Positions 1 through 48,191 of a stretch of DNA of 48,191 nucleotides are shown here, piece by piece. The notes beneath the pieces are model-generated. The model made no database searches. It was not told the origin of the DNA and saw nothing but the letters and a program-made list of their open reading frames with translations. Numbering within the stretch: position 1 is the stretch's first letter; each line of letters begins with the position of its first letter. The DNA comes from Blautia glucerasea (GTDB lineage: Bacteria > Bacillota > Clostridia > Lachnospirales > Lachnospiraceae), in NCBI RefSeq assembly GCF_013304385.1, contig NZ_JAAITU010000036.1, forward strand, positions 1 through 48,191, read 5' to 3'. The position numbers and the translations under genes are program-made.

Positions 1-50
1 TACCATAGAAGACCTTGCTGTTATTAGCTATTTACAGAAAAAGTTTCACA

Positions 51-77
51 CACTCTCCTCTGGGAGTGATTGTTTTT
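51..77 (+). terminator. Intrinsic terminator-like hairpin
   Basis: CACTC (51-55) pairs with GAGTG (64-68), extended by two more pairs, and a run of six T follows at about 72-77. Positions 1-126 are open in one plus-strand frame with no start, so this may be the tail of a gene outside the window. The segment 41-77 resembles 3267-3313, downstream of an orphan winged-helix gene. Nothing else is evident in 1-142. Confidence 0.5.
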
Positions 78-142
78 TGAAGGGTGATATTGCCTCAGTT
101 CGAAGCGGCAGACGGTGTTGATCTATTATGTTGCCTGATGCT

Positions 143-1498
143 TTAATGCTCTTTTGTTGTTGCCAGTTCTTTATGAAGATGTAGAGCCATAAACACAGTA
201 ACAATAGCAGAAATTACATCGGCAATCGGTTGTGCATATAGTATTCCATTTATGCCCCAGAATGATGGGAGCAACAGAATGATCGGAACAAAGCAAATAC
301 CTTGTCGGCAAGCCCCAAGAACGAATCCGGCGGTGCCTTTTCCAAGTGCAAGAAACAGAGAAGAATACACTGTGTAAAATCCAAATACGAAGAAGGAAAA
401 TCCATTTGCCATTAGCGATTTTTGACCTACAGAAATCATCTCTGTATTGCCTTCTGTAAATTGCGAAATAATCTGTGTGGAAAATAGGGCTATTGTCAAT
501 CCCACAACTACACAAAATATTGTTGACCATAAGATAGAAGTTTTAATTGCTTCCCTGAGCCGATCAAACTTTTTGGCACCATAGCTAAAGCCGGCAATTG
601 GTTGGAAACCTTTTAAGAAGCCGAACACAACCAGAGTTCCCATTGAAGTGATTCTTGTAACAGCGCCCATTCCGGCGATAACAGCATCTCCATAGATATT
701 AGCTTCCCGGTTTATGAATGCGATAGAAAGGCTTGTAAGAAGCTGGAAAGTCAATGTGGGTATACCGATTTTCAGAATTTCAGTTATGATCTGCTTAGAA
801 GGACAAAATTCCTTAATGGAAAATGTAAAAGCGCTTTTTTTCTGTAATGCATAAATTAAATATACAAGAGTAGAAGCCATTTGAGAAATTGCTGTAGCGA
901 TTGCCGCACCAGCAACCCCCATGTCGAGAGTATAGATGAAAATAGGATCTAAACCAATATTCAATACAGCTCCTAATAATAATGCACACATAGTTGTTTT
1001 TGCGGCGCCTTCACTTGCAACGATATTGTTCATCGTTACATTAAATACATTGAAAATACATGAAATAACATAGATTCTTCCATAAGAAAGGGCGTATGGC
1101 ATAATCGTGTCTGTTGCACCTAACATGGTTAAAATAGGTTTCAAAAAAATTGCAGTTCCGATAATAATAACTGCGCCAATACAAACACTGCTGTATAATG
1201 CAGTACTGGCGACTTTACTTGCAGCTTCCCTATCTCCTCGCCCTAAAAGTCTTGATAAGTAGGAGGCGGCACCATTGCCAAACATCAGACCTAAACCAAC
1301 AACTACTTGTCCTAAAGGAAACGCAATGGAAATTGCACCCATTTGACTCTCGCCAAGTCCTCCTATGAAATAAGCATCCACCAAATTGTAGAGAGCGTTA
1401 ATAAGCATACCAATCATTATCGGTATACCAAGAGCCATTAGTGCTTGGGGAACAGGTGCATTTCCTAATAAATCCATTTTGTTGTTATTCTTGTTCAT
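143..1498 (-). CDS. MATE family multidrug efflux pump (MepA-like)
   Basis: This is a membrane antiporter of the MATE/NorM-MepA type, which exports drugs or cations using an ion gradient. The 451-residue product has about 12 hydrophobic segments in two related halves and the N-terminal MATE pattern (PIMIGMLINALYNLVDAYFIG, shortened here to its core LYNLVDAYFIG; then GNGAASYLSRLLGRGD). The ATG at 1496-1498 is chosen because an upstream in-frame ATG at 1514-1516 is itself followed by the ribosome binding site AAAGGAG. It is divergent from a PadR regulator, and palindromes overlap the promoters of both, so repression by that regulator is likely. The DNA is AT-richer than the conjugation block. 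Substrate cannot be read from sequence. Confidence 0.9.
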   Translation of the reverse strand: MNKNNNKMDLLGNAPVPQALMALGIPIMIGMLINALYNLVDAYFIGGLGESQMGAISIAFPLGQVVVGLGLMFGNGAASYLSRLLGRGDREAASKVASTALYSSVCIGAVIIIGTAIFLKPILTMLGATDTIMPYALSYGRIYVISCIFNVFNVTMNNIVASEGAAKTTMCALLLGAVLNIGLDPIFIYTLDMGVAGAAIATAISQMASTLVYLIYALQKKSAFTFSIKEFCPSKQIITEILKIGIPTLTFQLLTSLSIAFINREANIYGDAVIAGMGAVTRITSMGTLVVFGFLKGFQPIAGFSYGAKKFDRLREAIKTSILWSTIFCVVVGLTIALFSTQIISQFTEGNTEMISVGQKSLMANGFSFFVFGFYTVYSSLFLALGKGTAGFVLGACRQGICFVPIILLLPSFWGINGILYAQPIADVISAIVTVFMALHLHKELATTKEH

Positions 1499-1523
1499 TT
1501 CAAATACTCCTTTCAATTAAGAA

Positions 1524-1655
1524 TATAAATTATAGTAGTATAAATTATAGTATACTACGTGAGAGAATACTACTATAATTTATAGTAGTTGTCAAGCGTG
1601 TATCCTGCAATTTCCTTGACAAGAGGTATAAAATCAAATACTATAAATTACAGTA
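1524..1655. promoter_or_regulatory. Divergent promoters with repeated PadR-type operator
   Basis: The 14-mer TATAAATTATAGTA occurs at 1524-1537 and 1539-1552, in inverted orientation at 1571-1584, and with one change at 1642-1655. The last two lie in palindromes: a perfect 21-bp one at 1569-1589 and TACTATAAATTACAGTA at 1639-1655. A minus promoter (TTGACA 1595-1590, 17-bp spacer, TAGTAT 1572-1567) would drive the MATE gene. A plus promoter (TTGACA 1616-1621, 17-bp spacer, TACTAT 1639-1644) would drive padR. Both are covered by a palindrome, which fits repression and autoregulation. Confidence 0.75.
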
Positions 1656-1708
1656 TATATAACCGTAAGTATTTTATAGCTTTCGTGGATATAGAAAGTG
1701 GGTGAACT

Positions 1709-2233
1709 ATGGCTACAATAGATTTAATTGTGTTAGGAATATTGAAAAAGGAACCGATGGGAGCCTATGATATTCAAAAATTAGTGGAATATCGTAATAT
1801 ATCAAAATGGGTAAAAATCAGTACACCATCCATTTACAAAAAAGCAATTCAGTTGGAGGAAAAAGGCTTCATTAAAGGAGAAATTGTGAAAGAAGGTAAG
1901 ATGCCTGAAAAAGCAGTTTATTCATTAACAGATGAAGGCGAAAAAGAATTTGTAAAGCTTATGATGGAAACAGCCTCTAAACCCATTCACTTTTTTTTAG
2001 ATTTTAATGCAGTAATTGTAAATTTGGATAAGTTACCGCCTGAAAGTCAACAATCATGTATTGCCAGTATTGAGGAAAATATTGAAATATTAAAAACTTA
2101 TCTGGAGGAAAATCTTCGAGAGAAAGAGAATGATCCGGAAATCCCTAAGACTGGTATGGCAGTATTGCAACAGCAGATAGTTTTGGCGGATGCTATTGAA
2201 AAATGGATTATTTCTCTAAAAAAAGACTTTTGA
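1709..2233 (+). CDS. PadR family transcriptional regulator
   Basis: This 174-residue protein has the PadR winged-helix fold at residues 1-85 (start MATIDLIVLGILKKEPMGAYD, then a wing near KMPEKAVYSLTDEG). A helical C-terminal region of the dimerising PadR/Vir type follows (about 95-174). Such proteins repress neighbouring transporter genes and are released by phenolics or drugs. It is transcribed away from the MATE gene, and its promoter overlaps one of the shared palindromes, so autorepression is likely. The start has only a weak GTGGGTG ribosome binding site. Family assignment is firm; the inducer is unknown. Confidence 0.88.
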   Translation: MATIDLIVLGILKKEPMGAYDIQKLVEYRNISKWVKISTPSIYKKAIQLEEKGFIKGEIVKEGKMPEKAVYSLTDEGEKEFVKLMMETASKPIHFFLDFNAVIVNLDKLPPESQQSCIASIEENIEILKTYLEENLREKENDPEIPKTGMAVLQQQIVLADAIEKWIISLKKDF

Positions 2234-2265
2234 TGAAGAAGTCACTAGCTGATTTCTTATTAGGT

Positions 2266-2385
2266 CTGCAGGATTGGGAAGAAACAGGGATGGATGCCGA
2301 CCTATGTTCCGGCTTTGTAGCCAGAACATAGAAATTTTCTTAGTGGGGAATCTCCCTCAAACCCGGTGCTCCTTATATCCTGCAG
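2266..2385. repeat. 120-bp segment bounded by 9-bp inverted repeats with internal hairpin
   Basis: CTGCAGGAT (2266-2274) and ATCCTGCAG (2377-2385) form perfect inverted ends. Inside, a stem with one mismatch pairs CTATGTTC-GGCT with AGCC-GAACATAG over a TTGT loop (2302-2331). A weak T-rich stretch follows. It could be the padR terminator, a small MITE-like remnant, or a structured RNA. No flanking target-site duplication is obvious. Confidence 0.4.
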
Positions 2386-2386
2386 A

Positions 2387-2731
2387 TTAAACTTCAAATT
2401 TATACCCATATCCAACTACTGTTTTTATGTAATTCTTGTCGCTGGAATACTTTTTTATCTTCTTGCGTATTTGAAAAATAGTGTTTTCCACGGCGTGGAA
2501 ATAACCATTTGCTTTTTCATGCCAAACTGCTTCATAAATCTGTTGTTTAGTAAAAGCCATCCCTGGATTAGAATATAGCATATAAAGTACATCAAATTCT
2601 TTTACAGAAAAGTTAATGTCTTTTCGTACTATTAAGCCGTAGGTCGTAAAGGTCTGCGACTTTAACTTTACCCGGAAAGGAGCTGCCACATATATAGGCA
2701 GTGCTGTAATTTTAACAGTAACGGTCACCAA
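2387..2731 (-). CDS. Orphan OmpR/PhoB-type winged-helix protein (no receiver)
   Basis: The 114-residue reading frame carries an OmpR/PhoB C-terminal DNA-binding domain from about residue 30: FSVKEFDVLYMLYSNPG, then QIYEAVW, then a recognition helix near AVENTIFQIRKKIKK, ending TVVGYGYKFEV. No receiver domain or phospho-acceptor Asp precedes it. The first 25 residues do not resemble the family, and the GTG start at 2731 lacks a clear ribosome binding site, so this may be a truncated response regulator rather than an intact gene. It faces the similar orphan at 2982-3293 across a non-coding gap. Confidence 0.55.
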   Translation of the reverse strand: MVTVTVKITALPIYVAAPFRVKLKSQTFTTYGLIVRKDINFSVKEFDVLYMLYSNPGMAFTKQQIYEAVWHEKANGYFHAVENTIFQIRKKIKKYSSDKNYIKTVVGYGYKFEV

Positions 2732-2981
2732 TCTATGGGGATGGCTTGTATATCCGGCTGAAATGCTAAAAAATCAGTGGTTCTTATTTATCACTTCACT
2801 CTGCCCCGGTAATTATGTGTTTGCCGTTTCTGGCTCTTGCAGCTATTGCGATTCTACTGGTCTATTACCAGACTATTTGCAGGTAAAGCATTGCTCTGGT
2901 TTTGAATTTGAGTTTTGGCAGTCTAATAATAGCATTTTAGATTAGCTGTGATAAGGTGAAACAGATTAGGAGGAAAGTAAA
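2732..2981. other. Intergenic region with possible gene remnant
   Basis: Plus-strand translation gives a short start (MLKNQWFLFITSL) in one frame and, after about 2815, a hydrophobic stretch (MCLPFLALAAIAILLVYYQT) in another. One indel would join them into a membrane segment, which suggests a frameshifted remnant of a membrane protein. I could not name the parent gene. The ribosome binding site of the next gene (AGGAGG) lies at about 2968-2973. Confidence 0.25.
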
Positions 2982-3293
2982 TTGCATTACAAAGACAAAA
3001 ACCTACAGATAGATATTCGCTGTCATACTGTTTTTATGAATGATCAAAAGATTGAATTGAGTCTGAAAGAATTTACGGTACTAAAATATCTAACAGAACA
3101 TCCTGGCTGGGTATTCTCTCACGAGGAGATTTATCGTAATGTCTGGAAGGAAGAACCGATTGACTGTGCTAATGCGGTTATGTGCTGCATTAGCCAGCTT
3201 CGTAAAAAGTTAAAAGTAGATTCACGGAACTGGAATTACATCCGCACCGTCCGAGGTGTGGGCTATAAGTTTCAACCACTCTCAGGGGAGTAA
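2982..3293 (+). CDS. Orphan OmpR/PhoB-type winged-helix protein
   Basis: This 103-residue protein consists almost entirely of an OmpR/PhoB effector domain: the beta platform at 8-25, LSLKEFTVLKYLTEHPG, EEIYRNVW, a recognition helix near NAVMCCISQLRKKLK, and the wing ending TVRGVGYKFQ. No receiver domain is present. The start is TTG at 2982, preceded by AGGAGG at about 2968-2973, so the short form appears to be the real gene and not a fragment. A terminator follows directly. Proteins of this kind are probably phosphorylation-independent DNA binders; the target is unknown. Confidence 0.75.
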   Translation: MHYKDKNLQIDIRCHTVFMNDQKIELSLKEFTVLKYLTEHPGWVFSHEEIYRNVWKEEPIDCANAVMCCISQLRKKLKVDSRNWNYIRTVRGVGYKFQPLSGE

Positions 3294-3312
3294 CATCCTC
3301 TGGGAGTTTTTT
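3278..3312 (+). terminator. Intrinsic terminator
   Basis: ACTCTCAGGG pairs with CCTCTGGGAGT (one wobble and one bulge), followed by TTTTTT at 3307-3312. The hairpin begins within the last codons of the orphan winged-helix gene. Confidence 0.75.
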
Positions 3313-3368
3313 GTCATATTTGTTGCACTTTTCGGCTCTGGTACGTACAGAAATAGAAAAGAAACATA

Positions 3369-3478
3369 TCCCAAAATGTATACATTTTAGAAGTACGTTC
3401 CGGAAAGAGGGATTATATTTCAAAAAGGTTACACACACAGTTTTGAAATATACCAATAAAAGTGTGGATATTTTGGGA
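3369..3478. promoter_or_regulatory. Res-like palindromic region upstream of serine recombinase
   Basis: Three nested symmetric elements lie directly before the recombinase. They are a perfect 16-bp palindrome AAAATGTATACATTTT (3373-3388), a 12-bp inverted repeat TATATTTCAAAA / TTTTGAAATATA (3414-3425 and 3441-3452, 15-bp spacer), and TCCCAAAAT / ATTTTGGGA (3369-3377 and 3470-3478). Small serine recombinases usually bind paired inverted half-sites next to their gene, so this is a plausible recombination or autoregulatory site. Confidence 0.5.
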
Positions 3479-3498
3479 CATGGAAAGGAGAAATGTGG

Positions 3499-4158
3499 AT
3501 GCAGATATATGGATATCACCGTACCAGTACAAAGGAGCAGCATCTTGACCGTGGCATACAGGAAATTGAGCGGTACTGTAACGAGCATGAGATGGCACTT
3601 ACGAATATTTTTACGGATCAGGAGACAGGGAAGAATTTTAATCGTCCGAGATATACCGTTTTAGTGGAGGATGTCCTGCGGCCGGGAGATATTTTGATTG
3701 TTACAGAATTGGACAGACTGGGAAGAAACAAGTATGACACCATGCAACAGATCCAGCGGATTAAGAACATGGGAGTGCGGCTTATGGTTCTGGAACTGCC
3801 GACTACGCTTATGGATTTATCTGTGATGGATAATGCGATGGCAAGGATGATGCTGGAAACAATCAATAACATGATGCTGGAGCTTTATGCTTCTATGGCG
3901 CAGGCAGAGCTGGAGAAAAAGGAGAAGCGACAGCGGGAAGGGATAGAAGCGAAGAAATTGCGGGGCGAATGGGATGATTATGGAAGACCAAGTGTGATGA
4001 AGCAGGAAACTTTTGATGAGAACTTTCAAAGCGTAGTTTCTGGAGAAACGACACCTACACAGCTTCGTAAAAATTTGGGAATGACGCACTCAACTTTTTA
4101 TCGCTATCGAAAAACTTTTTATGAAAAATACCCGGAACTTTCAAATTCTGCAAATTAA
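3499..4158 (+). CDS. Small serine recombinase (resolvase/invertase family)
   Basis: This 219-residue protein catalyses site-specific strand exchange through a phosphoserine link. The N-terminus MQIYGYHRTSTKEQ places the nucleophile at Ser10, the usual position in gamma-delta type resolvases. LIVTELDRLGRN and the long E-helix (LELYASMAQAELEKKEKRQ) follow, and the C-terminus is a Hin-type helix-turn-helix (TPTQLRKNLGMTHSTFYRYR). ATG 3499 is preferred over ATG 3493 because AGGAG ends at 3490, giving an 8-base spacing. Length matches cointegrate resolvases rather than large integrases, so it is unlikely to mobilise the whole element. Palindromes at 3369-3478 are candidate sites. Confidence 0.88.
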   Translation: MQIYGYHRTSTKEQHLDRGIQEIERYCNEHEMALTNIFTDQETGKNFNRPRYTVLVEDVLRPGDILIVTELDRLGRNKYDTMQQIQRIKNMGVRLMVLELPTTLMDLSVMDNAMARMMLETINNMMLELYASMAQAELEKKEKRQREGIEAKKLRGEWDDYGRPSVMKQETFDENFQSVVSGETTPTQLRKNLGMTHSTFYRYRKTFYEKYPELSNSAN

Positions 4159-4204
4159 AGTCCTATTACTTATATAGACCAAAGAATTTCAGGAGGAAAG
4201 AAAT

Positions 4205-4426
4205 ATGAGTGAAAAGAGAATAGGTACTTTAATTTATGATCCATCAATGGGAAGATTTGATATCCGGTTTGGGATTGAATCTTATTATGGAGGTCTTCAT
4301 TGCGGAGAATGTTTTGATGTGAAGGTAAAGGATGCATGGATTCCGGTTCGGATTGAAATGGATGAAGACTGGTATCTGGTAGGGCTTCCTAAGACGAGTC
4401 TCAGTGGACTGACGGTTCGAATGTAG
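4205..4426 (+). CDS. DUF5348-type small protein
   Basis: This 73-residue protein has a compact beta-rich sequence (KRIGTLIYDPSMGRFDIRFG, then LHCGECFDVKV, then EDWYLVGLP). I associate that pattern with the DUF5348 family found on Firmicutes mobile elements. It has no signal peptide or membrane segment. An AGGAGG ribosome binding site precedes it, and the next gene starts 9 bases after its stop, so it heads a four-gene plus-strand cluster ending in HicAB. Function is unknown. Confidence 0.7.
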   Translation: MSEKRIGTLIYDPSMGRFDIRFGIESYYGGLHCGECFDVKVKDAWIPVRIEMDEDWYLVGLPKTSLSGLTVRM

Positions 4427-4435
4427 GAGGAGCAT

Positions 4436-4792
4436 ATGATGGAAGCTAAAAAGAAATATGAAAAGCCGGCATTCCGATTGGTGACAGATTTGGGGAGTAT
4501 TTTGGAATGTCTGTATGAGGTATATGGAACGGATGGAACGATGTTGATTGCTGGGAACAAGTTATCGGATACGGTAATCTATCCGTTTATCCGCATGATT
4601 AAAAAGAAATGCAAAGCAGTGGATGCGGAAAAGCTGAATCTGATGCTCTGGAAGATTTATATGGTAAGTTCGAGAAAAGAAGAATTTGTGACGGCTGCTA
4701 AGAAAGAGCTGCAGCCTTATTTGACCAAGAAAGATGAAAAACAGATTGACACCACATATGACACCACATATACTATAGATAGGAGGCATTAA
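4436..4792 (+). CDS. Hypothetical protein in the HicAB cluster
   Basis: I do not recognise this 118-residue protein. It is Lys/Glu-rich and predicted mostly helical (about 45-105), with no membrane segment, and it lacks clear motifs. AGGAGG sits five bases before the ATG. The 3' end contains a tandem 12-bp direct repeat (GACACCACATAT at 4748-4759 and 4760-4771) encoding DTTYDTTY near the C-terminus, which suggests recent slippage expansion. The hicA ribosome binding site (AGGAGG) lies within its last codons, so translation is probably coupled. Confidence 0.6.
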   Translation: MMEAKKKYEKPAFRLVTDLGSILECLYEVYGTDGTMLIAGNKLSDTVIYPFIRMIKKKCKAVDAEKLNLMLWKIYMVSSRKEEFVTAAKKELQPYLTKKDEKQIDTTYDTTYTIDRRH

Positions 4793-4794
4793 AG

Positions 4795-5052
4795 ATGTCG
4801 AAATGGGATAAACTATTGACAAGAATTTGCTCATTATCGAAAGACCTTCGTTTTGATGAACTAAGAAAAGTATTAGAAAGTTATGGATATGAGATAAATG
4901 CTCCGAGAAGTGGGAGCAGCCATTATACATTCCGTAAAGCGGGATGCCAGCCGATAACAATACCGAAACACGAACCAATCAAGAAAATTTATGTTGAAAT
5001 GGTAAAGCAGATTGTAGAAAGTGAGGCGAAAAACGATGAAGACACTGAATGA
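4795..5052 (+). CDS. hicA: HicA-type toxin (mRNA interferase)
   Basis: This 85-residue protein fits the HicA family, double-stranded-RBD-like endoribonucleases that cleave mRNA. The diagnostic segment is near residues 38-60: APRSGSSHYTFRK, containing the catalytic His, followed by ITIPKHEPIK. ATG 4795 follows AGGAGG at 4781-4786. Its 3' end overlaps the start of the HicB gene by 17 bases, the usual toxin-first order of hicAB operons. Identification rests on motif and gene pairing. Confidence 0.8.
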   Translation: MSKWDKLLTRICSLSKDLRFDELRKVLESYGYEINAPRSGSSHYTFRKAGCQPITIPKHEPIKKIYVEMVKQIVESEAKNDEDTE

Positions 5053-5398
5053 TTATTTGGCAATGTCCTATCGCATGGAAATTGTGGAAGATAAGGATGA
5101 AGGTGGATTTGTGGTTTCTTATCCGGAACTGCCGGGATGCATCACCTGTGGAGAGACGATAGAAAGGGCAGTTGAAAATGCAGCGGATGCAAAAAAAGCA
5201 TGGTTAGAAGCTGCACTGGAAGAAGGGATTGAGATTCACGAACCGGGAAGCCTGGAAGAGTATTCGGGACAGTTTAAAATAAGGATGCCACGCAGCTTAC
5301 ACCGGGATCTGGCGGAACACTCAAAAAAAGAAGGCATCAGTATGAATCAATACTGTATATATCTTCTTTCAAAGAATGATGCGCTGTTAGTAAAATAA
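5036..5398 (+). CDS. hicB: HicB-type antitoxin
   Basis: This 120-residue HicB protein has the partial RNase H-like fold at residues 1-65 (VVSYPELPGCITCGETIERAV) and a C-terminal ribbon-helix-helix DNA-binding region (KIRMPRSLHRDLAEHSKKEG). HicB proteins neutralise HicA and repress the operon. ATG 5036 gives the family N-terminus MKTLNDYL; an upstream in-frame ATG at 5021 lies inside hicA and has no better ribosome binding site. A hairpin follows 24 bases after the stop. Confidence 0.82.
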   Translation: MKTLNDYLAMSYRMEIVEDKDEGGFVVSYPELPGCITCGETIERAVENAADAKKAWLEAALEEGIEIHEPGSLEEYSGQFKIRMPRSLHRDLAEHSKKEGISMNQYCIYLLSKNDALLVK

Positions 5399-5421
5399 AT
5401 ATACAAGAATATAGATGAAAA

Positions 5422-5443
5422 GAGCCGTCCGGATGGGCGGCTC
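5422..5443 (+). terminator. GAGCCGTCC/GGGCGGCTC hairpin, copy 1
   Basis: GAGCCGTCC and GGGCGGCTC pair over a four-base loop, followed by GAAGTATTCTTTCTTT. It lies between convergent genes (hicB and the ATPase). Near-identical copies occur at 10844-10867 and 15932-15953, and a related one at 32045-32095. Confidence 0.65.
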
Positions 5444-5461
5444 GAAGTATTCTTTCTTTGA

Positions 5462-6826
5462 TTAAAAATGATATTGTTCTAGCAGATAGATAGGAAGTGT
5501 TTGTACGTTTCCAACGGTTCCGCCTTTGGTATCACCTTTCAGATATAGTAGTTTATTGGCCTTCCCCTGTTCCAATGCCTTCAAGGCAGTAGATGCAGTT
5601 CCCTTACCGGCTTTAACTTCAATCAGATAGCGGATGTGAGTTTTCAATGTCTGAGCTACAAAATCAATTTCACCACCTTTATAAGTAGCAAAAGCCGGTG
5701 TCTCAAAGATAATTTCTTCCGGGAATTCCTGGCGTTTGGACAAGTTAATGTAAACATAGTTTTCGTTCAATGAGCCATCCATAGTTGATACAGTAGCACC
5801 AGTTCTGGAGAGATAATAATATGCAACTCCAAGATCCATGAAGAAGCAGCGGCTTCCCGGTTTGAAATTCAAGATGTCCAGTTCTGTGATTTTGCCACAG
5901 AAACCGATGATTCCAGAATGGTAAAGCCAGTTGATAGCACGATAGCAGGTTGCTTTAGAAAGATTACTGGAGTAATTCTTTGTAACGAGCTTTTGCAGTT
6001 CTTCACTTATACTGTCCTCATCTAATCCTTTCTTTTCACGAAGCAGAATACGGCAGATGCTTAAAAAGATGTTGGTAAAAACACTAATATCTGTGATGTC
6101 ATCAAAGTACCGCATAGATTCGTTTAAGAAAATGCGGATGATTCTAACAAGCTCTTTTTGAGCTGCTTCCACGTCTTTTGTGTTAAGGTATGTTTCCACA
6201 ACCTTTGGATAGCCGCCAATCTGTCTATAGATGTCGTAAACATTCTTTAATTCGTCATATAGTTCCGGTACGGTGTCATCTGCATGATCCAGTGGAAGTG
6301 ATAGATACTTCTGAAAAAGCTGGTCATCCAATGCTTCCAAAAACTCTTTAAAGGAAAGGGTATAAATACGGATACTGGTAATATCTCCACTGGAGAATTT
6401 GAATTCCGGTTCCAGTACACGTCCCAGATAACTTCCAGTTACAATGAAATGCGCTTGAAAATAGCGGGTAAATTCTCGGATACGGTTGAATATCTCTGAG
6501 GATTCCTGAATTTCATCAATAATGATGACTGTATCGTTGGTATCTTCAAAATCCGGATCGAAGAGTTTAAAAGCATCGTGAAGCGGCTGCTCCGGTCGTT
6601 TTGTACCGGGAGTCCAGTCTGTGGCTTTTTTGTAACATTCCATAAATTGTTTGCCGGACAAATCAAACAGGTTAATGTAGATCTTGTGCCTGAAGTTCTC
6701 ATCCGCAAATTTATTGATAATATATGTTTTTCCGACCTGTCTGGCACCATTCACTTCCAAGGTGCTGTGGACGGTATCGTTTTTCCAATCCAGAAGCTGA
6801 TCGTAAACTTTTCTTTTCAGATACAT
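5462..6826 (-). CDS. AAA-type ATPase with DUF4143 domain
   Basis: This 454-residue protein belongs to the ATPases with a C-terminal DUF4143 nuclease-fold region. Walker A is GARQVGKT (Lys33) and Walker B is TVIIIDEIQES. An HFIVTGS sensor-like segment follows, and the C-terminal third has a winged-helix stretch and the restriction-endonuclease-like pattern GGEIDFVAQ...YLIEVKAG. The D...E-K arrangement fits a PD-(D/E)XK-like core. These proteins are common accessory genes of uncertain role in bacteria. The ATG at 6826 has an AAAGGAG site. It ends the minus-strand block that begins with ligA, but 89 bases separate it from the next gene. Confidence 0.85.
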   Translation of the reverse strand: MYLKRKVYDQLLDWKNDTVHSTLEVNGARQVGKTYIINKFADENFRHKIYINLFDLSGKQFMECYKKATDWTPGTKRPEQPLHDAFKLFDPDFEDTNDTVIIIDEIQESSEIFNRIREFTRYFQAHFIVTGSYLGRVLEPEFKFSSGDITSIRIYTLSFKEFLEALDDQLFQKYLSLPLDHADDTVPELYDELKNVYDIYRQIGGYPKVVETYLNTKDVEAAQKELVRIIRIFLNESMRYFDDITDISVFTNIFLSICRILLREKKGLDEDSISEELQKLVTKNYSSNLSKATCYRAINWLYHSGIIGFCGKITELDILNFKPGSRCFFMDLGVAYYYLSRTGATVSTMDGSLNENYVYINLSKRQEFPEEIIFETPAFATYKGGEIDFVAQTLKTHIRYLIEVKAGKGTASTALKALEQGKANKLLYLKGDTKGGTVGNVQTLPIYLLEQYHF

Positions 6827-6915
6827 GGGAAATGCTCCTTTCTTTCAACTGTTCCTATTATATCAAAATATGAATGGATAATATAGAGGGTAATTTCTGA
6901 TAAATGATGAATTGT

Positions 6916-7389
6916 CTAGTCTGAGCAGTTCTTCACGGGTATTCCGGTTTCTGTCATTACTTTTTCGTACTGAAGAAGCTGTTCCCAGGTCAGCCATTCC
7001 GGTTTCTGATCTGTGGGAAAACCATTCCATAATTCTTTCATACGGGCAATATGGTTTTGAACGCTATGATTGCATAGGATAGACGGACTGCGATTTCCGT
7101 AGCCCAGATAGTATTCACAGTCAGACTGTAATTTACTTAACATCCGGTACTCGAATTCATAGGAACTTCTTTGATACGGAGCCGGATGAAATGTGTACTC
7201 CTGCTGTATGGGATGGGAAGGTTCTCCATCAATATGGTTAAAAGATAAAGAATAAAGATTCGGTTCAGGCTCTTTGCCAAGGTCAATATCCTTCCACAAC
7301 TTTCCGAATTGGTCCTTATATACCGGACAGGAAAAATCATCCATGCCAGTATACTCAAGCACTAATTTTGTTTTTGCATTTTCATTCAT
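6916..7389 (-). CDS. Probable LPD11-like (large polyvalent protein-associated) protein
   Basis: This 157-residue soluble protein has its recognisable part at residues 85-150: YEFEYRMLSKLQSDCEYYLG, then HIARMKELWNGFP, then KPEWLTWEQLLQYE. I associate this with the LPD11 domain, usually attached to large polyvalent proteins of phages and conjugative elements. Here it is free-standing with an N-terminal beta-rich stretch. It lies 21 bases downstream of the NADAR gene and is presumably co-transcribed with it and ligA. The domain name is from memory, and no enzymatic motif is evident. Confidence 0.6.
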   Translation of the reverse strand: MNENAKTKLVLEYTGMDDFSCPVYKDQFGKLWKDIDLGKEPEPNLYSLSFNHIDGEPSHPIQQEYTFHPAPYQRSSYEFEYRMLSKLQSDCEYYLGYGNRSPSILCNHSVQNHIARMKELWNGFPTDQKPEWLTWEQLLQYEKVMTETGIPVKNCSD

Positions 7390-7410
7390 TCTATTAGACC
7401 ATCCTTTCCT

Positions 7411-7914
7411 TTATTGCAGACATTGAGGTATATTATTGGGCGCTGTTTCTGCATTCCACTGCAGCTTCGCACGTACATCCATCAGGATGATTCCTAACTG
7501 GTTTTCTCCGCAGTTATTGACTTTGCCCCAGAAATAGTCACCCCAGTTGTTTCCTTCAATAAGTGTGGACTCTCCGGTTGCAAGAAGTTTATCCCGGAGT
7601 TCCGGGTTCTGCATGAATTTGCACATGCAGATTTCATACATGAGCCGGACTTTCACTTTTTCCCAGTCCGGGCGTAATGTAAGATCTCTGCCGAGTTTCT
7701 TTGCATCAGAAGGATTATGCATCCGAAAAATACAGAATTTGCGTTGCTCTCTCGCAGAGAGTGTTTTCTGCGCTTGAAAAGCAGCTTCATTATTTGCATA
7801 GGTTTGTCCCATGTAAGAGACCGGTGCCGGATAGAAATTGCTTAGAAAAGCATAATCTCCCCGAAATTCATTGATCTGTGTAGGTATGCGCTTGCTTGTA
7901 TTTGTTTGATTCAT
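7411..7914 (-). CDS. NADAR family protein (YbiA/RibX-like)
   Basis: This 167-residue protein matches the NADAR fold: LSNFYPAPVSYMGQTYANNE, then AFQAQKTL, then KKLGRDL, and the C-terminal GNNWGDYFWG. Characterised NADAR proteins act on N-glycosidic ADP-ribose compounds; some remove ADP-ribose from guanine in DNA, and YbiA acts on riboflavin intermediates. ATG 7914 is chosen because AGGAGG lies about eight bases upstream; a longer in-frame extension to 7959 lacks one. It sits between ligA and the LPD11-like gene, which points to DNA repair or counter-defence rather than vitamin metabolism (inference). Confidence 0.85.
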   Translation of the reverse strand: MNQTNTSKRIPTQINEFRGDYAFLSNFYPAPVSYMGQTYANNEAAFQAQKTLSAREQRKFCIFRMHNPSDAKKLGRDLTLRPDWEKVKVRLMYEICMCKFMQNPELRDKLLATGESTLIEGNNWGDYFWGKVNNCGENQLGIILMDVRAKLQWNAETAPNNIPQCLQ

Positions 7915-7991
7915 TATAAATTCCTCCTTTGTAAAAGAGGTGCGGCCTTTCAGCCACACCTCAAAATAATTCTCATCTATTGCAGAGATGG

Positions 7992-9986
7992 TTATGCAAT
8001 CATCTCCAAAAATTCAGCTTCTGTAAGAATTGGAATACCAAGGCTCTGGGCTTTTGCCAGTTTGCTGCCGGCTTTTTCCCCGCAGATCAGGTAATCGGTT
8101 TTCTTTGTTACAGAGCTGCCAGGTTTGGCACCAAGCTCCAGAATCTTATCGTTGATACCGTCTCTGGTAAAATGCTCCAGTTTCCCTGTTGCTACGATGG
8201 TACATCCTGTAAATTTGTTTTCTTTTGTCATAATGGTCTCTTCCTTTCTTTGTTCAAATGTGAATTCGTTCTGTAAGTTTTTCCATAAATCAAGATTTGC
8301 TTCATCTGCAAACCAGGAATGGATGTTGTGATTTAAGATTTCGCCAAAATCCTCTAACTGAGTGAAGTCGTAATCTCCGACAGCCGCCTGTTCAAATGCA
8401 GTTAAATTTCCGGAAAATACGGTGTCCAGAATCCGGCTTTTGGTTCTGCCGATCATAGGAATATCCATGGAAACCAGATAGCGGACAAAGCTGGTCCTCC
8501 GGCTGGCGTTGATGGATTCCCACAAGCGGTCGAAAGATTTCTCACCATATCCGTCCAGTGCCACAATATCTTCCCGGTGTTCCTCCAGATGATAGATGTC
8601 CTGAAAAGAGTGCAGATAGCCCAGATTCAGGAATTTTTCTAAAGTGGCTTCTGACAGTCCTTCGATGTTCATTGCCTTCTTGCTGGCAAAATGGACAAAC
8701 CTTCTTGTGATCTGGCTGTCGCACTGCGGATTATCACAATGCAGAGTTTCTACGGTGCGACCGTCGCTGGTCTTACGGCTGTAGGTTCTGGTTTTGGAAC
8801 CACAGCAAGGGCAGACCGGAGGCGTGATGTCGGTATACCTTCCACGATCCAGATTATCCTCTATATGTGGGATGATCATGTTTCGTTTGGAAACAAGAAT
8901 CCGGCATCCGGGTACAAGCTCCAGATTTTTGATAAAGGTCAGATTATGAAGGGAAGCTCTGGAAACATCACAGCCGTCAATCTCCACGGTATCGAAGATG
9001 CCGACCGGAGCAATCTCTCCGAATCTGGTCGGTGTCCATTCAATTTCACGCAAGAAAGTTTCGTAGGTATCATCCTCAAACTTATAGGCGAGGCCGTCCT
9101 TATAGTGGTGTCCGGTTTTTCCGCAGCTTTTGGAGTAGCTGAGACTGTCAAAAATCATGACAATGCCATCGATAGGAAGATGTAAATTTGCTGCTGTGGA
9201 TACCAATTCCTGAATGAATTTCTCCGCATATTCTTTTGAAAGTCCGGTTCCTGAAATTGAGAAAAACGGGCAGTAACCAAAGCCCAGGTGTGTTAAACCT
9301 TCTAATTTGCAGGCTCTGCTGTCCGGGAAGGGAACATCCTCCATTCCTTCTAATACATTGAACGGAAGAAAGCGAACACAACGTCCGATACAGTTCTTCG
9401 GATCAAGACTTCGTACTGATCCGGAAGCAAAATTACGTCCGTTTTTATAAGGTTTTCCATTTCCATCACGCAGAGTATCTTTCAGACGTTCAAAATCATT
9501 GGTTGGTATAAAAGACTCACCGGTAATGACCAGACGTTCTTTGTGTGGAATGGTAAGCGGTACATTTAAAAATGCCGGGATATTGTGTGTAATATCTTCC
9601 CCCACTTCACCATCTCCACGGGTAGAAGCCTGAATCAGTCTGCCATCTTCGTAAATGAGTTTGGTAGTCAAACCGTCCAGTTTCAGCATAAAGAGAACTT
9701 CCTGTCCTTTCATGAAATCTAAAAGCTCTGAAATCAGTTTTGTTTTCTCAAGCGAGAGCAGTGGAATCGGATGGGTGACTTTGGCAAGTTCACTGACCGG
9801 ATAATATCCAACCGTCTGTGTCGGAGAATTTGACAGGATGAAACCAGTCTGTTCCTCCAGTTCCTTCAGTTCGTCAAAGAGTCGGTCATACTCGGCATCA
9901 GATACCAGAGGGGCATCCTGATTGTAGTAGGCATGACGGTATTCATTGAGTTGTTTTACAAGATTCTTAATTCTTTTGACTGACAT
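7992..9986 (-). CDS. ligA: NAD-dependent DNA ligase
   Basis: This 664-residue LigA seals nicked duplex DNA using NAD+. The Ia region is at residues 1-65 (YRHAYYNQDAPLVSDAEYD). The adenylation site is KLDG with Lys102. An OB fold follows, then a zinc finger (CPCC with a distal HCDNPQCD), helix-hairpin-helix repeats (NIEGLSEATLEKFL and DGYGEKSFDRL) and a C-terminal BRCT domain (about 590-664). Length is normal for LigA. ATG 9986 gives the family start; 26 upstream in-frame codons lack homology. It is probably a second, element-borne ligase beside the chromosomal copy. It is preceded by a structured leader and strong promoter. Confidence 0.93.
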   Translation of the reverse strand: MSVKRIKNLVKQLNEYRHAYYNQDAPLVSDAEYDRLFDELKELEEQTGFILSNSPTQTVGYYPVSELAKVTHPIPLLSLEKTKLISELLDFMKGQEVLFMLKLDGLTTKLIYEDGRLIQASTRGDGEVGEDITHNIPAFLNVPLTIPHKERLVITGESFIPTNDFERLKDTLRDGNGKPYKNGRNFASGSVRSLDPKNCIGRCVRFLPFNVLEGMEDVPFPDSRACKLEGLTHLGFGYCPFFSISGTGLSKEYAEKFIQELVSTAANLHLPIDGIVMIFDSLSYSKSCGKTGHHYKDGLAYKFEDDTYETFLREIEWTPTRFGEIAPVGIFDTVEIDGCDVSRASLHNLTFIKNLELVPGCRILVSKRNMIIPHIEDNLDRGRYTDITPPVCPCCGSKTRTYSRKTSDGRTVETLHCDNPQCDSQITRRFVHFASKKAMNIEGLSEATLEKFLNLGYLHSFQDIYHLEEHREDIVALDGYGEKSFDRLWESINASRRTSFVRYLVSMDIPMIGRTKSRILDTVFSGNLTAFEQAAVGDYDFTQLEDFGEILNHNIHSWFADEANLDLWKNLQNEFTFEQRKEETIMTKENKFTGCTIVATGKLEHFTRDGINDKILELGAKPGSSVTKKTDYLICGEKAGSKLAKAQSLGIPILTEAEFLEMIA

Positions 9987-10071
9987 AGAGTCTCCTTTCT
10001 TTTGTGGCGTGCCAGTTCCGGAATCATTTGTTTCCGTAATCCTCCTTTCCCTGCGTTCAGGCATAAAAAAA

Positions 10072-10096
10072 GAGAATGACGCTTATGTTCATTCTC
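10072..10096 (-). terminator. Attenuator-like terminator in the ligA leader
   Basis: On the minus strand, GAGAATGA pairs with TCATTCTC (reading 10096 to 10072), followed by a run of seven T. It lies between the promoter at 10242-10270 and the ligA start, so transcripts must pass it. A weaker stem (AGCAG / CTGGCT at about 10131-10150) with its own T-rich tail lies upstream, giving two tandem candidate stops in the leader. Confidence 0.65.
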
Positions 10097-10241
10097 AAAA
10101 TAGATGTAGTTTCCTGCAAAATAAAAAAAGCCAGAAGTCCCTGCTGCTTGTTGGGCATAGGAAAACTCCTGACTACGTTTCAAACCTAAACTGCGTGTGA
10201 TAAATCCTTTCCGGATTGACACAAATAATTGATATAAGAAC

Positions 10242-10270
10242 AGTATAACACTAGATGTAGTATATGTCAA
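10242..10270 (-). promoter_or_regulatory. Strong sigma-70 promoter for the ligA operon
   Basis: Reading the minus strand, TTGACA (10270-10265), a 17-bp spacer and TATACT (10247-10242). The spacer TATACTACATCTAGTGT closely matches the spacer of the ssb promoter at 25422-25450, so a shared regulator is likely. TAGATGTAGT (plus strand) recurs at 10101-10110 in the leader. Confidence 0.75.
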
Positions 10271-10591
10271 ATGAAATAGATTCCTCAATGAAGCTTTTGC
10301 CTTATGTTGATGACAAATTTGTCGGCTACAGGAATAAAAGCGTTCAGGATTTCAGATTTGCCCTAAGCGAAGGAATTCGTAGCCAGGTATTTTTTGCCAC
10401 TTTCGTGGAGAAAGTCGAAAACCAGATAAAATCAATCTCTGTCATAAATGCCTCTAAACTGTTTTTACATCGTAGTGGTTATGCAAGTTCTAAATTTAAA
10501 AATAATTTTCACGAATAACTAACTTTTCTATATGCTGAATTGTCATAAAATATAGATTATTAAATTTGAAAGCAGATTGAAGGTGATAAAC
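10271..10591. other. Intergenic region, no convincing gene
   Basis: A plus-strand frame at 10264-10518 (84 codons) starts inside the ligA promoter, has no ribosome binding site and shows no family pattern, so I do not call it. The last 70 bases are AT-rich and may hold a weak promoter for the winged-helix gene, but I see no good -35/-10 pair. Confidence 0.4.
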
Positions 10592-10840
10592 ATGAGAAGT
10601 TATAAACGGTATACCAGGCGAAAGAGACTTTTGAAGCAAATCGCTGTGGTTGCTTTATCTCCTAATCGGGTATTCACGAAAGAACAGATCTATCAGCATA
10701 TCTATGAGGAAGCGGAGTCAGAAGTGAATAACCGAATTTACGGTCTGATTAAGAACTTGAGAAAGAAAATAGAAGAAAATCCGGAAACACCGCACTACAT
10801 AGAAACGATACGTGGTGTTGGTTATCGCTTTCGGGCATAA
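10592..10840 (+). CDS. Orphan winged-helix protein, N-terminally degenerate copy
   Basis: This 82-residue protein carries the second half of an OmpR/PhoB effector domain (ALSPNRVFTKEQIYQHIYEE, then NRIYGLIKNLRKKIEENP, ending TIRGVGYRFRA). From residue 20 onward it is nearly identical to the product of 15527-15928, but its first residues (MRSYKRYTRRKRLLKQ) replace the beta platform and look like a frameshifted or truncated remnant. ATG 10592 follows AAGGTGAT. DNA identity with the second copy continues through the stop and into the downstream hairpin, marking a segmental duplication. It may be a decaying gene. Confidence 0.55.
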   Translation: MRSYKRYTRRKRLLKQIAVVALSPNRVFTKEQIYQHIYEEAESEVNNRIYGLIKNLRKKIEENPETPHYIETIRGVGYRFRA

Positions 10841-10843
10841 AAG

Positions 10844-10867
10844 GAGCCGTCCGGCAATGGGCGGCTC
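10844..10867 (+). terminator. GAGCCGTCC/GGGCGGCTC hairpin, copy 2
   Basis: Same 9-bp arms as copy 1 with a six-base loop, starting four bases after the stop of the orphan winged-helix gene and followed by GAAGTGTTTCTCTTG. Confidence 0.65.
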
Positions 10868-10934
10868 GAAGTGTTTCTCTTGTTGTTTATTTATTGTTTT
10901 TTTCGTTGTATACTGATAAAACGAGGTGATAAAA

Positions 10935-11609
10935 GTGGCATATAGAATTTTGATCGTGGATGATGACATCGAATTATTAAAGATGTTAAAGAACTATTTT
11001 GAAATCAAACGATATGATGTAATGATGGCAGAAGATGGCACAGATGCTTTGGAAAAAATCCATAAGAAACCGGATATTATCTTGCTGGACATCAATATGC
11101 CTAAAATAGACGGATTAGAAGTATGCAGACGTATCCGGGGCAAAGTAACTTGTCCCATTATCTTCCTGACGGCAAAAGTGGAGGAGCAGGACAGGGTAAA
11201 CGGGCTTTTATCCGGTGGGGATGACTATATACTGAAGCCGTTTAGTCTGAAAGAACTGGATGCTCGTATTATTGCACATTTGAAGCGTGAGGAGCGTCAT
11301 AAAGGGAAGTCTGAATACAGATTCCACGGAGACCTCAGTATTGATTATGGAGCAAAGAGGGTTCAGATCGGTGAAAATGATTTGGAGCTTACGAAGCTGG
11401 AATATGCAATCATTGAGTTTTTGTCCATGAATCCAGGACAGGTTTTTGACAGGGAGCGGATATACGAAAAGGTGTGTGGTTATGATGCGGAAGGTGACAG
11501 CCGTGTTGTTACGGAACTGATCCGGAGAGTGAGAAAGAAACTGGCGGAATATACGCAGACAGAATACATTGAGACAGTATGGGGGATGGGGTATCGATGG
11601 AAAAGATAA
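10935..11609 (+). CDS. OmpR-family response regulator
   Basis: This 224-residue two-component regulator has a receiver domain at 1-118 with the acidic pocket LIVDDD, phospho-acceptor Asp52 (ILLDINMPK) and conserved FLTAK and KPFSLKEL. An OmpR/PhoB winged helix follows at about 128-224, ending WGMGYRWKR. GTG 10935 is preferred because GAGGTG at 10922-10927 gives proper spacing; GTG 10926 lies in that site. The kinase gene begins within its last codons. The operon with an ABC exporter suggests control of antimicrobial peptide resistance or export (inference). Confidence 0.88.
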   Translation: MAYRILIVDDDIELLKMLKNYFEIKRYDVMMAEDGTDALEKIHKKPDIILLDINMPKIDGLEVCRRIRGKVTCPIIFLTAKVEEQDRVNGLLSGGDDYILKPFSLKELDARIIAHLKREERHKGKSEYRFHGDLSIDYGAKRVQIGENDLELTKLEYAIIEFLSMNPGQVFDRERIYEKVCGYDAEGDSRVVTELIRRVRKKLAEYTQTEYIETVWGMGYRWKR

Positions 11610-12799
11610 GAAATTTATCCTTGAAAAAGACAATGGTTTTATATACGATACTCAGCTTGATTGTCACTTTTTTTCTTTCTGTGTCAATTATTGAGATTGC
11701 CGGGCAGATACAGGAGGAGGTCTGGTGGAAGTACGTGGATCAGGACGAGTATTATCAGGCAATGAATGACCGCAATGAAAATTTTGAGGTAGTGGTACCG
11801 AGACCGAATCAGAGTAAAATGAGCAGAATGGACTGGCATATTTCAGAAACCTGTGATTTCCTTCAGACGTACGGAGTATTGCTTTTTTCTTTTGCCGGAT
11901 GTGGAATTGCGGTCAGCCTGTTTTACAAAAATAAATTAAAGAGACCGATTCAGGAACTGAAGATGGCATCACAGATGATTGCGGAGGAAGATCTGGATTT
12001 TCATATGGCTTATGAGAACGAGGACGAGATGGGGATGCTGTGCAGGGAATTTGAAAGGATGCGTGGGCAGTTGGAAGAAAATAACCGTAGACTTTGGCAG
12101 ATGATCGAAGATGAGCGGGTACTGCGTGCAGCGATTGCCCATGATATCCGCTCGCCGCTTGCAATCATGCGGGGATATCAGGAAATGCTTTTGGAATTTG
12201 TTCCGGAAGATATGCTTGATCAAGAGAAAATGATGGAGATGTTAAGGGGCGGTATGCTTCAGATTGAACGGATGAACCATTTTATTGATAGTATGAGGAA
12301 GATGACGAAATTGGAAGAACGGGAATTAAACTGTTCCGTGGTAGATATCCGGCAGTTGATAAACCAGATAGAAGCTCTGGCAGAAGTCGTGGTGGAAAAA
12401 TCAGAAAAGAATTTTACAGTGACGACAGTGAGAGAATCTGAAATACTGACTGCGGATGAGGAAATCATCATGGAAGTAGCGGATAATCTGTTGGCTAACG
12501 CATTCCGCTATGCCAATCAGGAAGTTAGGCTGAAGCTGACAGTGACACCCCAATATCTGAAAATGAGTATCAGGGATGACGGAATTGGATTTCAGGAAAA
12601 TATCGACAGGGTGACACAGGCGTTTTATCATGAGAATCCACAGGATGACTTAAAGCATTTTGGAATGGGTATGTATATCAGCCGTATCTACTGCGAACGG
12701 CATGGTGGGAAACTGCTGATAAAAAATGTAGCAGATGGCGGTGCGGAAGTTGAGGCAGTGTTTAAAAATTATGTATTAGAAGAACAACAGCAGAAATAA
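11597..12799 (+). CDS. Sensor histidine kinase (HAMP, HisKA, HATPase)
   Basis: This 400-residue membrane kinase has a first membrane segment at about 13-35, a roughly 55-residue external loop rich in aromatic and acidic residues, and a second membrane segment at about 90-110. HAMP lies at about 110-165 and the H-box AIAHDIRSPL has phospho-acceptor His182. The ATPase domain has N-box LLANAFRYA, G1 DDGIGF and G2 HFGMGMYIS. ATG 11597 is preceded by GGGATGGGG and overlaps the regulator stop by 13 bases, so translation is coupled. A terminator sits over its stop codon. Confidence 0.88.
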   Translation: MEKIRNLSLKKTMVLYTILSLIVTFFLSVSIIEIAGQIQEEVWWKYVDQDEYYQAMNDRNENFEVVVPRPNQSKMSRMDWHISETCDFLQTYGVLLFSFAGCGIAVSLFYKNKLKRPIQELKMASQMIAEEDLDFHMAYENEDEMGMLCREFERMRGQLEENNRRLWQMIEDERVLRAAIAHDIRSPLAIMRGYQEMLLEFVPEDMLDQEKMMEMLRGGMLQIERMNHFIDSMRKMTKLEERELNCSVVDIRQLINQIEALAEVVVEKSEKNFTVTTVRESEILTADEEIIMEVADNLLANAFRYANQEVRLKLTVTPQYLKMSIRDDGIGFQENIDRVTQAFYHENPQDDLKHFGMGMYISRIYCERHGGKLLIKNVADGGAEVEAVFKNYVLEEQQQK

Positions 12800-12817
12800 A
12801 TGGCTGTTGTTTTTTTG
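12784..12817 (+). terminator. Intrinsic terminator overlapping the kinase stop
   Basis: ACAACAGC (12784-12791) pairs with GCTGTTGT (12803-12810), followed by about eight T. The 5' arm is inside the last kinase codons. It would partly separate the two-component genes from the ABC genes that start at 12870. Confidence 0.75.
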
Positions 12818-12869
12818 TTGTGATTTGTAGGCTATGCTGTTTGTAGAAAAAAGAAAGGCGGGATGACTT

Positions 12870-13934
12870 ATGAAAGCAATCATAAAAAGGAATCTGAAAA
12901 ATTATCTTAAAAATCCGATATTCTGGATCGGTTTGATTGTTGTTTTAATCAGTATGTACCAGACACTTGCACCCTATCTGTCCATTCATTACGTGAAGTC
13001 GGATGAAACCTTCAGGAAGGTAAAAATGGCCTCCGATGGGGATGTTATGGAGGGATGTATTCCGGCAACACCGGATAAGGAGAGAGAACTGTGGGAGAAA
13101 GAGATTGTAAAGATACTTCAGGACACAGAGAATGGGTTTGGCATGTCGGAAGTAGAGGCGGAGGCAGTGATATCTGAGATGAAACAGATGAAGATTACGG
13201 AGGCGTGTCAGTATCTGAAAACGGAATACCACTTTAATGGTGCCAATTATGTGTATGAGGACGTTTCATGGTATCAGGGAAGCCCGGAGGAAGTCAACCG
13301 GTATATCAGAGAAAATCTTGAGAAACATCCATTCTCCTATTATTTCGGAAGAAAATTTACAGATTTTGCAAGCCTGCATATGGCATTCTTTGCAACGGTT
13401 CTGCTGGCGTTTTTATTTTTCCAGGATATGAGGAAAAATACTTATGAATTGCTGCACACCAAACCGATGACGGCTTTTCAATATATTGCCGGGAAAATAA
13501 GCAGTGGATTTCTCATTATGACGGCGGCACTGGTCATTATGAATATCGTATTTATCATTTTGTGTTACGCCACGGCAGTAAAATCAGGATTTGCTATGAA
13601 CATACTGGATTTTGTTCAGAATTCGATCCTGTATGTCCTGCCGAACATCCTGATGATCTGCTGTGTGTATGCGGTTACAGCGCTGCTGTTTAAGAATCCG
13701 CTTCCAGCGGTTCCGGCGCTGGTTCTTTATATCATTTATTCTAATATGCTGACATGGGATAGCAAAGGACAGTGTCATGCAAGACCATTCTCTATTATGG
13801 TTCGATTTCCGGGGAATTTTTTTGAAACGGAATTGCCACATCAGGTATATCTCAATCAACTGCTTCTTGTGGCAGCATCCATACTGCTCATGTTTATAGC
13901 GGTGTGGATGTGGAAAAGGAGGAGAGTATATTGA
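12870..13934 (+). CDS. ABC-2 type transporter permease
   Basis: This 354-residue membrane protein has one N-terminal hydrophobic segment (about 17-33), a large external region of about 125 residues, and then five or six membrane segments from about 170 to 350. That layout is typical of ABC-2 permeases of peptide or antibiotic exporters. MTAFQYIAGKI between segments resembles the coupling region of this family. The start has AAAGGCGGGATG upstream. It overlaps the next permease by four bases and shares an ATPase with it (14592-15464). The substrate is not evident. Confidence 0.75.
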   Translation: MKAIIKRNLKNYLKNPIFWIGLIVVLISMYQTLAPYLSIHYVKSDETFRKVKMASDGDVMEGCIPATPDKERELWEKEIVKILQDTENGFGMSEVEAEAVISEMKQMKITEACQYLKTEYHFNGANYVYEDVSWYQGSPEEVNRYIRENLEKHPFSYYFGRKFTDFASLHMAFFATVLLAFLFFQDMRKNTYELLHTKPMTAFQYIAGKISSGFLIMTAALVIMNIVFIILCYATAVKSGFAMNILDFVQNSILYVLPNILMICCVYAVTALLFKNPLPAVPALVLYIIYSNMLTWDSKGQCHARPFSIMVRFPGNFFETELPHQVYLNQLLLVAASILLMFIAVWMWKRRRVY

Positions 13935-14587
13935 AGAAAGAAGTAAAAATATGTATGCCATATTATAAAATTGCATATTCAATCGCTTTTGTTGTGATAT
14001 TGAGTGCAATCCAGCCTGTTGTATATGCGAATGAAATCGGGCAGGCAGTAGAAAGAGCTGTTTCGCTTCTGGCAGTCGTTTTCTGTGCAGATACTTATCT
14101 GGTGGAAGTGCAGAGCAAACGCTCGGAAGTATTCTGCCTTTATAATCTAAAAAAGCAGGCAGGGGTAGTTTATAAAAGACTATTTGTGCAGGTAGCTTAT
14201 CTGATTGGAATCAGTTTGTTGGCATATGGACTCTTTTATTGGCAGAAACCGGTGAATCTGACAGAAGAATTAGATGGCGGTGCCTTGTTTGGAATTTATT
14301 GTATTGCGATTCCCGGAACTGTTTTGTTTTGGAGTGTGCTTTCCGTAACTGTCAGCAATCTGGTTCGAAACAGATGGATTGGTATGGGTGTCGTGCTGCT
14401 TTTCTGGTTTTTCTCTATTTCCGGAAAGGCAACTCAGTTTTTGAAAAACTGGGGACCATTTTCCTACGGAACTTGTGATTTCGGTAAGCTGACAGAGTGG
14501 AGATGGCTTGGCGGGAAGGTGCTGTGCGTGGTATTTGCGGGGATGATGCTTGCATTTGTTCCTAAGATATTAAAGAAGAGAGGGTAA
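13931..14587 (+). CDS. ABC transporter permease, second subunit
   Basis: This 218-residue hydrophobic protein has about six membrane segments and no soluble domain. TTG 13931 is preferred because GGAGGAG ends about five bases upstream, and its start overlaps the preceding stop (ATTGA), which indicates coupled translation. The ATPase gene begins four bases after its stop. It probably pairs with the 354-residue permease as a heterodimeric channel. The sequence alone does not name a transporter class. Confidence 0.7.
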   Translation: MKKEVKICMPYYKIAYSIAFVVILSAIQPVVYANEIGQAVERAVSLLAVVFCADTYLVEVQSKRSEVFCLYNLKKQAGVVYKRLFVQVAYLIGISLLAYGLFYWQKPVNLTEELDGGALFGIYCIAIPGTVLFWSVLSVTVSNLVRNRWIGMGVVLLFWFFSISGKATQFLKNWGPFSYGTCDFGKLTEWRWLGGKVLCVVFAGMMLAFVPKILKKRG

Positions 14588-14591
14588 GATT

Positions 14592-15464
14592 ATGAGTATA
14601 AGAATAGACGATTTAACAGTAACATTTAAAAATGGAGTGACAGCGGTAGATCATGTGGATCTGGAAATCCCACATGGGATATTTGGTCTGTTAGGTGAAA
14701 ATGGTGCAGGAAAAACAACGTTGATGCGGGTGCTTACAACGGTGCTTGCACCCACAAGTGGAAAAGTTCTGTTAGATGGTACGCTATATTGCGAAGCAAA
14801 TTACGAAAAGATACAGAAAAAGATTGGGTATCTGCCACAGGAAATTGATCTGTATCCGTCTTTGACTGTTCGAGAATGTCTGGAGTATATGGGAGATCTG
14901 GCTGGAATTGAGAAAAGAGAAAGCAAGAAAAGGATTGATTACTATCTGGAGAAGACCAGTCTTGCAGACCATCAGAAAAAGAAAATGCGGCAGCTTTCAG
15001 GTGGAATGAAGCGAAGAGTTGGATTAGTGCAGGCATTACTCCATGAGCCGGATTTTTTAATTGTGGATGAACCAACAACAGGGCTCGATCCGGAGGAACG
15101 CATCCGTATCCGTAATTTACTGGTAGATTTTGCAGAAGAACGCACCGTATTATTTTCAACGCATGTGGTGGAGGATCTGATGGCAACCTGTAATCAGCTT
15201 GCGGTTATGAAAAAAGGTAGATTCCTTTATACAGGAACAATGAGGGAATTATTGAATAAGGCAAGAGGGCATGTATGGGAATGCTGTACAGAGGACGAAA
15301 GCCTTGCAAGAGAATTAGAAAGAAAATATCATATTTCCAGTAAGCAGTATACGGAGGAAGGAATTAGATTAAGACTGTTAGGGGAGAATATGCCGTCAGA
15401 AAGTGGATGTATAGCTTGTGACGTAACTTTGGAAGATGCATATATCTATGTAACCAATCGATAA
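14592..15464 (+). CDS. ABC transporter ATP-binding protein
   Basis: This 290-residue nucleotide-binding subunit has Walker A GENGAGKTT (Lys41), Q-loop YLPQEIDLYP, signature LSGGMKRR, Walker B FLIVDEPTTGLDPEE and H-loop STHVVED. A roughly 70-residue C-terminal extension follows (about 220-290). It would energise the two upstream permeases. The gene order (regulator, kinase, permeases, ATPase) resembles antimicrobial-peptide or multidrug export operons. All catalytic motifs are intact. Confidence 0.9.
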   Translation: MSIRIDDLTVTFKNGVTAVDHVDLEIPHGIFGLLGENGAGKTTLMRVLTTVLAPTSGKVLLDGTLYCEANYEKIQKKIGYLPQEIDLYPSLTVRECLEYMGDLAGIEKRESKKRIDYYLEKTSLADHQKKKMRQLSGGMKRRVGLVQALLHEPDFLIVDEPTTGLDPEERIRIRNLLVDFAEERTVLFSTHVVEDLMATCNQLAVMKKGRFLYTGTMRELLNKARGHVWECCTEDESLARELERKYHISSKQYTEEGIRLRLLGENMPSESGCIACDVTLEDAYIYVTNR

Positions 15465-15526
15465 ACATTGTTAATGAGGAGTGAAAGCTAAATGCTAAGA
15501 AAAGCAGGTGATGTTATGGGAAAGTG

Positions 15527-15928
15527 ATGATTCTTACCATTTCTGATTCCGAAGAGGGAATCCTGAATAAAATTAAATCAGTTCTAGCCTGCGAAAGTAC
15601 GTTAGAAGTTATGGAGATTACAAATTCTGAAAAGTTGACATTCCAAGGTTTGGAAATAGACCAGCTTCAGCGGAGCGTAATCAAAGATGGTAAGGTTGTG
15701 GAACTTACCAGACATGAATATGACCTGCTTTTTTATCTGGCCTTATCCCCCAATCGGGTATTTACAAAAGAACAGATTTACCAGCATATTTATGAGGATG
15801 TGGAGTCAGAAGTGGATAACCGTGTCTATGGGTTAGTCAAGAATCTGAGAAAGAAAATAGAAGAAAATCCGGAAGAACCGCACTACATAGAAACGATACG
15901 TGGTGTAGGCTACCGTTTTCGGGCATAA
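15527..15928 (+). CDS. Orphan response-regulator-like winged-helix protein
   Basis: This 133-residue protein has a complete OmpR/PhoB effector domain at about 38-133 (LTFQGLEIDQLQRSV, LTRHEYDLLFYLALSPNRV, EQIYQHIYED, ending TIRGVGYRFRA). A short N-terminal part (MILTISDSEEGILNKIKSVL) resembles only the first strand and helix of a receiver, without a phospho-acceptor Asp. ATG 15527 is used; GTG 15524 is an alternative. The ribosome binding site is weak (AGGTG about 17 bases upstream). It is the better-preserved copy of the gene at 10592-10840, and the pair brackets the ABC/two-component module. Confidence 0.7.
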   Translation: MILTISDSEEGILNKIKSVLACESTLEVMEITNSEKLTFQGLEIDQLQRSVIKDGKVVELTRHEYDLLFYLALSPNRVFTKEQIYQHIYEDVESEVDNRVYGLVKNLRKKIEENPEEPHYIETIRGVGYRFRA

Positions 15929-15931
15929 AAA

Positions 15932-15953
15932 GAGCCGTCCGATTGGGCGGCTC
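15932..15953 (+). terminator. GAGCCGTCC/GGGCGGCTC hairpin, copy 3
   Basis: Identical 9-bp arms over a four-base loop (GATT), three bases after the orphan winged-helix stop. It lies between convergent genes and could terminate both strands. Confidence 0.65.
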
Positions 15954-15960
15954 GAAGTAT

Positions 15961-16245
15961 TTAAACAGCAGTTTTCTTCACTGCCTGTTTATAGTTACCG
16001 GTAGCATCGTAATCTCCAGAGAGGAGCAGATTCTGGCGAAATTGCTCCAGTTTGATCTTGAAGCGTTTCCCATCCTCAACAGTCGTAAGCATGGTAAGAG
16101 CTTCTAGCATTCCCTGAATATATCCGGTTAGCAGGTAATATCTGCAGGGTTCTTCCGATGGTGAGATATTGGACAGGGTTTCTTCCAGATGTTCCTGACG
16201 TTCCCTGAGCCATGCATCCCAGACATCCAGTTCCAAATCAGTCAT
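15961..16245 (-). CDS. Hypothetical small helical protein
   Basis: I do not recognise this 94-residue protein. It is predicted largely helical (DVWDAWLRERQEHLEETL, then YYLLTGYIQGMLEALTML), acidic in the first half and basic at the C-terminus. An AGGAGGAA ribosome binding site precedes ATG 16245. It is the last gene of the minus-strand block that starts with ssb. The repeated hairpin lies just beyond its stop and may terminate the operon. Confidence 0.65.
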   Translation of the reverse strand: MTDLELDVWDAWLRERQEHLEETLSNISPSEEPCRYYLLTGYIQGMLEALTMLTTVEDGKRFKIKLEQFRQNLLLSGDYDATGNYKQAVKKTAV

Positions 16246-16300
16246 GGTGTTCCTCCTTTAAATCTGATGATAATCGTCTTTGGTGTGGAGGGGAGAAGTT

Positions 16301-16909
16301 TCATGCACAAGCATTTTTCTGCTCCAGATCCAAATATGGATTTGTAAATTCAAAAATAATAAGTTCATCCGCATCGAACATGAGCTCCAACTCTTTTAGT
16401 GTAGCTGCTGGATATCCGCAATCTCTGAATCGTTCTAATACGTCTGTTTCCGTTTCAAATGGTTCACCGTCTTCCAGCTTTTCTCCGATTATTAAGCCAC
16501 ATGGAGTCAATAGGCTTTCTTCATATAAGCGGACACAATATCGGTCAGGGAAAAATAGGTGTGCTTCATCCGTGTTATAATAAATTCGTTCTCCAGGTTC
16601 TATGCTTTGCATCACAAAGGGAACATGATATGCAGCGGCTATCGCCTGATATGCTTCATAAAGTGGAGTCCATGCTGTCTCTAAAGAAAGTAGAATATAC
16701 GTATCATTCCATTCCATGTAGCTGACATTTCCACGAAGAGATATTCCGGTGGAATCTATTTTCTTGTGGGAAAATAAATTGCCAATCCAGCATAAATCAG
16801 GATTCTGGTTCAGAATGATGTAGGTTTCCAGGTCCTCCCACAAGTCATATAGTCCTTCCGGATTTCCTTCTGTATAAAAGATCACATCATCACAGCAGAT
16901 ATTTGCCAT
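16301..16909 (-). CDS. Hypothetical protein, possible DUF1281/Api92-like ferredoxin-fold
   Basis: This 202-residue soluble acidic protein starts MANICCDDVIFYTEG and contains several aromatic-rich strands (WNDTYILLSLETAWTP). The start and the alternation of strands with a helical middle resemble ferredoxin-like DUF1281/YubB proteins of mobile elements, but I hold this loosely. Its start overlaps the preceding stop by one base (TAATG), so it is translationally coupled to 16909-17286. No catalytic motif is visible. Confidence 0.6.
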   Translation of the reverse strand: MANICCDDVIFYTEGNPEGLYDLWEDLETYIILNQNPDLCWIGNLFSHKKIDSTGISLRGNVSYMEWNDTYILLSLETAWTPLYEAYQAIAAAYHVPFVMQSIEPGERIYYNTDEAHLFFPDRYCVRLYEESLLTPCGLIIGEKLEDGEPFETETDVLERFRDCGYPAATLKELELMFDADELIIFEFTNPYLDLEQKNACA

Positions 16910-17286
16910 TACACATCCACCTCCGTTCCAAAAGTTTCACCCATATTCTGGTTGGAAACCGTAAGGTTTACAGGGGATAAGGTGCCAGAGGCAAGCCATT
17001 GTTCGATTGCATCAATTACCTGCTCCAGCGTGTCGTTATAAGCCACATTGCAGTCTTCCAGTCGGAGAAACTGCAGGTATGCTTCATGAAGAAGGCTTGG
17101 ATCATCACGCAGCGTTTCATATGGAAGGTTGCAGAGTCCGATTCTTTCCTCCAGACGTTCCATGGAGCGGCGGATGAAGTCGCAGGAAATAAATTGTTCC
17201 CGGTAGATGTTATAAGCAGCTTCAAGCTGGTCATAGGTCAAAATAAATGAGACTTTCTCGCAAGGATTAGATGGTTGTTCTTTCAT
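16909..17286 (-). CDS. Hypothetical protein
   Basis: This 125-residue acidic, mainly helical protein (LTYDQLEAAYNIYREQFISCDF, shown only to its core EAAYNIYREQF, then SMERLEERIGL) has a flexible C-terminus. ATG 17286 has GGAGGAA six bases upstream. The gene overlaps the 3' end of 17267-17860 by 20 bases and the next gene by one base, so the three form a tightly packed unit. No family is recognised. Confidence 0.6.
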   Translation of the reverse strand: MKEQPSNPCEKVSFILTYDQLEAAYNIYREQFISCDFIRRSMERLEERIGLCNLPYETLRDDPSLLHEAYLQFLRLEDCNVAYNDTLEQVIDAIEQWLASGTLSPVNLTVSNQNMGETFGTEVDV

Positions 17287-17860
17287 GGTAAATTCCTCCA
17301 TTCATACTATGATTGGCTGGTGGTACGGATTCTCTTTGTTCGGGAGTAAGATGTACCAGTAGTTTCCAGCGCAGGTCGATTTCTCGGTGAATCCAGGTAT
17401 CATTTTCATAAACTTCATGTGTCAAAAAATTGTAAATTGTCGGTTCTTTTTCTATATCATCCAGATCTGCGACCAGACAAGTTGCCTGATTCACATAGGG
17501 CCAGAGTGCCTGTTCGACCATATGGCGTAGTTCCAGTATCAGAGGATATATCTGTCCTACATCATAGGTTTTGGACATGCAGGAGCTGATTTTCTTCAGC
17601 ATCCCGGAAGTTTGTATCATCTGGTTGATGACGGTACATTGTTCCTCCACATCTGCATCCGGATTCAGGACCAGCCGGTGGAGCAGCACAGATTTTGCAT
17701 AGGCAGAAGCGGTCAGGTTGATGTTTCTGACCAGTTCTTCATACGGCTGCTTATACTGTGTCTTCAGCACTTCCAGAGGCACATGTTCCCGGTTCTTCTT
17801 TAAGGTGGAGAGGAGCCCCGAAAGGCAGCTCTCCAGTTCTTCCATTCTTGTCAAGCACAC
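17267..17860 (-). CDS. Hypothetical helical protein
   Basis: This 197-residue, predominantly helical soluble protein (MEELESCLSGLLSTLKKN at the start, and a middle region around MIQTSGMLKKISSCMSKTYD) has no recognisable domain. GTG 17860 is chosen because GGAGGC lies at normal spacing and the start overlaps the preceding stop; ATG 17845 has no ribosome binding site. It is embedded in the ssb-to-small-gene block and is probably an element-specific accessory protein. Confidence 0.6.
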   Translation of the reverse strand: MCLTRMEELESCLSGLLSTLKKNREHVPLEVLKTQYKQPYEELVRNINLTASAYAKSVLLHRLVLNPDADVEEQCTVINQMIQTSGMLKKISSCMSKTYDVGQIYPLILELRHMVEQALWPYVNQATCLVADLDDIEKEPTIYNFLTHEVYENDTWIHREIDLRWKLLVHLTPEQRESVPPANHSMNGGIYHERTTI

Positions 17861-18099
17861 ATCGCCTCCAGCTCCATCGGAACACGGGTGTAGCTGAGAC
17901 GGTAAATACTGTTGCAGGTCTCAAATACCACACCGTTTTCGGATACTTCCAGAATACTCTGCACCGGACTGGTAGCAAAGGTCTGGTTATAACTATAGAT
18001 CCACGCCCGTTCTCCCAGATGGAGGGGCAGGGACAGGATTCCGGTGAGGACATATTCTTTCTTTTGGGTGGTGTGTAAGGTTATATTTGTATTCTTCAT
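17851..18099 (-). CDS. Hypothetical small beta-rich protein
   Basis: This 82-residue protein is predicted mostly beta-strand (KEYVLTGILSLPLHLGERAW, then VQSILEVSENGVVFETCNSIYR), resembling a small barrel or SH3-like fold but without a confident match. ATG 18099 follows a GGAGCG site; an upstream extension overlaps the SpoVT-like gene and lacks support. Its stop region overlaps the GTG start of the next gene by ten bases. Confidence 0.55.
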   Translation of the reverse strand: MKNTNITLHTTQKKEYVLTGILSLPLHLGERAWIYSYNQTFATSPVQSILEVSENGVVFETCNSIYRLSYTRVPMELEAMCA

Positions 18100-18118
18100 T
18101 GATTTCACGCTCCTTTCC

Positions 18119-18637
18119 TTACTTAATTTTGTTTGCAATTACGGCAGCGACCAGTTTAGCGCATCCCAATTCCATCTCGGATAAATGCTGTCCGGTTCTG
18201 GAACAGAGAAGAAGTGCCAGCGGCTCTCTGTCTTCCCTTAAAATCGGGAAAAAAGCACAAACCGGTTGACGGGTGTTGGATACCGGGTAGACAGGGTAGT
18301 TCTCAGCAGAGATCAGTTCCTGGCCGTCCGCAACCAATTCGGCGAGTTCTTCTGTAACGGGAGTGCCTTCCGGAAGATAGATGCCCGCAGATACGAGTAT
18401 GTGAGCCTCACTGCAAATTGCGATACCACAGTGGATGACACTGTAGAGGACGGAAAGATAGGAAGCCATTTCCTCTTTTCCGTTTAAGTGGGTAGGGCAT
18501 TTGCGTAAAAGCAGCTCCATTCCCACATTTTCCAGTTCCAGTGCATCTCCGTCTGAGAGCTTCATTTGTTTCCGGATTTCTGCAGGGATGACGATACGCC
18601 CCTGAGAGTCCATGGTCCGGATGAGTGCAATATTCAT
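18119..18637 (-). CDS. SpoVT/AbrB-type transcriptional regulator
   Basis: This 172-residue protein has an AbrB swapped-hairpin DNA-binding domain at 1-48 (MDSQGRIVIPAEIRKQMKL, then GDALELE). A C-terminal region of about 110 residues follows with the layout of the GAF-like domain of SpoVT (VCAFFPILREDREPLALLL, ending KLVAAVIANKIK). Chromosomal SpoVT controls late forespore genes. A copy on a mobile element could link its genes to host development or act as a local switch (inference). It stands 62 bases downstream of the next gene in the block. Confidence 0.8.
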   Translation of the reverse strand: MNIALIRTMDSQGRIVIPAEIRKQMKLSDGDALELENVGMELLLRKCPTHLNGKEEMASYLSVLYSVIHCGIAICSEAHILVSAGIYLPEGTPVTEELAELVADGQELISAENYPVYPVSNTRQPVCAFFPILREDREPLALLLCSRTGQHLSEMELGCAKLVAAVIANKIK

Positions 18638-18699
18638 AACTAAAGTCTCCTTTCTTAAAAAGAGGAGAAGCAGTAAAGTACCGCTTCTCTTCTGAAAAT

Positions 18700-19386
18700 T
18701 TAGGCAGCGTAAGGCGGAGCCTGTGCTGTCTGTTGCATTTGACTGTTCTGCTGGTCTGCCAGCATCCGTTTTCCGTTATTGATCAGTGATGCAGCAATCA
18801 CCGTTTCCCAGTTGGAAATATAGGAATCCGTCCGCTTCAGAAGCGTGAACAGATCCATGTCGGTAAGCTGGATGGCTGTCGTCTTTTCGGACTGGAAGCT
18901 GCGTGGCTGCATGTAGGAACCACCGTTCTTATTCTGTGCTTTGATGCCTTTCCCATTTACAATCTGGATTTTCCATGGGCTTTTCATAGGCTGCCCTTTG
19001 GAATCATAGGGATGTCTGGAGATATAAAACATCTGGGCTGTGGAATAACCGTTCTGATCGGGATTGCCGTAGATCTTGCTCTGGCTCCATTCAAATTCCT
19101 GAAAACCGGAAGTGATCCGGGTTAAGAGGAACTGGATCTGTTCCGGTGCCAGGTTGAAACGGGTGATGATATTCCGGTCTCCGGTACCGTTGGAATAATC
19201 CTGAATGGTGATGCAGATTAAAGAATGTACTTTATGCCCGTTTTCCTGATATTCCCCTTTGGCATGTAGCTGTGCATAGTTGCCGAGTGGTGCGTAGCGG
19301 AGCCGGTCATAAAAGGCAATGAGTGCCCGGTCATTCTGGATCTTGCAGATCTGGTCGGTAATCCGGTTTTGATAAGTTTCATTCAT
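18700..19386 (-). CDS. Conserved hypothetical protein in the VWA/MoxR cluster
   Basis: This 228-residue soluble protein has a mixed alpha/beta core: an N-terminal helix (NRITDQICKIQNDRALIAFYD), strands with HSLICITIQDYSNG, and a Gln/Ala/Pro-rich C-terminal tail. The long middle region with KSPWKIQIVNGKGI resembles small element-encoded DNA-associated proteins, but I cannot name a family. It directly follows the VWA protein gene (16 bases) and is probably co-expressed with the SSB and ATPase genes. Confidence 0.6.
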   Translation of the reverse strand: MNETYQNRITDQICKIQNDRALIAFYDRLRYAPLGNYAQLHAKGEYQENGHKVHSLICITIQDYSNGTGDRNIITRFNLAPEQIQFLLTRITSGFQEFEWSQSKIYGNPDQNGYSTAQMFYISRHPYDSKGQPMKSPWKIQIVNGKGIKAQNKNGGSYMQPRSFQSEKTTAIQLTDMDLFTLLKRTDSYISNWETVIAASLINNGKRMLADQQNSQMQQTAQAPPYAA

Positions 19387-19402
19387 GAGTATTCACCTTC
19401 CT

Positions 19403-21520
19403 TTATTTGAGATGCTGTTTGACAAGCTGTGCCATATTCTTTGGAAGCTCTTCCAGTTTCGTGATATCCAGGAATCCGTCCTTGTAAATCCTGCGGATAT
19501 TTTCCTTATCGTCACCAATGGCAGCCGCAAACAGGATGACATCCCGTTTTTCGTATTCTTTCTTGATGCCCCGCAGATCTGCCTCTGCTTCCGTTCCGCT
19601 GTAGCCGTAATCGGCTGGCTGACCGTCAGAAATCAGGATCAGCAGCTTCTGAAGCTCCGGGCGTGTGCACAAATGCTCTGCTACGAAGCGGAGAGCTGCG
19701 CCGTCCCGGTTCCCGTTGCGGTCGCACATATCCATCAGCCGGTAACAGTCCTCATTGTCCACAGAATCAAATTCTGCATAGGAGTAAAGAGCAACGCCGC
19801 CTGCATCCGTGGAATGCCCGTAAATGGTGATAGGGATACCGAGGCTTTTACAGAAATCATAAAGGACAATGGCAGTCTTTCTTGCATGTGTCATCCGGTC
19901 ACCCCAACCCATCGAACCACTCTCGTCAATCAGGAGGGCAACAGCCAGACGTTTTTCCTCTCCTGGAAGTCTGGTTCTGGTAAAGATGGTTCCGTCTGTC
20001 TTATAGAGAGCATGGGAGTCCAGACGTTTTCCAAACAGGAGATTCTTCTGCTTTCCGCCTTGCTGTTCTTCTTTCAAAAGCGGCAGGATGGTGCTTTGCA
20101 GCTTTTTGGAAGCCCGCAGGAGCGGGGGAGCAACTGTCTGGTATTCATTCTTCAGGTAATCGGAAACACTGGTCAGGCGATGGATGGTAACATGGATGCC
20201 TGCATGGGCATTGCCGTAATGAATATCATTGGCTGTTTTCTGCAGTTCCTCGGTCAGTTCCGTCTGACAGTCTTCCTGCACCTTTTCTGCAGCCACATCG
20301 TTCAAGATCCGGAACAGATCCTCTGCAGCATGCTCATAGCCGCTGCCCTGATACTGACTGACATAAGTGACGCCGGGGTTGTTTTCATCCAGAATGGTAT
20401 TGGTCTTTGTAAGAGCGATGCGCCCGCCTTCTTCCGAAAGCACCTGTTTGGCTTCCTCTATAGCATCCTCTTTGGTACGTGGACCGGAAGGAGCATTGCC
20501 CTCATCATTCCCGCTTCCTTTTGGGGAAGCTGGTTTGATATTCTTTGGAATGGCACCGCTTTTTCCGGTCGGAAGAGGAGCGCCGCTGCTGACTTCATCC
20601 CCTAGAAGATCTTCCAGAGCATCGGCAGCGGAATCCTCGCCATGCATTTCCAATTCCTCCCGTGTTTTTTCGATGAGCGGCTGGATATAGTTCCAGGTCA
20701 GGGCTAAGAGCGCATTGGAAACCAGCATCCGGTCAGTGCCTTTTTCCGATTCCATTGCCGTATCCAGAAGATCGGTACAATCGGAAATGGTATCCAGATA
20801 ATCCCCCTGATAGCCGGTGGGATTGTTGATGTTTCCGGTCCGGCAATAGGAAAGGATCAGGTTGGCAATGATGGAAAATGGCTGGTATTCTTTGTCAATT
20901 TGTTCCTGTATGGAAGGAATCTGTTCGGACATACGCAGGTTATTGAGTTCAATCCCCTGTCGGAAGGTGCCGTGGAATTCCTCACACATACGGTCTTCAA
21001 TATGGATGTCTTCCAGAATGTTTTGAAAAGTTGCGGCGCATCGTGCCAGTGTCAGGCATCCGGCTTTGTCCTTTTCTTCTAACACTTCTTTGATCTCCTC
21101 CAGTGCTGTCTGATAAGCTGGAAGGGATAGCTCCGGCTCCTTCGGATAGAAGGAACCGTTTTCCAGACTCCTCAGATGAACAGCGTGGGCTGTGAAATCA
21201 GAATAGAGTAAGTGCCCCACTTCATGCCCGGTGAGCCCTGTCAGGCTCTGGGAACGTAAGAAACGGGTGGGGAAAGACTGGGTGATCGGGTTCGCTGCGT
21301 TGAGATGTACCTTATAATTGTCGGTATATGCAACGCCTGCCTGTTCGGAAATGTCCCAGTCCAGCAGTACCTGCAGTCCATACCGGTAACGTCCGGTAAC
21401 GGCTCTGGCAAGGGAGGTCTGGTACTTCTGATAGGCAGCGGAGAGGAATAACTCCTCATCCGCAATGGAATCCTCTTTTGCCCGGATTAGTTTCTTTAAA
21501 TTTCTTTGGCTGTGATTCAC
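19403..21520 (-). CDS. VWA-domain protein, CobT/VWA-peptidase-like
   Basis: This 705-residue protein has a C-terminal von Willebrand A domain (about 525-690) with an intact MIDAS start DESGSM (Asp532) and LILISDGQPAD. The N-terminal part contains LTGHEVGHLLYSDF, an HExxH-like sequence (His99-Glu100-His103) reminiscent of DUF2201/VWA-like peptidases and of CobT. An acidic, Gly/Pro-rich linker lies near residues 300-370. VWA proteins next to MoxR-class ATPases usually act as ATPase partners that remodel a target. GTG 21520 overlaps the XRE gene stop (GTGA), so translation is coupled. Confidence 0.82.
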   Translation of the reverse strand: MNHSQRNLKKLIRAKEDSIADEELFLSAAYQKYQTSLARAVTGRYRYGLQVLLDWDISEQAGVAYTDNYKVHLNAANPITQSFPTRFLRSQSLTGLTGHEVGHLLYSDFTAHAVHLRSLENGSFYPKEPELSLPAYQTALEEIKEVLEEKDKAGCLTLARCAATFQNILEDIHIEDRMCEEFHGTFRQGIELNNLRMSEQIPSIQEQIDKEYQPFSIIANLILSYCRTGNINNPTGYQGDYLDTISDCTDLLDTAMESEKGTDRMLVSNALLALTWNYIQPLIEKTREELEMHGEDSAADALEDLLGDEVSSGAPLPTGKSGAIPKNIKPASPKGSGNDEGNAPSGPRTKEDAIEEAKQVLSEEGGRIALTKTNTILDENNPGVTYVSQYQGSGYEHAAEDLFRILNDVAAEKVQEDCQTELTEELQKTANDIHYGNAHAGIHVTIHRLTSVSDYLKNEYQTVAPPLLRASKKLQSTILPLLKEEQQGGKQKNLLFGKRLDSHALYKTDGTIFTRTRLPGEEKRLAVALLIDESGSMGWGDRMTHARKTAIVLYDFCKSLGIPITIYGHSTDAGGVALYSYAEFDSVDNEDCYRLMDMCDRNGNRDGAALRFVAEHLCTRPELQKLLILISDGQPADYGYSGTEAEADLRGIKKEYEKRDVILFAAAIGDDKENIRRIYKDGFLDITKLEELPKNMAQLVKQHLK

Positions 21521-21783
21521 GTGATATTCTTCCTTTCTTTTCTTAGATTTTTTGTCAGCAGTTCCTCCATCGTGCAGCCGTAATACACAGCAAGGCGAAG
21601 GACGGCATAAGCCATCGGGGAGGAGTTTGCATTTTCATAATTCATAATGGTTTTCGGGGGAAGATTTAAGATTCTGGCAACTGCCTTTTGTGATAACTTC
21701 GGTGTTTTGGCTTGCCGGAGATAAGACAGATTATCTGCCAGATGCTTTTGGATCTGGGCTTCTGTGAGTGCTGCTTTTCTCAT
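21517..21783 (-). CDS. XRE-family helix-turn-helix regulator
   Basis: This 88-residue protein is a single Cro/CI-type helix-turn-helix domain at about 18-80 (LSYLRQAKTPKLSQKAVARI, then LPPKTIMNYENANSSP, then YYGCTMEELL). It lies between the ATPase and VWA genes with a four-base overlap onto the latter, an unusual place for a repressor. It may act as a small adaptor or regulator of the module. Identification of the fold is good; the target is unknown. Confidence 0.8.
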   Translation of the reverse strand: MRKAALTEAQIQKHLADNLSYLRQAKTPKLSQKAVARILNLPPKTIMNYENANSSPMAYAVLRLAVYYGCTMEELLTKNLRKERKNIT

Positions 21784-21792
21784 AGGCGTGTC

Positions 21793-23604
21793 CTACGCAG
21801 CAAGCACAGTATCCAGACAGCTTTCTTCCACTTCCGTACGGTTCTCAGCATCGGCAGAGGCAGAGGCAAGCACCGTGTAACGGGCCGCTTCCCGGATATC
21901 CCCGCAGACCATGTAGGACTGCACCCAGGAAATCAGCTCCCTCATGCCACAGCAGCCATCTGTAATGAGATTTTCCCGGCAGTAGACAGCCATGGATTTG
22001 ACAATGCGTGTCATCAGACGTACCGTTTTTGCATCCTTGCATCCGGTAACAGCCATGGCACGTTCTACCTGTGTATCCTCATCCGGTTCATCCAGATCAA
22101 TCACAAGGTTCATTCGGGAAATGACAGACTGGTTCATCTGTTTACAGCCTGCATAGTCATTGTTTGTGGTGATTACGATGGTCGTATCCGGATGACGGTG
22201 GATGGTTTCTCCGTTTGGAAGATATACGCTGTTACAGCGGTCTAAAAGGGAGTTAAGTCCAACCAGTACACCGGGATTAGCAATGACCGTAGGCTCCTGT
22301 ATCTCAAGAATATACCCATAGCGGATGGCTTCGACTAGAGGCGTATCCACATACTGGAAGTTCTGTCCGGAGGTGTGTTCCTTATAATAGCTGTGCATTT
22401 CATCAAAAATCGTATCGATCAGCTTCTGGTAGGTGTCCTCGGCAGAAATTTCTTCATCATAGTTTCCGGTCAGCTTCTGATAGGCACCGGAGGGATCTAA
22501 CTGGATTTCCTGAAAAGACGGGTACTGCCGCTGAAGCCGGGTGCGTTTTCCGTCCACATCCGGAAGAATCTGACCTAAAAGGTCGAATACCTCTGTATTT
22601 GCGGAACAGGTAATGCAGCGGTAAGGAAGGTGAAGTGCGGAAGCAATGGCTTTGGCTCCTTCGGTCTTTCCGGTACCTGCCGGTCCCCGTAAAAGAAAAT
22701 TCCGCATCGGCTGTGTGGTATCCGTTGTCAGTTTTGCGTGTTCGCAGATCCGTTTGATTTCCGGAGGGATGATGTACCACTCTGCCAATGTCGGAACAGA
22801 TACCTCCTCTTCCGGAGACAGCCTTCGGGATGCGGTCAGGATAAATTTCCCAACAAAATCATCTCTGGAAATGGCTGCCTGTGCTTTCTTAAATCCACTT
22901 CCTGGACGTAACACCTGAAAGTCTCCATGGAGCACTTCGGTTGGTGCATAGACCCCCTTCTGGATATTTAACGGTTTGATCAGCGACAATACGCCGTTTG
23001 CCGGAAGGTCAATCTTAACACCACCGGTCGGGAGACCTGATGCATAGCGGGTTCTCCGGTAAATGTTGTCGCAGAGAACGGCTGCTGTTTCCGCAGCGGC
23101 GTCCAGATCGGGATAACCGTTGTCCCGGTGCGCTTTTAATTCCTGATACTTTTCATTACACTCTTCATCTGCCAGAAAAACCGGCATCAGTGCGAACAGC
23201 AGAGCCGCACCGGACTGTTTGGAGTCTTTAAATTCGTATTTTTCCGGTGTGCTTTCCACATCCGGCGGAGGAGTATAGCAGCCTCCGTAAAACTTTCCGT
23301 TTAGCTGGTTGTAGACAACCACCTGAAGATCACCGGTTTTGCTCGGATATTCCGCCACAACAAAATTGTTGGATTGGGTACCGACCGCCCCAAGCTTTTC
23401 CGGCGGGGTACTGCCAACCGGGTTTTCCAGCTCCAGATAAGCAAGGACTGCCCGCAGGGTAGCTGCATGAAGCGTGGATTTTTTCCGTGGCTGAGTACAG
23501 TATTTGGATGCAATGTCATCAAAGATTGCATGGTCCGTATAATCCTCAAATGGTTCCGGGAGTTTGCGTTTGAACCCCCAGGTTGCTACGATGTTATTTG
23601 CCAT
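21793..23604 (-). CDS. MoxR/CobS-like AAA+ ATPase
   Basis: This 603-residue protein has a roughly 290-residue N-terminal extension of unknown fold, then an AAA+ module. Walker A is GPAGTGKT (Lys313) and sensor-1 is TTIVITTNND. The expected Walker B position reads YILEIQEPTVI instead of the common LLIDE, with a conserved-looking PGVLVGLNSLLDR after it. This layout resembles CobS and other MoxR-class ATPases that work with VWA proteins, one of which is encoded two genes downstream. ATG 23604 has an AAGGAGGAA site. The remodelled target is unknown. Confidence 0.82.
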   Translation of the reverse strand: MANNIVATWGFKRKLPEPFEDYTDHAIFDDIASKYCTQPRKKSTLHAATLRAVLAYLELENPVGSTPPEKLGAVGTQSNNFVVAEYPSKTGDLQVVVYNQLNGKFYGGCYTPPPDVESTPEKYEFKDSKQSGAALLFALMPVFLADEECNEKYQELKAHRDNGYPDLDAAAETAAVLCDNIYRRTRYASGLPTGGVKIDLPANGVLSLIKPLNIQKGVYAPTEVLHGDFQVLRPGSGFKKAQAAISRDDFVGKFILTASRRLSPEEEVSVPTLAEWYIIPPEIKRICEHAKLTTDTTQPMRNFLLRGPAGTGKTEGAKAIASALHLPYRCITCSANTEVFDLLGQILPDVDGKRTRLQRQYPSFQEIQLDPSGAYQKLTGNYDEEISAEDTYQKLIDTIFDEMHSYYKEHTSGQNFQYVDTPLVEAIRYGYILEIQEPTVIANPGVLVGLNSLLDRCNSVYLPNGETIHRHPDTTIVITTNNDYAGCKQMNQSVISRMNLVIDLDEPDEDTQVERAMAVTGCKDAKTVRLMTRIVKSMAVYCRENLITDGCCGMRELISWVQSYMVCGDIREAARYTVLASASADAENRTEVEESCLDTVLAA

Positions 23605-23620
23605 GATTCGTTCCTCCTTC

Positions 23621-24397
23621 TTATGAGATCCAGGACAGTTCCAGTGCCTGCTCGGTCTCTTCTGTGGTCAATTCATCTTCAGTAAAAATCTCCGTCAATT
23701 CGCCCCAGTAATCTTTGGGCGGGAAATGTTCCAGCTTTCCCCGGACTTCCGGTTCAGTGCCGTTCAGAATATAGACATCTCCCTGCTCGTTGATAAACAG
23801 CTTTTCATAGCCCCTTGCCTGTAAGTCACCGACCAATTCCATCAGTAGCGGTTTCCCAATCAGGGAATACCATGATTTGGGATTAACGGCTGGTCTGGAA
23901 TCCGGATTTCCTTCTGACGGTTCCTTTTTATGTAAGGATTCAATGGTCATCATCTGAAGCGTCAGACTGCCACGGGCATCCATGAGAATTTCCGCAAAAT
24001 TATAACTTCCGGTATTCCGTGTGCGAATCCGTAATGGTTCCCCATCCAGTATCTGGGAGAGCGGTGGTTCTTTCACAAAATCCCATGTGGCATCCGGGAA
24101 GGCTTCCTTGAGCTTTCCGGTAATCTGGAATTTGATCTGTCTCCAGAGAATGGTTTCCAGATCAGGTGTTCCTTCCAGATGACGAGTTCTTTCTGGGCGT
24201 TTTCGTAGCTTATGCTCCCTGTTTTTCAGGCGTTCCGTGAAAAGCGGGAGAAGATAACTGAACAGCGTGACTCCGATACCGATCAGGGCAATGCCTGCAA
24301 TCAGAAGCCGGTTGGCATCCTGTGGTACGAAAAGTGCTGCAAGAAACAGTACAAGCACGACAAACTGTAAGAATTTTTTTCGATTTGATTTTTTCAT
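23621..24397 (-). CDS. Hypothetical two-TM membrane protein
   Basis: This 258-residue protein has two N-terminal membrane segments (about residues 8-45: FLQFVVLVLFLAALFV, then LLIAGIALIGIGVTLFSYLL). A cytoplasmic basic stretch (KNREHKLRKRPERTRHLEG) and a mixed alpha/beta soluble domain follow. ATG 24397 has an AAGGAAT site, and the longer in-frame extension overlaps the ssb terminator. It precedes the MoxR ATPase by 16 bases, so it may anchor that complex at the membrane (inference). No family is recognised. Confidence 0.65.
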   Translation of the reverse strand: MKKSNRKKFLQFVVLVLFLAALFVPQDANRLLIAGIALIGIGVTLFSYLLPLFTERLKNREHKLRKRPERTRHLEGTPDLETILWRQIKFQITGKLKEAFPDATWDFVKEPPLSQILDGEPLRIRTRNTGSYNFAEILMDARGSLTLQMMTIESLHKKEPSEGNPDSRPAVNPKSWYSLIGKPLLMELVGDLQARGYEKLFINEQGDVYILNGTEPEVRGKLEHFPPKDYWGELTEIFTEDELTTEETEQALELSWIS

Positions 24398-24477
24398 GAG
24401 CTGATTCCTTTCTGATTCATGATTCTTAGACAAGCCCGGAAGCTGGATGGGAAATCGCCGCTTCCGGACATGAAAAA

Positions 24478-24518
24478 GAGGAACTGCATCATCACAAAGA
24501 TGATAAATGCAATTCCTC
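24478..24518 (-). terminator. Intrinsic terminator after ssb
   Basis: On the minus strand, GAGGAATTGCAT-TATCATC pairs with GATGATGCAGTTCCTC across an ACAAA-type loop (24518-24478), followed by TTTTT. It would reduce read-through from ssb into the membrane protein and ATPase genes. Confidence 0.75.
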
Positions 24519-24538
24519 AACATAGGGTTCCTTGAGAG

Positions 24539-25240
24539 TTAATAGGGCAACTGGGATGCCATCTGTTCCGGCACATTTTGAAAGCCGTCAGTTGGCTGAC
24601 TGCCCGGCATACCTCCGTAATTTGGCATTCCGGTATAACTGCCCTGCGGCGGGTAGCTGCTCTGTGGCTGACCGGTTCCGTTTGGCGGAGCCTGATACTG
24701 TCCGCCATTTGCAGGAGGCGTGTAGGCACCGTTAGCAGGAGCCATTCCCTGCTGTGGATAGCCGCCAGGCATTGCCTGATTCTGGTAGCTGCCATTGGGA
24801 TTTCCCTGCATTGGGTAGCTGCCATTGCCGGCTGCACCGGGCGTTGCCGCACCACCATTCGGCTGGCTGTTCTGGTTTGCACCCGGATGTCCGGTATTGC
24901 TGTCAGAACGGTTGGATGGTACAAAGTGCCAGTCCTTGACATTGATCCTCGGACCGGCATTTGCCTGCCCCGCATTCTTTCCTTTCTGATAAATGAACGG
25001 ATGAAGCTCCAGATCACCATAGATCATCAGCCCGGTTCCTTTCTTTACGCCTGCTTTTGCTAAGCGTTCTGCAAGGAACTTGTTAAAATAGCACTGATAG
25101 TAAATGGTTTCTTCCTTTCCATCCTGGCCTCGCTGTGAAACTGCAATGTCCAGAGAAACATATTCCGTACCGGAATTTTTTCCTTGCTGCATCTCAGGAT
25201 CTCTTGTGGCCCTCCCTAAAATTGTTAAAATTGCTGACAT
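24539..25240 (-). CDS. Single-stranded DNA-binding protein-like, Gly/Pro/Gln-rich tail
   Basis: This 233-residue protein has an SSB-type OB fold at 1-110 (LTILGRATRDPEMQ, YVSLDIAVSQRGQ, YYQCYFNKFLAERL, GTGLMIYGDLELH). A roughly 120-residue tail very rich in Gly, Pro, Gln, Asn and Tyr follows. The tail ends ASQLPY and lacks the acidic DDDIPF-type tip through which SSB recruits partner enzymes. The first gene behind the promoter at 25422-25450, it is followed by a terminator. It would coat single-stranded transfer or replication intermediates. Confidence 0.83.
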   Translation of the reverse strand: MSAILTILGRATRDPEMQQGKNSGTEYVSLDIAVSQRGQDGKEETIYYQCYFNKFLAERLAKAGVKKGTGLMIYGDLELHPFIYQKGKNAGQANAGPRINVKDWHFVPSNRSDSNTGHPGANQNSQPNGGAATPGAAGNGSYPMQGNPNGSYQNQAMPGGYPQQGMAPANGAYTPPANGGQYQAPPNGTGQPQSSYPPQGSYTGMPNYGGMPGSQPTDGFQNVPEQMASQLPY

Positions 25241-25279
25241 AAAAATTCTCCTTTCTGCCTCTTTGGGCGTTAAAATAGA

Positions 25280-25357
25280 TTAAAATAAAAAAAGTGCCAT
25301 TATAGCACCGTATAAAACGGCAGTATAATGACACGATTTTCCAAACTTAAACTGCAT
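25280..25357 (-). CDS. Putative 25-residue leader peptide before ssb
   Basis: A 25-codon frame starts at ATG 25357 (MQFKFGKSCHY) and ends MALFLF at the T-run of the terminator hairpin, so its last codons lie inside that hairpin. The leader segment GCAGTTTAAGTTTGGAAA recurs with few changes in the ligA leader (GCAGTTTAGGTTTGAAA at about 10175-10192 minus), where the matching frame has ACG instead of ATG. No strong ribosome binding site is visible. Translation-controlled attenuation is possible. Confidence 0.4.
   Translation of the reverse strand: MQFKFGKSCHYTAVLYGAIMALFLF
25284..25334 (-). terminator. Attenuator-like terminator in the ssb leader
   Basis: On the minus strand, GTGTCATTATA (25334-25324) pairs with TATAATGGCAC (25304-25294) with one mismatch, a smaller stem inside the loop, then TTTTTTTATTTTA. 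It stands between the promoter and ssb. GTGCCATTATAGCAC (plus strand, 25294-25308) offers an alternative short hairpin. Confidence 0.75.
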
Positions 25358-25421
25358 ATGCTTCTGGATGAATGGTCCAGACTCCCATGACGGGACAGCA
25401 CAAAAACTTAAATACAAGATT

Positions 25422-25450
25422 ATATTAACACAAGATATAGCATATGTCAA
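25422..25450 (-). promoter_or_regulatory. Strong sigma-70 promoter for ssb, with repeated element
   Basis: Minus strand: TTGACA (25450-25445), a 17-bp spacer TATGCTATATCTTGTGT, and TAATAT (25427-25422). The spacer matches the ligA promoter spacer at 13 of 17 positions or more. A second copy of the element (ATATAGCATATGTAG, plus strand, about 25467-25481) lies just upstream, fitting a repressor or activator site. The divergent response regulator gene starts at 25575. Confidence 0.75.
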
Positions 25451-25574
25451 AAGAATTGGAACTATATATAGCATATGTAGACGAGGCGGAAGGATAATAT
25501 CAAAAGAATTTTGGACATAGTTATAAAAGTGCAATATAATATTGTTTAAATCGGAAAATGGAAGGATGAGAAAA

Positions 25575-26264
25575 ATGGAGCAGAAAAACAGAATTCTGAT
25601 TGTAGAAGACGATACGGATATCAATAATCTTTTATATACGGCATTACAGAAAGCAGGGTATGAAACGGTACAGGCTTTTTCCGGGACGGAAGCGAGGATG
25701 CTGTTCCAGATGGATAAGGCGGGCTTTTCTTTGATTCTATTGGATCTGATGCTTCCGGGAATTTCAGGAGAAGAGGTGCTTGCCCAGATTCGGAAACAGG
25801 GCAATACGCCGGTTATTGTCCTGACAGCCAAAGACGGATTGGATGAAAAAATCGGGCTTCTTACCAGTGGGGCAGATGATTACATTACAAAACCGTTTGA
25901 GATACAGGAGGTGCTTGCCCGGATTCAGGTTCAGCTCCGCCATATGCAGCAGGAGCCGGAACATAAAAGCGTGTCATATAAAAACCTGGAACTGGACCGT
26001 GAGCGCTTTGAAGTCCGGATTGCCGGAGTGCTGCTTCCCAAAATTACAAAGCAGGAATTTGCAATTCTGGAGCTTTTACTGGAGCATCCGAAACAGGTCT
26101 TCAGCAAAGAAGAGATTTTTGAATATGCGTGGGATGAACACTATATGGGAGAGACAAAGACACTGGATGTACATATCAGCAATATCCGGAAAAAGATAAA
26201 AGCAGTAACGCAGGAGGAATATATTGATACCGTATGGGGAATCGGCTACCGTCTGCATTCTTAA
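25575..26264 (+). CDS. OmpR-family response regulator
   Basis: This 229-residue regulator has a receiver domain at 1-120 with LIVEDD, phospho-acceptor Asp57 (LILLDLMLPG), VLTAK and KPFEIQEV. An OmpR/PhoB winged helix follows, ending WGIGYRLHS. ATG 25575 has GGAAGG nine bases upstream; an earlier ATG at 25566 abuts that site. It is followed by a BcrA-type ABC ATPase, a permease and a histidine kinase, the usual order of bacitracin or lantibiotic resistance operons (BceRS/SpaRK-like). It probably activates that transporter. Confidence 0.88.
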   Translation: MEQKNRILIVEDDTDINNLLYTALQKAGYETVQAFSGTEARMLFQMDKAGFSLILLDLMLPGISGEEVLAQIRKQGNTPVIVLTAKDGLDEKIGLLTSGADDYITKPFEIQEVLARIQVQLRHMQQEPEHKSVSYKNLELDRERFEVRIAGVLLPKITKQEFAILELLLEHPKQVFSKEEIFEYAWDEHYMGETKTLDVHISNIRKKIKAVTQEEYIDTVWGIGYRLHS

Positions 26265-26350
26265 TCTTTACTCTTTTTTTACTATTTATTTGCGTTTGAT
26301 TAGGATTTATCCGATATGATAACAGCAGATAAGAAAAGGAGATGAAAGCA

Positions 26351-27268
26351 TTGAGTGAATTGTTATTAAGTACAAATGGATTGACGAAGCAGTATGGTCA
26401 TCATAAGGCAGTGGATAAAGTAAACCTTCACATAAAAAAGGGTGCTATCTATGGATTTATCGGACGGAACGGTGCGGGAAAGACGACTTGCCTGAAGATG
26501 ATCAGTGGACTTGCAAGACCGACAGCCGGAGAGATTGAGATGTTCGGGTGTAAAGGAAAAGAACTGGAGAGGATTCGTTCTCGTGTGGGGTGTCTGATTG
26601 AAGCACCGGGGCTGTATGGCAACATGAATGCATATACAAACCTGAAAATAAAATGTGAATTGTTTGGTATTCGGAAAAAGGGATACATCGAAGATATCTT
26701 AGAGACGGTCGGACTGGAAGGTGTCGGAAAGAAAAAAACGAAACATTTTTCCCTTGGAATGAAGCAGCGTCTCGGAATCGGGCTGGCACTGGTCGGGGAG
26801 CCGGATCTCCTGGTCCTTGATGAACCGATCAATGGGCTTGATCCCCAGGGAATTGCAGAGGTGCGTGATACCATACAGAGACTGCGAGATGAACGGAATA
26901 TGACGATTTTGATATCCAGTCATATTTTAGAGGAATTATCTAAGATTGCAACGGATTATGGAATTATCCATAATGGAAGTCTTCTGCAGGAGCTGACAAG
27001 CGAAGAACTGATGAAACGCTGCAGTGAACGGATTGAAATAGAGTTAATCCATCCGGAGCAGGCAGTCCCGATTCTGGACAGAATGGGATTTACCAACTAT
27101 CAGGTTACAGATAAGAGCCATATCCATATATTTGAACGATTGAATGAAAGCGCCAATGTCAATATGGAACTGGCAAAAGCAGGAATTTTGGTCAATGGAA
27201 TTTCCATTACCAGTGAAGAACTGGAAACCTATTTCTTGAATCTGACAGGAGGGAATCAAAATGCTTAA
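26351..27268 (+). CDS. BcrA-type ABC transporter ATP-binding protein
   Basis: This 305-residue subunit has Walker A GRNGAGKTT (Lys44), signature FSLGMKQRLG, Walker B LLVLDEPINGLDPQG and H-loop SSHILEE. A C-terminal extension of about 95 residues, seen in BcrA and lantibiotic-immunity ATPases, follows. TTG 26351 is preferred because AGGAG ends at 26341, where ATG 26342 would directly abut it. The gene overlaps the permease start by eight bases. With that permease it likely removes antimicrobial peptides from the membrane (inference). Confidence 0.85.
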   Translation: MSELLLSTNGLTKQYGHHKAVDKVNLHIKKGAIYGFIGRNGAGKTTCLKMISGLARPTAGEIEMFGCKGKELERIRSRVGCLIEAPGLYGNMNAYTNLKIKCELFGIRKKGYIEDILETVGLEGVGKKKTKHFSLGMKQRLGIGLALVGEPDLLVLDEPINGLDPQGIAEVRDTIQRLRDERNMTILISSHILEELSKIATDYGIIHNGSLLQELTSEELMKRCSERIEIELIHPEQAVPILDRMGFTNYQVTDKSHIHIFERLNESANVNMELAKAGILVNGISITSEELETYFLNLTGGNQNA

Positions 27269-28112
27269 TATGATAAAAATGGATCTGTACCGGATGGTCC
27301 GGACAAAAAGTATGTATGTGGTATGGATTGTGATGGCGGCAGCTATATTCTTCTCCACATCCATGTCGAAACTGGATATTGATACGATGAACAAGGAAGC
27401 GGAACAACAGCAGACAGAAAGCATTGCAGAAACAGTGAAACCAGAAACCATCAATATGGGAATGTCCGTATTCCTGCCGACACAGCCGGGAGAAAAAGTA
27501 ACGGTCTTTGATCAGGTATATGCAAACCTGCAGGCGAAGTTTGTGGCGTTGTTTCTGGTGATTTTTACAGTGCTGTTTTCCAGTGCAGATATAGGAAGCG
27601 GTTATATTAAAAATATCGGCGGGCAGGTAAGGAGCCGGAGAAACCTGATCTTTTCCAAAGCTTCCGTGTTGTTTGTGTATACGACTGTTACCATGCTGCT
27701 TTATTTCATCATTCAGATTATTGCACAGCAGATGTACTTCGGATATCTGGAGTGGGGGAATGGAAGCGAGTTGCTGAGATACTTTGGTATTCAGATTTTG
27801 CTTCATTATGCACTGGTACTAATCAGTATGGCGATTGCGGTGGTTTTGAACAGCAACGTGTTCAGCATGACGATTGTTATCTGCCTGTGCATGAATACCA
27901 TGATTGTCTTATACGGAGTGATCAATCATTTGATCCAGAAGGCAGGTGTGGAGAATTTCCAGATTTTGAAATATACAGTGACAGGAAAGATTGCACTTTT
28001 ATCCATGTCACCGACCAATAAGGAATGCCTGACGGCAGTTGTGATTGCGGCGGCGTTCGGAATCGTGGTTACATTACTGACAGCATGGGTATTCAGAAAG
28101 AGAGATATCTAA
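27261..28112 (+). CDS. ABC transporter permease (lantibiotic/bacitracin type)
   Basis: This 283-residue protein starts MLNMIKMDLYRMVRTKSMY, the usual opening of these permeases. It has a first membrane segment at about 17-33, a roughly 60-residue external loop, then five membrane segments to residue 275. It ends RKRDI and is followed without a gap by the kinase ATG. The overlap with the ATPase gene indicates a single transporter. Substrate class is inferred from operon layout, not from the sequence itself. Confidence 0.8.
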   Translation: MLNMIKMDLYRMVRTKSMYVVWIVMAAAIFFSTSMSKLDIDTMNKEAEQQQTESIAETVKPETINMGMSVFLPTQPGEKVTVFDQVYANLQAKFVALFLVIFTVLFSSADIGSGYIKNIGGQVRSRRNLIFSKASVLFVYTTVTMLLYFIIQIIAQQMYFGYLEWGNGSELLRYFGIQILLHYALVLISMAIAVVLNSNVFSMTIVICLCMNTMIVLYGVINHLIQKAGVENFQILKYTVTGKIALLSMSPTNKECLTAVVIAAAFGIVVTLLTAWVFRKRDI

Positions 28113-29009
28113 ATGATAAAACTAGGGTTCGTGCTATTGATAGCAGTGATACTGGTACAAGGAATGTTATTTTGGAAATACCAGCGGCAGGTGAAAGACA
28201 TCTGCCGCCAGTTGTCGTTTCTGATGAAGCACGACAGCAACATGCTGATTACCAGAGAAATGGATTTTGGAGGCATTGGTGAGTTGGCAGATGTTTTAAA
28301 CGAATGGCTGGAACTGAAGCGAAGGGAAAAGAAGGAATACTTGAAGAAAGAGGAGATGATTTCGGATACATATACAAATCTCTCACATGATATCCGTACT
28401 CCTTTGACATCCCTTGACGGATATTTTCAGTTAATGGAAACCTGTGAAGACCAGGAAGAGCAGATACGGTATATGAAGATCATACAGGAGAGAATCGGCA
28501 GCCTGAAAGAAATGCTGGAAGAATTATTTACTTTTACAAAACTTAAAAACGATTCTTTTCATCTGGAAATGTCATCCTGCTGTATCAACAAGATTTTGAA
28601 AGATACCATATTTTCCTACTACGATGAATGGACGGGCAGAGGAATTGAACCGGAGATACAGATTACAGATAAACTGCTGTTTATGAACGGAAATGAACAG
28701 GGAATCCAGAGAATTTTTCAGAATATCATAAAAAACGGACTGGATCACGGGGAGAAGAAAATCAGTATTTCACTGGAAGAAGTTGAAAACAACATCCGGA
28801 TACAGATAAAAAATCAAGTATGTCATGTGGAAAAAATAAATGTAGATCAGGTGTTTGAACGGTTTTATAAAGCGGATGAAGCACGCAGTAAGACTTCCAG
28901 CGGTCTCGGCTTATCAATTGCGAAAGAGCTGGTACTTCGTATGGATGGGAAAATCAGCGCCCGGATAGAAGGGAATGAGTTCTGTGTGGAGATTGTGTTT
29001 CCAAAATAA
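28113..29009 (+). CDS. Sensor histidine kinase
   Basis: This 298-residue kinase has one membrane segment (about 3-22) and no sizeable extracellular domain. The DHp H-box is NLSHDIRTPL with His92. The ATPase domain has N-box IIKNGLDHG and G2 TSSGLGLSIAKEL; the G1 segment is weakly conserved (QIKNQVCHVEKI). This small architecture is typical of kinases that sense through a partner ABC transporter. It probably phosphorylates the regulator at 25575-26264. The stop-start junction with the permease has no gap. Confidence 0.87.
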   Translation: MIKLGFVLLIAVILVQGMLFWKYQRQVKDICRQLSFLMKHDSNMLITREMDFGGIGELADVLNEWLELKRREKKEYLKKEEMISDTYTNLSHDIRTPLTSLDGYFQLMETCEDQEEQIRYMKIIQERIGSLKEMLEELFTFTKLKNDSFHLEMSSCCINKILKDTIFSYYDEWTGRGIEPEIQITDKLLFMNGNEQGIQRIFQNIIKNGLDHGEKKISISLEEVENNIRIQIKNQVCHVEKINVDQVFERFYKADEARSKTSSGLGLSIAKELVLRMDGKISARIEGNEFCVEIVFPK

Positions 29010-29130
29010 AAGGAAAAATTTATATTAAAGCAAGTGAAAATGGGGAATGACTTTATATAGGTTTCATGGTAGAATTACAGTAGAAAGAGAAGAGTCACTC
29101 AGTCATTTGTTGTATGAAAGGATGAGTATA

Positions 29131-29421
29131 ATGTATAAAGTAGAACTTAAATTTGATACAAGCAAGCTCGCTCCGGAAACGGTAAATCAGATGTGTGAAC
29201 AGGCAGATCAGATTTTTGAGCAGGAGGATTTAAGCTGTGCAGTCAAAGCCCTTGGAAGCAGGATTTATCTTGACCGGGGACGCAAGCAGGACTATGGAAG
29301 ATTCTGGGCAGCAATCTTTCAGTTGAAAAACTCCGTAGGAATTGCAGAGAATTTGTTAGAGTGTTTCTGGTATAACGGAACAGAAAAGGAGAACCTGATT
29401 ACAGACTTTATAAGGAACTAA
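29131..29421 (+). CDS. Small partner protein of VapD (putative antitoxin)
   Basis: This 96-residue acidic protein (MYKVELKFDTSKLAPETVNQ, then IFEQEDLSCAVKALGSRIYLD, written here as separate pieces) is of no family I recognise. ATG 29131 is chosen because AAAGGATG gives fair spacing; upstream in-frame starts lack support. It lies three bases before vapD and is presumably co-transcribed. By analogy with toxin-antitoxin pairs where a small acidic protein precedes the nuclease, it may be the antitoxin. That role is inferred from position only. Confidence 0.55.
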   Translation: MYKVELKFDTSKLAPETVNQMCEQADQIFEQEDLSCAVKALGSRIYLDRGRKQDYGRFWAAIFQLKNSVGIAENLLECFWYNGTEKENLITDFIRN

Positions 29422-29424
29422 CAG

Positions 29425-29757
29425 ATGGACAGCTTACAGAGGAAAGGCATCAATTTTGACCTGAATACACAAGCACTAAAGGAATATTATCCGAAAGGTG
29501 ACTGGCATAATGCATATGCGGATGTAAGGGACTTTTTTGAAGCAAACGGATTTGAGCATATTCAGGGATCGGGATATCATTCGGTGGAAGCAATGTCAGA
29601 AGCAAAAGCCATGGCAGTTATTTATCAGATGACAAAAGAATTTCCATGGCTCAATTATTGTGTGAATGTGTGTACCATATCAGATGTACCGGAACTGTTT
29701 GATATCTCGCATGTATTTGCCAGAGAAGCGGAACGGTTGGAAAAGAAAAATGCATGA
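29425..29757 (+). CDS. vapD: VapD-family endoribonuclease-like protein
   Basis: This 110-residue protein matches VapD/Cas2-like ferredoxin folds. It has GINFDLNTQALKEYYP near the N-terminus, an AYADVRDFFEANGFEHIQGS segment (split: AYADVRDFFEANGF and HIQGSGYHS) and a C-terminal FPWLNYCVN. VapD proteins of Haemophilus and Helicobacter are ribonucleases linked to persistence, often with an antitoxin partner. The ATG has an AGGAAC site overlapping the end of the upstream partner gene. Family assignment is good; activity is not proven here. Confidence 0.78.
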   Translation: MDSLQRKGINFDLNTQALKEYYPKGDWHNAYADVRDFFEANGFEHIQGSGYHSVEAMSEAKAMAVIYQMTKEFPWLNYCVNVCTISDVPELFDISHVFAREAERLEKKNA

Positions 29758-29758
29758 T

Positions 29759-29787
29759 TTGACAAATTATTTCCAATATGTTATATT
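29759..29787 (+). promoter_or_regulatory. Strong sigma-70 promoter for the YccF/EcsC operon
   Basis: TTGACA (29759-29764), a 17-bp spacer and TATATT (29782-29787). It begins immediately after the vapD stop, and transcription would start close to the 5' end of the riboswitch-like leader. Confidence 0.8.
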
Positions 29788-29796
29788 CATCTCAAG

Positions 29797-29927
29797 CAAA
29801 AAAGGGAGTAGCTGAACGCCTTGAAAGAGGTGGTTTTGTAACCGACAACCGGTATCGAGAGATACCCGTAGCAAATGAGATAGCAAGACTTTTATTGTGG
29901 CAGAGGTCATGATAGGAGTCTTTTTTT
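29797..29927 (+). ncRNA. Probable yybP-ykoY (Mn2+) riboswitch with terminator
   Basis: The leader has the two conserved loops of the yybP-ykoY motif: GGGAGTAGC at 29804-29812 and GCAAGACTTTTA at 29883-29894. P1 forms between CAAAAAAG (29797-29804) and CTTTTATTG (29889-29897). A P3-like hairpin GGTATC-GAGA-GATACC lies at about 29861-29876. The 3' aptamer strand AAGACT (29885-29890) can instead pair with AGTCTT (29917-29922), followed by a T7 run, giving an intrinsic terminator exclusive with P1. This is the classic ON-switch arrangement. Assignment is from memory of the consensus. Confidence 0.7.
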
Positions 29928-29986
29928 ATTATGAAATATAGAAAATCTGCCGCAATAGTCTGCTAAAAAGAAAGAGAGGATAAACG

Positions 29987-30421
29987 ATGAGTAACGAAAT
30001 GATGAAACGGGAAATGCAGGAAGCAGTACAGGCAGGGGAGCGGGCGCTTCAGAGCCTTTACGCAGCAAGGGATAAGTTGGGAAGTGCGAGAAACTGGGGC
30101 ATTTTTGATATGCTTGGAGGAGGCTTTATCAGTGACTTTGTGAAGCATTCTAAAATGAATGACGCAGCTGCGTTGATGGAACAGGCGAAAAGCGATATTC
30201 AGCGTTTTCAGAGAGAATTAAGAGATGTGCAGGTTTCCTTGGATCTGCGCATGGAAATCGGCAGCTTCCTTTCCTTTGCGGATTTCTTTCTGGACGGGCT
30301 GGTGGCAGATTATATGGTGCAGAGCAAGATTGCAGATGCAAGAGAACAGGTGGATGATGCCATCAACCGGATAGAAAAGATACTTGCTGATGTGAAAAAT
30401 CGGATGAATGGGGAGGTGTAG
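29987..30421 (+). CDS. Hypothetical coiled-coil protein in the riboswitch operon
   Basis: This 144-residue protein has long helices at about 1-35 and 60-140 with heptad-like patterning (AALMEQAKSDIQRFQRELRDV, cited as its core AKSDIQRFQREL). A central hydrophobic stretch rich in Gly/Phe (GIFDMLGGGFISDF) lies between them, and FLSFADFFLDGLVADY is near residue 90. I do not recognise a named family. AAGAGAGG lies before ATG 29987. It is three bases from yccF, so it is probably part of the same metal-responsive operon. Confidence 0.65.
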   Translation: MSNEMMKREMQEAVQAGERALQSLYAARDKLGSARNWGIFDMLGGGFISDFVKHSKMNDAAALMEQAKSDIQRFQRELRDVQVSLDLRMEIGSFLSFADFFLDGLVADYMVQSKIADAREQVDDAINRIEKILADVKNRMNGEV

Positions 30422-30424
30422 CAT

Positions 30425-30784
30425 ATGGGATGCCTGGGAAATGTGTTGTGGTTTGTGTTTGGCGGCGCAGTCAGTGGGCTGAGCTGGTGTCTGGCAGGTT
30501 GTCTCTGGTGTATTACCGTTGTGGGGATTCCGGTGGGGATGCAGTGTTTTAAATTTGCGGCGCTTAGTTTTTTCCCCTTTGGAAAAGAGGTGCAGTATGG
30601 TGGCGGAGCTGGTTCGTTCCTTTTGAATATCATCTGGCTGATTGTATCCGGTCTGCCTCTTGCACTGGAGCATCTGGCGTTGGGTACAGCTTTATGTGTG
30701 ACGATTATCGGAATCCCGTTTGGTTTACAGCAGTTTAAACTGGCGAAACTGGCATTGATGCCGTTTGGTGCGGAGGTGTATTAA
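30425..30784 (+). CDS. YccF-domain membrane protein
   Basis: This 119-residue inner-membrane protein has two YccF (DUF307) repeats, each a hydrophobic helix followed by the motif: NVLWFVFGG...TVVGIPVGMQCFKFA, and SGLPLALEHLALG...TIIGIPFGLQQFKLA. FPFGKEV and MPFGAEV end the repeats. Its role is not established in any organism I can cite. It stands between a coiled-coil gene and an EcsC-family gene, with an AGGTGTA site in the preceding coding end. Confidence 0.85.
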   Translation: MGCLGNVLWFVFGGAVSGLSWCLAGCLWCITVVGIPVGMQCFKFAALSFFPFGKEVQYGGGAGSFLLNIIWLIVSGLPLALEHLALGTALCVTIIGIPFGLQQFKLAKLALMPFGAEVY

Positions 30785-30785
30785 G

Positions 30786-31622
30786 ATGCGATTATTTGAT
30801 AAAAGGACACCGCTTCAGAAGGAGTGGGAAAAGCTGGAAGTACAGGAGCAGAGATTCCTTCAGAAGCGTTCAGAGAAAAGGGAGAGCATTCTGAATCAGA
30901 AACTGGAGGAAAAGATACCGCCGAAACTTCAGAAAACATTGGATACCGCTTTTGCGAAGGCATTTGCTCTGATTTTCGAGAAAGGAACCGGGGTTATTGA
31001 AAAGACGTATCAGCGGACAAAACTGGAGCAGGATTATCAGGTGCGGCAGTATATGGCGGATGTAAAGCAGAATTCCAAATCCCTCCGCTCTTTTTCTAAA
31101 AAGGCAAGAGATACGGGAACAAAGAATTTACTGCTATCCGGTGTGTCTGGAATCGGGATGGGCGTATTGGGAATCGGTCTGCCGGATATTCCGGTATTTA
31201 CAGGGATGATTTTAAAGAATATTTATGAGACTGCTCTGCAGTATGGATACAGCTATGAAAGCAGGGAAGAAAAATATTTTATCTTATTATTGATCCGGGG
31301 AGCAGTATCCTATGGGGATACACTTTGTGAGATTGACGGGAAAGTAAATGAATTTATCAGAAACGGAATACTGCCGGAAGAGTATCAGGATAAGGAGCAG
31401 ATCGAACAAACGGCGGGCGCTTTGTCAAAAGAGCTTCTGTATATGAAGTTCTTACAGGGAATTCCGGTGGTTGGTGCTGTAGGCGGAGCTTATGATGCAG
31501 TCTACATGAAACGGATCACAGAGTATGCAGAGCTGAAATACTGGCACAGGTATCTGGCGGGGCGGAAAAAGGCAGAGAATGGACAATTATGTAAAAGGTG
31601 TAAAAGTTATAGAGATATATGA
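30786..31622 (+). CDS. EcsC family protein
   Basis: This 278-residue protein is of the EcsC family, with a charged N-terminal helical region (1-60). A central segment rich in Gly (GVSGIGMGVLGIGLPDIPVF) matches the family core, and YGYSYESREEKYFILLLI and LQGIPVVGAVGGAYDAVYM follow. ATG 30786 follows GGAGGTG. The reading frame runs into an adjoining gene: the last 15 residues (ENGQLCKRCKSYRDI) overlap 31579-31911 and do not look like a natural EcsC end, so the original terminus may have been replaced. Confidence 0.78.
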   Translation: MRLFDKRTPLQKEWEKLEVQEQRFLQKRSEKRESILNQKLEEKIPPKLQKTLDTAFAKAFALIFEKGTGVIEKTYQRTKLEQDYQVRQYMADVKQNSKSLRSFSKKARDTGTKNLLLSGVSGIGMGVLGIGLPDIPVFTGMILKNIYETALQYGYSYESREEKYFILLLIRGAVSYGDTLCEIDGKVNEFIRNGILPEEYQDKEQIEQTAGALSKELLYMKFLQGIPVVGAVGGAYDAVYMKRITEYAELKYWHRYLAGRKKAENGQLCKRCKSYRDI

Positions 31623-31911
31623 TGCCGCAAATAAGGAATTGCTGGTAAAGTATGATGATAAGCATAATATAGACAAGGTTATTTCTGCTTTAAATATAAA
31701 ATCATGGAAAGAGACAGAAAAAAGCATAGGTATGAACCCTAAATATACCATAAAATTTTATTGCGATACTACGAACCAAGATGAAGAAAAAGATATAAAA
31801 GAAATTACCCTTTATGAAAATGGGGAATATGCTACGATTTTTATTACTTCTCCTGGCGGAGTAAAACAAAACTATAAAACGAGCATTGATATTTCTGAAT
31901 TGGTTATCTAA
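31579..31911 (+). CDS. Hypothetical small protein, AT-rich
   Basis: This 110-residue protein is predicted beta-rich (IEIYDAANKELLVKYDD, then YTIKFYCDTTNQDEEKD, then ITLYENGEYATIFITS), acidic and soluble, in the size range of immunity proteins. No family is recognised. It overlaps the 3' end of the EcsC gene by 44 bases and is visibly AT-richer than its neighbours. The start ATG lacks a good ribosome binding site. It may be a late arrival that displaced the end of ecsC. Confidence 0.5.
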   Translation: MDNYVKGVKVIEIYDAANKELLVKYDDKHNIDKVISALNIKSWKETEKSIGMNPKYTIKFYCDTTNQDEEKDIKEITLYENGEYATIFITSPGGVKQNYKTSIDISELVI

Positions 31912-32044
31912 TAATATTTGTGTAATGAGAATGAAAATCTAATTCTTTCAAGTTTAACTAAGACATTCCCGGAGCAAATGCTCATGGCATTGAAGCGGAT
32001 ACAAACACTATTGTTTGATAGAAATAAGAGAGGTTATTTATAAT

Positions 32045-32095
32045 AAAATGAGCCGCCAGAACTGTAGGGGTGATGCAGTACGGGCGGCTCATTTT
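32045..32095. terminator. Bidirectional terminator hairpin, related to the GAGCCG family
   Basis: AAAATGAGCCGCC (32045-32057) pairs with GGGCGGCTCATTTT (32082-32095), with an inner ACTG/CAGT stem. A-runs and T-runs flank both sides, so it can end both the plus-strand EcsC transcripts and the minus-strand transfer block. The arms share GAGCCGYCC/GGGCGGCTC with copies 1-3. The preceding 31912-32044 holds only a short GAGCA/TGCTC hairpin and no gene I can support. Confidence 0.8.
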
Positions 32096-32099
32096 CTAT

Positions 32100-32546
32100 C
32101 TAAACGGATGTATCCGGAAGTTCCGGCAGTTGATCGGTGAGTTCTTCATATCCGAGAATATCTCCGGCACATGGCATCGATTGCCCTGTTCCCTGCTGTG
32201 GTTTCCGGAAGTACAGCCGATACCGATGTCCCTCTAGGAGTTTGATATTCTTTTCCAGTGAGAAGGCGTATTCCTTTCCGTTATCACTGGCAAACCAATA
32301 TTGCTGGTTTTTCCCGAAGAGTGTCTGTTCCCGTTTCGTGCAGCTTACGTCCAGTGACAGATAAGCATGTGTATGGATCAGGTGGTAGAAACTGAGTGCA
32401 CGCAAGATGCTGCAGATTCCGATGAGGAGGCTCATGAGGATAAAGAGCCGGTCATGGGTGGCGATCCCGAAGATGCACCCAAAAAGTACACAGAAAAAGC
32501 CGATTGCACTGATGGCAACCAGCTTTGTGAAAAATGGTTTTGGCAT
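32100..32546 (-). CDS. Hypothetical two-TM membrane protein
   Basis: This 148-residue protein has two membrane segments (about 10-28 FFCVLFGCIFGIA and 32-50 LFILMSLLIGICSILRAL, cited in part). A soluble C-terminal domain (RYRLYFRKPQQGTG) rich in aromatic and basic residues follows. It is the last gene of the minus-strand transfer-side block, and a bidirectional terminator follows 5 bases after its stop. No family is recognised. The short N-terminal hydrophobic pair resembles small membrane proteins of conjugative elements. Confidence 0.6.
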   Translation of the reverse strand: MPKPFFTKLVAISAIGFFCVLFGCIFGIATHDRLFILMSLLIGICSILRALSFYHLIHTHAYLSLDVSCTKREQTLFGKNQQYWFASDNGKEYAFSLEKNIKLLEGHRYRLYFRKPQQGTGQSMPCAGDILGYEELTDQLPELPDTSV

Positions 32547-32559
32547 AAGGTTCCTTCCT

Positions 32560-33246
32560 TTAACATGTATGAAATGTGATTTGTTTATTCAGGTACAAAT
32601 TAGCAATAGCCTGCAGCACTGGATACTGGGTATGGTGAATCTGGACATCATCCACAAGTGTTTGGTAAGTTGTCTCCGGTTCTGTGTATAACTCATCCAT
32701 AATATCCGATTCGTTGTGGATTACTTTTTCCTGCTCCATACTTGTGACAAGCTCAGCGGTCGTGAGGGATACCTTATCAGCCAGCTTCAGAATGGTATCT
32801 TCCATCGGTGAAGAGGGTTTCTTCTTTAAATATCTGCCAAACTCTTTTGCACCAATAGTTCCTTCCAGATAAAGCTGAACGCAGCCAAAGAGCCGGATGG
32901 GAAAGGTATCCTTCAAGGGAATAATGGTCAGACTGCCGAGAAGGCGATATAAGGCATCCACCCCTGTCAGTCCAATTCCGCTTACAACCAGACCGCGTAA
33001 GGAAAGTCGGTTCAGATAGTGTTGGAAGGATAAGCCTTTCGGACCTTCTTTCTGTATCTGGCGCAGGGTATAGGCATCCTGGAGTTCATGGAGCGTCAGA
33101 ATCTGGAAGGCAAGACAGCTCCAGAGCAGCAGCTCGTCATCCGATAGTCCATATTCTTGTCCATCGTTGATTACAAGAGGAATGGATTTTCCGCCTGTCG
33201 TTTTTTGAAATTTTAAGGTTCCGACAGCAGTATAAAGTGTCAGCAT
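32560..33246 (-). CDS. Hypothetical protein
   Basis: This 228-residue soluble protein starts MLTLYTAVGTLKFQKTTGG at ATG 33246, preceded by GGGAAC; six upstream codons in frame have no support. The middle region (DELLLWSCLAFQILTLHELQ, GPKGLSFQHYLNRLSLRGL) is helical and hints at a winged-helix-like element. The C-terminus is acidic then aromatic. It lies between a membrane protein gene and the sigma-factor gene, so a regulatory partner role is possible but not shown. Confidence 0.6.
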   Translation of the reverse strand: MLTLYTAVGTLKFQKTTGGKSIPLVINDGQEYGLSDDELLLWSCLAFQILTLHELQDAYTLRQIQKEGPKGLSFQHYLNRLSLRGLVVSGIGLTGVDALYRLLGSLTIIPLKDTFPIRLFGCVQLYLEGTIGAKEFGRYLKKKPSSPMEDTILKLADKVSLTTAELVTSMEQEKVIHNESDIMDELYTEPETTYQTLVDDVQIHHTQYPVLQAIANLYLNKQITFHTC

Positions 33247-33266
33247 AAAAGTTCCCTCCTTCAAGG

Positions 33267-33857
33267 TTAAGTCAGAAGTGCATAGAGTGCATCATCCTGC
33301 TGTAATAGTTTCCGTGCTTTGCTCTGCCATGCCCGTACACGATTGGCTGGTACTTGGTAGTGTTTTGCCAAGTCAAAGCTGGTATATCCCTGCTGTTGCA
33401 GATAGAGGGCTACAATTCCCTTCTGAATAGTTGAGGACTGTCCGGTGCCAAGCTGGGTTAAATGCTCAAGAAGCAAGGTCTGGTTTGTGTCCTTTTCCGG
33501 GTGAGTTGTTTGTGTATCCTCGTAGGAAAACAAATCACGATAATGGAGATGTTCATCTTCAGATGATGCTTCGTCCAGAGAACAGAGCATGGAGCGGTCA
33601 CGGGCAATTTTCCGCCAGTAGTCAAAGATGGCATGACGGATGATAGTTTTGGCATAAGGCTGGAATGATCTTCCTTCCTCAAATCCGACAGCCGACCGGC
33701 ACAAAGCCAGATATCCAATCTGACATAATTCCTGTTGTTCTTCCTCAGTTACATAGGCAGCGGTGCGGGTCATGGAACGAATCATGATCGGAACCAGATC
33801 CATGGATTTTTCCACCAGTTGTTTTTGCTTTTTATTTAGTGGTAAGGTCATCATCAA
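33267..33857 (-). CDS. Sigma-70 family RNA polymerase sigma factor
   Basis: This 196-residue protein has sigma region 2 at about 40-95 (ELCQIGYLALCRSAVGFE, FQPYAKTIIRHAIFDYWRK). A region-4-like helix-turn-helix lies at about 150-190 (TSFDLAKHYQVPANRVRAWQ). It lacks the long N-terminal regions of primary sigma factors and looks like an element-specific alternative sigma factor. It lies downstream of the zinc-finger gene with 10 bases between. Start is one of the ATG cluster at 33849-33857. It may direct expression of parts of the element (inference). Confidence 0.8.
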   Translation of the reverse strand: MMMTLPLNKKQKQLVEKSMDLVPIMIRSMTRTAAYVTEEEQQELCQIGYLALCRSAVGFEEGRSFQPYAKTIIRHAIFDYWRKIARDRSMLCSLDEASSEDEHLHYRDLFSYEDTQTTHPEKDTNQTLLLEHLTQLGTGQSSTIQKGIVALYLQQQGYTSFDLAKHYQVPANRVRAWQSKARKLLQQDDALYALLT

Positions 33858-33867
33858 TCACCGCCTT

Positions 33868-34287
33868 TCAGCTGGCTGCCCGGAGGCGGAAGGGAATATG
33901 GTTGTTCTTTAAAACATCTGCGGATTCCCGAATGAGCTGGTCGCACATATAGTTGCTGAACTGTCCGATGTGAGCCTGCTTATCTGTCAGACAGAACTTA
34001 TCTGCCACCCAGCGATATGCTTCCGGTTTGGAAAGGATGCCCTGTTGCCAGATCTGATCGAAAATTCGATGTGCCTGAATCCGCTTTTGACGAAGCTCCC
34101 GGTTGGCGAGCGTTCCTTTTGGTATCTTGGTTCCCGGATGTACCCCGACATAGGAATTGCAGGATGGATAGTGGGAGCAGACATAAACCTGTCCGCCATG
34201 AGAATGCGTTCCATATACAAAGGATGCATCTCTTAATATTGCTGTTCCGCCGCAGTAAGGGCAGCGGATGATTTTTGGTTTCTTCAT
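33868..34287 (-). CDS. Zinc-finger-containing protein (DUF3268-like)
   Basis: This 139-residue protein starts with a CPYCGG zinc ribbon knuckle (residues 9-14) and a distal CSHYPSCNSYV, forming a four-Cys site. A basic helical part (RELRQKRIQAHRIFDQIW) and a C-terminal helical domain with an FSNYMCDQLIRESADVL segment follow. The architecture matches the DUF3268 zinc-finger family. Palindromes rich in TACGTA lie just upstream (34311-34351), so expression may be regulated. Its neighbour encodes a sigma factor. Confidence 0.75.
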   Translation of the reverse strand: MKKPKIIRCPYCGGTAILRDASFVYGTHSHGGQVYVCSHYPSCNSYVGVHPGTKIPKGTLANRELRQKRIQAHRIFDQIWQQGILSKPEAYRWVADKFCLTDKQAHIGQFSNYMCDQLIRESADVLKNNHIPFRLRAAS

Positions 34288-34310
34288 CTGTTTTCACCTC
34301 GCTTGTACAT

Positions 34311-34351
34311 ACACGATACGTAACGTGTACGTGAATAACCAGTACGTACTG
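34311..34351. promoter_or_regulatory. GTACGTAC-type palindromes upstream of the zinc-finger gene
   Basis: A near-perfect palindrome centred on TACGTA (34311-34328, ACACG-TACGTA-CGTGT arms) and a perfect 12-bp CAGTACGTACTG (34340-34351) lie in the minus-strand leader of the zinc-finger/sigma genes. GTACGTAT recurs at about 34752. They look like paired operator half-sites for a dimeric regulator. No clean -10/-35 pair was found next to them. Confidence 0.45.
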
Positions 34352-34447
34352 TATACTTATATTGTAAGTAAGCAGGTGATGAATTCCCATAGGACGCAAG
34401 CGGATACTGATCCCAGATTCGGACTAAATGGCACGAATCCCCATTTT

Positions 34448-34723
34448 TCAGATGCCGGGATAGAAAATTGCTCGGATGAGCGGGAATAAGCCGCTGTCTG
34501 TGAAACGTGGATAATTAACCGGTGTAAAGATGAACTTCTCACAGAAAATCCGTAGCAGGAATAAGCTGATCAGTACCAGACAGAGCAGGTAAGTGTTCCT
34601 GCGCCTTCTGGTCCATGGCTTTTTCGGACGGAATTTCACATACAGGACAAAAATCATGGGAATAAATATCAGGTTCGTAAAGACCTGATCGATACATTGG
34701 ATGATTGAAATTACGTTTAACAT
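34448..34723 (-). CDS. Hypothetical small membrane protein
   Basis: This 91-residue protein has two hydrophobic segments (about 13-30 VFTNLIFIPMIFVLYV and 43-60 TYLLCLVLISLFLLRIF), with a basic connecting loop (KFRPKKPWTRRRRN) that would face the cytoplasm. A GGAGGC-type site precedes ATG 34723. No family is recognised. The region 34288-34447 between this gene and the zinc-finger gene holds the palindromes and nothing else I can support. Confidence 0.55.
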   Translation of the reverse strand: MLNVISIIQCIDQVFTNLIFIPMIFVLYVKFRPKKPWTRRRRNTYLLCLVLISLFLLRIFCEKFIFTPVNYPRFTDSGLFPLIRAIFYPGI

Positions 34724-34785
34724 AGGCAGTGCCTCCTTTCTTTACATATCCTGTACGTATAAGAGCCTGAAAGTGCAACTTTTTG

Positions 34786-35157
34786 TTACCAGTCATATTG
34801 CTGGTTCTCCTGAAGCCGGAGCAGTGCCGGAATGGGACATGGCTTTAAAGGCAGCTTCTGAGCGGCCAGATAGGGCAGATAAAGCTCTGTAAAAGCAGCA
34901 ATGCTCATGCTTCCGGTACATTCGGTTGGCTCCGGTATCCGGGGAAACAAAAGCGCTGCATCTGAAAGAGGGAGGATGCAGGGGCTTCCCGTTTCATCCG
35001 GATGGAATAAAAAGCCAGAGTTCTCACAGCTTTCCTGTGCGTTACAAGTGCGGCACCAGACGTAGATACAGGAGTGCCAGTTCCCTTCACAGAGGTTCAG
35101 AAAATGACGGATGTGCTTGGCATCTGTCTTGCAGTGGGGGTGTTTCATATTCATCAC
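34786..35157 (-). CDS. Hypothetical Cys-rich protein
   Basis: This 123-residue protein begins MKHPHCKTDAKHIRHFLNLCEG and has further Cys pairs (HSCIYVWCRTCNAQESC), which suggests a zinc-binding module of about 50 residues. A Pro/Leu-rich C-terminal half (LPLKPCPIPALLRLQ) follows. It is positioned directly after the large surface protein gene (58 bases) and may be co-transcribed with it. I do not recognise a family. The start could be ATG 35157 or ATG 35148. Confidence 0.6.
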   Translation of the reverse strand: MMNMKHPHCKTDAKHIRHFLNLCEGNWHSCIYVWCRTCNAQESCENSGFLFHPDETGSPCILPLSDAALLFPRIPEPTECTGSMSIAAFTELYLPYLAAQKLPLKPCPIPALLRLQENQQYDW

Positions 35158-35215
35158 CTACTAAAGAAGCAGGCAGTTCCATGTGGGAGCTGCCTGCAGG
35201 AGTCTTCGTTATGAG

Positions 35216-38200
35216 TTACTGATGTTTCTTTTTGCGTTTGAAGTAAACGATGCCCAGGACACTTGCACCTGCAAGTGCAGCTATGGCGATTCCGGCATAC
35301 AGGAGAAGCGGCGTCTCATCGCCGGTCTTTACAGGCGGAGCTACCGGAGGCGTCTCCGGTTCTTTCGGAAGCTCCGTCATGTGTACGGTCTGACCTTCAT
35401 CCTTCAGATCCTCATGGGAAGCAATCTCATGCTCGGTTTTTCCGTCTGTATAGTAGAGCTTTTCAAAGACAACCACATCCTGTCCGGCAAGAGCAGAAGC
35501 GTCGAAGGTAAAGGTAACTTCCACAGAGCCGCCAGCTTTTTCTGCTTTAAATTCTGCCTGAGCGGTAACTGGTTTTCCGTCTTTTAACAAAGCCTCTCCG
35601 GTTTCCTTATTCATCAGGGTTCCGATGACTTTGTACTCAGATCCAGGCATCAGACCATGATAAGTGACCGTATCTACGATAGTCGCTTCCTTGGAAGCAG
35701 AGACATCCTGATCCCCGTCACTGCCGTCTTTGGCTGTGGTTTTGATTTCCGGGAAGTAGATGGTCTGGTTGGCATCTTTGATGTCCGCATGTACCGCTAC
35801 TTCGTGATCTTCAAAAGTCATTGTTTCAAATGCCACGAGCGTTTTTCCGGAAAGTGCAGAGGCATCAAAGGTAAAGGAAAGCTCTACGCTGCCGTTAGCT
35901 TCTTCCGGAGTGAAACTTGTTTCTGCAGTCACAGCTTTGCCATCCACATCGAAAGGTTTTTCGGTTTCCGCATCCATGAGTGTTCCTGTCAGCTTGTACT
36001 CTTTGCCTGGGATCAGGTTTTTGTATTCCACAAGGTCTGTAAGCGTCAGTTCTTTTTCCGGTTTTGCATAGTGTGTGCCGGAAGCAGCATCTGTTGCAGT
36101 GGTTTTGATTTCCGGGAAGTAAATAGTCTGTCCTTCATCCGCAATGTCTGTGTGTACGGCAACTTCCTTGTCTTTGTAAGCCAGGGATTCAAAGACAACT
36201 ACTGTTTTCCCTTTTAAGGAGCTGGCATCAAAGGTAAAGGTAACATCTACCGTACCAGCGGATTCTTTTGGCTTGAAGGATGCTTTTGCTGTCACCGGTT
36301 TTCCGTCTGCTTCGACTGGTTTCTTTGTTTCTTTATCTATCAGAGTTCCAGTCACTTCATATTTCTGGTTAGGAACCAGCCCCTTAAAGGAAACCGTATC
36401 CACCAGCGTGATTTCTTCCTTTGCACAGGAAATATTGGAGTTCGTGTCCGCATCTTTCGCAGTAGTCTTGATTTCCGGGAAATAGATGGTCTGGTCTTCA
36501 TCGTTGATGTCGGTATGGACTGCAAGCTGCATCTCATCCTGATATAATTCCTCGAAGACAACGGTTGTTTTTCCCTTTAAGGAAGTTGCATCAAAGGTAA
36601 AGGTTACTTTGACGGAGCCGGAGGATTTCTTTGCAGTAAATTCAGTTTCAGAAATCACCGGTTTTTCATCCACAAGGATTGGTTCCCCGGTTTTTTTATC
36701 CATTAAGGTTCCAGTCAGTTTGTATTTCTGGCCCTTTTTCAGTCCTTCGTATTCCACAACGTCTTCAATGGCCACTTCTTTTGCCGGCTGGCTCATGTGT
36801 GTACCGGTCTCGGCATCCAGAGCAGTCGTGCCGATCTCAATGGCATCATCGGTCAGAGTTCCAACCTGTATCAGAACAGAATCCTTATAAACCTTGACTT
36901 CAAAGGTTAAAAGATCCATGCCTTTGTTGGAATCACAACGCTGTTCCGCCAGAGTGTAAGTATCGTAAATGAGAGCGCCTTTGGAATCATCCGGTTTGGA
37001 GGTGCCGAACCAGATGCCGTCTTCCGAAGACTCACCCCGGTTGGTATTTGCGGTATGTTTGTTCCATTTGGAGGAAGTGCTGGCATAACCGTTGGCATCT
37101 GTCACAATCACATGGCTTTCGCCTGTTGTTTTGGAAGTGATCTTAAATGGCACATTTGCCAGACGGTTCTGGCTGCCGTCAGCAATCTTGACAAATTCCA
37201 GATCCCCGCGGATGACCTGATTGGAGATGGAATTGTCTTTTGCAGTCAGTTCCACGATTTTTCCCTGTTCTGTGATGTCAAATTCTACAGAGATCTTTCC
37301 GCTGTTCAGATAACCGGAAGGTGCAGTTGTTTCATCCACACGGTAATGTCCGAATGGGAGAGCATCTTTTGCAGTTGCAGCAGAACCGGATTTATCGGCA
37401 GTAAGTGTAAGGACAACCTGATCTTTCGTGTAGGATGTTCCGTCTACTAATACCGGATTTTCATTTAACGTAGTGATCGCAAAGACAGTACCTTCCAAAG
37501 TGGCAGAACCCTGCGGTTTTGCTTCTCCGGTCTCGCTGTCACGTTTCTGGATCTTCACTCCGCCACGGATGACAGATTCTTCTATGGTAGAAGACTGGTA
37601 TACCGAAACCATTTCCTGCTTACCGTCACCTGTAATTTTCTGTACGAAGACAGTTGGATTGAGCTGGTATCCGGCAGGGGCTTTGCTTTCCTGTACCGTT
37701 ATGGTACCGAGCGGAAGACAGACGGTCTTGCCATCACTGGTATAGTAAAAGGCATCGCCGCTTACAAAGGAATCTTTGGTAAAATGCATCTTTCCGGAAA
37801 CATCTGTTTTTAATACCCAGGTACGTGCCGGTTTCTTTCCAGCTTCCGCAGGATCACTGTCAGACTGCTCGGTATAGAACTTGACTGTAAATTCTGCGTT
37901 TGCAAGGGAAGCTGCTCCCTGTGGGGAGGCTTTCTTTGTTTCGGCATCCAGCTTTTCAAGCACCAGATTCATGGGATTATTCTGCGGAATATCTGTTACG
38001 TTTGCAGCAGAAGTCTGTTCTGCTTTTACGGTGACTTTGTGAGCTTTGGTGTCTACAATGTAGCCTTTGGAAGCAGAGAGCTCTTTTATGGTATAATCGC
38101 CTTCCTCCAGTTCGCCGGATCTGGCATACCCGTTTTCATCAGTGGTCAGTTTCTGGATGAGCTTCTCACCCTGATAGATCCCATACACAGCACCCTTTAA

Positions 38201-38848
38201 GCTGTAATTCGGATTCCCGTCCGATACGCTTCCGTTGGCAGAAGATTTTTTCAGTTCGATCCAGCCGTTTGGAACCTGATACCAGCTTCCGGCAATGGTC
38301 TGGCTGCCCTGTCCCGGAACGATGAATGCCCGGAAGCCTTCCGGCGGGTTCGGAAGTCCCTGAATGGCACTGGCTACTTCCAGTGCTTTATCAATATAGG
38401 ACTGCGGGGCGCCATGGAAAGCTCCGGTGTCAGCGGAATTACCGGCATAGATGTAAGCGACAACCAGATGTCCGATGACATAGCTGTTATCATCACTCCA
38501 GCCACTGAAATATTTATCCTTGACGACTTTATCGTAGCCGTAACCGCCGTTTAAGTAGTAGAGCGCTTTTCTGAGCGGGGAGTTCTGGCTTAAAAGGTCA
38601 TAGGAATAGGAACCAGAGGAAGGTGTTTTCTTCAGTGGTTCCACGCAGTAGGCAGTATTGCTCCCGTCAAAGCTCATGCGGGAGGTAAAATAGCTGCCGT
38701 AAGGGATATTGGCACCTGCCTTATAGCTGATGGTGCCGTCGGCTGCATGAACCGGAAAACTGCCGGAAAACAATGCGCCGACTGCGACAAGGACTGCCAG
38801 CAGCATAGCCAGCGTCCGTCTGGTATAGGATTTGTATGTCTGTAACAT
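35216..38848 (-). CDS. VaFE/Cna-B repeat surface-anchored adhesin
   Basis: This 1210-residue secreted protein has a signal peptide (about 10-35, LAMLLAVLVAVGALFSG). A thioester-like domain follows with NTAYCVE (Cys68). Several Cna-B/SpaA isopeptide-type domains (about 200-650, e.g. YTIKELSASKGYIVD) come next, then four tandem VaFE repeats of about 119 residues (about 680-1156; each with a VVFE/VAFE core and FPEIKTTA link). The C-terminus PPVKTGDETP, a hydrophobic helix and KRKKKHQ form a sortase-type signal, but with VKTGD instead of LPxTG. It sits in the transfer block right after virB4, so it probably promotes donor-recipient contact. Confidence 0.88.
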   Translation of the reverse strand: MLQTYKSYTRRTLAMLLAVLVAVGALFSGSFPVHAADGTISYKAGANIPYGSYFTSRMSFDGSNTAYCVEPLKKTPSSGSYSYDLLSQNSPLRKALYYLNGGYGYDKVVKDKYFSGWSDDNSYVIGHLVVAYIYAGNSADTGAFHGAPQSYIDKALEVASAIQGLPNPPEGFRAFIVPGQGSQTIAGSWYQVPNGWIELKKSSANGSVSDGNPNYSLKGAVYGIYQGEKLIQKLTTDENGYARSGELEEGDYTIKELSASKGYIVDTKAHKVTVKAEQTSAANVTDIPQNNPMNLVLEKLDAETKKASPQGAASLANAEFTVKFYTEQSDSDPAEAGKKPARTWVLKTDVSGKMHFTKDSFVSGDAFYYTSDGKTVCLPLGTITVQESKAPAGYQLNPTVFVQKITGDGKQEMVSVYQSSTIEESVIRGGVKIQKRDSETGEAKPQGSATLEGTVFAITTLNENPVLVDGTSYTKDQVVLTLTADKSGSAATAKDALPFGHYRVDETTAPSGYLNSGKISVEFDITEQGKIVELTAKDNSISNQVIRGDLEFVKIADGSQNRLANVPFKITSKTTGESHVIVTDANGYASTSSKWNKHTANTNRGESSEDGIWFGTSKPDDSKGALIYDTYTLAEQRCDSNKGMDLLTFEVKVYKDSVLIQVGTLTDDAIEIGTTALDAETGTHMSQPAKEVAIEDVVEYEGLKKGQKYKLTGTLMDKKTGEPILVDEKPVISETEFTAKKSSGSVKVTFTFDATSLKGKTTVVFEELYQDEMQLAVHTDINDEDQTIYFPEIKTTAKDADTNSNISCAKEEITLVDTVSFKGLVPNQKYEVTGTLIDKETKKPVEADGKPVTAKASFKPKESAGTVDVTFTFDASSLKGKTVVVFESLAYKDKEVAVHTDIADEGQTIYFPEIKTTATDAASGTHYAKPEKELTLTDLVEYKNLIPGKEYKLTGTLMDAETEKPFDVDGKAVTAETSFTPEEANGSVELSFTFDASALSGKTLVAFETMTFEDHEVAVHADIKDANQTIYFPEIKTTAKDGSDGDQDVSASKEATIVDTVTYHGLMPGSEYKVIGTLMNKETGEALLKDGKPVTAQAEFKAEKAGGSVEVTFTFDASALAGQDVVVFEKLYYTDGKTEHEIASHEDLKDEGQTVHMTELPKEPETPPVAPPVKTGDETPLLLYAGIAIAALAGASVLGIVYFKRKKKHQ
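35380..36808 (-). repeat. Four imperfect tandem repeats of about 355 bp in the adhesin gene
   Basis: The coding sequence repeats its VaFE unit four times, each unit ending in a near-identical stretch encoding TIYFPEIKTTA (e.g. around 35740, 36110, 36470; degenerate in the last copy). Repeat number could vary by recombination between copies. Confidence 0.7.
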
Positions 38849-38904
38849 AAGTCTCCTCCTTCTTGAAGTTCAAATGAAAAGGGCAGCGTCAGTGCTGCCA
38901 AAAG

Positions 38905-41900
38905 TTACACAGCCTGTTTCTTCTGTTTCGCAAGGATTTCCAGAAGCTCCTGCCGATCTGTGGTAATCAGCTCCTTTTCCAGATTGGAAGCCTTAAATTC
39001 CACAGTGATGTTATTGTTGTTGGTTGAGATCAGACCGTTGCCCCGCTGGAAATGGGTGATGTTCATTACTTCTGTTTCCGATAGATGCAGGATAGTCTTC
39101 ACCCGCTGTGCCTCTTCATCCTCCATGTTCAGGATAATCTTGGTCTTGCAGTTATTGATGATACCCTTGCCGTACTTCCCGTCATCCAGAGCAAAGAAGT
39201 CGTTTAAATCCTGTGTGGCAAAGATGCCGGCTCCGGAGTAAGCACGGATGATCTTGGCAATCTCCAGTACGAATTCCGCTGCAAGCCGGTTGCTGGATGC
39301 ACCGATGAGCTGCCAGACCTCATCGACAAAGATGGCTTTCTCTTCGGTACGGTTTTCCTTCGCTTTATCCCAGACATAATCCAGGGCAACGAACATGCCG
39401 ACCGTTAAAAGATCGCTGGAACCGGTCAGTTCGGAGATATCCAGTACCGTATATTTATTGGTCAGGTCCACATTGGTCTGCTGGTTAAAGGAAGAAGCAG
39501 AACCGTGAACCAGGCGGTTCAGGATATGAGCCAGACGTTTGGTATCCTCGCTTTCCAGCAGGACATTGTAGACATCCTCCAGAATGGGCATCTTTTTGTA
39601 CTGCTCCGGATGCTGCGGATCTGTCAGGGATTCATTTTTATGTGTAATCCCTTTTCTGGCATAGGTTTTGATTAGGGCTTCATCCAGAAGCTGCTTCTCC
39701 TCATGGGACATATCCGGGATCAGCAGACTGAAGAAGATGTGAAGCCTTTGGATCTTGCCTGCCAGTGCGGAGGCATCCAGTGTCGGTCCGTCCAGCAGTT
39801 CATTTACAGAATTGTCTACCTTCCGGATTTCCATGATGTTGATACAGTTCTTACTGGCAGGAGAGATCTGGATAAATTCTCCGCCGACATTCCTTGCAGC
39901 CCGGTAAAATTCGTGTCCCTTTAGCGGAGCGATGATGAACACCTGGATGCCTTTTCTTCGCATCCTTAGTGCCATGGTCTGCATGGTGAAGGTCTTTCCT
40001 GCTCCCGAACAGCCTAAGATACAGATGTTGCTGTTCTTGTACTGCCTGGAATCAAAGATATCCGCAATGACCAGGGAATTGTTATGCTTGTTTACCCCAA
40101 AGAGGATTCCGTTATCATCGCAGATACTGTAGCTGACGAAGGGATAGCAGCTTGCCGCCCCGGAAGTCAGTACGTTCCGCTTGGACAGCTTAAAAAGCTT
40201 CTTGTCCAGATTTGCCAGCGGCAGAGAGGATAAAAATCCCTGCTCCTGTAAAAAGTAGCAGGAGTGTAAGTTCATATCCTGCGAGATCAGGAGCTTTTTC
40301 ATTTCCTGAATCCGCCACTGCAGTTCTTCCAACGTGGAAGCAGTAATGGTGATGAGAAGATTCATGTAATAGAAATCTTCGTTGTTGGCAAGTCCCTGCT
40401 TCAGAAAATATCCGGAGCGGATGGCAGAATCCAGATCGTCATAATCAGTGTTGGTATCGGACGCATCCTTTAATTTGGAACGGTTGATACGGATCTGCTG
40501 ACCGAGACGCTGCTGAATCTTGTCCTTTGGCTGTTTCTGGAGAAAGAAATCAATATCAATCCCTTCCCCGGCATTGACAAGGAGTGACAGCCATCCGGGA
40601 GTTACCCGGTTTTTGTAGCCGTCAGACGGCACAAGCAGGTAGGAATGGTAAAGCCCATTGATCTGCACATAATGGGAGTGCTTGAAATCCACACTTTCCG
40701 GTGCGAGAAACTCGTTGATCCGGATGTGATCCAGTTCCTCCATGCGATTTTCCTTTGTATAGGCGGACAGTACAGTGCTGATCCGGTTCGAAAGCGGAAC
40801 CTCCGTACAAAGGGTACGGTTTAAAAGGGTGTAGAGAACATCCGTAGTAAATTCATCCTCATTGTCATGGGAGACCACTTCATTCCCGCACTGGTATAGA
40901 AAGGTTTTGGCGGTCTGGGAGGCTGTCTCAAGAGCAGCAAGGATTTCCCGTTCCTCTTCCTTTCGGTTTGCGTTGAATGGTTCATATTCAAAGATCAGAA
41001 AGAACCGTCTGGATACTGCTTCTCTGGAACTTAAGTTCTGGACAAACTGGATGTAGTCACGCTGCAGTTCCTGACAGTGGGGATCGGTTTCCCGCTCCAG
41101 CTCCAGCTGGGACTGCTCCAGATGCTTATTGATGTCTGCTTTTTTGGAGATCATCTTGATCTGGAGTTTGACAGGGCTGATCTTTAAGTAACTGATAAAG
41201 CTGTAGATAATGCCCTGCTGTTCCCTGGCACTTCGAAGCAGAAAGTTGATTGGTTCAATCTCCAGGATCTTCACGTACCGTCCGTCTGTGGTATAGACGA
41301 TTCCGTTTGCGATTTTTTCCACCGGAAGATAATCCTCCAAGGTCTGGTCTTTCTTTCGCTTTTTCCGGGAAACGGGTTTTGACGTGGCAGATGAGGTGTC
41401 CTCCTTGGAAACCACCTTTTTTTTCTGCTCTTTTTTTGCAGCCCGCTTTTCGGAAACTGCCCGTTTTTCTTCCTCCTTTCGTCTCCGGGCTTCCGTTTTT
41501 TTCTGTATTTTTATCTGTTTCGCCGCCTCTTTTTTCTGTCGGCTGGCTTCTTTCTGCTCCCACTTCAGATAACGGATATCTTCCTTTGCCTGTTTTTTGA
41601 TGCCCCGCTTGGTGGAGGTATCAAACTGCCGGTGTTCTTTTTTTTTACTTTTTGGCGGAGCTGGTGCGTCCGGTTCAGACTGTGGGGGAGCCGATGCCAT
41701 TACTTTGGAAGGCTCTGCCATTTTTTCTGCTTTCCGGTGTTTCTTTGTCTTTGGCTCTTTGAAACGTGGTTTCCTGCGTGGCTTTCCTTCCGGAAGACTG
41801 TCGGACCTCCAGATTACCCTGCGGTTCACTACAAAACGCAGGGCATTCATCAAAAAGGCAGTGATGCTCTCCCCGCCGATTCCAATCAGGGCTACCATTG

Positions 41901-42102
41901 CCGCTGGAAGTGCGGTCATGCAGAGAATGATGATGCGGGCAGTCAGGGACAGCGGCAGGTGGAAAACAGGGATACCGATTGCCAGGGAAAGAACAATGCT
42001 TTCTATGGCATTGCGGATGTCAAAAGTTCCGTTTAGGATCTTGCCTTTCTCAATGAAGTTGGAAGGGATAAAGGAAACCGGTGTTTCTTCTGGCTGTGTC
42101 AT
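38905..42102 (-). CDS. virB4: PrgI-VirB4 fusion, conjugation ATPase
   Basis: This 1065-residue protein joins two usually separate transfer proteins. Residues 1-100 match PrgI (FIPSNFIEKGKILNG, two hydrophobic helices, ALIGIGGESITAFLMNALRF). Residues 100-255 form a Lys/Glu/Ala-rich linker. Residues 255-1065 form VirB4, with Walker A GCSGAGKT (Lys703), Walker B IFVDEVWQL and the C-terminal STNNNN segment. VirB4 powers pilus assembly and DNA transfer from the inner membrane. The PrgI helices would anchor it directly. It overlaps the preceding gene by four bases, and the adhesin follows 56 bases downstream. Confidence 0.93.
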   Translation of the reverse strand: MTQPEETPVSFIPSNFIEKGKILNGTFDIRNAIESIVLSLAIGIPVFHLPLSLTARIIILCMTALPAAMVALIGIGGESITAFLMNALRFVVNRRVIWRSDSLPEGKPRRKPRFKEPKTKKHRKAEKMAEPSKVMASAPPQSEPDAPAPPKSKKKEHRQFDTSTKRGIKKQAKEDIRYLKWEQKEASRQKKEAAKQIKIQKKTEARRRKEEEKRAVSEKRAAKKEQKKKVVSKEDTSSATSKPVSRKKRKKDQTLEDYLPVEKIANGIVYTTDGRYVKILEIEPINFLLRSAREQQGIIYSFISYLKISPVKLQIKMISKKADINKHLEQSQLELERETDPHCQELQRDYIQFVQNLSSREAVSRRFFLIFEYEPFNANRKEEEREILAALETASQTAKTFLYQCGNEVVSHDNEDEFTTDVLYTLLNRTLCTEVPLSNRISTVLSAYTKENRMEELDHIRINEFLAPESVDFKHSHYVQINGLYHSYLLVPSDGYKNRVTPGWLSLLVNAGEGIDIDFFLQKQPKDKIQQRLGQQIRINRSKLKDASDTNTDYDDLDSAIRSGYFLKQGLANNEDFYYMNLLITITASTLEELQWRIQEMKKLLISQDMNLHSCYFLQEQGFLSSLPLANLDKKLFKLSKRNVLTSGAASCYPFVSYSICDDNGILFGVNKHNNSLVIADIFDSRQYKNSNICILGCSGAGKTFTMQTMALRMRRKGIQVFIIAPLKGHEFYRAARNVGGEFIQISPASKNCINIMEIRKVDNSVNELLDGPTLDASALAGKIQRLHIFFSLLIPDMSHEEKQLLDEALIKTYARKGITHKNESLTDPQHPEQYKKMPILEDVYNVLLESEDTKRLAHILNRLVHGSASSFNQQTNVDLTNKYTVLDISELTGSSDLLTVGMFVALDYVWDKAKENRTEEKAIFVDEVWQLIGASSNRLAAEFVLEIAKIIRAYSGAGIFATQDLNDFFALDDGKYGKGIINNCKTKIILNMEDEEAQRVKTILHLSETEVMNITHFQRGNGLISTNNNNITVEFKASNLEKELITTDRQELLEILAKQKKQAV

Positions 42103-42719
42103 GGCTGCACCTCCTTTTTCGTATCTTTCGCATCTTCGGAAGGCACAGAGGCACTGCCGGATTCTGTGTCCGGAGCTTCCGGGCTGTCAGAAGTATCCGG
42201 ATACCCGCCTTCCTGCAGGTGTTCAATGTCCTGCGAAGTCAGGGACGGCAGGGAATCATCGGTTTGCTTTTCGTAAACAGTCGTATCTGCAGAGACCTGT
42301 ACCCCGTCTTCTCCAAATAAAAACACACCCGTCGGGGTGTGGTAGGTAACCGGAAGCGTATCCTGATCGGAAAGTGAAAACATCAGGCAGACGGTTGTTT
42401 CGGTAGGGTAGCTGGTTTTTTCCGGCAGGAAGGTGATGCTTGTCTGTTCTTTTTTGACATACTCTTTTAGGTAGACAGGAAACTGCCCTTTGAGAGAAGC
42501 AATCTGGCTGTCGGAGAAAAATGCTTTTAAAGCATCAAAATCCAGATATTCCGGCATGGGGGTATCAGAATTTGTTTCTGTTGTTTCCTTTGCCGGTTCC
42601 CTGCCTTTGTTTCCGGAAGCTTCTTTTTTCTGGCTTTTCCAGAAACTGGGGAGAACCAGTCCGGCAAGCAGCAGAAACAGCATCAGAAAAATGGAAAGAA
42701 TCACTTTTGTTCTGTTCAT
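42099..42719 (-). CDS. Hypothetical membrane-anchored secreted protein
   Basis: This 206-residue protein has an N-terminal membrane helix (about 6-25, VILSIFLMLFLLLAGLVL). A Lys/Glu-rich linker, a compact extracytoplasmic domain (LKAFFSDSQIASLKGQFPVY, then DQDTLPVTYHTPTGVFLFG) and an acidic Ser/Thr-rich tail follow. No lipobox Cys is evident. ATG 42719 is supported by AAGGAGCC upstream. It lies between the cell-wall hydrolase and PrgI-VirB4 genes, a position often taken by DUF4366-like transfer proteins, but I cannot confirm that family. Confidence 0.6.
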   Translation of the reverse strand: MNRTKVILSIFLMLFLLLAGLVLPSFWKSQKKEASGNKGREPAKETTETNSDTPMPEYLDFDALKAFFSDSQIASLKGQFPVYLKEYVKKEQTSITFLPEKTSYPTETTVCLMFSLSDQDTLPVTYHTPTGVFLFGEDGVQVSADTTVYEKQTDDSLPSLTSQDIEHLQEGGYPDTSDSPEAPDTESGSASVPSEDAKDTKKEVQP

Positions 42720-42729
42720 AATGGCTCCT

Positions 42730-44421
42730 TTATTTTTTGTCGAAGATCCAGTAGGCATTTGCCGTAGCATGGATTTCCGACATCATATCAAATTCACGGT
42801 TAATATAGTTCTTTGCGTCACTGTCATTGGGATCATTGACCAGTACCTTGCCGTTTGCCGTAACACCTCGGAGTACGATGAAGTGTCCGCCGCTGGTGAA
42901 AAGTCCTGCCCGCTGAGAGGAGATGACCGGACAGCCTTCGGAGAGTGCCTGAAGTACCGTATTGGCATTGCTGGTCTGTGTGACGCTGCCACAGCCGAAA
43001 TGACTGGCTGCAGCCTGAAAGTAGCTCCAGTAGGTTCCAACTCCCGGCTTGTAATAGGAATTCCCGCACCATGCCACCGCATCCGGAGGGGTAATGGTAT
43101 TCCCGGTCAGGTAGCTGGCGATCATGGCAAAGCTGGTAGGCCCGCAGCCGGAAGATGCGATGGAGCCGCCGCCATAAGGAATGTTCCCGTAATCGGTCTG
43201 GAGATAGTGCGGAATCTGCATTCCGTTTGCCGGATAGCTTCCGCCGGTATTGGTAATCTGATAATACCGGAGAACATGCTCCACATATTCCTTGTCCCCA
43301 TACCGGTCATAATGCCAGTTCGGACGGGCACACATCATATCCGAATAAGCAATGGCGTTTTCTTTGGTATAACCGCCGTCACGTTCCATTGCCCAGTCGA
43401 TATAGCCGGAGCCGTAATTGTAACCCTGAAGCGCCAGCTTGATGCGGTCCAGGTCGGTAGGTCCGGTACATCCTGCTTTATCCAGTGCATACTTTAATTC
43501 CTGAATCCCACATTCGATGGAATAAGCAGGATCGGTGATGCCGTTGGGGACATGGGGGTATTTCTTATTAAAGCCGCCTTCTGCCGCCTGCATGGGATCG
43601 CTTCCACGCCCGCCGCTTTCCTGCATCATGACTGCCATGAGGAGTTCCACATAAGCTTCCATGCCGTATTTCTGTGCGACCTGCTGGATGGTAGCCCGGT
43701 AAGCCAGCACCTCATCGCTGACACCTACCGCCATGGCAAGACCGGAAGCGGAGCCGCCAAAGAACATGGTCAGGTTTTCCACATAACTGTCTGCCGTTTT
43801 TTTCTGCTTATCGGTCAGATGAAAGACGTGATCTGCAAAGTAGGCATCTCCGGCATAGCTGACCGTGTAGGTATGGCGGGTAAAAGTAACCTTTCTGGGT
43901 GGTGCATTTTCCTCTTCCGCCGGAACTTCCACCGTGGCCGTTTCTGAAGTAACGTCATAAGAAAAAAGCCCGTCCTCGTTTTCCCGGATCAGGCTTTTGA
44001 GTTTGCTGATATTTATATTTTTATAGTCATCCTGGCTGGCACAAAACTGTGCGATGAGCTGGTTCGCATTTACGATGATACTGGAAGCGTAAGGATCGCT
44101 GATAGAGGCAGTATCTCCTTCCGGGAGTCTGGCAATTTCCGCATTGATCTTAGCAAGCAGTGCATCATGGCTTTCCTGAAGCACCTCCACGATTGCCTGA
44201 TTGGAAGCCCGGATATTTTCACTGATTACCGTGTTGCTGGTCAGTGCTCCGGTATTTTCAGAGAGGTCTCCGAAGACGAGTCCCGGAAGCATGACAAGGA
44301 ACAGAATGGGAAGCATCAGTACACCGCCGACGGCTGCTCCAGTTTTCGCAAGGGTGCGCCTGTGCCGGAATACTGTACCGATGACAGCAAGAGGACTGCC
44401 CATCAAGGCTGTTTTTGGCAT
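42730..44421 (-). CDS. Bifunctional cell-wall enzyme: lysozyme-like and C39-like
   Basis: This 563-residue membrane-anchored protein (helix about 31-50) has a lysozyme-like/CwlT muramidase domain at about 240-365 with the expected Glu in MMQESGG (Glu268) and LALQGYNYGSGYIDW. A C-terminal papain-fold C39-like domain at about 405-560 has SSGCGPTSFAM (Cys427), GHFIVLRGV (His514) and NDPND (Asp531). The pair is typical of VirB1-like hydrolases that open peptidoglycan for the mating channel; the C39-like domain may cut the peptide stem. ATG 44421 has an AAAGGAGCG site. Confidence 0.88.
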   Translation of the reverse strand: MPKTALMGSPLAVIGTVFRHRRTLAKTGAAVGGVLMLPILFLVMLPGLVFGDLSENTGALTSNTVISENIRASNQAIVEVLQESHDALLAKINAEIARLPEGDTASISDPYASSIIVNANQLIAQFCASQDDYKNINISKLKSLIRENEDGLFSYDVTSETATVEVPAEEENAPPRKVTFTRHTYTVSYAGDAYFADHVFHLTDKQKKTADSYVENLTMFFGGSASGLAMAVGVSDEVLAYRATIQQVAQKYGMEAYVELLMAVMMQESGGRGSDPMQAAEGGFNKKYPHVPNGITDPAYSIECGIQELKYALDKAGCTGPTDLDRIKLALQGYNYGSGYIDWAMERDGGYTKENAIAYSDMMCARPNWHYDRYGDKEYVEHVLRYYQITNTGGSYPANGMQIPHYLQTDYGNIPYGGGSIASSGCGPTSFAMIASYLTGNTITPPDAVAWCGNSYYKPGVGTYWSYFQAAASHFGCGSVTQTSNANTVLQALSEGCPVISSQRAGLFTSGGHFIVLRGVTANGKVLVNDPNDSDAKNYINREFDMMSEIHATANAYWIFDKK

Positions 44422-44422
44422 G

Positions 44423-45331
44423 TTACATACGCTCCTTTCGCTGTGGGGCTGGCGGCAGTTTCTGGACAATGGATTCATTGTAGGCTACTTTGCCGCTGCC
44501 GGAAGTATATGGTGTTTTTTCGACCGTATCCTGTGCATACTGCTTGTACCAGGTGGAACCATCCACGGACTGTACCGTAGAGTAGGAGCCCTGAGTAGGA
44601 GCTGCATACTGGTCGGCATGGTACAGGGCAAAATCCCGGTTTCCGGAGCTTCCGGTTTCGGTACCGGTGATCCTTCCGCCACCGATTTCTACATTATCAT
44701 AGGAAGAACCGCCGCCCGGATTGATGCCCATATAGGAAGTAAAGGCTTTCTGTGCGTCTGCTCCCTTGATGGAACCTACCTGACCGTAATTTCCCTGTGC
44801 AATGTTGCTGATGACCTGATTGGCAAAGTCTCCGCCTTTGTTCAGGGATGACTGGTAGAGCATGTTTCCGATACTGCTGTGTTCGGTATAACCGGTTGCG
44901 GAATTGACCGCTTCTCTTTGTACCTGTCTTCCCACTGCCCCGGCAAGCCCGCCGGATAGGAAGCTTCCTGCGACAGCCGCACTTCCGGGAGAAGAGGCTT
45001 TGTGGTAGCCGCCACCACCATGGGAACGCATGGAACCGGTCAGGCTCCGTCCTGCAATCAGAAGTTCAGCCATCATGTTTCCTCCGGTATTGCCGACATT
45101 GATGCCAAGCGATGCCAGAAAAGAATCAATTTTCTGGGATACCTTTAAAAAGGCAATGGCACACAGGAACCAGACGAAGACATTTCCGGTTACCGCTTCC
45201 TTTCCCTGACTGGCAACTGCCGCTTCCACGTCTGCTTCCGTAAGCTCCGCTGCAAAGACCGGCATGGAGCAAAACAGTACCAGACAGGCAGTTAGTACCA
45301 GGAATGGTATGAGTTTCTTTCTAAGTTTCAT
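44423..45331 (-). CDS. Transfer-region membrane/secreted protein, unknown family
   Basis: This 302-residue protein has a signal peptide or membrane helix (about 8-27, LVLTACLVLFCSMPVFA). A second hydrophobic segment follows (about 50-70, VFVWFLCAIAFLKVSQKID), then a Gly/Ser-rich, probably extended region (MRSHGGGGYHK, LSGGLAGAVG) and a low-complexity C-terminal half with GSSYDNVEIGGGRITG. It ends just before the lysozyme gene start. Its position between VirB6-like and lysozyme genes suggests a channel or pilus component, but no family is recognised. Confidence 0.6.
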   Translation of the reverse strand: MKLRKKLIPFLVLTACLVLFCSMPVFAAELTEADVEAAVASQGKEAVTGNVFVWFLCAIAFLKVSQKIDSFLASLGINVGNTGGNMMAELLIAGRSLTGSMRSHGGGGYHKASSPGSAAVAGSFLSGGLAGAVGRQVQREAVNSATGYTEHSSIGNMLYQSSLNKGGDFANQVISNIAQGNYGQVGSIKGADAQKAFTSYMGINPGGGSSYDNVEIGGGRITGTETGSSGNRDFALYHADQYAAPTQGSYSTVQSVDGSTWYKQYAQDTVEKTPYTSGSGKVAYNESIVQKLPPAPQRKERM

Positions 45332-45346
45332 TTTGGTCCTCCTTTC

Positions 45347-46057
45347 TTATAGGGATAACGGATTGGCAAGGAAGGTGCCGACCATAGAAGTAAACAGCCG
45401 CAGGCACCACGCATTCATCAGAAGCAAAAAGAACTGGCCGCCAAGCATCCGGCACCAGCTTTTGAAGATATTTCCGGTTGACTGGCTGGCACCCATGGAA
45501 AAAGCTGCCGGGGCTGTGTAGACCAGTACCCCCAGAAGAATATAGCGTTCTGCCGCTTCAAAGAGCAGTTTGATGTAGTTCCACGCCAGAATCAGTACCA
45601 GAATCAGTGCAATGATGGCTACCGCCCCATTTGCACAGACTCCCAGGATGACTGTGACTACGGAGTTAAAATCCGCAAATTTTAAAGGCGGCAGGTCTTC
45701 CGTCAGAATCCAGTTGTACGGTGTTCCTGAAATCTTCAGGAGCAGATCCACAATATCTTTCGCATAGAAGGTGAGAAAGATAAAGAGGAAGGAACGGATG
45801 GACAGCTTAATGGGATCTTCCGCTTCGATACCGGCTCCCATAAAGTAATTTTTAAAGAGCTGCCATACCCAGTTTAAGAGGATCAGCCCGATGCCCAGTG
45901 CCAGAAAGACCTGATACATGGTCTCGGCAGCAGGAAAGTAGCGAAGAAACGTATCCATGGAACAGCCCAGAGCACCGAGGACTGAAGTGGTGATCAGATC
46001 CAGAATGTTCATGACCTGTTCGGCAATCCATTCCACGATTCCGTCAAGTATTCCCAT
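45347..46057 (-). CDS. VirB6/TrbL-like inner-membrane transfer protein
   Basis: This 236-residue polytopic protein has about six membrane segments (e.g. VFLALGIGLILLNWVW, VAIIALILVLILAWNYI) and ends near GGQFFLLLMNAWCLRLFTSM. That matches the compact VirB6/TrbL-type proteins of Gram-positive transfer systems. VirB6 forms the inner-membrane part of the DNA channel. The N-terminus (MGILDGIVEWIAEQVMNILD) is an amphipathic helix common to this family. It is 18 bases from the VirB2-like gene. Confidence 0.75.
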   Translation of the reverse strand: MGILDGIVEWIAEQVMNILDLITTSVLGALGCSMDTFLRYFPAAETMYQVFLALGIGLILLNWVWQLFKNYFMGAGIEAEDPIKLSIRSFLFIFLTFYAKDIVDLLLKISGTPYNWILTEDLPPLKFADFNSVVTVILGVCANGAVAIIALILVLILAWNYIKLLFEAAERYILLGVLVYTAPAAFSMGASQSTGNIFKSWCRMLGGQFFLLLMNAWCLRLFTSMVGTFLANPLSL

Positions 46058-46075
46058 AGTGGCATCTCCTTTCGT

Positions 46076-46453
46076 CTATCCGTTCCATTTTCCGCCTGCA
46101 AAGAACGGGGTGATGTAAGCCATGATAAAGCCAAGCCCGTTTAAGATCGCCCAGGTAATGACGATACGCTTGAGCCATGCACGTGATTCGTCCACGGTTT
46201 TTCCGCTTTTGGAAAAATTCATCATCAGAAGGGCAACCGATGCCGTTACGACTGCAGCAATGGTGGAAATGAGGATAATCTGGTTATAGACATCCTTCAT
46301 GATCTCATTGGCTTTGGTCCAGATGGTAGCGGCAAAAACCGGCTGTGTGTATCCGCAGAGGACTGTGACAGCCAGAAATGCAGCATACAGGCATCTGCCA
46401 TAATTGACATGCCGTTTTGTGTCCGGCGGAGCGTTTTTCAGTTTGTGTTTCAC
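46076..46453 (-). CDS. VirB2/TrbC-like pilin
   Basis: This 125-residue protein has a cleavable-looking signal (about 24-41, FLAVTVLCGYTQPVFA, with an AxA-type end). Two hydrophobic helices (about 57-78 IILISTIAAVVTASVALLM and 93-112 VITWAILNGLGFIMAYITPF) are separated by a short basic loop. This hairpin layout is typical of VirB2/TrbC pilins. It is the first gene of the transfer block and has an AGGAGGTAC site near 46462-46467. A long structured leader precedes it. Confidence 0.75.
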   Translation of the reverse strand: MKHKLKNAPPDTKRHVNYGRCLYAAFLAVTVLCGYTQPVFAATIWTKANEIMKDVYNQIILISTIAAVVTASVALLMMNFSKSGKTVDESRAWLKRIVITWAILNGLGFIMAYITPFFAGGKWNG

Positions 46454-46480
46454 GTAAAAGTACCTCCTTTTTATAAGAGC

Positions 46481-46662
46481 GGCAGGAGAATTACCTCCCC
46501 TGCCTTTGCTTATGGTTTTCCTGCCTCAAGAAAGGACGCAGCCCGGTCAATGCAGGCTGCGTCCTAAATCAAAGTATGAAATTGTAAAGATCCTCCTATC
46601 TTACAGAAAAAACGCAGCTTATTTGCCGCAGGAGAGGCTTCCCATACGGCAGTGCTGCGTTT
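46481..46662 (-). promoter_or_regulatory. Leader of the transfer operon with three hairpins
   Basis: Minus-strand order: H1 pairs AAACGCAGC (46654-46662) with GCTGCGTTT (46610-46618), with an inner GCCG/CGGC stem and a T-run. H2 pairs AGGACGCAGCC (46555-46565) with GGCTGCGTCCT (46533-46543) over an 11-base loop. H3 pairs GGCAGG with CCTGCC (46481-46504). CGCAGC/GCTGCG arms are shared by H1 and H2, so alternative pairings are possible. I found no clear promoter; TTAAAA...TATATG near 46670-46700 is weak. Confidence 0.6.
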
Positions 46663-46767
46663 CGTTCTGCATATAATTTTGACAATATCAATTTTAACAT
46701 GGGTAAATTACCGCTACAATCGCAGGACTGTGCCAGTTACAGACGATGGAGTGCCAAAAATGTGACC

Positions 46768-46866
46768 AACGCTAAAAGCGTTATAAATGCAATCCTTATG
46801 GATACTGTAAGCGTGATTTGCAACCAATTATACTGGATTTACATGACTAATGCTTTAAGCGTTAGT
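46768..46866. promoter_or_regulatory. Two related palindromes upstream of the XRE gene
   Basis: AACGCTAAAAGCGTT (46768-46782) and a 21-bp imperfect palindrome at 46846-46866 (core TGCTTTAAGCGTTA) share the half-site AACGCTT. They lie 64 bp apart in the upstream region of the XRE regulator, the second just before its AGGAGG, as expected for an autoregulatory operator pair. They also face the divergent transfer-operon leader, so the regulator may control both. Confidence 0.6.
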
Positions 46867-46892
46867 GAATACTGGAAGGAGGAGGTGTGCGT

Positions 46893-47213
46893 GTGAAAGG
46901 AATGGGAAAGGCAATCCGCAGGTACAGGGAAGAGGCAGGAATTACGCAGGAGAGACTGGCTGAACTGGTGGATATCAGTACCAACCATCTGGGTGCGATT
47001 GAGCGGGAAGTGAAAACACCTACGATGGAAACATTTGTAAAGCTGTTGAATGTATTAGGTGCGGAACCGAATGAAGTGCTGAAGGAAGTGATTCCTCTTA
47101 CCAGAATGGAACATACTTCTGTAGTGGAAGGAAAGCTGGAAAGGCTCACACCGAAGAAGCAGGAAAGCGTGCTTCGGATGCTGGATGTGATAATTGAAGA
47201 GATGATGAAATAG
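46893..47213 (+). CDS. XRE-family transcriptional regulator
   Basis: This 106-residue protein has a Cro/CI helix-turn-helix at about 6-62 (IRRYREEAGITQERLAELVD, then STNHLGAIEREVKTPTMET) and a short C-terminal helical extension. GTG 46893 is preferred because GGAGGAGG ends about seven bases upstream; GTG 46887 falls too near it. It is divergent from the transfer operon and has two related palindromes in its upstream region, so it is a good candidate for the transfer-operon repressor (inference). Confidence 0.83.
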   Translation: MKGMGKAIRRYREEAGITQERLAELVDISTNHLGAIEREVKTPTMETFVKLLNVLGAEPNEVLKEVIPLTRMEHTSVVEGKLERLTPKKQESVLRMLDVIIEEMMK

Positions 47214-47217
47214 AAGC

Positions 47218-47248
47218 TGTCTGCGAAATTGCCGCAGGCAGTTTTTTT
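47218..47248 (+). terminator. Intrinsic terminator after the XRE gene
   Basis: CTGTCTGCG (47218-47226) pairs with CGCAGGCAG (47233-47241, one wobble), followed by seven T. Confidence 0.85.
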
Positions 47249-47368
47249 GAAAGCTGTATATGCAATAAAACACATAAAAATATGCGATTTATGATGAAAG
47301 TGATTGCAAGATTTGATATAGTAATCCTAAAAGCATTATAAAACTAATTCTTAAAGGATGACTATAAT

Positions 47369-48082
47369 ATGAAAAAGGGATATGTGGGATTATTGGCATG
47401 TGCGTCAGGAATTCTGATCGGACTGGGAATCAGCCGGCTGGATCTGACAGGTTATCTTGAAAAAACACAGGAGCAGGAATATCACCCGGTAGAAAGAAAG
47501 GTGCCTGAATCAGTAGAAAGCAAGCTGAAAGATCCAAAACAGTGCTGGCTGTGTGGAAGCGATGAACGGAGTATGATGGATTATTTCCGGAAGTTTGACG
47601 ATCTGGGAGTGATCTGTACCAATCACTGGTATGTGATGGATATGCATATCCGGAATCATGATGAGGACGGGAATCTTACCGGCCCGCAGGGAAACGGGCA
47701 TATGGGTTATACCGGGACAGGAGAAGGCGGCTGCTTTTTCCATACGGAGCAGATGTCGGATTACGGGATTTCCGAAGTATCGGTGGATTACGGGGAAGAT
47801 AGTATCTTCGATGTGAAAAAAGTACAGAACCATCTGTGTCAGGAATGCCTGGATAAGCTGGTGGAAAGCATGGAGGTATTCTGTGAGGAAACGCAAAAAC
47901 CCAAGCCCCGTGATCTGGTACTGGTGGATTTTCAGACATTGGAGCTGTACGCCATTCAGGAGCATAATGCGGGATACTTTATCCGGGATTATTATGTGGA
48001 AATTGAGTCGGAGGAAGATGGGGTGGAAGTAAAGGCATTTTACTGCCCGAAGCTTAATAACGGGAAAAAGGATGGAGAATAA
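47369..48082 (+). CDS. Hypothetical membrane-anchored CxxC protein
   Basis: This 237-residue protein has an N-terminal hydrophobic helix (about 5-22, YVGLLACASGILIGLGI) acting as signal or anchor. A soluble domain follows with CWLCGSDE (Cys pair near 59-62), HWYVMDMHIRNHD and CQECLDKLVE (second Cys pair). Two CxxC pairs about 95 residues apart could bind zinc. A 3' acidic stretch follows. No family is recognised. It is separated from the XRE gene by a terminator and has a weak AAAGGATG site. After its stop, 48083-48191 shows no gene I can support. Confidence 0.6.
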   Translation: MKKGYVGLLACASGILIGLGISRLDLTGYLEKTQEQEYHPVERKVPESVESKLKDPKQCWLCGSDERSMMDYFRKFDDLGVICTNHWYVMDMHIRNHDEDGNLTGPQGNGHMGYTGTGEGGCFFHTEQMSDYGISEVSVDYGEDSIFDVKKVQNHLCQECLDKLVESMEVFCEETQKPKPRDLVLVDFQTLELYAIQEHNAGYFIRDYYVEIESEEDGVEVKAFYCPKLNNGKKDGE

Positions 48083-48191
48083 ATTGAGGTTTGCATTGGT
48101 GAGGAGTATAATGTAAGTACGTGTTATGTATTGGAAAAACTGTTAAGGAAACAATCGGAGTTGGTGTAAACGAAAAAGCAGCCTTGAGTTC

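Follow-up and report, generated by a model that had tools for sequence, protein, structure and literature searches.

A divergent leader of yybP-ykoY type, probably a Mn2+ riboswitch, ahead of a CC-YccF-EcsC operon on a mobile element

The operon, its leader and its element

The window, i.e., the whole stretch of 48,191 nucleotides that was analysed, contains an operon of three genes, called here CC, YccF and EcsC, preceded by a structured leader. The features are the following (A1, A2 and A5 are alignments and R3 a comparative model, described in the next section):

29759..29787 (+): promoter of sigma-A type (TTGACA-17-TATATT), with 11 of 12 positions as in the consensus, directly behind the stop codon of a vapD-like gene
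29795..29898 (+): putative aptamer, a divergent form of the yybP-ykoY type whose three-way junction lacks P4; R3 match and covariation in A1, A2 and A5
29798..29804 (+): 5' strand of the P1.1 switch helix, pairing with 29889-29895
29804..29812 (+): GGGAGUAGC, i.e., top pair of P1.1, 5' side of the metal loop L1 and start of P1
29817..29832 (+): P2 hairpin; 3 of 4 pairs changed on both sides in A1
29835..29875 (+): P3/P3.1 arm bearing L3 (A1 covariation, fold)
29845..29850 (+): L3 bulge ACAACC, 6 nt; adenosine 29847 is the counterpart of the Mn-binding A41/A48
29883..29895 (+): GCAAGACUUUUAU, i.e., 3' side of P1, L1 and P1.1, also within the 5' arm of the terminator
29885..29930 (+): intrinsic terminator, with a 17-pair stem (29885-29922) ahead of a T run
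29987..30421 (+): CC, helical protein of 144 aa; no Pfam or NCBIfam match, four helices predicted
30425..30784 (+): YccF-domain membrane protein (PF03733, NF008740)
30786..31622 (+): EcsC-family protein (PF12787)

The promoter (-35 box at 29759-29764, -10 box at 29782-29787) stands where the preliminary description of this DNA had placed one with a 17-bp spacer, and transcription presumably starts near 29794. Two promoter-like sites, the second one on the minus strand, are found in 301 bases, vs. a mean of 0.8 in shuffled sequences. The vapD-like gene upstream (29425-29757) matches NF041506 with 99.4 bits, just under the cut-off of 100.

The other structural elements of that description were recovered as well: (i) the two conserved loops, GGGAGTAGC at 29804-29812 and GCAAGACTTTTA at 29883-29894; (ii) the complementary P1, i.e., the P1.1 helix, with 6 standard pairs out of 7 and an A-A mismatch (29799/29894); (iii) the hairpin with a T run that borrows the 3' strand of the aptamer. 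The 5' arm of the terminator includes the 3' strands of L1 and P1.1, and the terminator and P1.1/L1 are mutually exclusive. The 5' strand of L1 has the GGGAGUAG motif of the class (29804-29811) and the 3' strand has its (C)RAGAC motif, as CAAGAC at 29884-29889. Adenosine 29807 is by inspection the equivalent of A10 (numbering as in PMC6754395). From P3 to the 3' strand of P1 the structure neither contains nor requires a P4 helix.

According to PMC6754395 and PMC9190785, phosphates and the N7 atom of A41, within the L3 UCAAUUC, hold the Mn2+ in the Lactococcus lactis aptamer, and in that of Xanthomonas oryzae the contact is A48 in the L3 ACAUACU. In the window, ACAACC stands between a CG clamp and P3.1, and A29847, which follows NC in this bulge, is therefore the equivalent adenosine.

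The minimum for 29785-29935 is -43.1 kcal/mol vs. -31.0 (sd 3.4) for shuffled sequences, none of 200 being as low. In the free fold the terminator state (-39.1 kcal/mol) is favoured by 13.5 over the enforced aptamer (-25.6). Such a preference is what is expected of an ON switch requiring its ligand, yet a plain terminator would look alike.

For the operon, the YccF and EcsC-family proteins of the preliminary description are confirmed by the domain matches given above, while its first protein, said there to be a coiled coil, is helical and has no Pfam match. The AlphaFold prediction of CC (four helices) has a mean pLDDT of 80.4; as no PDB structure was matched better than E 0.15 by Foldseek, no function can be deduced from the fold. 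CC was aligned with 32 of 41 relatives, after removal of L263 (internal stop) and of 8 near-duplicate or incomplete sequences. A frame of 110 aa overlapping the end of EcsC (31579-31911) has no match in profile searches. Searched for defence functions with PADLOC, the operon proteins give weak matches only (JetC, 0.0046; PDC-S29, 0.00028). We know of no function for CC, YccF or EcsC.

The location on a mobile element is borne out: positions 70-48141 are 99.97% identical in a genome of another genus, and large parts of the window are 97-99.99% identical in genomes of two further genera. The cargo includes a TraG-like ATPase, a lysozyme-like protein and a thioester/TQ adhesin, which suggests a putative integrative conjugative element. 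The plasmid collection gave no match and the phage collection three short matches (9-13% of the query covered).

Recognition of the leader by covariance models

The preliminary description had asked for a covariance match to Rfam RF00080 and took its lack as a refutation. Taken literally, this lack is what was found: the window has no match at the cut-off and none at E≤10 (351 bases, permissive filters), and the scan of the source genome has none at the place of the leader. The leader is thus not filed as a member of the curated family (gathering cut-off of 45 bits). RF00080 does not reach its cut-off in any of 145 related genomes, 30 of which have a weaker match at E≤1; it does in 2 of 14 control genomes. 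At E≤1 it misses all the 17 scanned loci of the branch described below, one of them being that of the window and 7 being upstream of cation pumps or exchangers, and it finds the three control loci (3/3) with 19-23 bits. Because all 17 branch loci scanned fail while the controls score, the failure is not decisive, and the RF00080 test is too narrow for this branch. RF02617 (SSRC10) gives the leader 13.5 bits, vs. a cut-off of 56. The identities rli62, SSRC10 and snoRNA were set aside, their Rfam scores being far under the cut-offs.

A DNA search gave matches in 35 of the 145 relatives, part of them by chance. Alignment A1 contains 18 complete leaders from 30 loci; 8 chance matches and 4 incomplete or odd relatives (L017, L020, L030, L031) were left out. 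With the structure drawn after the known class, 95.0% of the cells are paired and 15 of 28 pairs are changed on both sides. None of 500 shuffles is as high, and pairing drops to 37-45% when the structure is slid. At E≤0.01, the covariance model built from these leaders, R1, matches 48 of the 64 Blautia genomes (genus) and 139 of 397 genomes of the family Lachnospiraceae, the weakest matches (about 30 bits) having been inspected in part.

Alignment A2, from which model R2 derives, consists of 100 matches (95 distinct) from the census loci. Here 95.7% of the cells are paired, 23 of 28 pairs are changed on both sides, and A-U replaces G-C at the first P1 pair in 16 sequences. RF00080 has no match in the 15 of these 100 training loci that were scanned. 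R2 was then applied to 27 loci, i.e., the 21 best of 29 RF00080 loci fetched (the 8 weakest were left out) and 6 flank stretches of the mobile element. Of the 21 RF00080 loci, 20 were matched, each at the RF00080 place, with E from 1e-8 to 0.26 (14 of 20 at ≤0.01), and there was no match elsewhere.

Alignment A5 and model R3 are based on 76 aptamers, each upstream of a cation-transporter gene, the Na+-pump subunit OadB being counted as a transporter; the window and every CC, YccF, HflK and flotillin leader were excluded from the training. In A5, 93.7% of the cells are paired and 26 of 28 pairs are changed on both sides. Over the 48191 bases of the window, R3 has a sole match at E≤10, which is the full-length aptamer (29795-29898, 66.6 bits, E 2.3e-13), although it must be noticed that the alignment of R3 was made by fitting to R2, and that the window sequence was among those on which R2 was trained. 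Thirty further leaders were tried, out of 87 without an ATPase, exchanger or OadB target, and R3 recognises all 30. Homology with transporter-linked aptamers is indicated by R3 in the window and by R2 at the RF00080 loci.

The census comprises 140 loci: the best-scoring R1 places (genus, family), L015 and 80 further listed places. It is non-random, and 9 loci derived from RF00080 were kept apart from it. GGGAGTA[GA] and RAGAC are present in 140/140 loci, which is weaker evidence since R1 favours both motifs. The NCA core of L3 is found in 137 of the 140; three CC leaders (L204-L206) have UCU, i.e., U replaces the Mn-binding A. The terminator, a feature outside the covariance model, overlaps the 3' strand in 139/140 leaders (the exception is L207), vs. 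192 of 2175 background AGAC sites.

These results lead to the following view of the class. The yybP-ykoY assignment of the preliminary description stands for homology with transporter aptamers, the Mn-contact adenosine and the L1 motifs, and fails for a significant RF00080 score. Judged from its sequence, the leader appears to be of riboswitch type and to belong by descent and anatomy to the Mn2+ class, outside the curated RF00080. It looks like a distant branch of Mn-sensing RNA switches without recognition by Rfam.

Genes presumably controlled by the branch and length of L3

By clustering, the first genes of the 140 census loci are P-type ATPase (45), CC (41), SPFH (21), flotillin (10), YccF (6), Na/Ca exchanger (4), OadB (4) and other (9). 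CC/YccF genes thus stand behind the leader at 47 loci, four of them being copies of the element of the window. YccF is next after CC in 32 of the 41 CC loci. EcsC is the third gene in at least 7 of these 41 (four are copies of the same element), a number that is undercounted because many census loci end 1500 bases downstream. With relatives in 13 of the 64 Blautia genomes, EcsC is an occasional partner.

Another set of 80 named loci, out of 97 found in one pattern scan, contains CC+YccF (27), flotillin (15), CC (12), YccF (6) and CC+YccF+EcsC (3), with 9 loci too short and 8 without any of these, i.e., CC/YccF at 48 of 80; these shares are biased, the scan pattern having been drawn from CC/flotillin-type leaders. 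CC also exists without the leader: of the 22 genomes of the genus in which CC is matched, an R1 match adjoins it in only 12, and in a thirteenth the CC and R1 matches are both at contig ends. The source genome itself has a second, leaderless copy of CC on another contig, and a second member of the branch upstream of OadB.

Among the representatives checked, a P-type ATPase has its closest matches in Listeria LMCA1 and in the PMR1/SERCA types, the latter under their cut-offs. L187 has HflK together with HflC as its SPFH pair, L153 a FloT-like flotillin (under cut-off) and L176 an OadB of TIGR01109. Order-wide, R2 has matches in 81 of 295 genomes; 26 loci inspected gave transporters, SPFH and flotillin, the last two being also targets in a second family. 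Phylum-wide, 24 of 398 genomes match. Out of 25 phylum-wide loci inspected, 23 have a first gene (P-type ATPase, Na/Ca exchanger, OadB, TerC, MntP, CitMHS, LemA), and RF00080 finds 7 of 20 at E≤1, all under its cut-off. The genes behind the RNAs found by R1 or R2 include MntP, TerC, GDT1, PMR1/SERCA-like ATPases and Na/Ca exchangers.

The operon of the window is an unusual yet recurrent one behind a leader of the Mn2+ class. The literature search returned no paper joining yybP-ykoY with EcsC or with Lachnospiraceae, YccF with EcsC, or a Mn riboswitch with HflK. HflK, flotillin and YccF are not claimed as unreported targets, as earlier target surveys of the class may cover them.

L3 has 6 nt in 33 of 41 CC leaders and in 6/6 YccF leaders. 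It has 7 or 8 nt in the leaders of ATPase (44/45), exchanger (4/4) and OadB (4/4), and 7 nt in those of SPFH (19/21), flotillin (9/10) and the remaining CC (8/41). A 6-nt L3 is thus found in 39/47 CC/YccF leaders vs. 1/53 for P-ATPase/CaCA/OadB (Fisher p 1.2e-18, a value inflated by common descent). The sole ATPase leader with 6 nt, L182, is of the UCAACAU type and its alignment is doubtful there.

As L3 is part of the metal pocket, its shortening could alter the response to metal. Ligand changes have occurred among variants of other riboswitch classes. The CC/YccF branch may likewise have kept the fold and drifted from Mn2+ to, e.g., Ca2+ or a broader metal response: its short L3 and the change of the Mn-contact A to U in three leaders argue for it, and the three-way-junction aptamer of pneumococcal mgtA is reported, in PMC9495176, to bind both Ca2+ and Mn2+. 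Nevertheless, neither adenosine 29847 nor the L1 motifs have been lost, and L3 length and target class are not cleanly separated since CC, SPFH and flotillin leaders include 7-nt L3. This drift is considered unlikely.

Proposed mechanism and comparison with known systems

Homology, structure, covariation, promoter/terminator architecture and classes of target genes were computed here; what we infer is which ligand is bound, in which direction expression responds and what the operon does. The leader is probably a divergent Mn2+ riboswitch of yybP-ykoY type, acting as an ON switch on an operon that would protect or maintain membrane proteins under metal overload. With no ligand bound, the strand GACUUUUAU on the 3' side of L1 and P1.1 would fold into the 17-bp terminator and transcription would stop near 29930. 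In Mn2+ excess, L1 (GGAGUA/AAGA) and L3 (ACAACC, with adenosine 29847) would dock around the metal; P1.1 would then be stabilised, the terminator blocked and CC-YccF-EcsC expressed. The operon would maintain membrane proteins, beside HflK/HflC and flotillin of the sister switches, and would not export the metal.

An ON switch agrees with the overlap between aptamer and terminator. In L. lactis, Mn2+ stabilises P1.1 and prevents termination (PMC11087558), and by analogy Mn2+ excess should turn the operon on. As described in PMC10550928, FtsH and flotillins co-purify with the TerC Mn exporters of Bacillus subtilis, one of which is controlled by a Mn riboswitch; cells lacking these exporters cannot do without FtsH. 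HflK is a named modulator of FtsH. By analogy, a regulon coupling metal overload to the quality control of membrane proteins would explain the list of targets, and CC, YccF and EcsC would presumably have their role in it. The preliminary description had proposed either that one protein of the operon handles metal or membrane stress or that the switch was captured; the former fits better, sister leaders preceding HflK/HflC and flotillin.

Several points stand against a Mn2+ ON switch: no RF00080 match, the 6-nt L3, the U of L204-L206, the leaderless CC genes, the A-A mismatch in P1.1, the free fold favouring the terminator and the alignment of R3 fitted with R2. An ordinary attenuator, i.e., a conserved terminator under the control of a protein or of transcription pausing, with no metal, would agree with a strong default terminator and a free fold independent of the aptamer; it is very improbable, as it leaves unexplained both the covariation of the three-way junction and the homology to transporter-linked aptamers. 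Capture of the switch by the mobile element, with no functional link to the operon, can hardly be retained: the window copy is on an element nearly identical over 48 kb in another genus and CC-like genes occur without leader, but the pairing of leader and CC/YccF recurs across the family (47/140 and 48/80 loci), over diverged sequences and varying next genes, which makes a chance event unlikely.

Beyond the Mn2+ ON switch itself, a regulon-wide membrane alarm in gut Lachnospiraceae, run by a large uncatalogued branch of the Mn2+ riboswitch and covering HflK/HflC, flotillin and CC-YccF-EcsC in addition to the metal pumps, with a metal site re-tuned in CC/YccF leaders by the deletion of one base in L3, is a tentative extension to which a low probability is given. 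In that case one cell would have pump switches and CC/YccF switches that respond to different metals or at different thresholds.

If the Mn2+ ON switch is correct: (i) the standard Rfam model misses many riboswitches of Mn2+ type in a major gut family; (ii) the class controls more than metal efflux, i.e., membrane proteolysis (HflK/HflC, FtsH modulators), membrane scaffolding (flotillin) and CC-YccF(-EcsC); (iii) the CC-YccF(-EcsC) module gains a first testable cue, metal overload; (iv) this agrees with the TerC Mn exporters of B. subtilis working with FtsH and flotillins, as reported in PMC10550928. The natural leaders with a 6-nt L3 or with A to U are ready variants for probing the determinants of metal selectivity.

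Compared with the solved yybP-ykoY structures (L. lactis 4Y1I, X. oryzae 6N2V), the window leader has the same L1 (GGGAGUAG with AAGA), the same NCA core in L3, including the adenosine that contacts the metal, the P3/P3.1 arm, and a P1.1 common to aptamer and terminator. It differs by a three-way junction without P4, an AU-rich P1.1, an L3 of 6 nt (7 nt in both structures, as quoted in PMC6754395), no RF00080 match and a target operon that is not an exporter. The leader is thus not of the crystallised four-way-junction subtype (P4 plus a 7-nt L3).

The three-way junction is not new, since PMC9495176 describes one for the mgtA aptamer of pneumococcus. This Streptococcus mgtA Mn2+/Ca2+ riboswitch shares the junction with the window, and P-type ATPase is the commonest target of the present census; the window differs by its targets, CC/YccF/EcsC. 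SSRC10 (RF02617) is possibly the same element as the mgtA riboswitch.

A third comparison is with eight OadB-linked aptamers of the same genus that score with RF00080 (L063-L066, L069, L071, L072, L074). All are under the RF00080 cut-off, and R2 finds them (E 0.027-0.26 for six, 0.0075 for two). They differ by an L3 of UCAACAU/UCAACAG type (by inspection) and by their GGGGAGUAG start. Within one genus, OadB is preceded by such an aptamer in some species and by the window branch in others, and the OadB proteins of the two groups (four under each) are 71-74% identical. This suggests that two versions of the aptamer do the same job ahead of OadB.

The mobile element and the neighbourhood of the leader

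The element that carries the riboswitch and its operon is found in another genus with 99.97% identity over 70-48141, i.e., almost the entire window. In two further genera the match to the window is interrupted near 10.6, 15.3 and 31.6-32.1 kb. The following features of the element are considered:

26342-29009: lantibiotic-protection-like ABC transporter and VanS-like histidine kinase, directly upstream of the riboswitch region (both below the curated cut-offs)
29425-29757: VapD-like gene, following the ABC transporter and kinase genes, with its 3' end at the riboswitch promoter
35216-38848: surface protein of 1210 aa with a thioester domain, SpaA folds and T-Q ester bond domains

Variation and targets of the aptamers

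In three leaders preceding genes like that of the 144-aa helical protein CC (L204, L205 and L206), UCU replaces UCA at the position of Mn2+ contact in L3, the metal-binding loop, i.e., a natural A-to-U change.

An OadB-like Na+-pump decarboxylase beta subunit is a repeated target of both aptamer versions, RF00080-scoring and window branch (L063-L066, L069, L071, L072, L074; L176, L168, L161, L120). Genes for LemA, a LURP-one/scramblase-like protein, a penicillin-binding protein and CitMHS/ArsB-type transporters also adjoin matches to R1/R2, the covariance models of the window's branch (among loci L347, L376, L131, L354 and L228).

Comparison with SSRC10

In the Rfam scan, matches to RF02617 («SSRC10, Streptococcus sRNA 10») coincide with R1/R2 aptamers in L353 (1505-1610), L355, L341, L356, L081 and L112. 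The score is 67.8 bits in L353, i.e., above the cut-off of 56, and below that cut-off in the five others. The genes downstream of these aptamers include ones for P-type ATPases (L353, L355, L341), MntP (L081) and flotillin (L112). SSRC10 is probably a three-way-junction Mn2+ riboswitch that has been catalogued as an sRNA.
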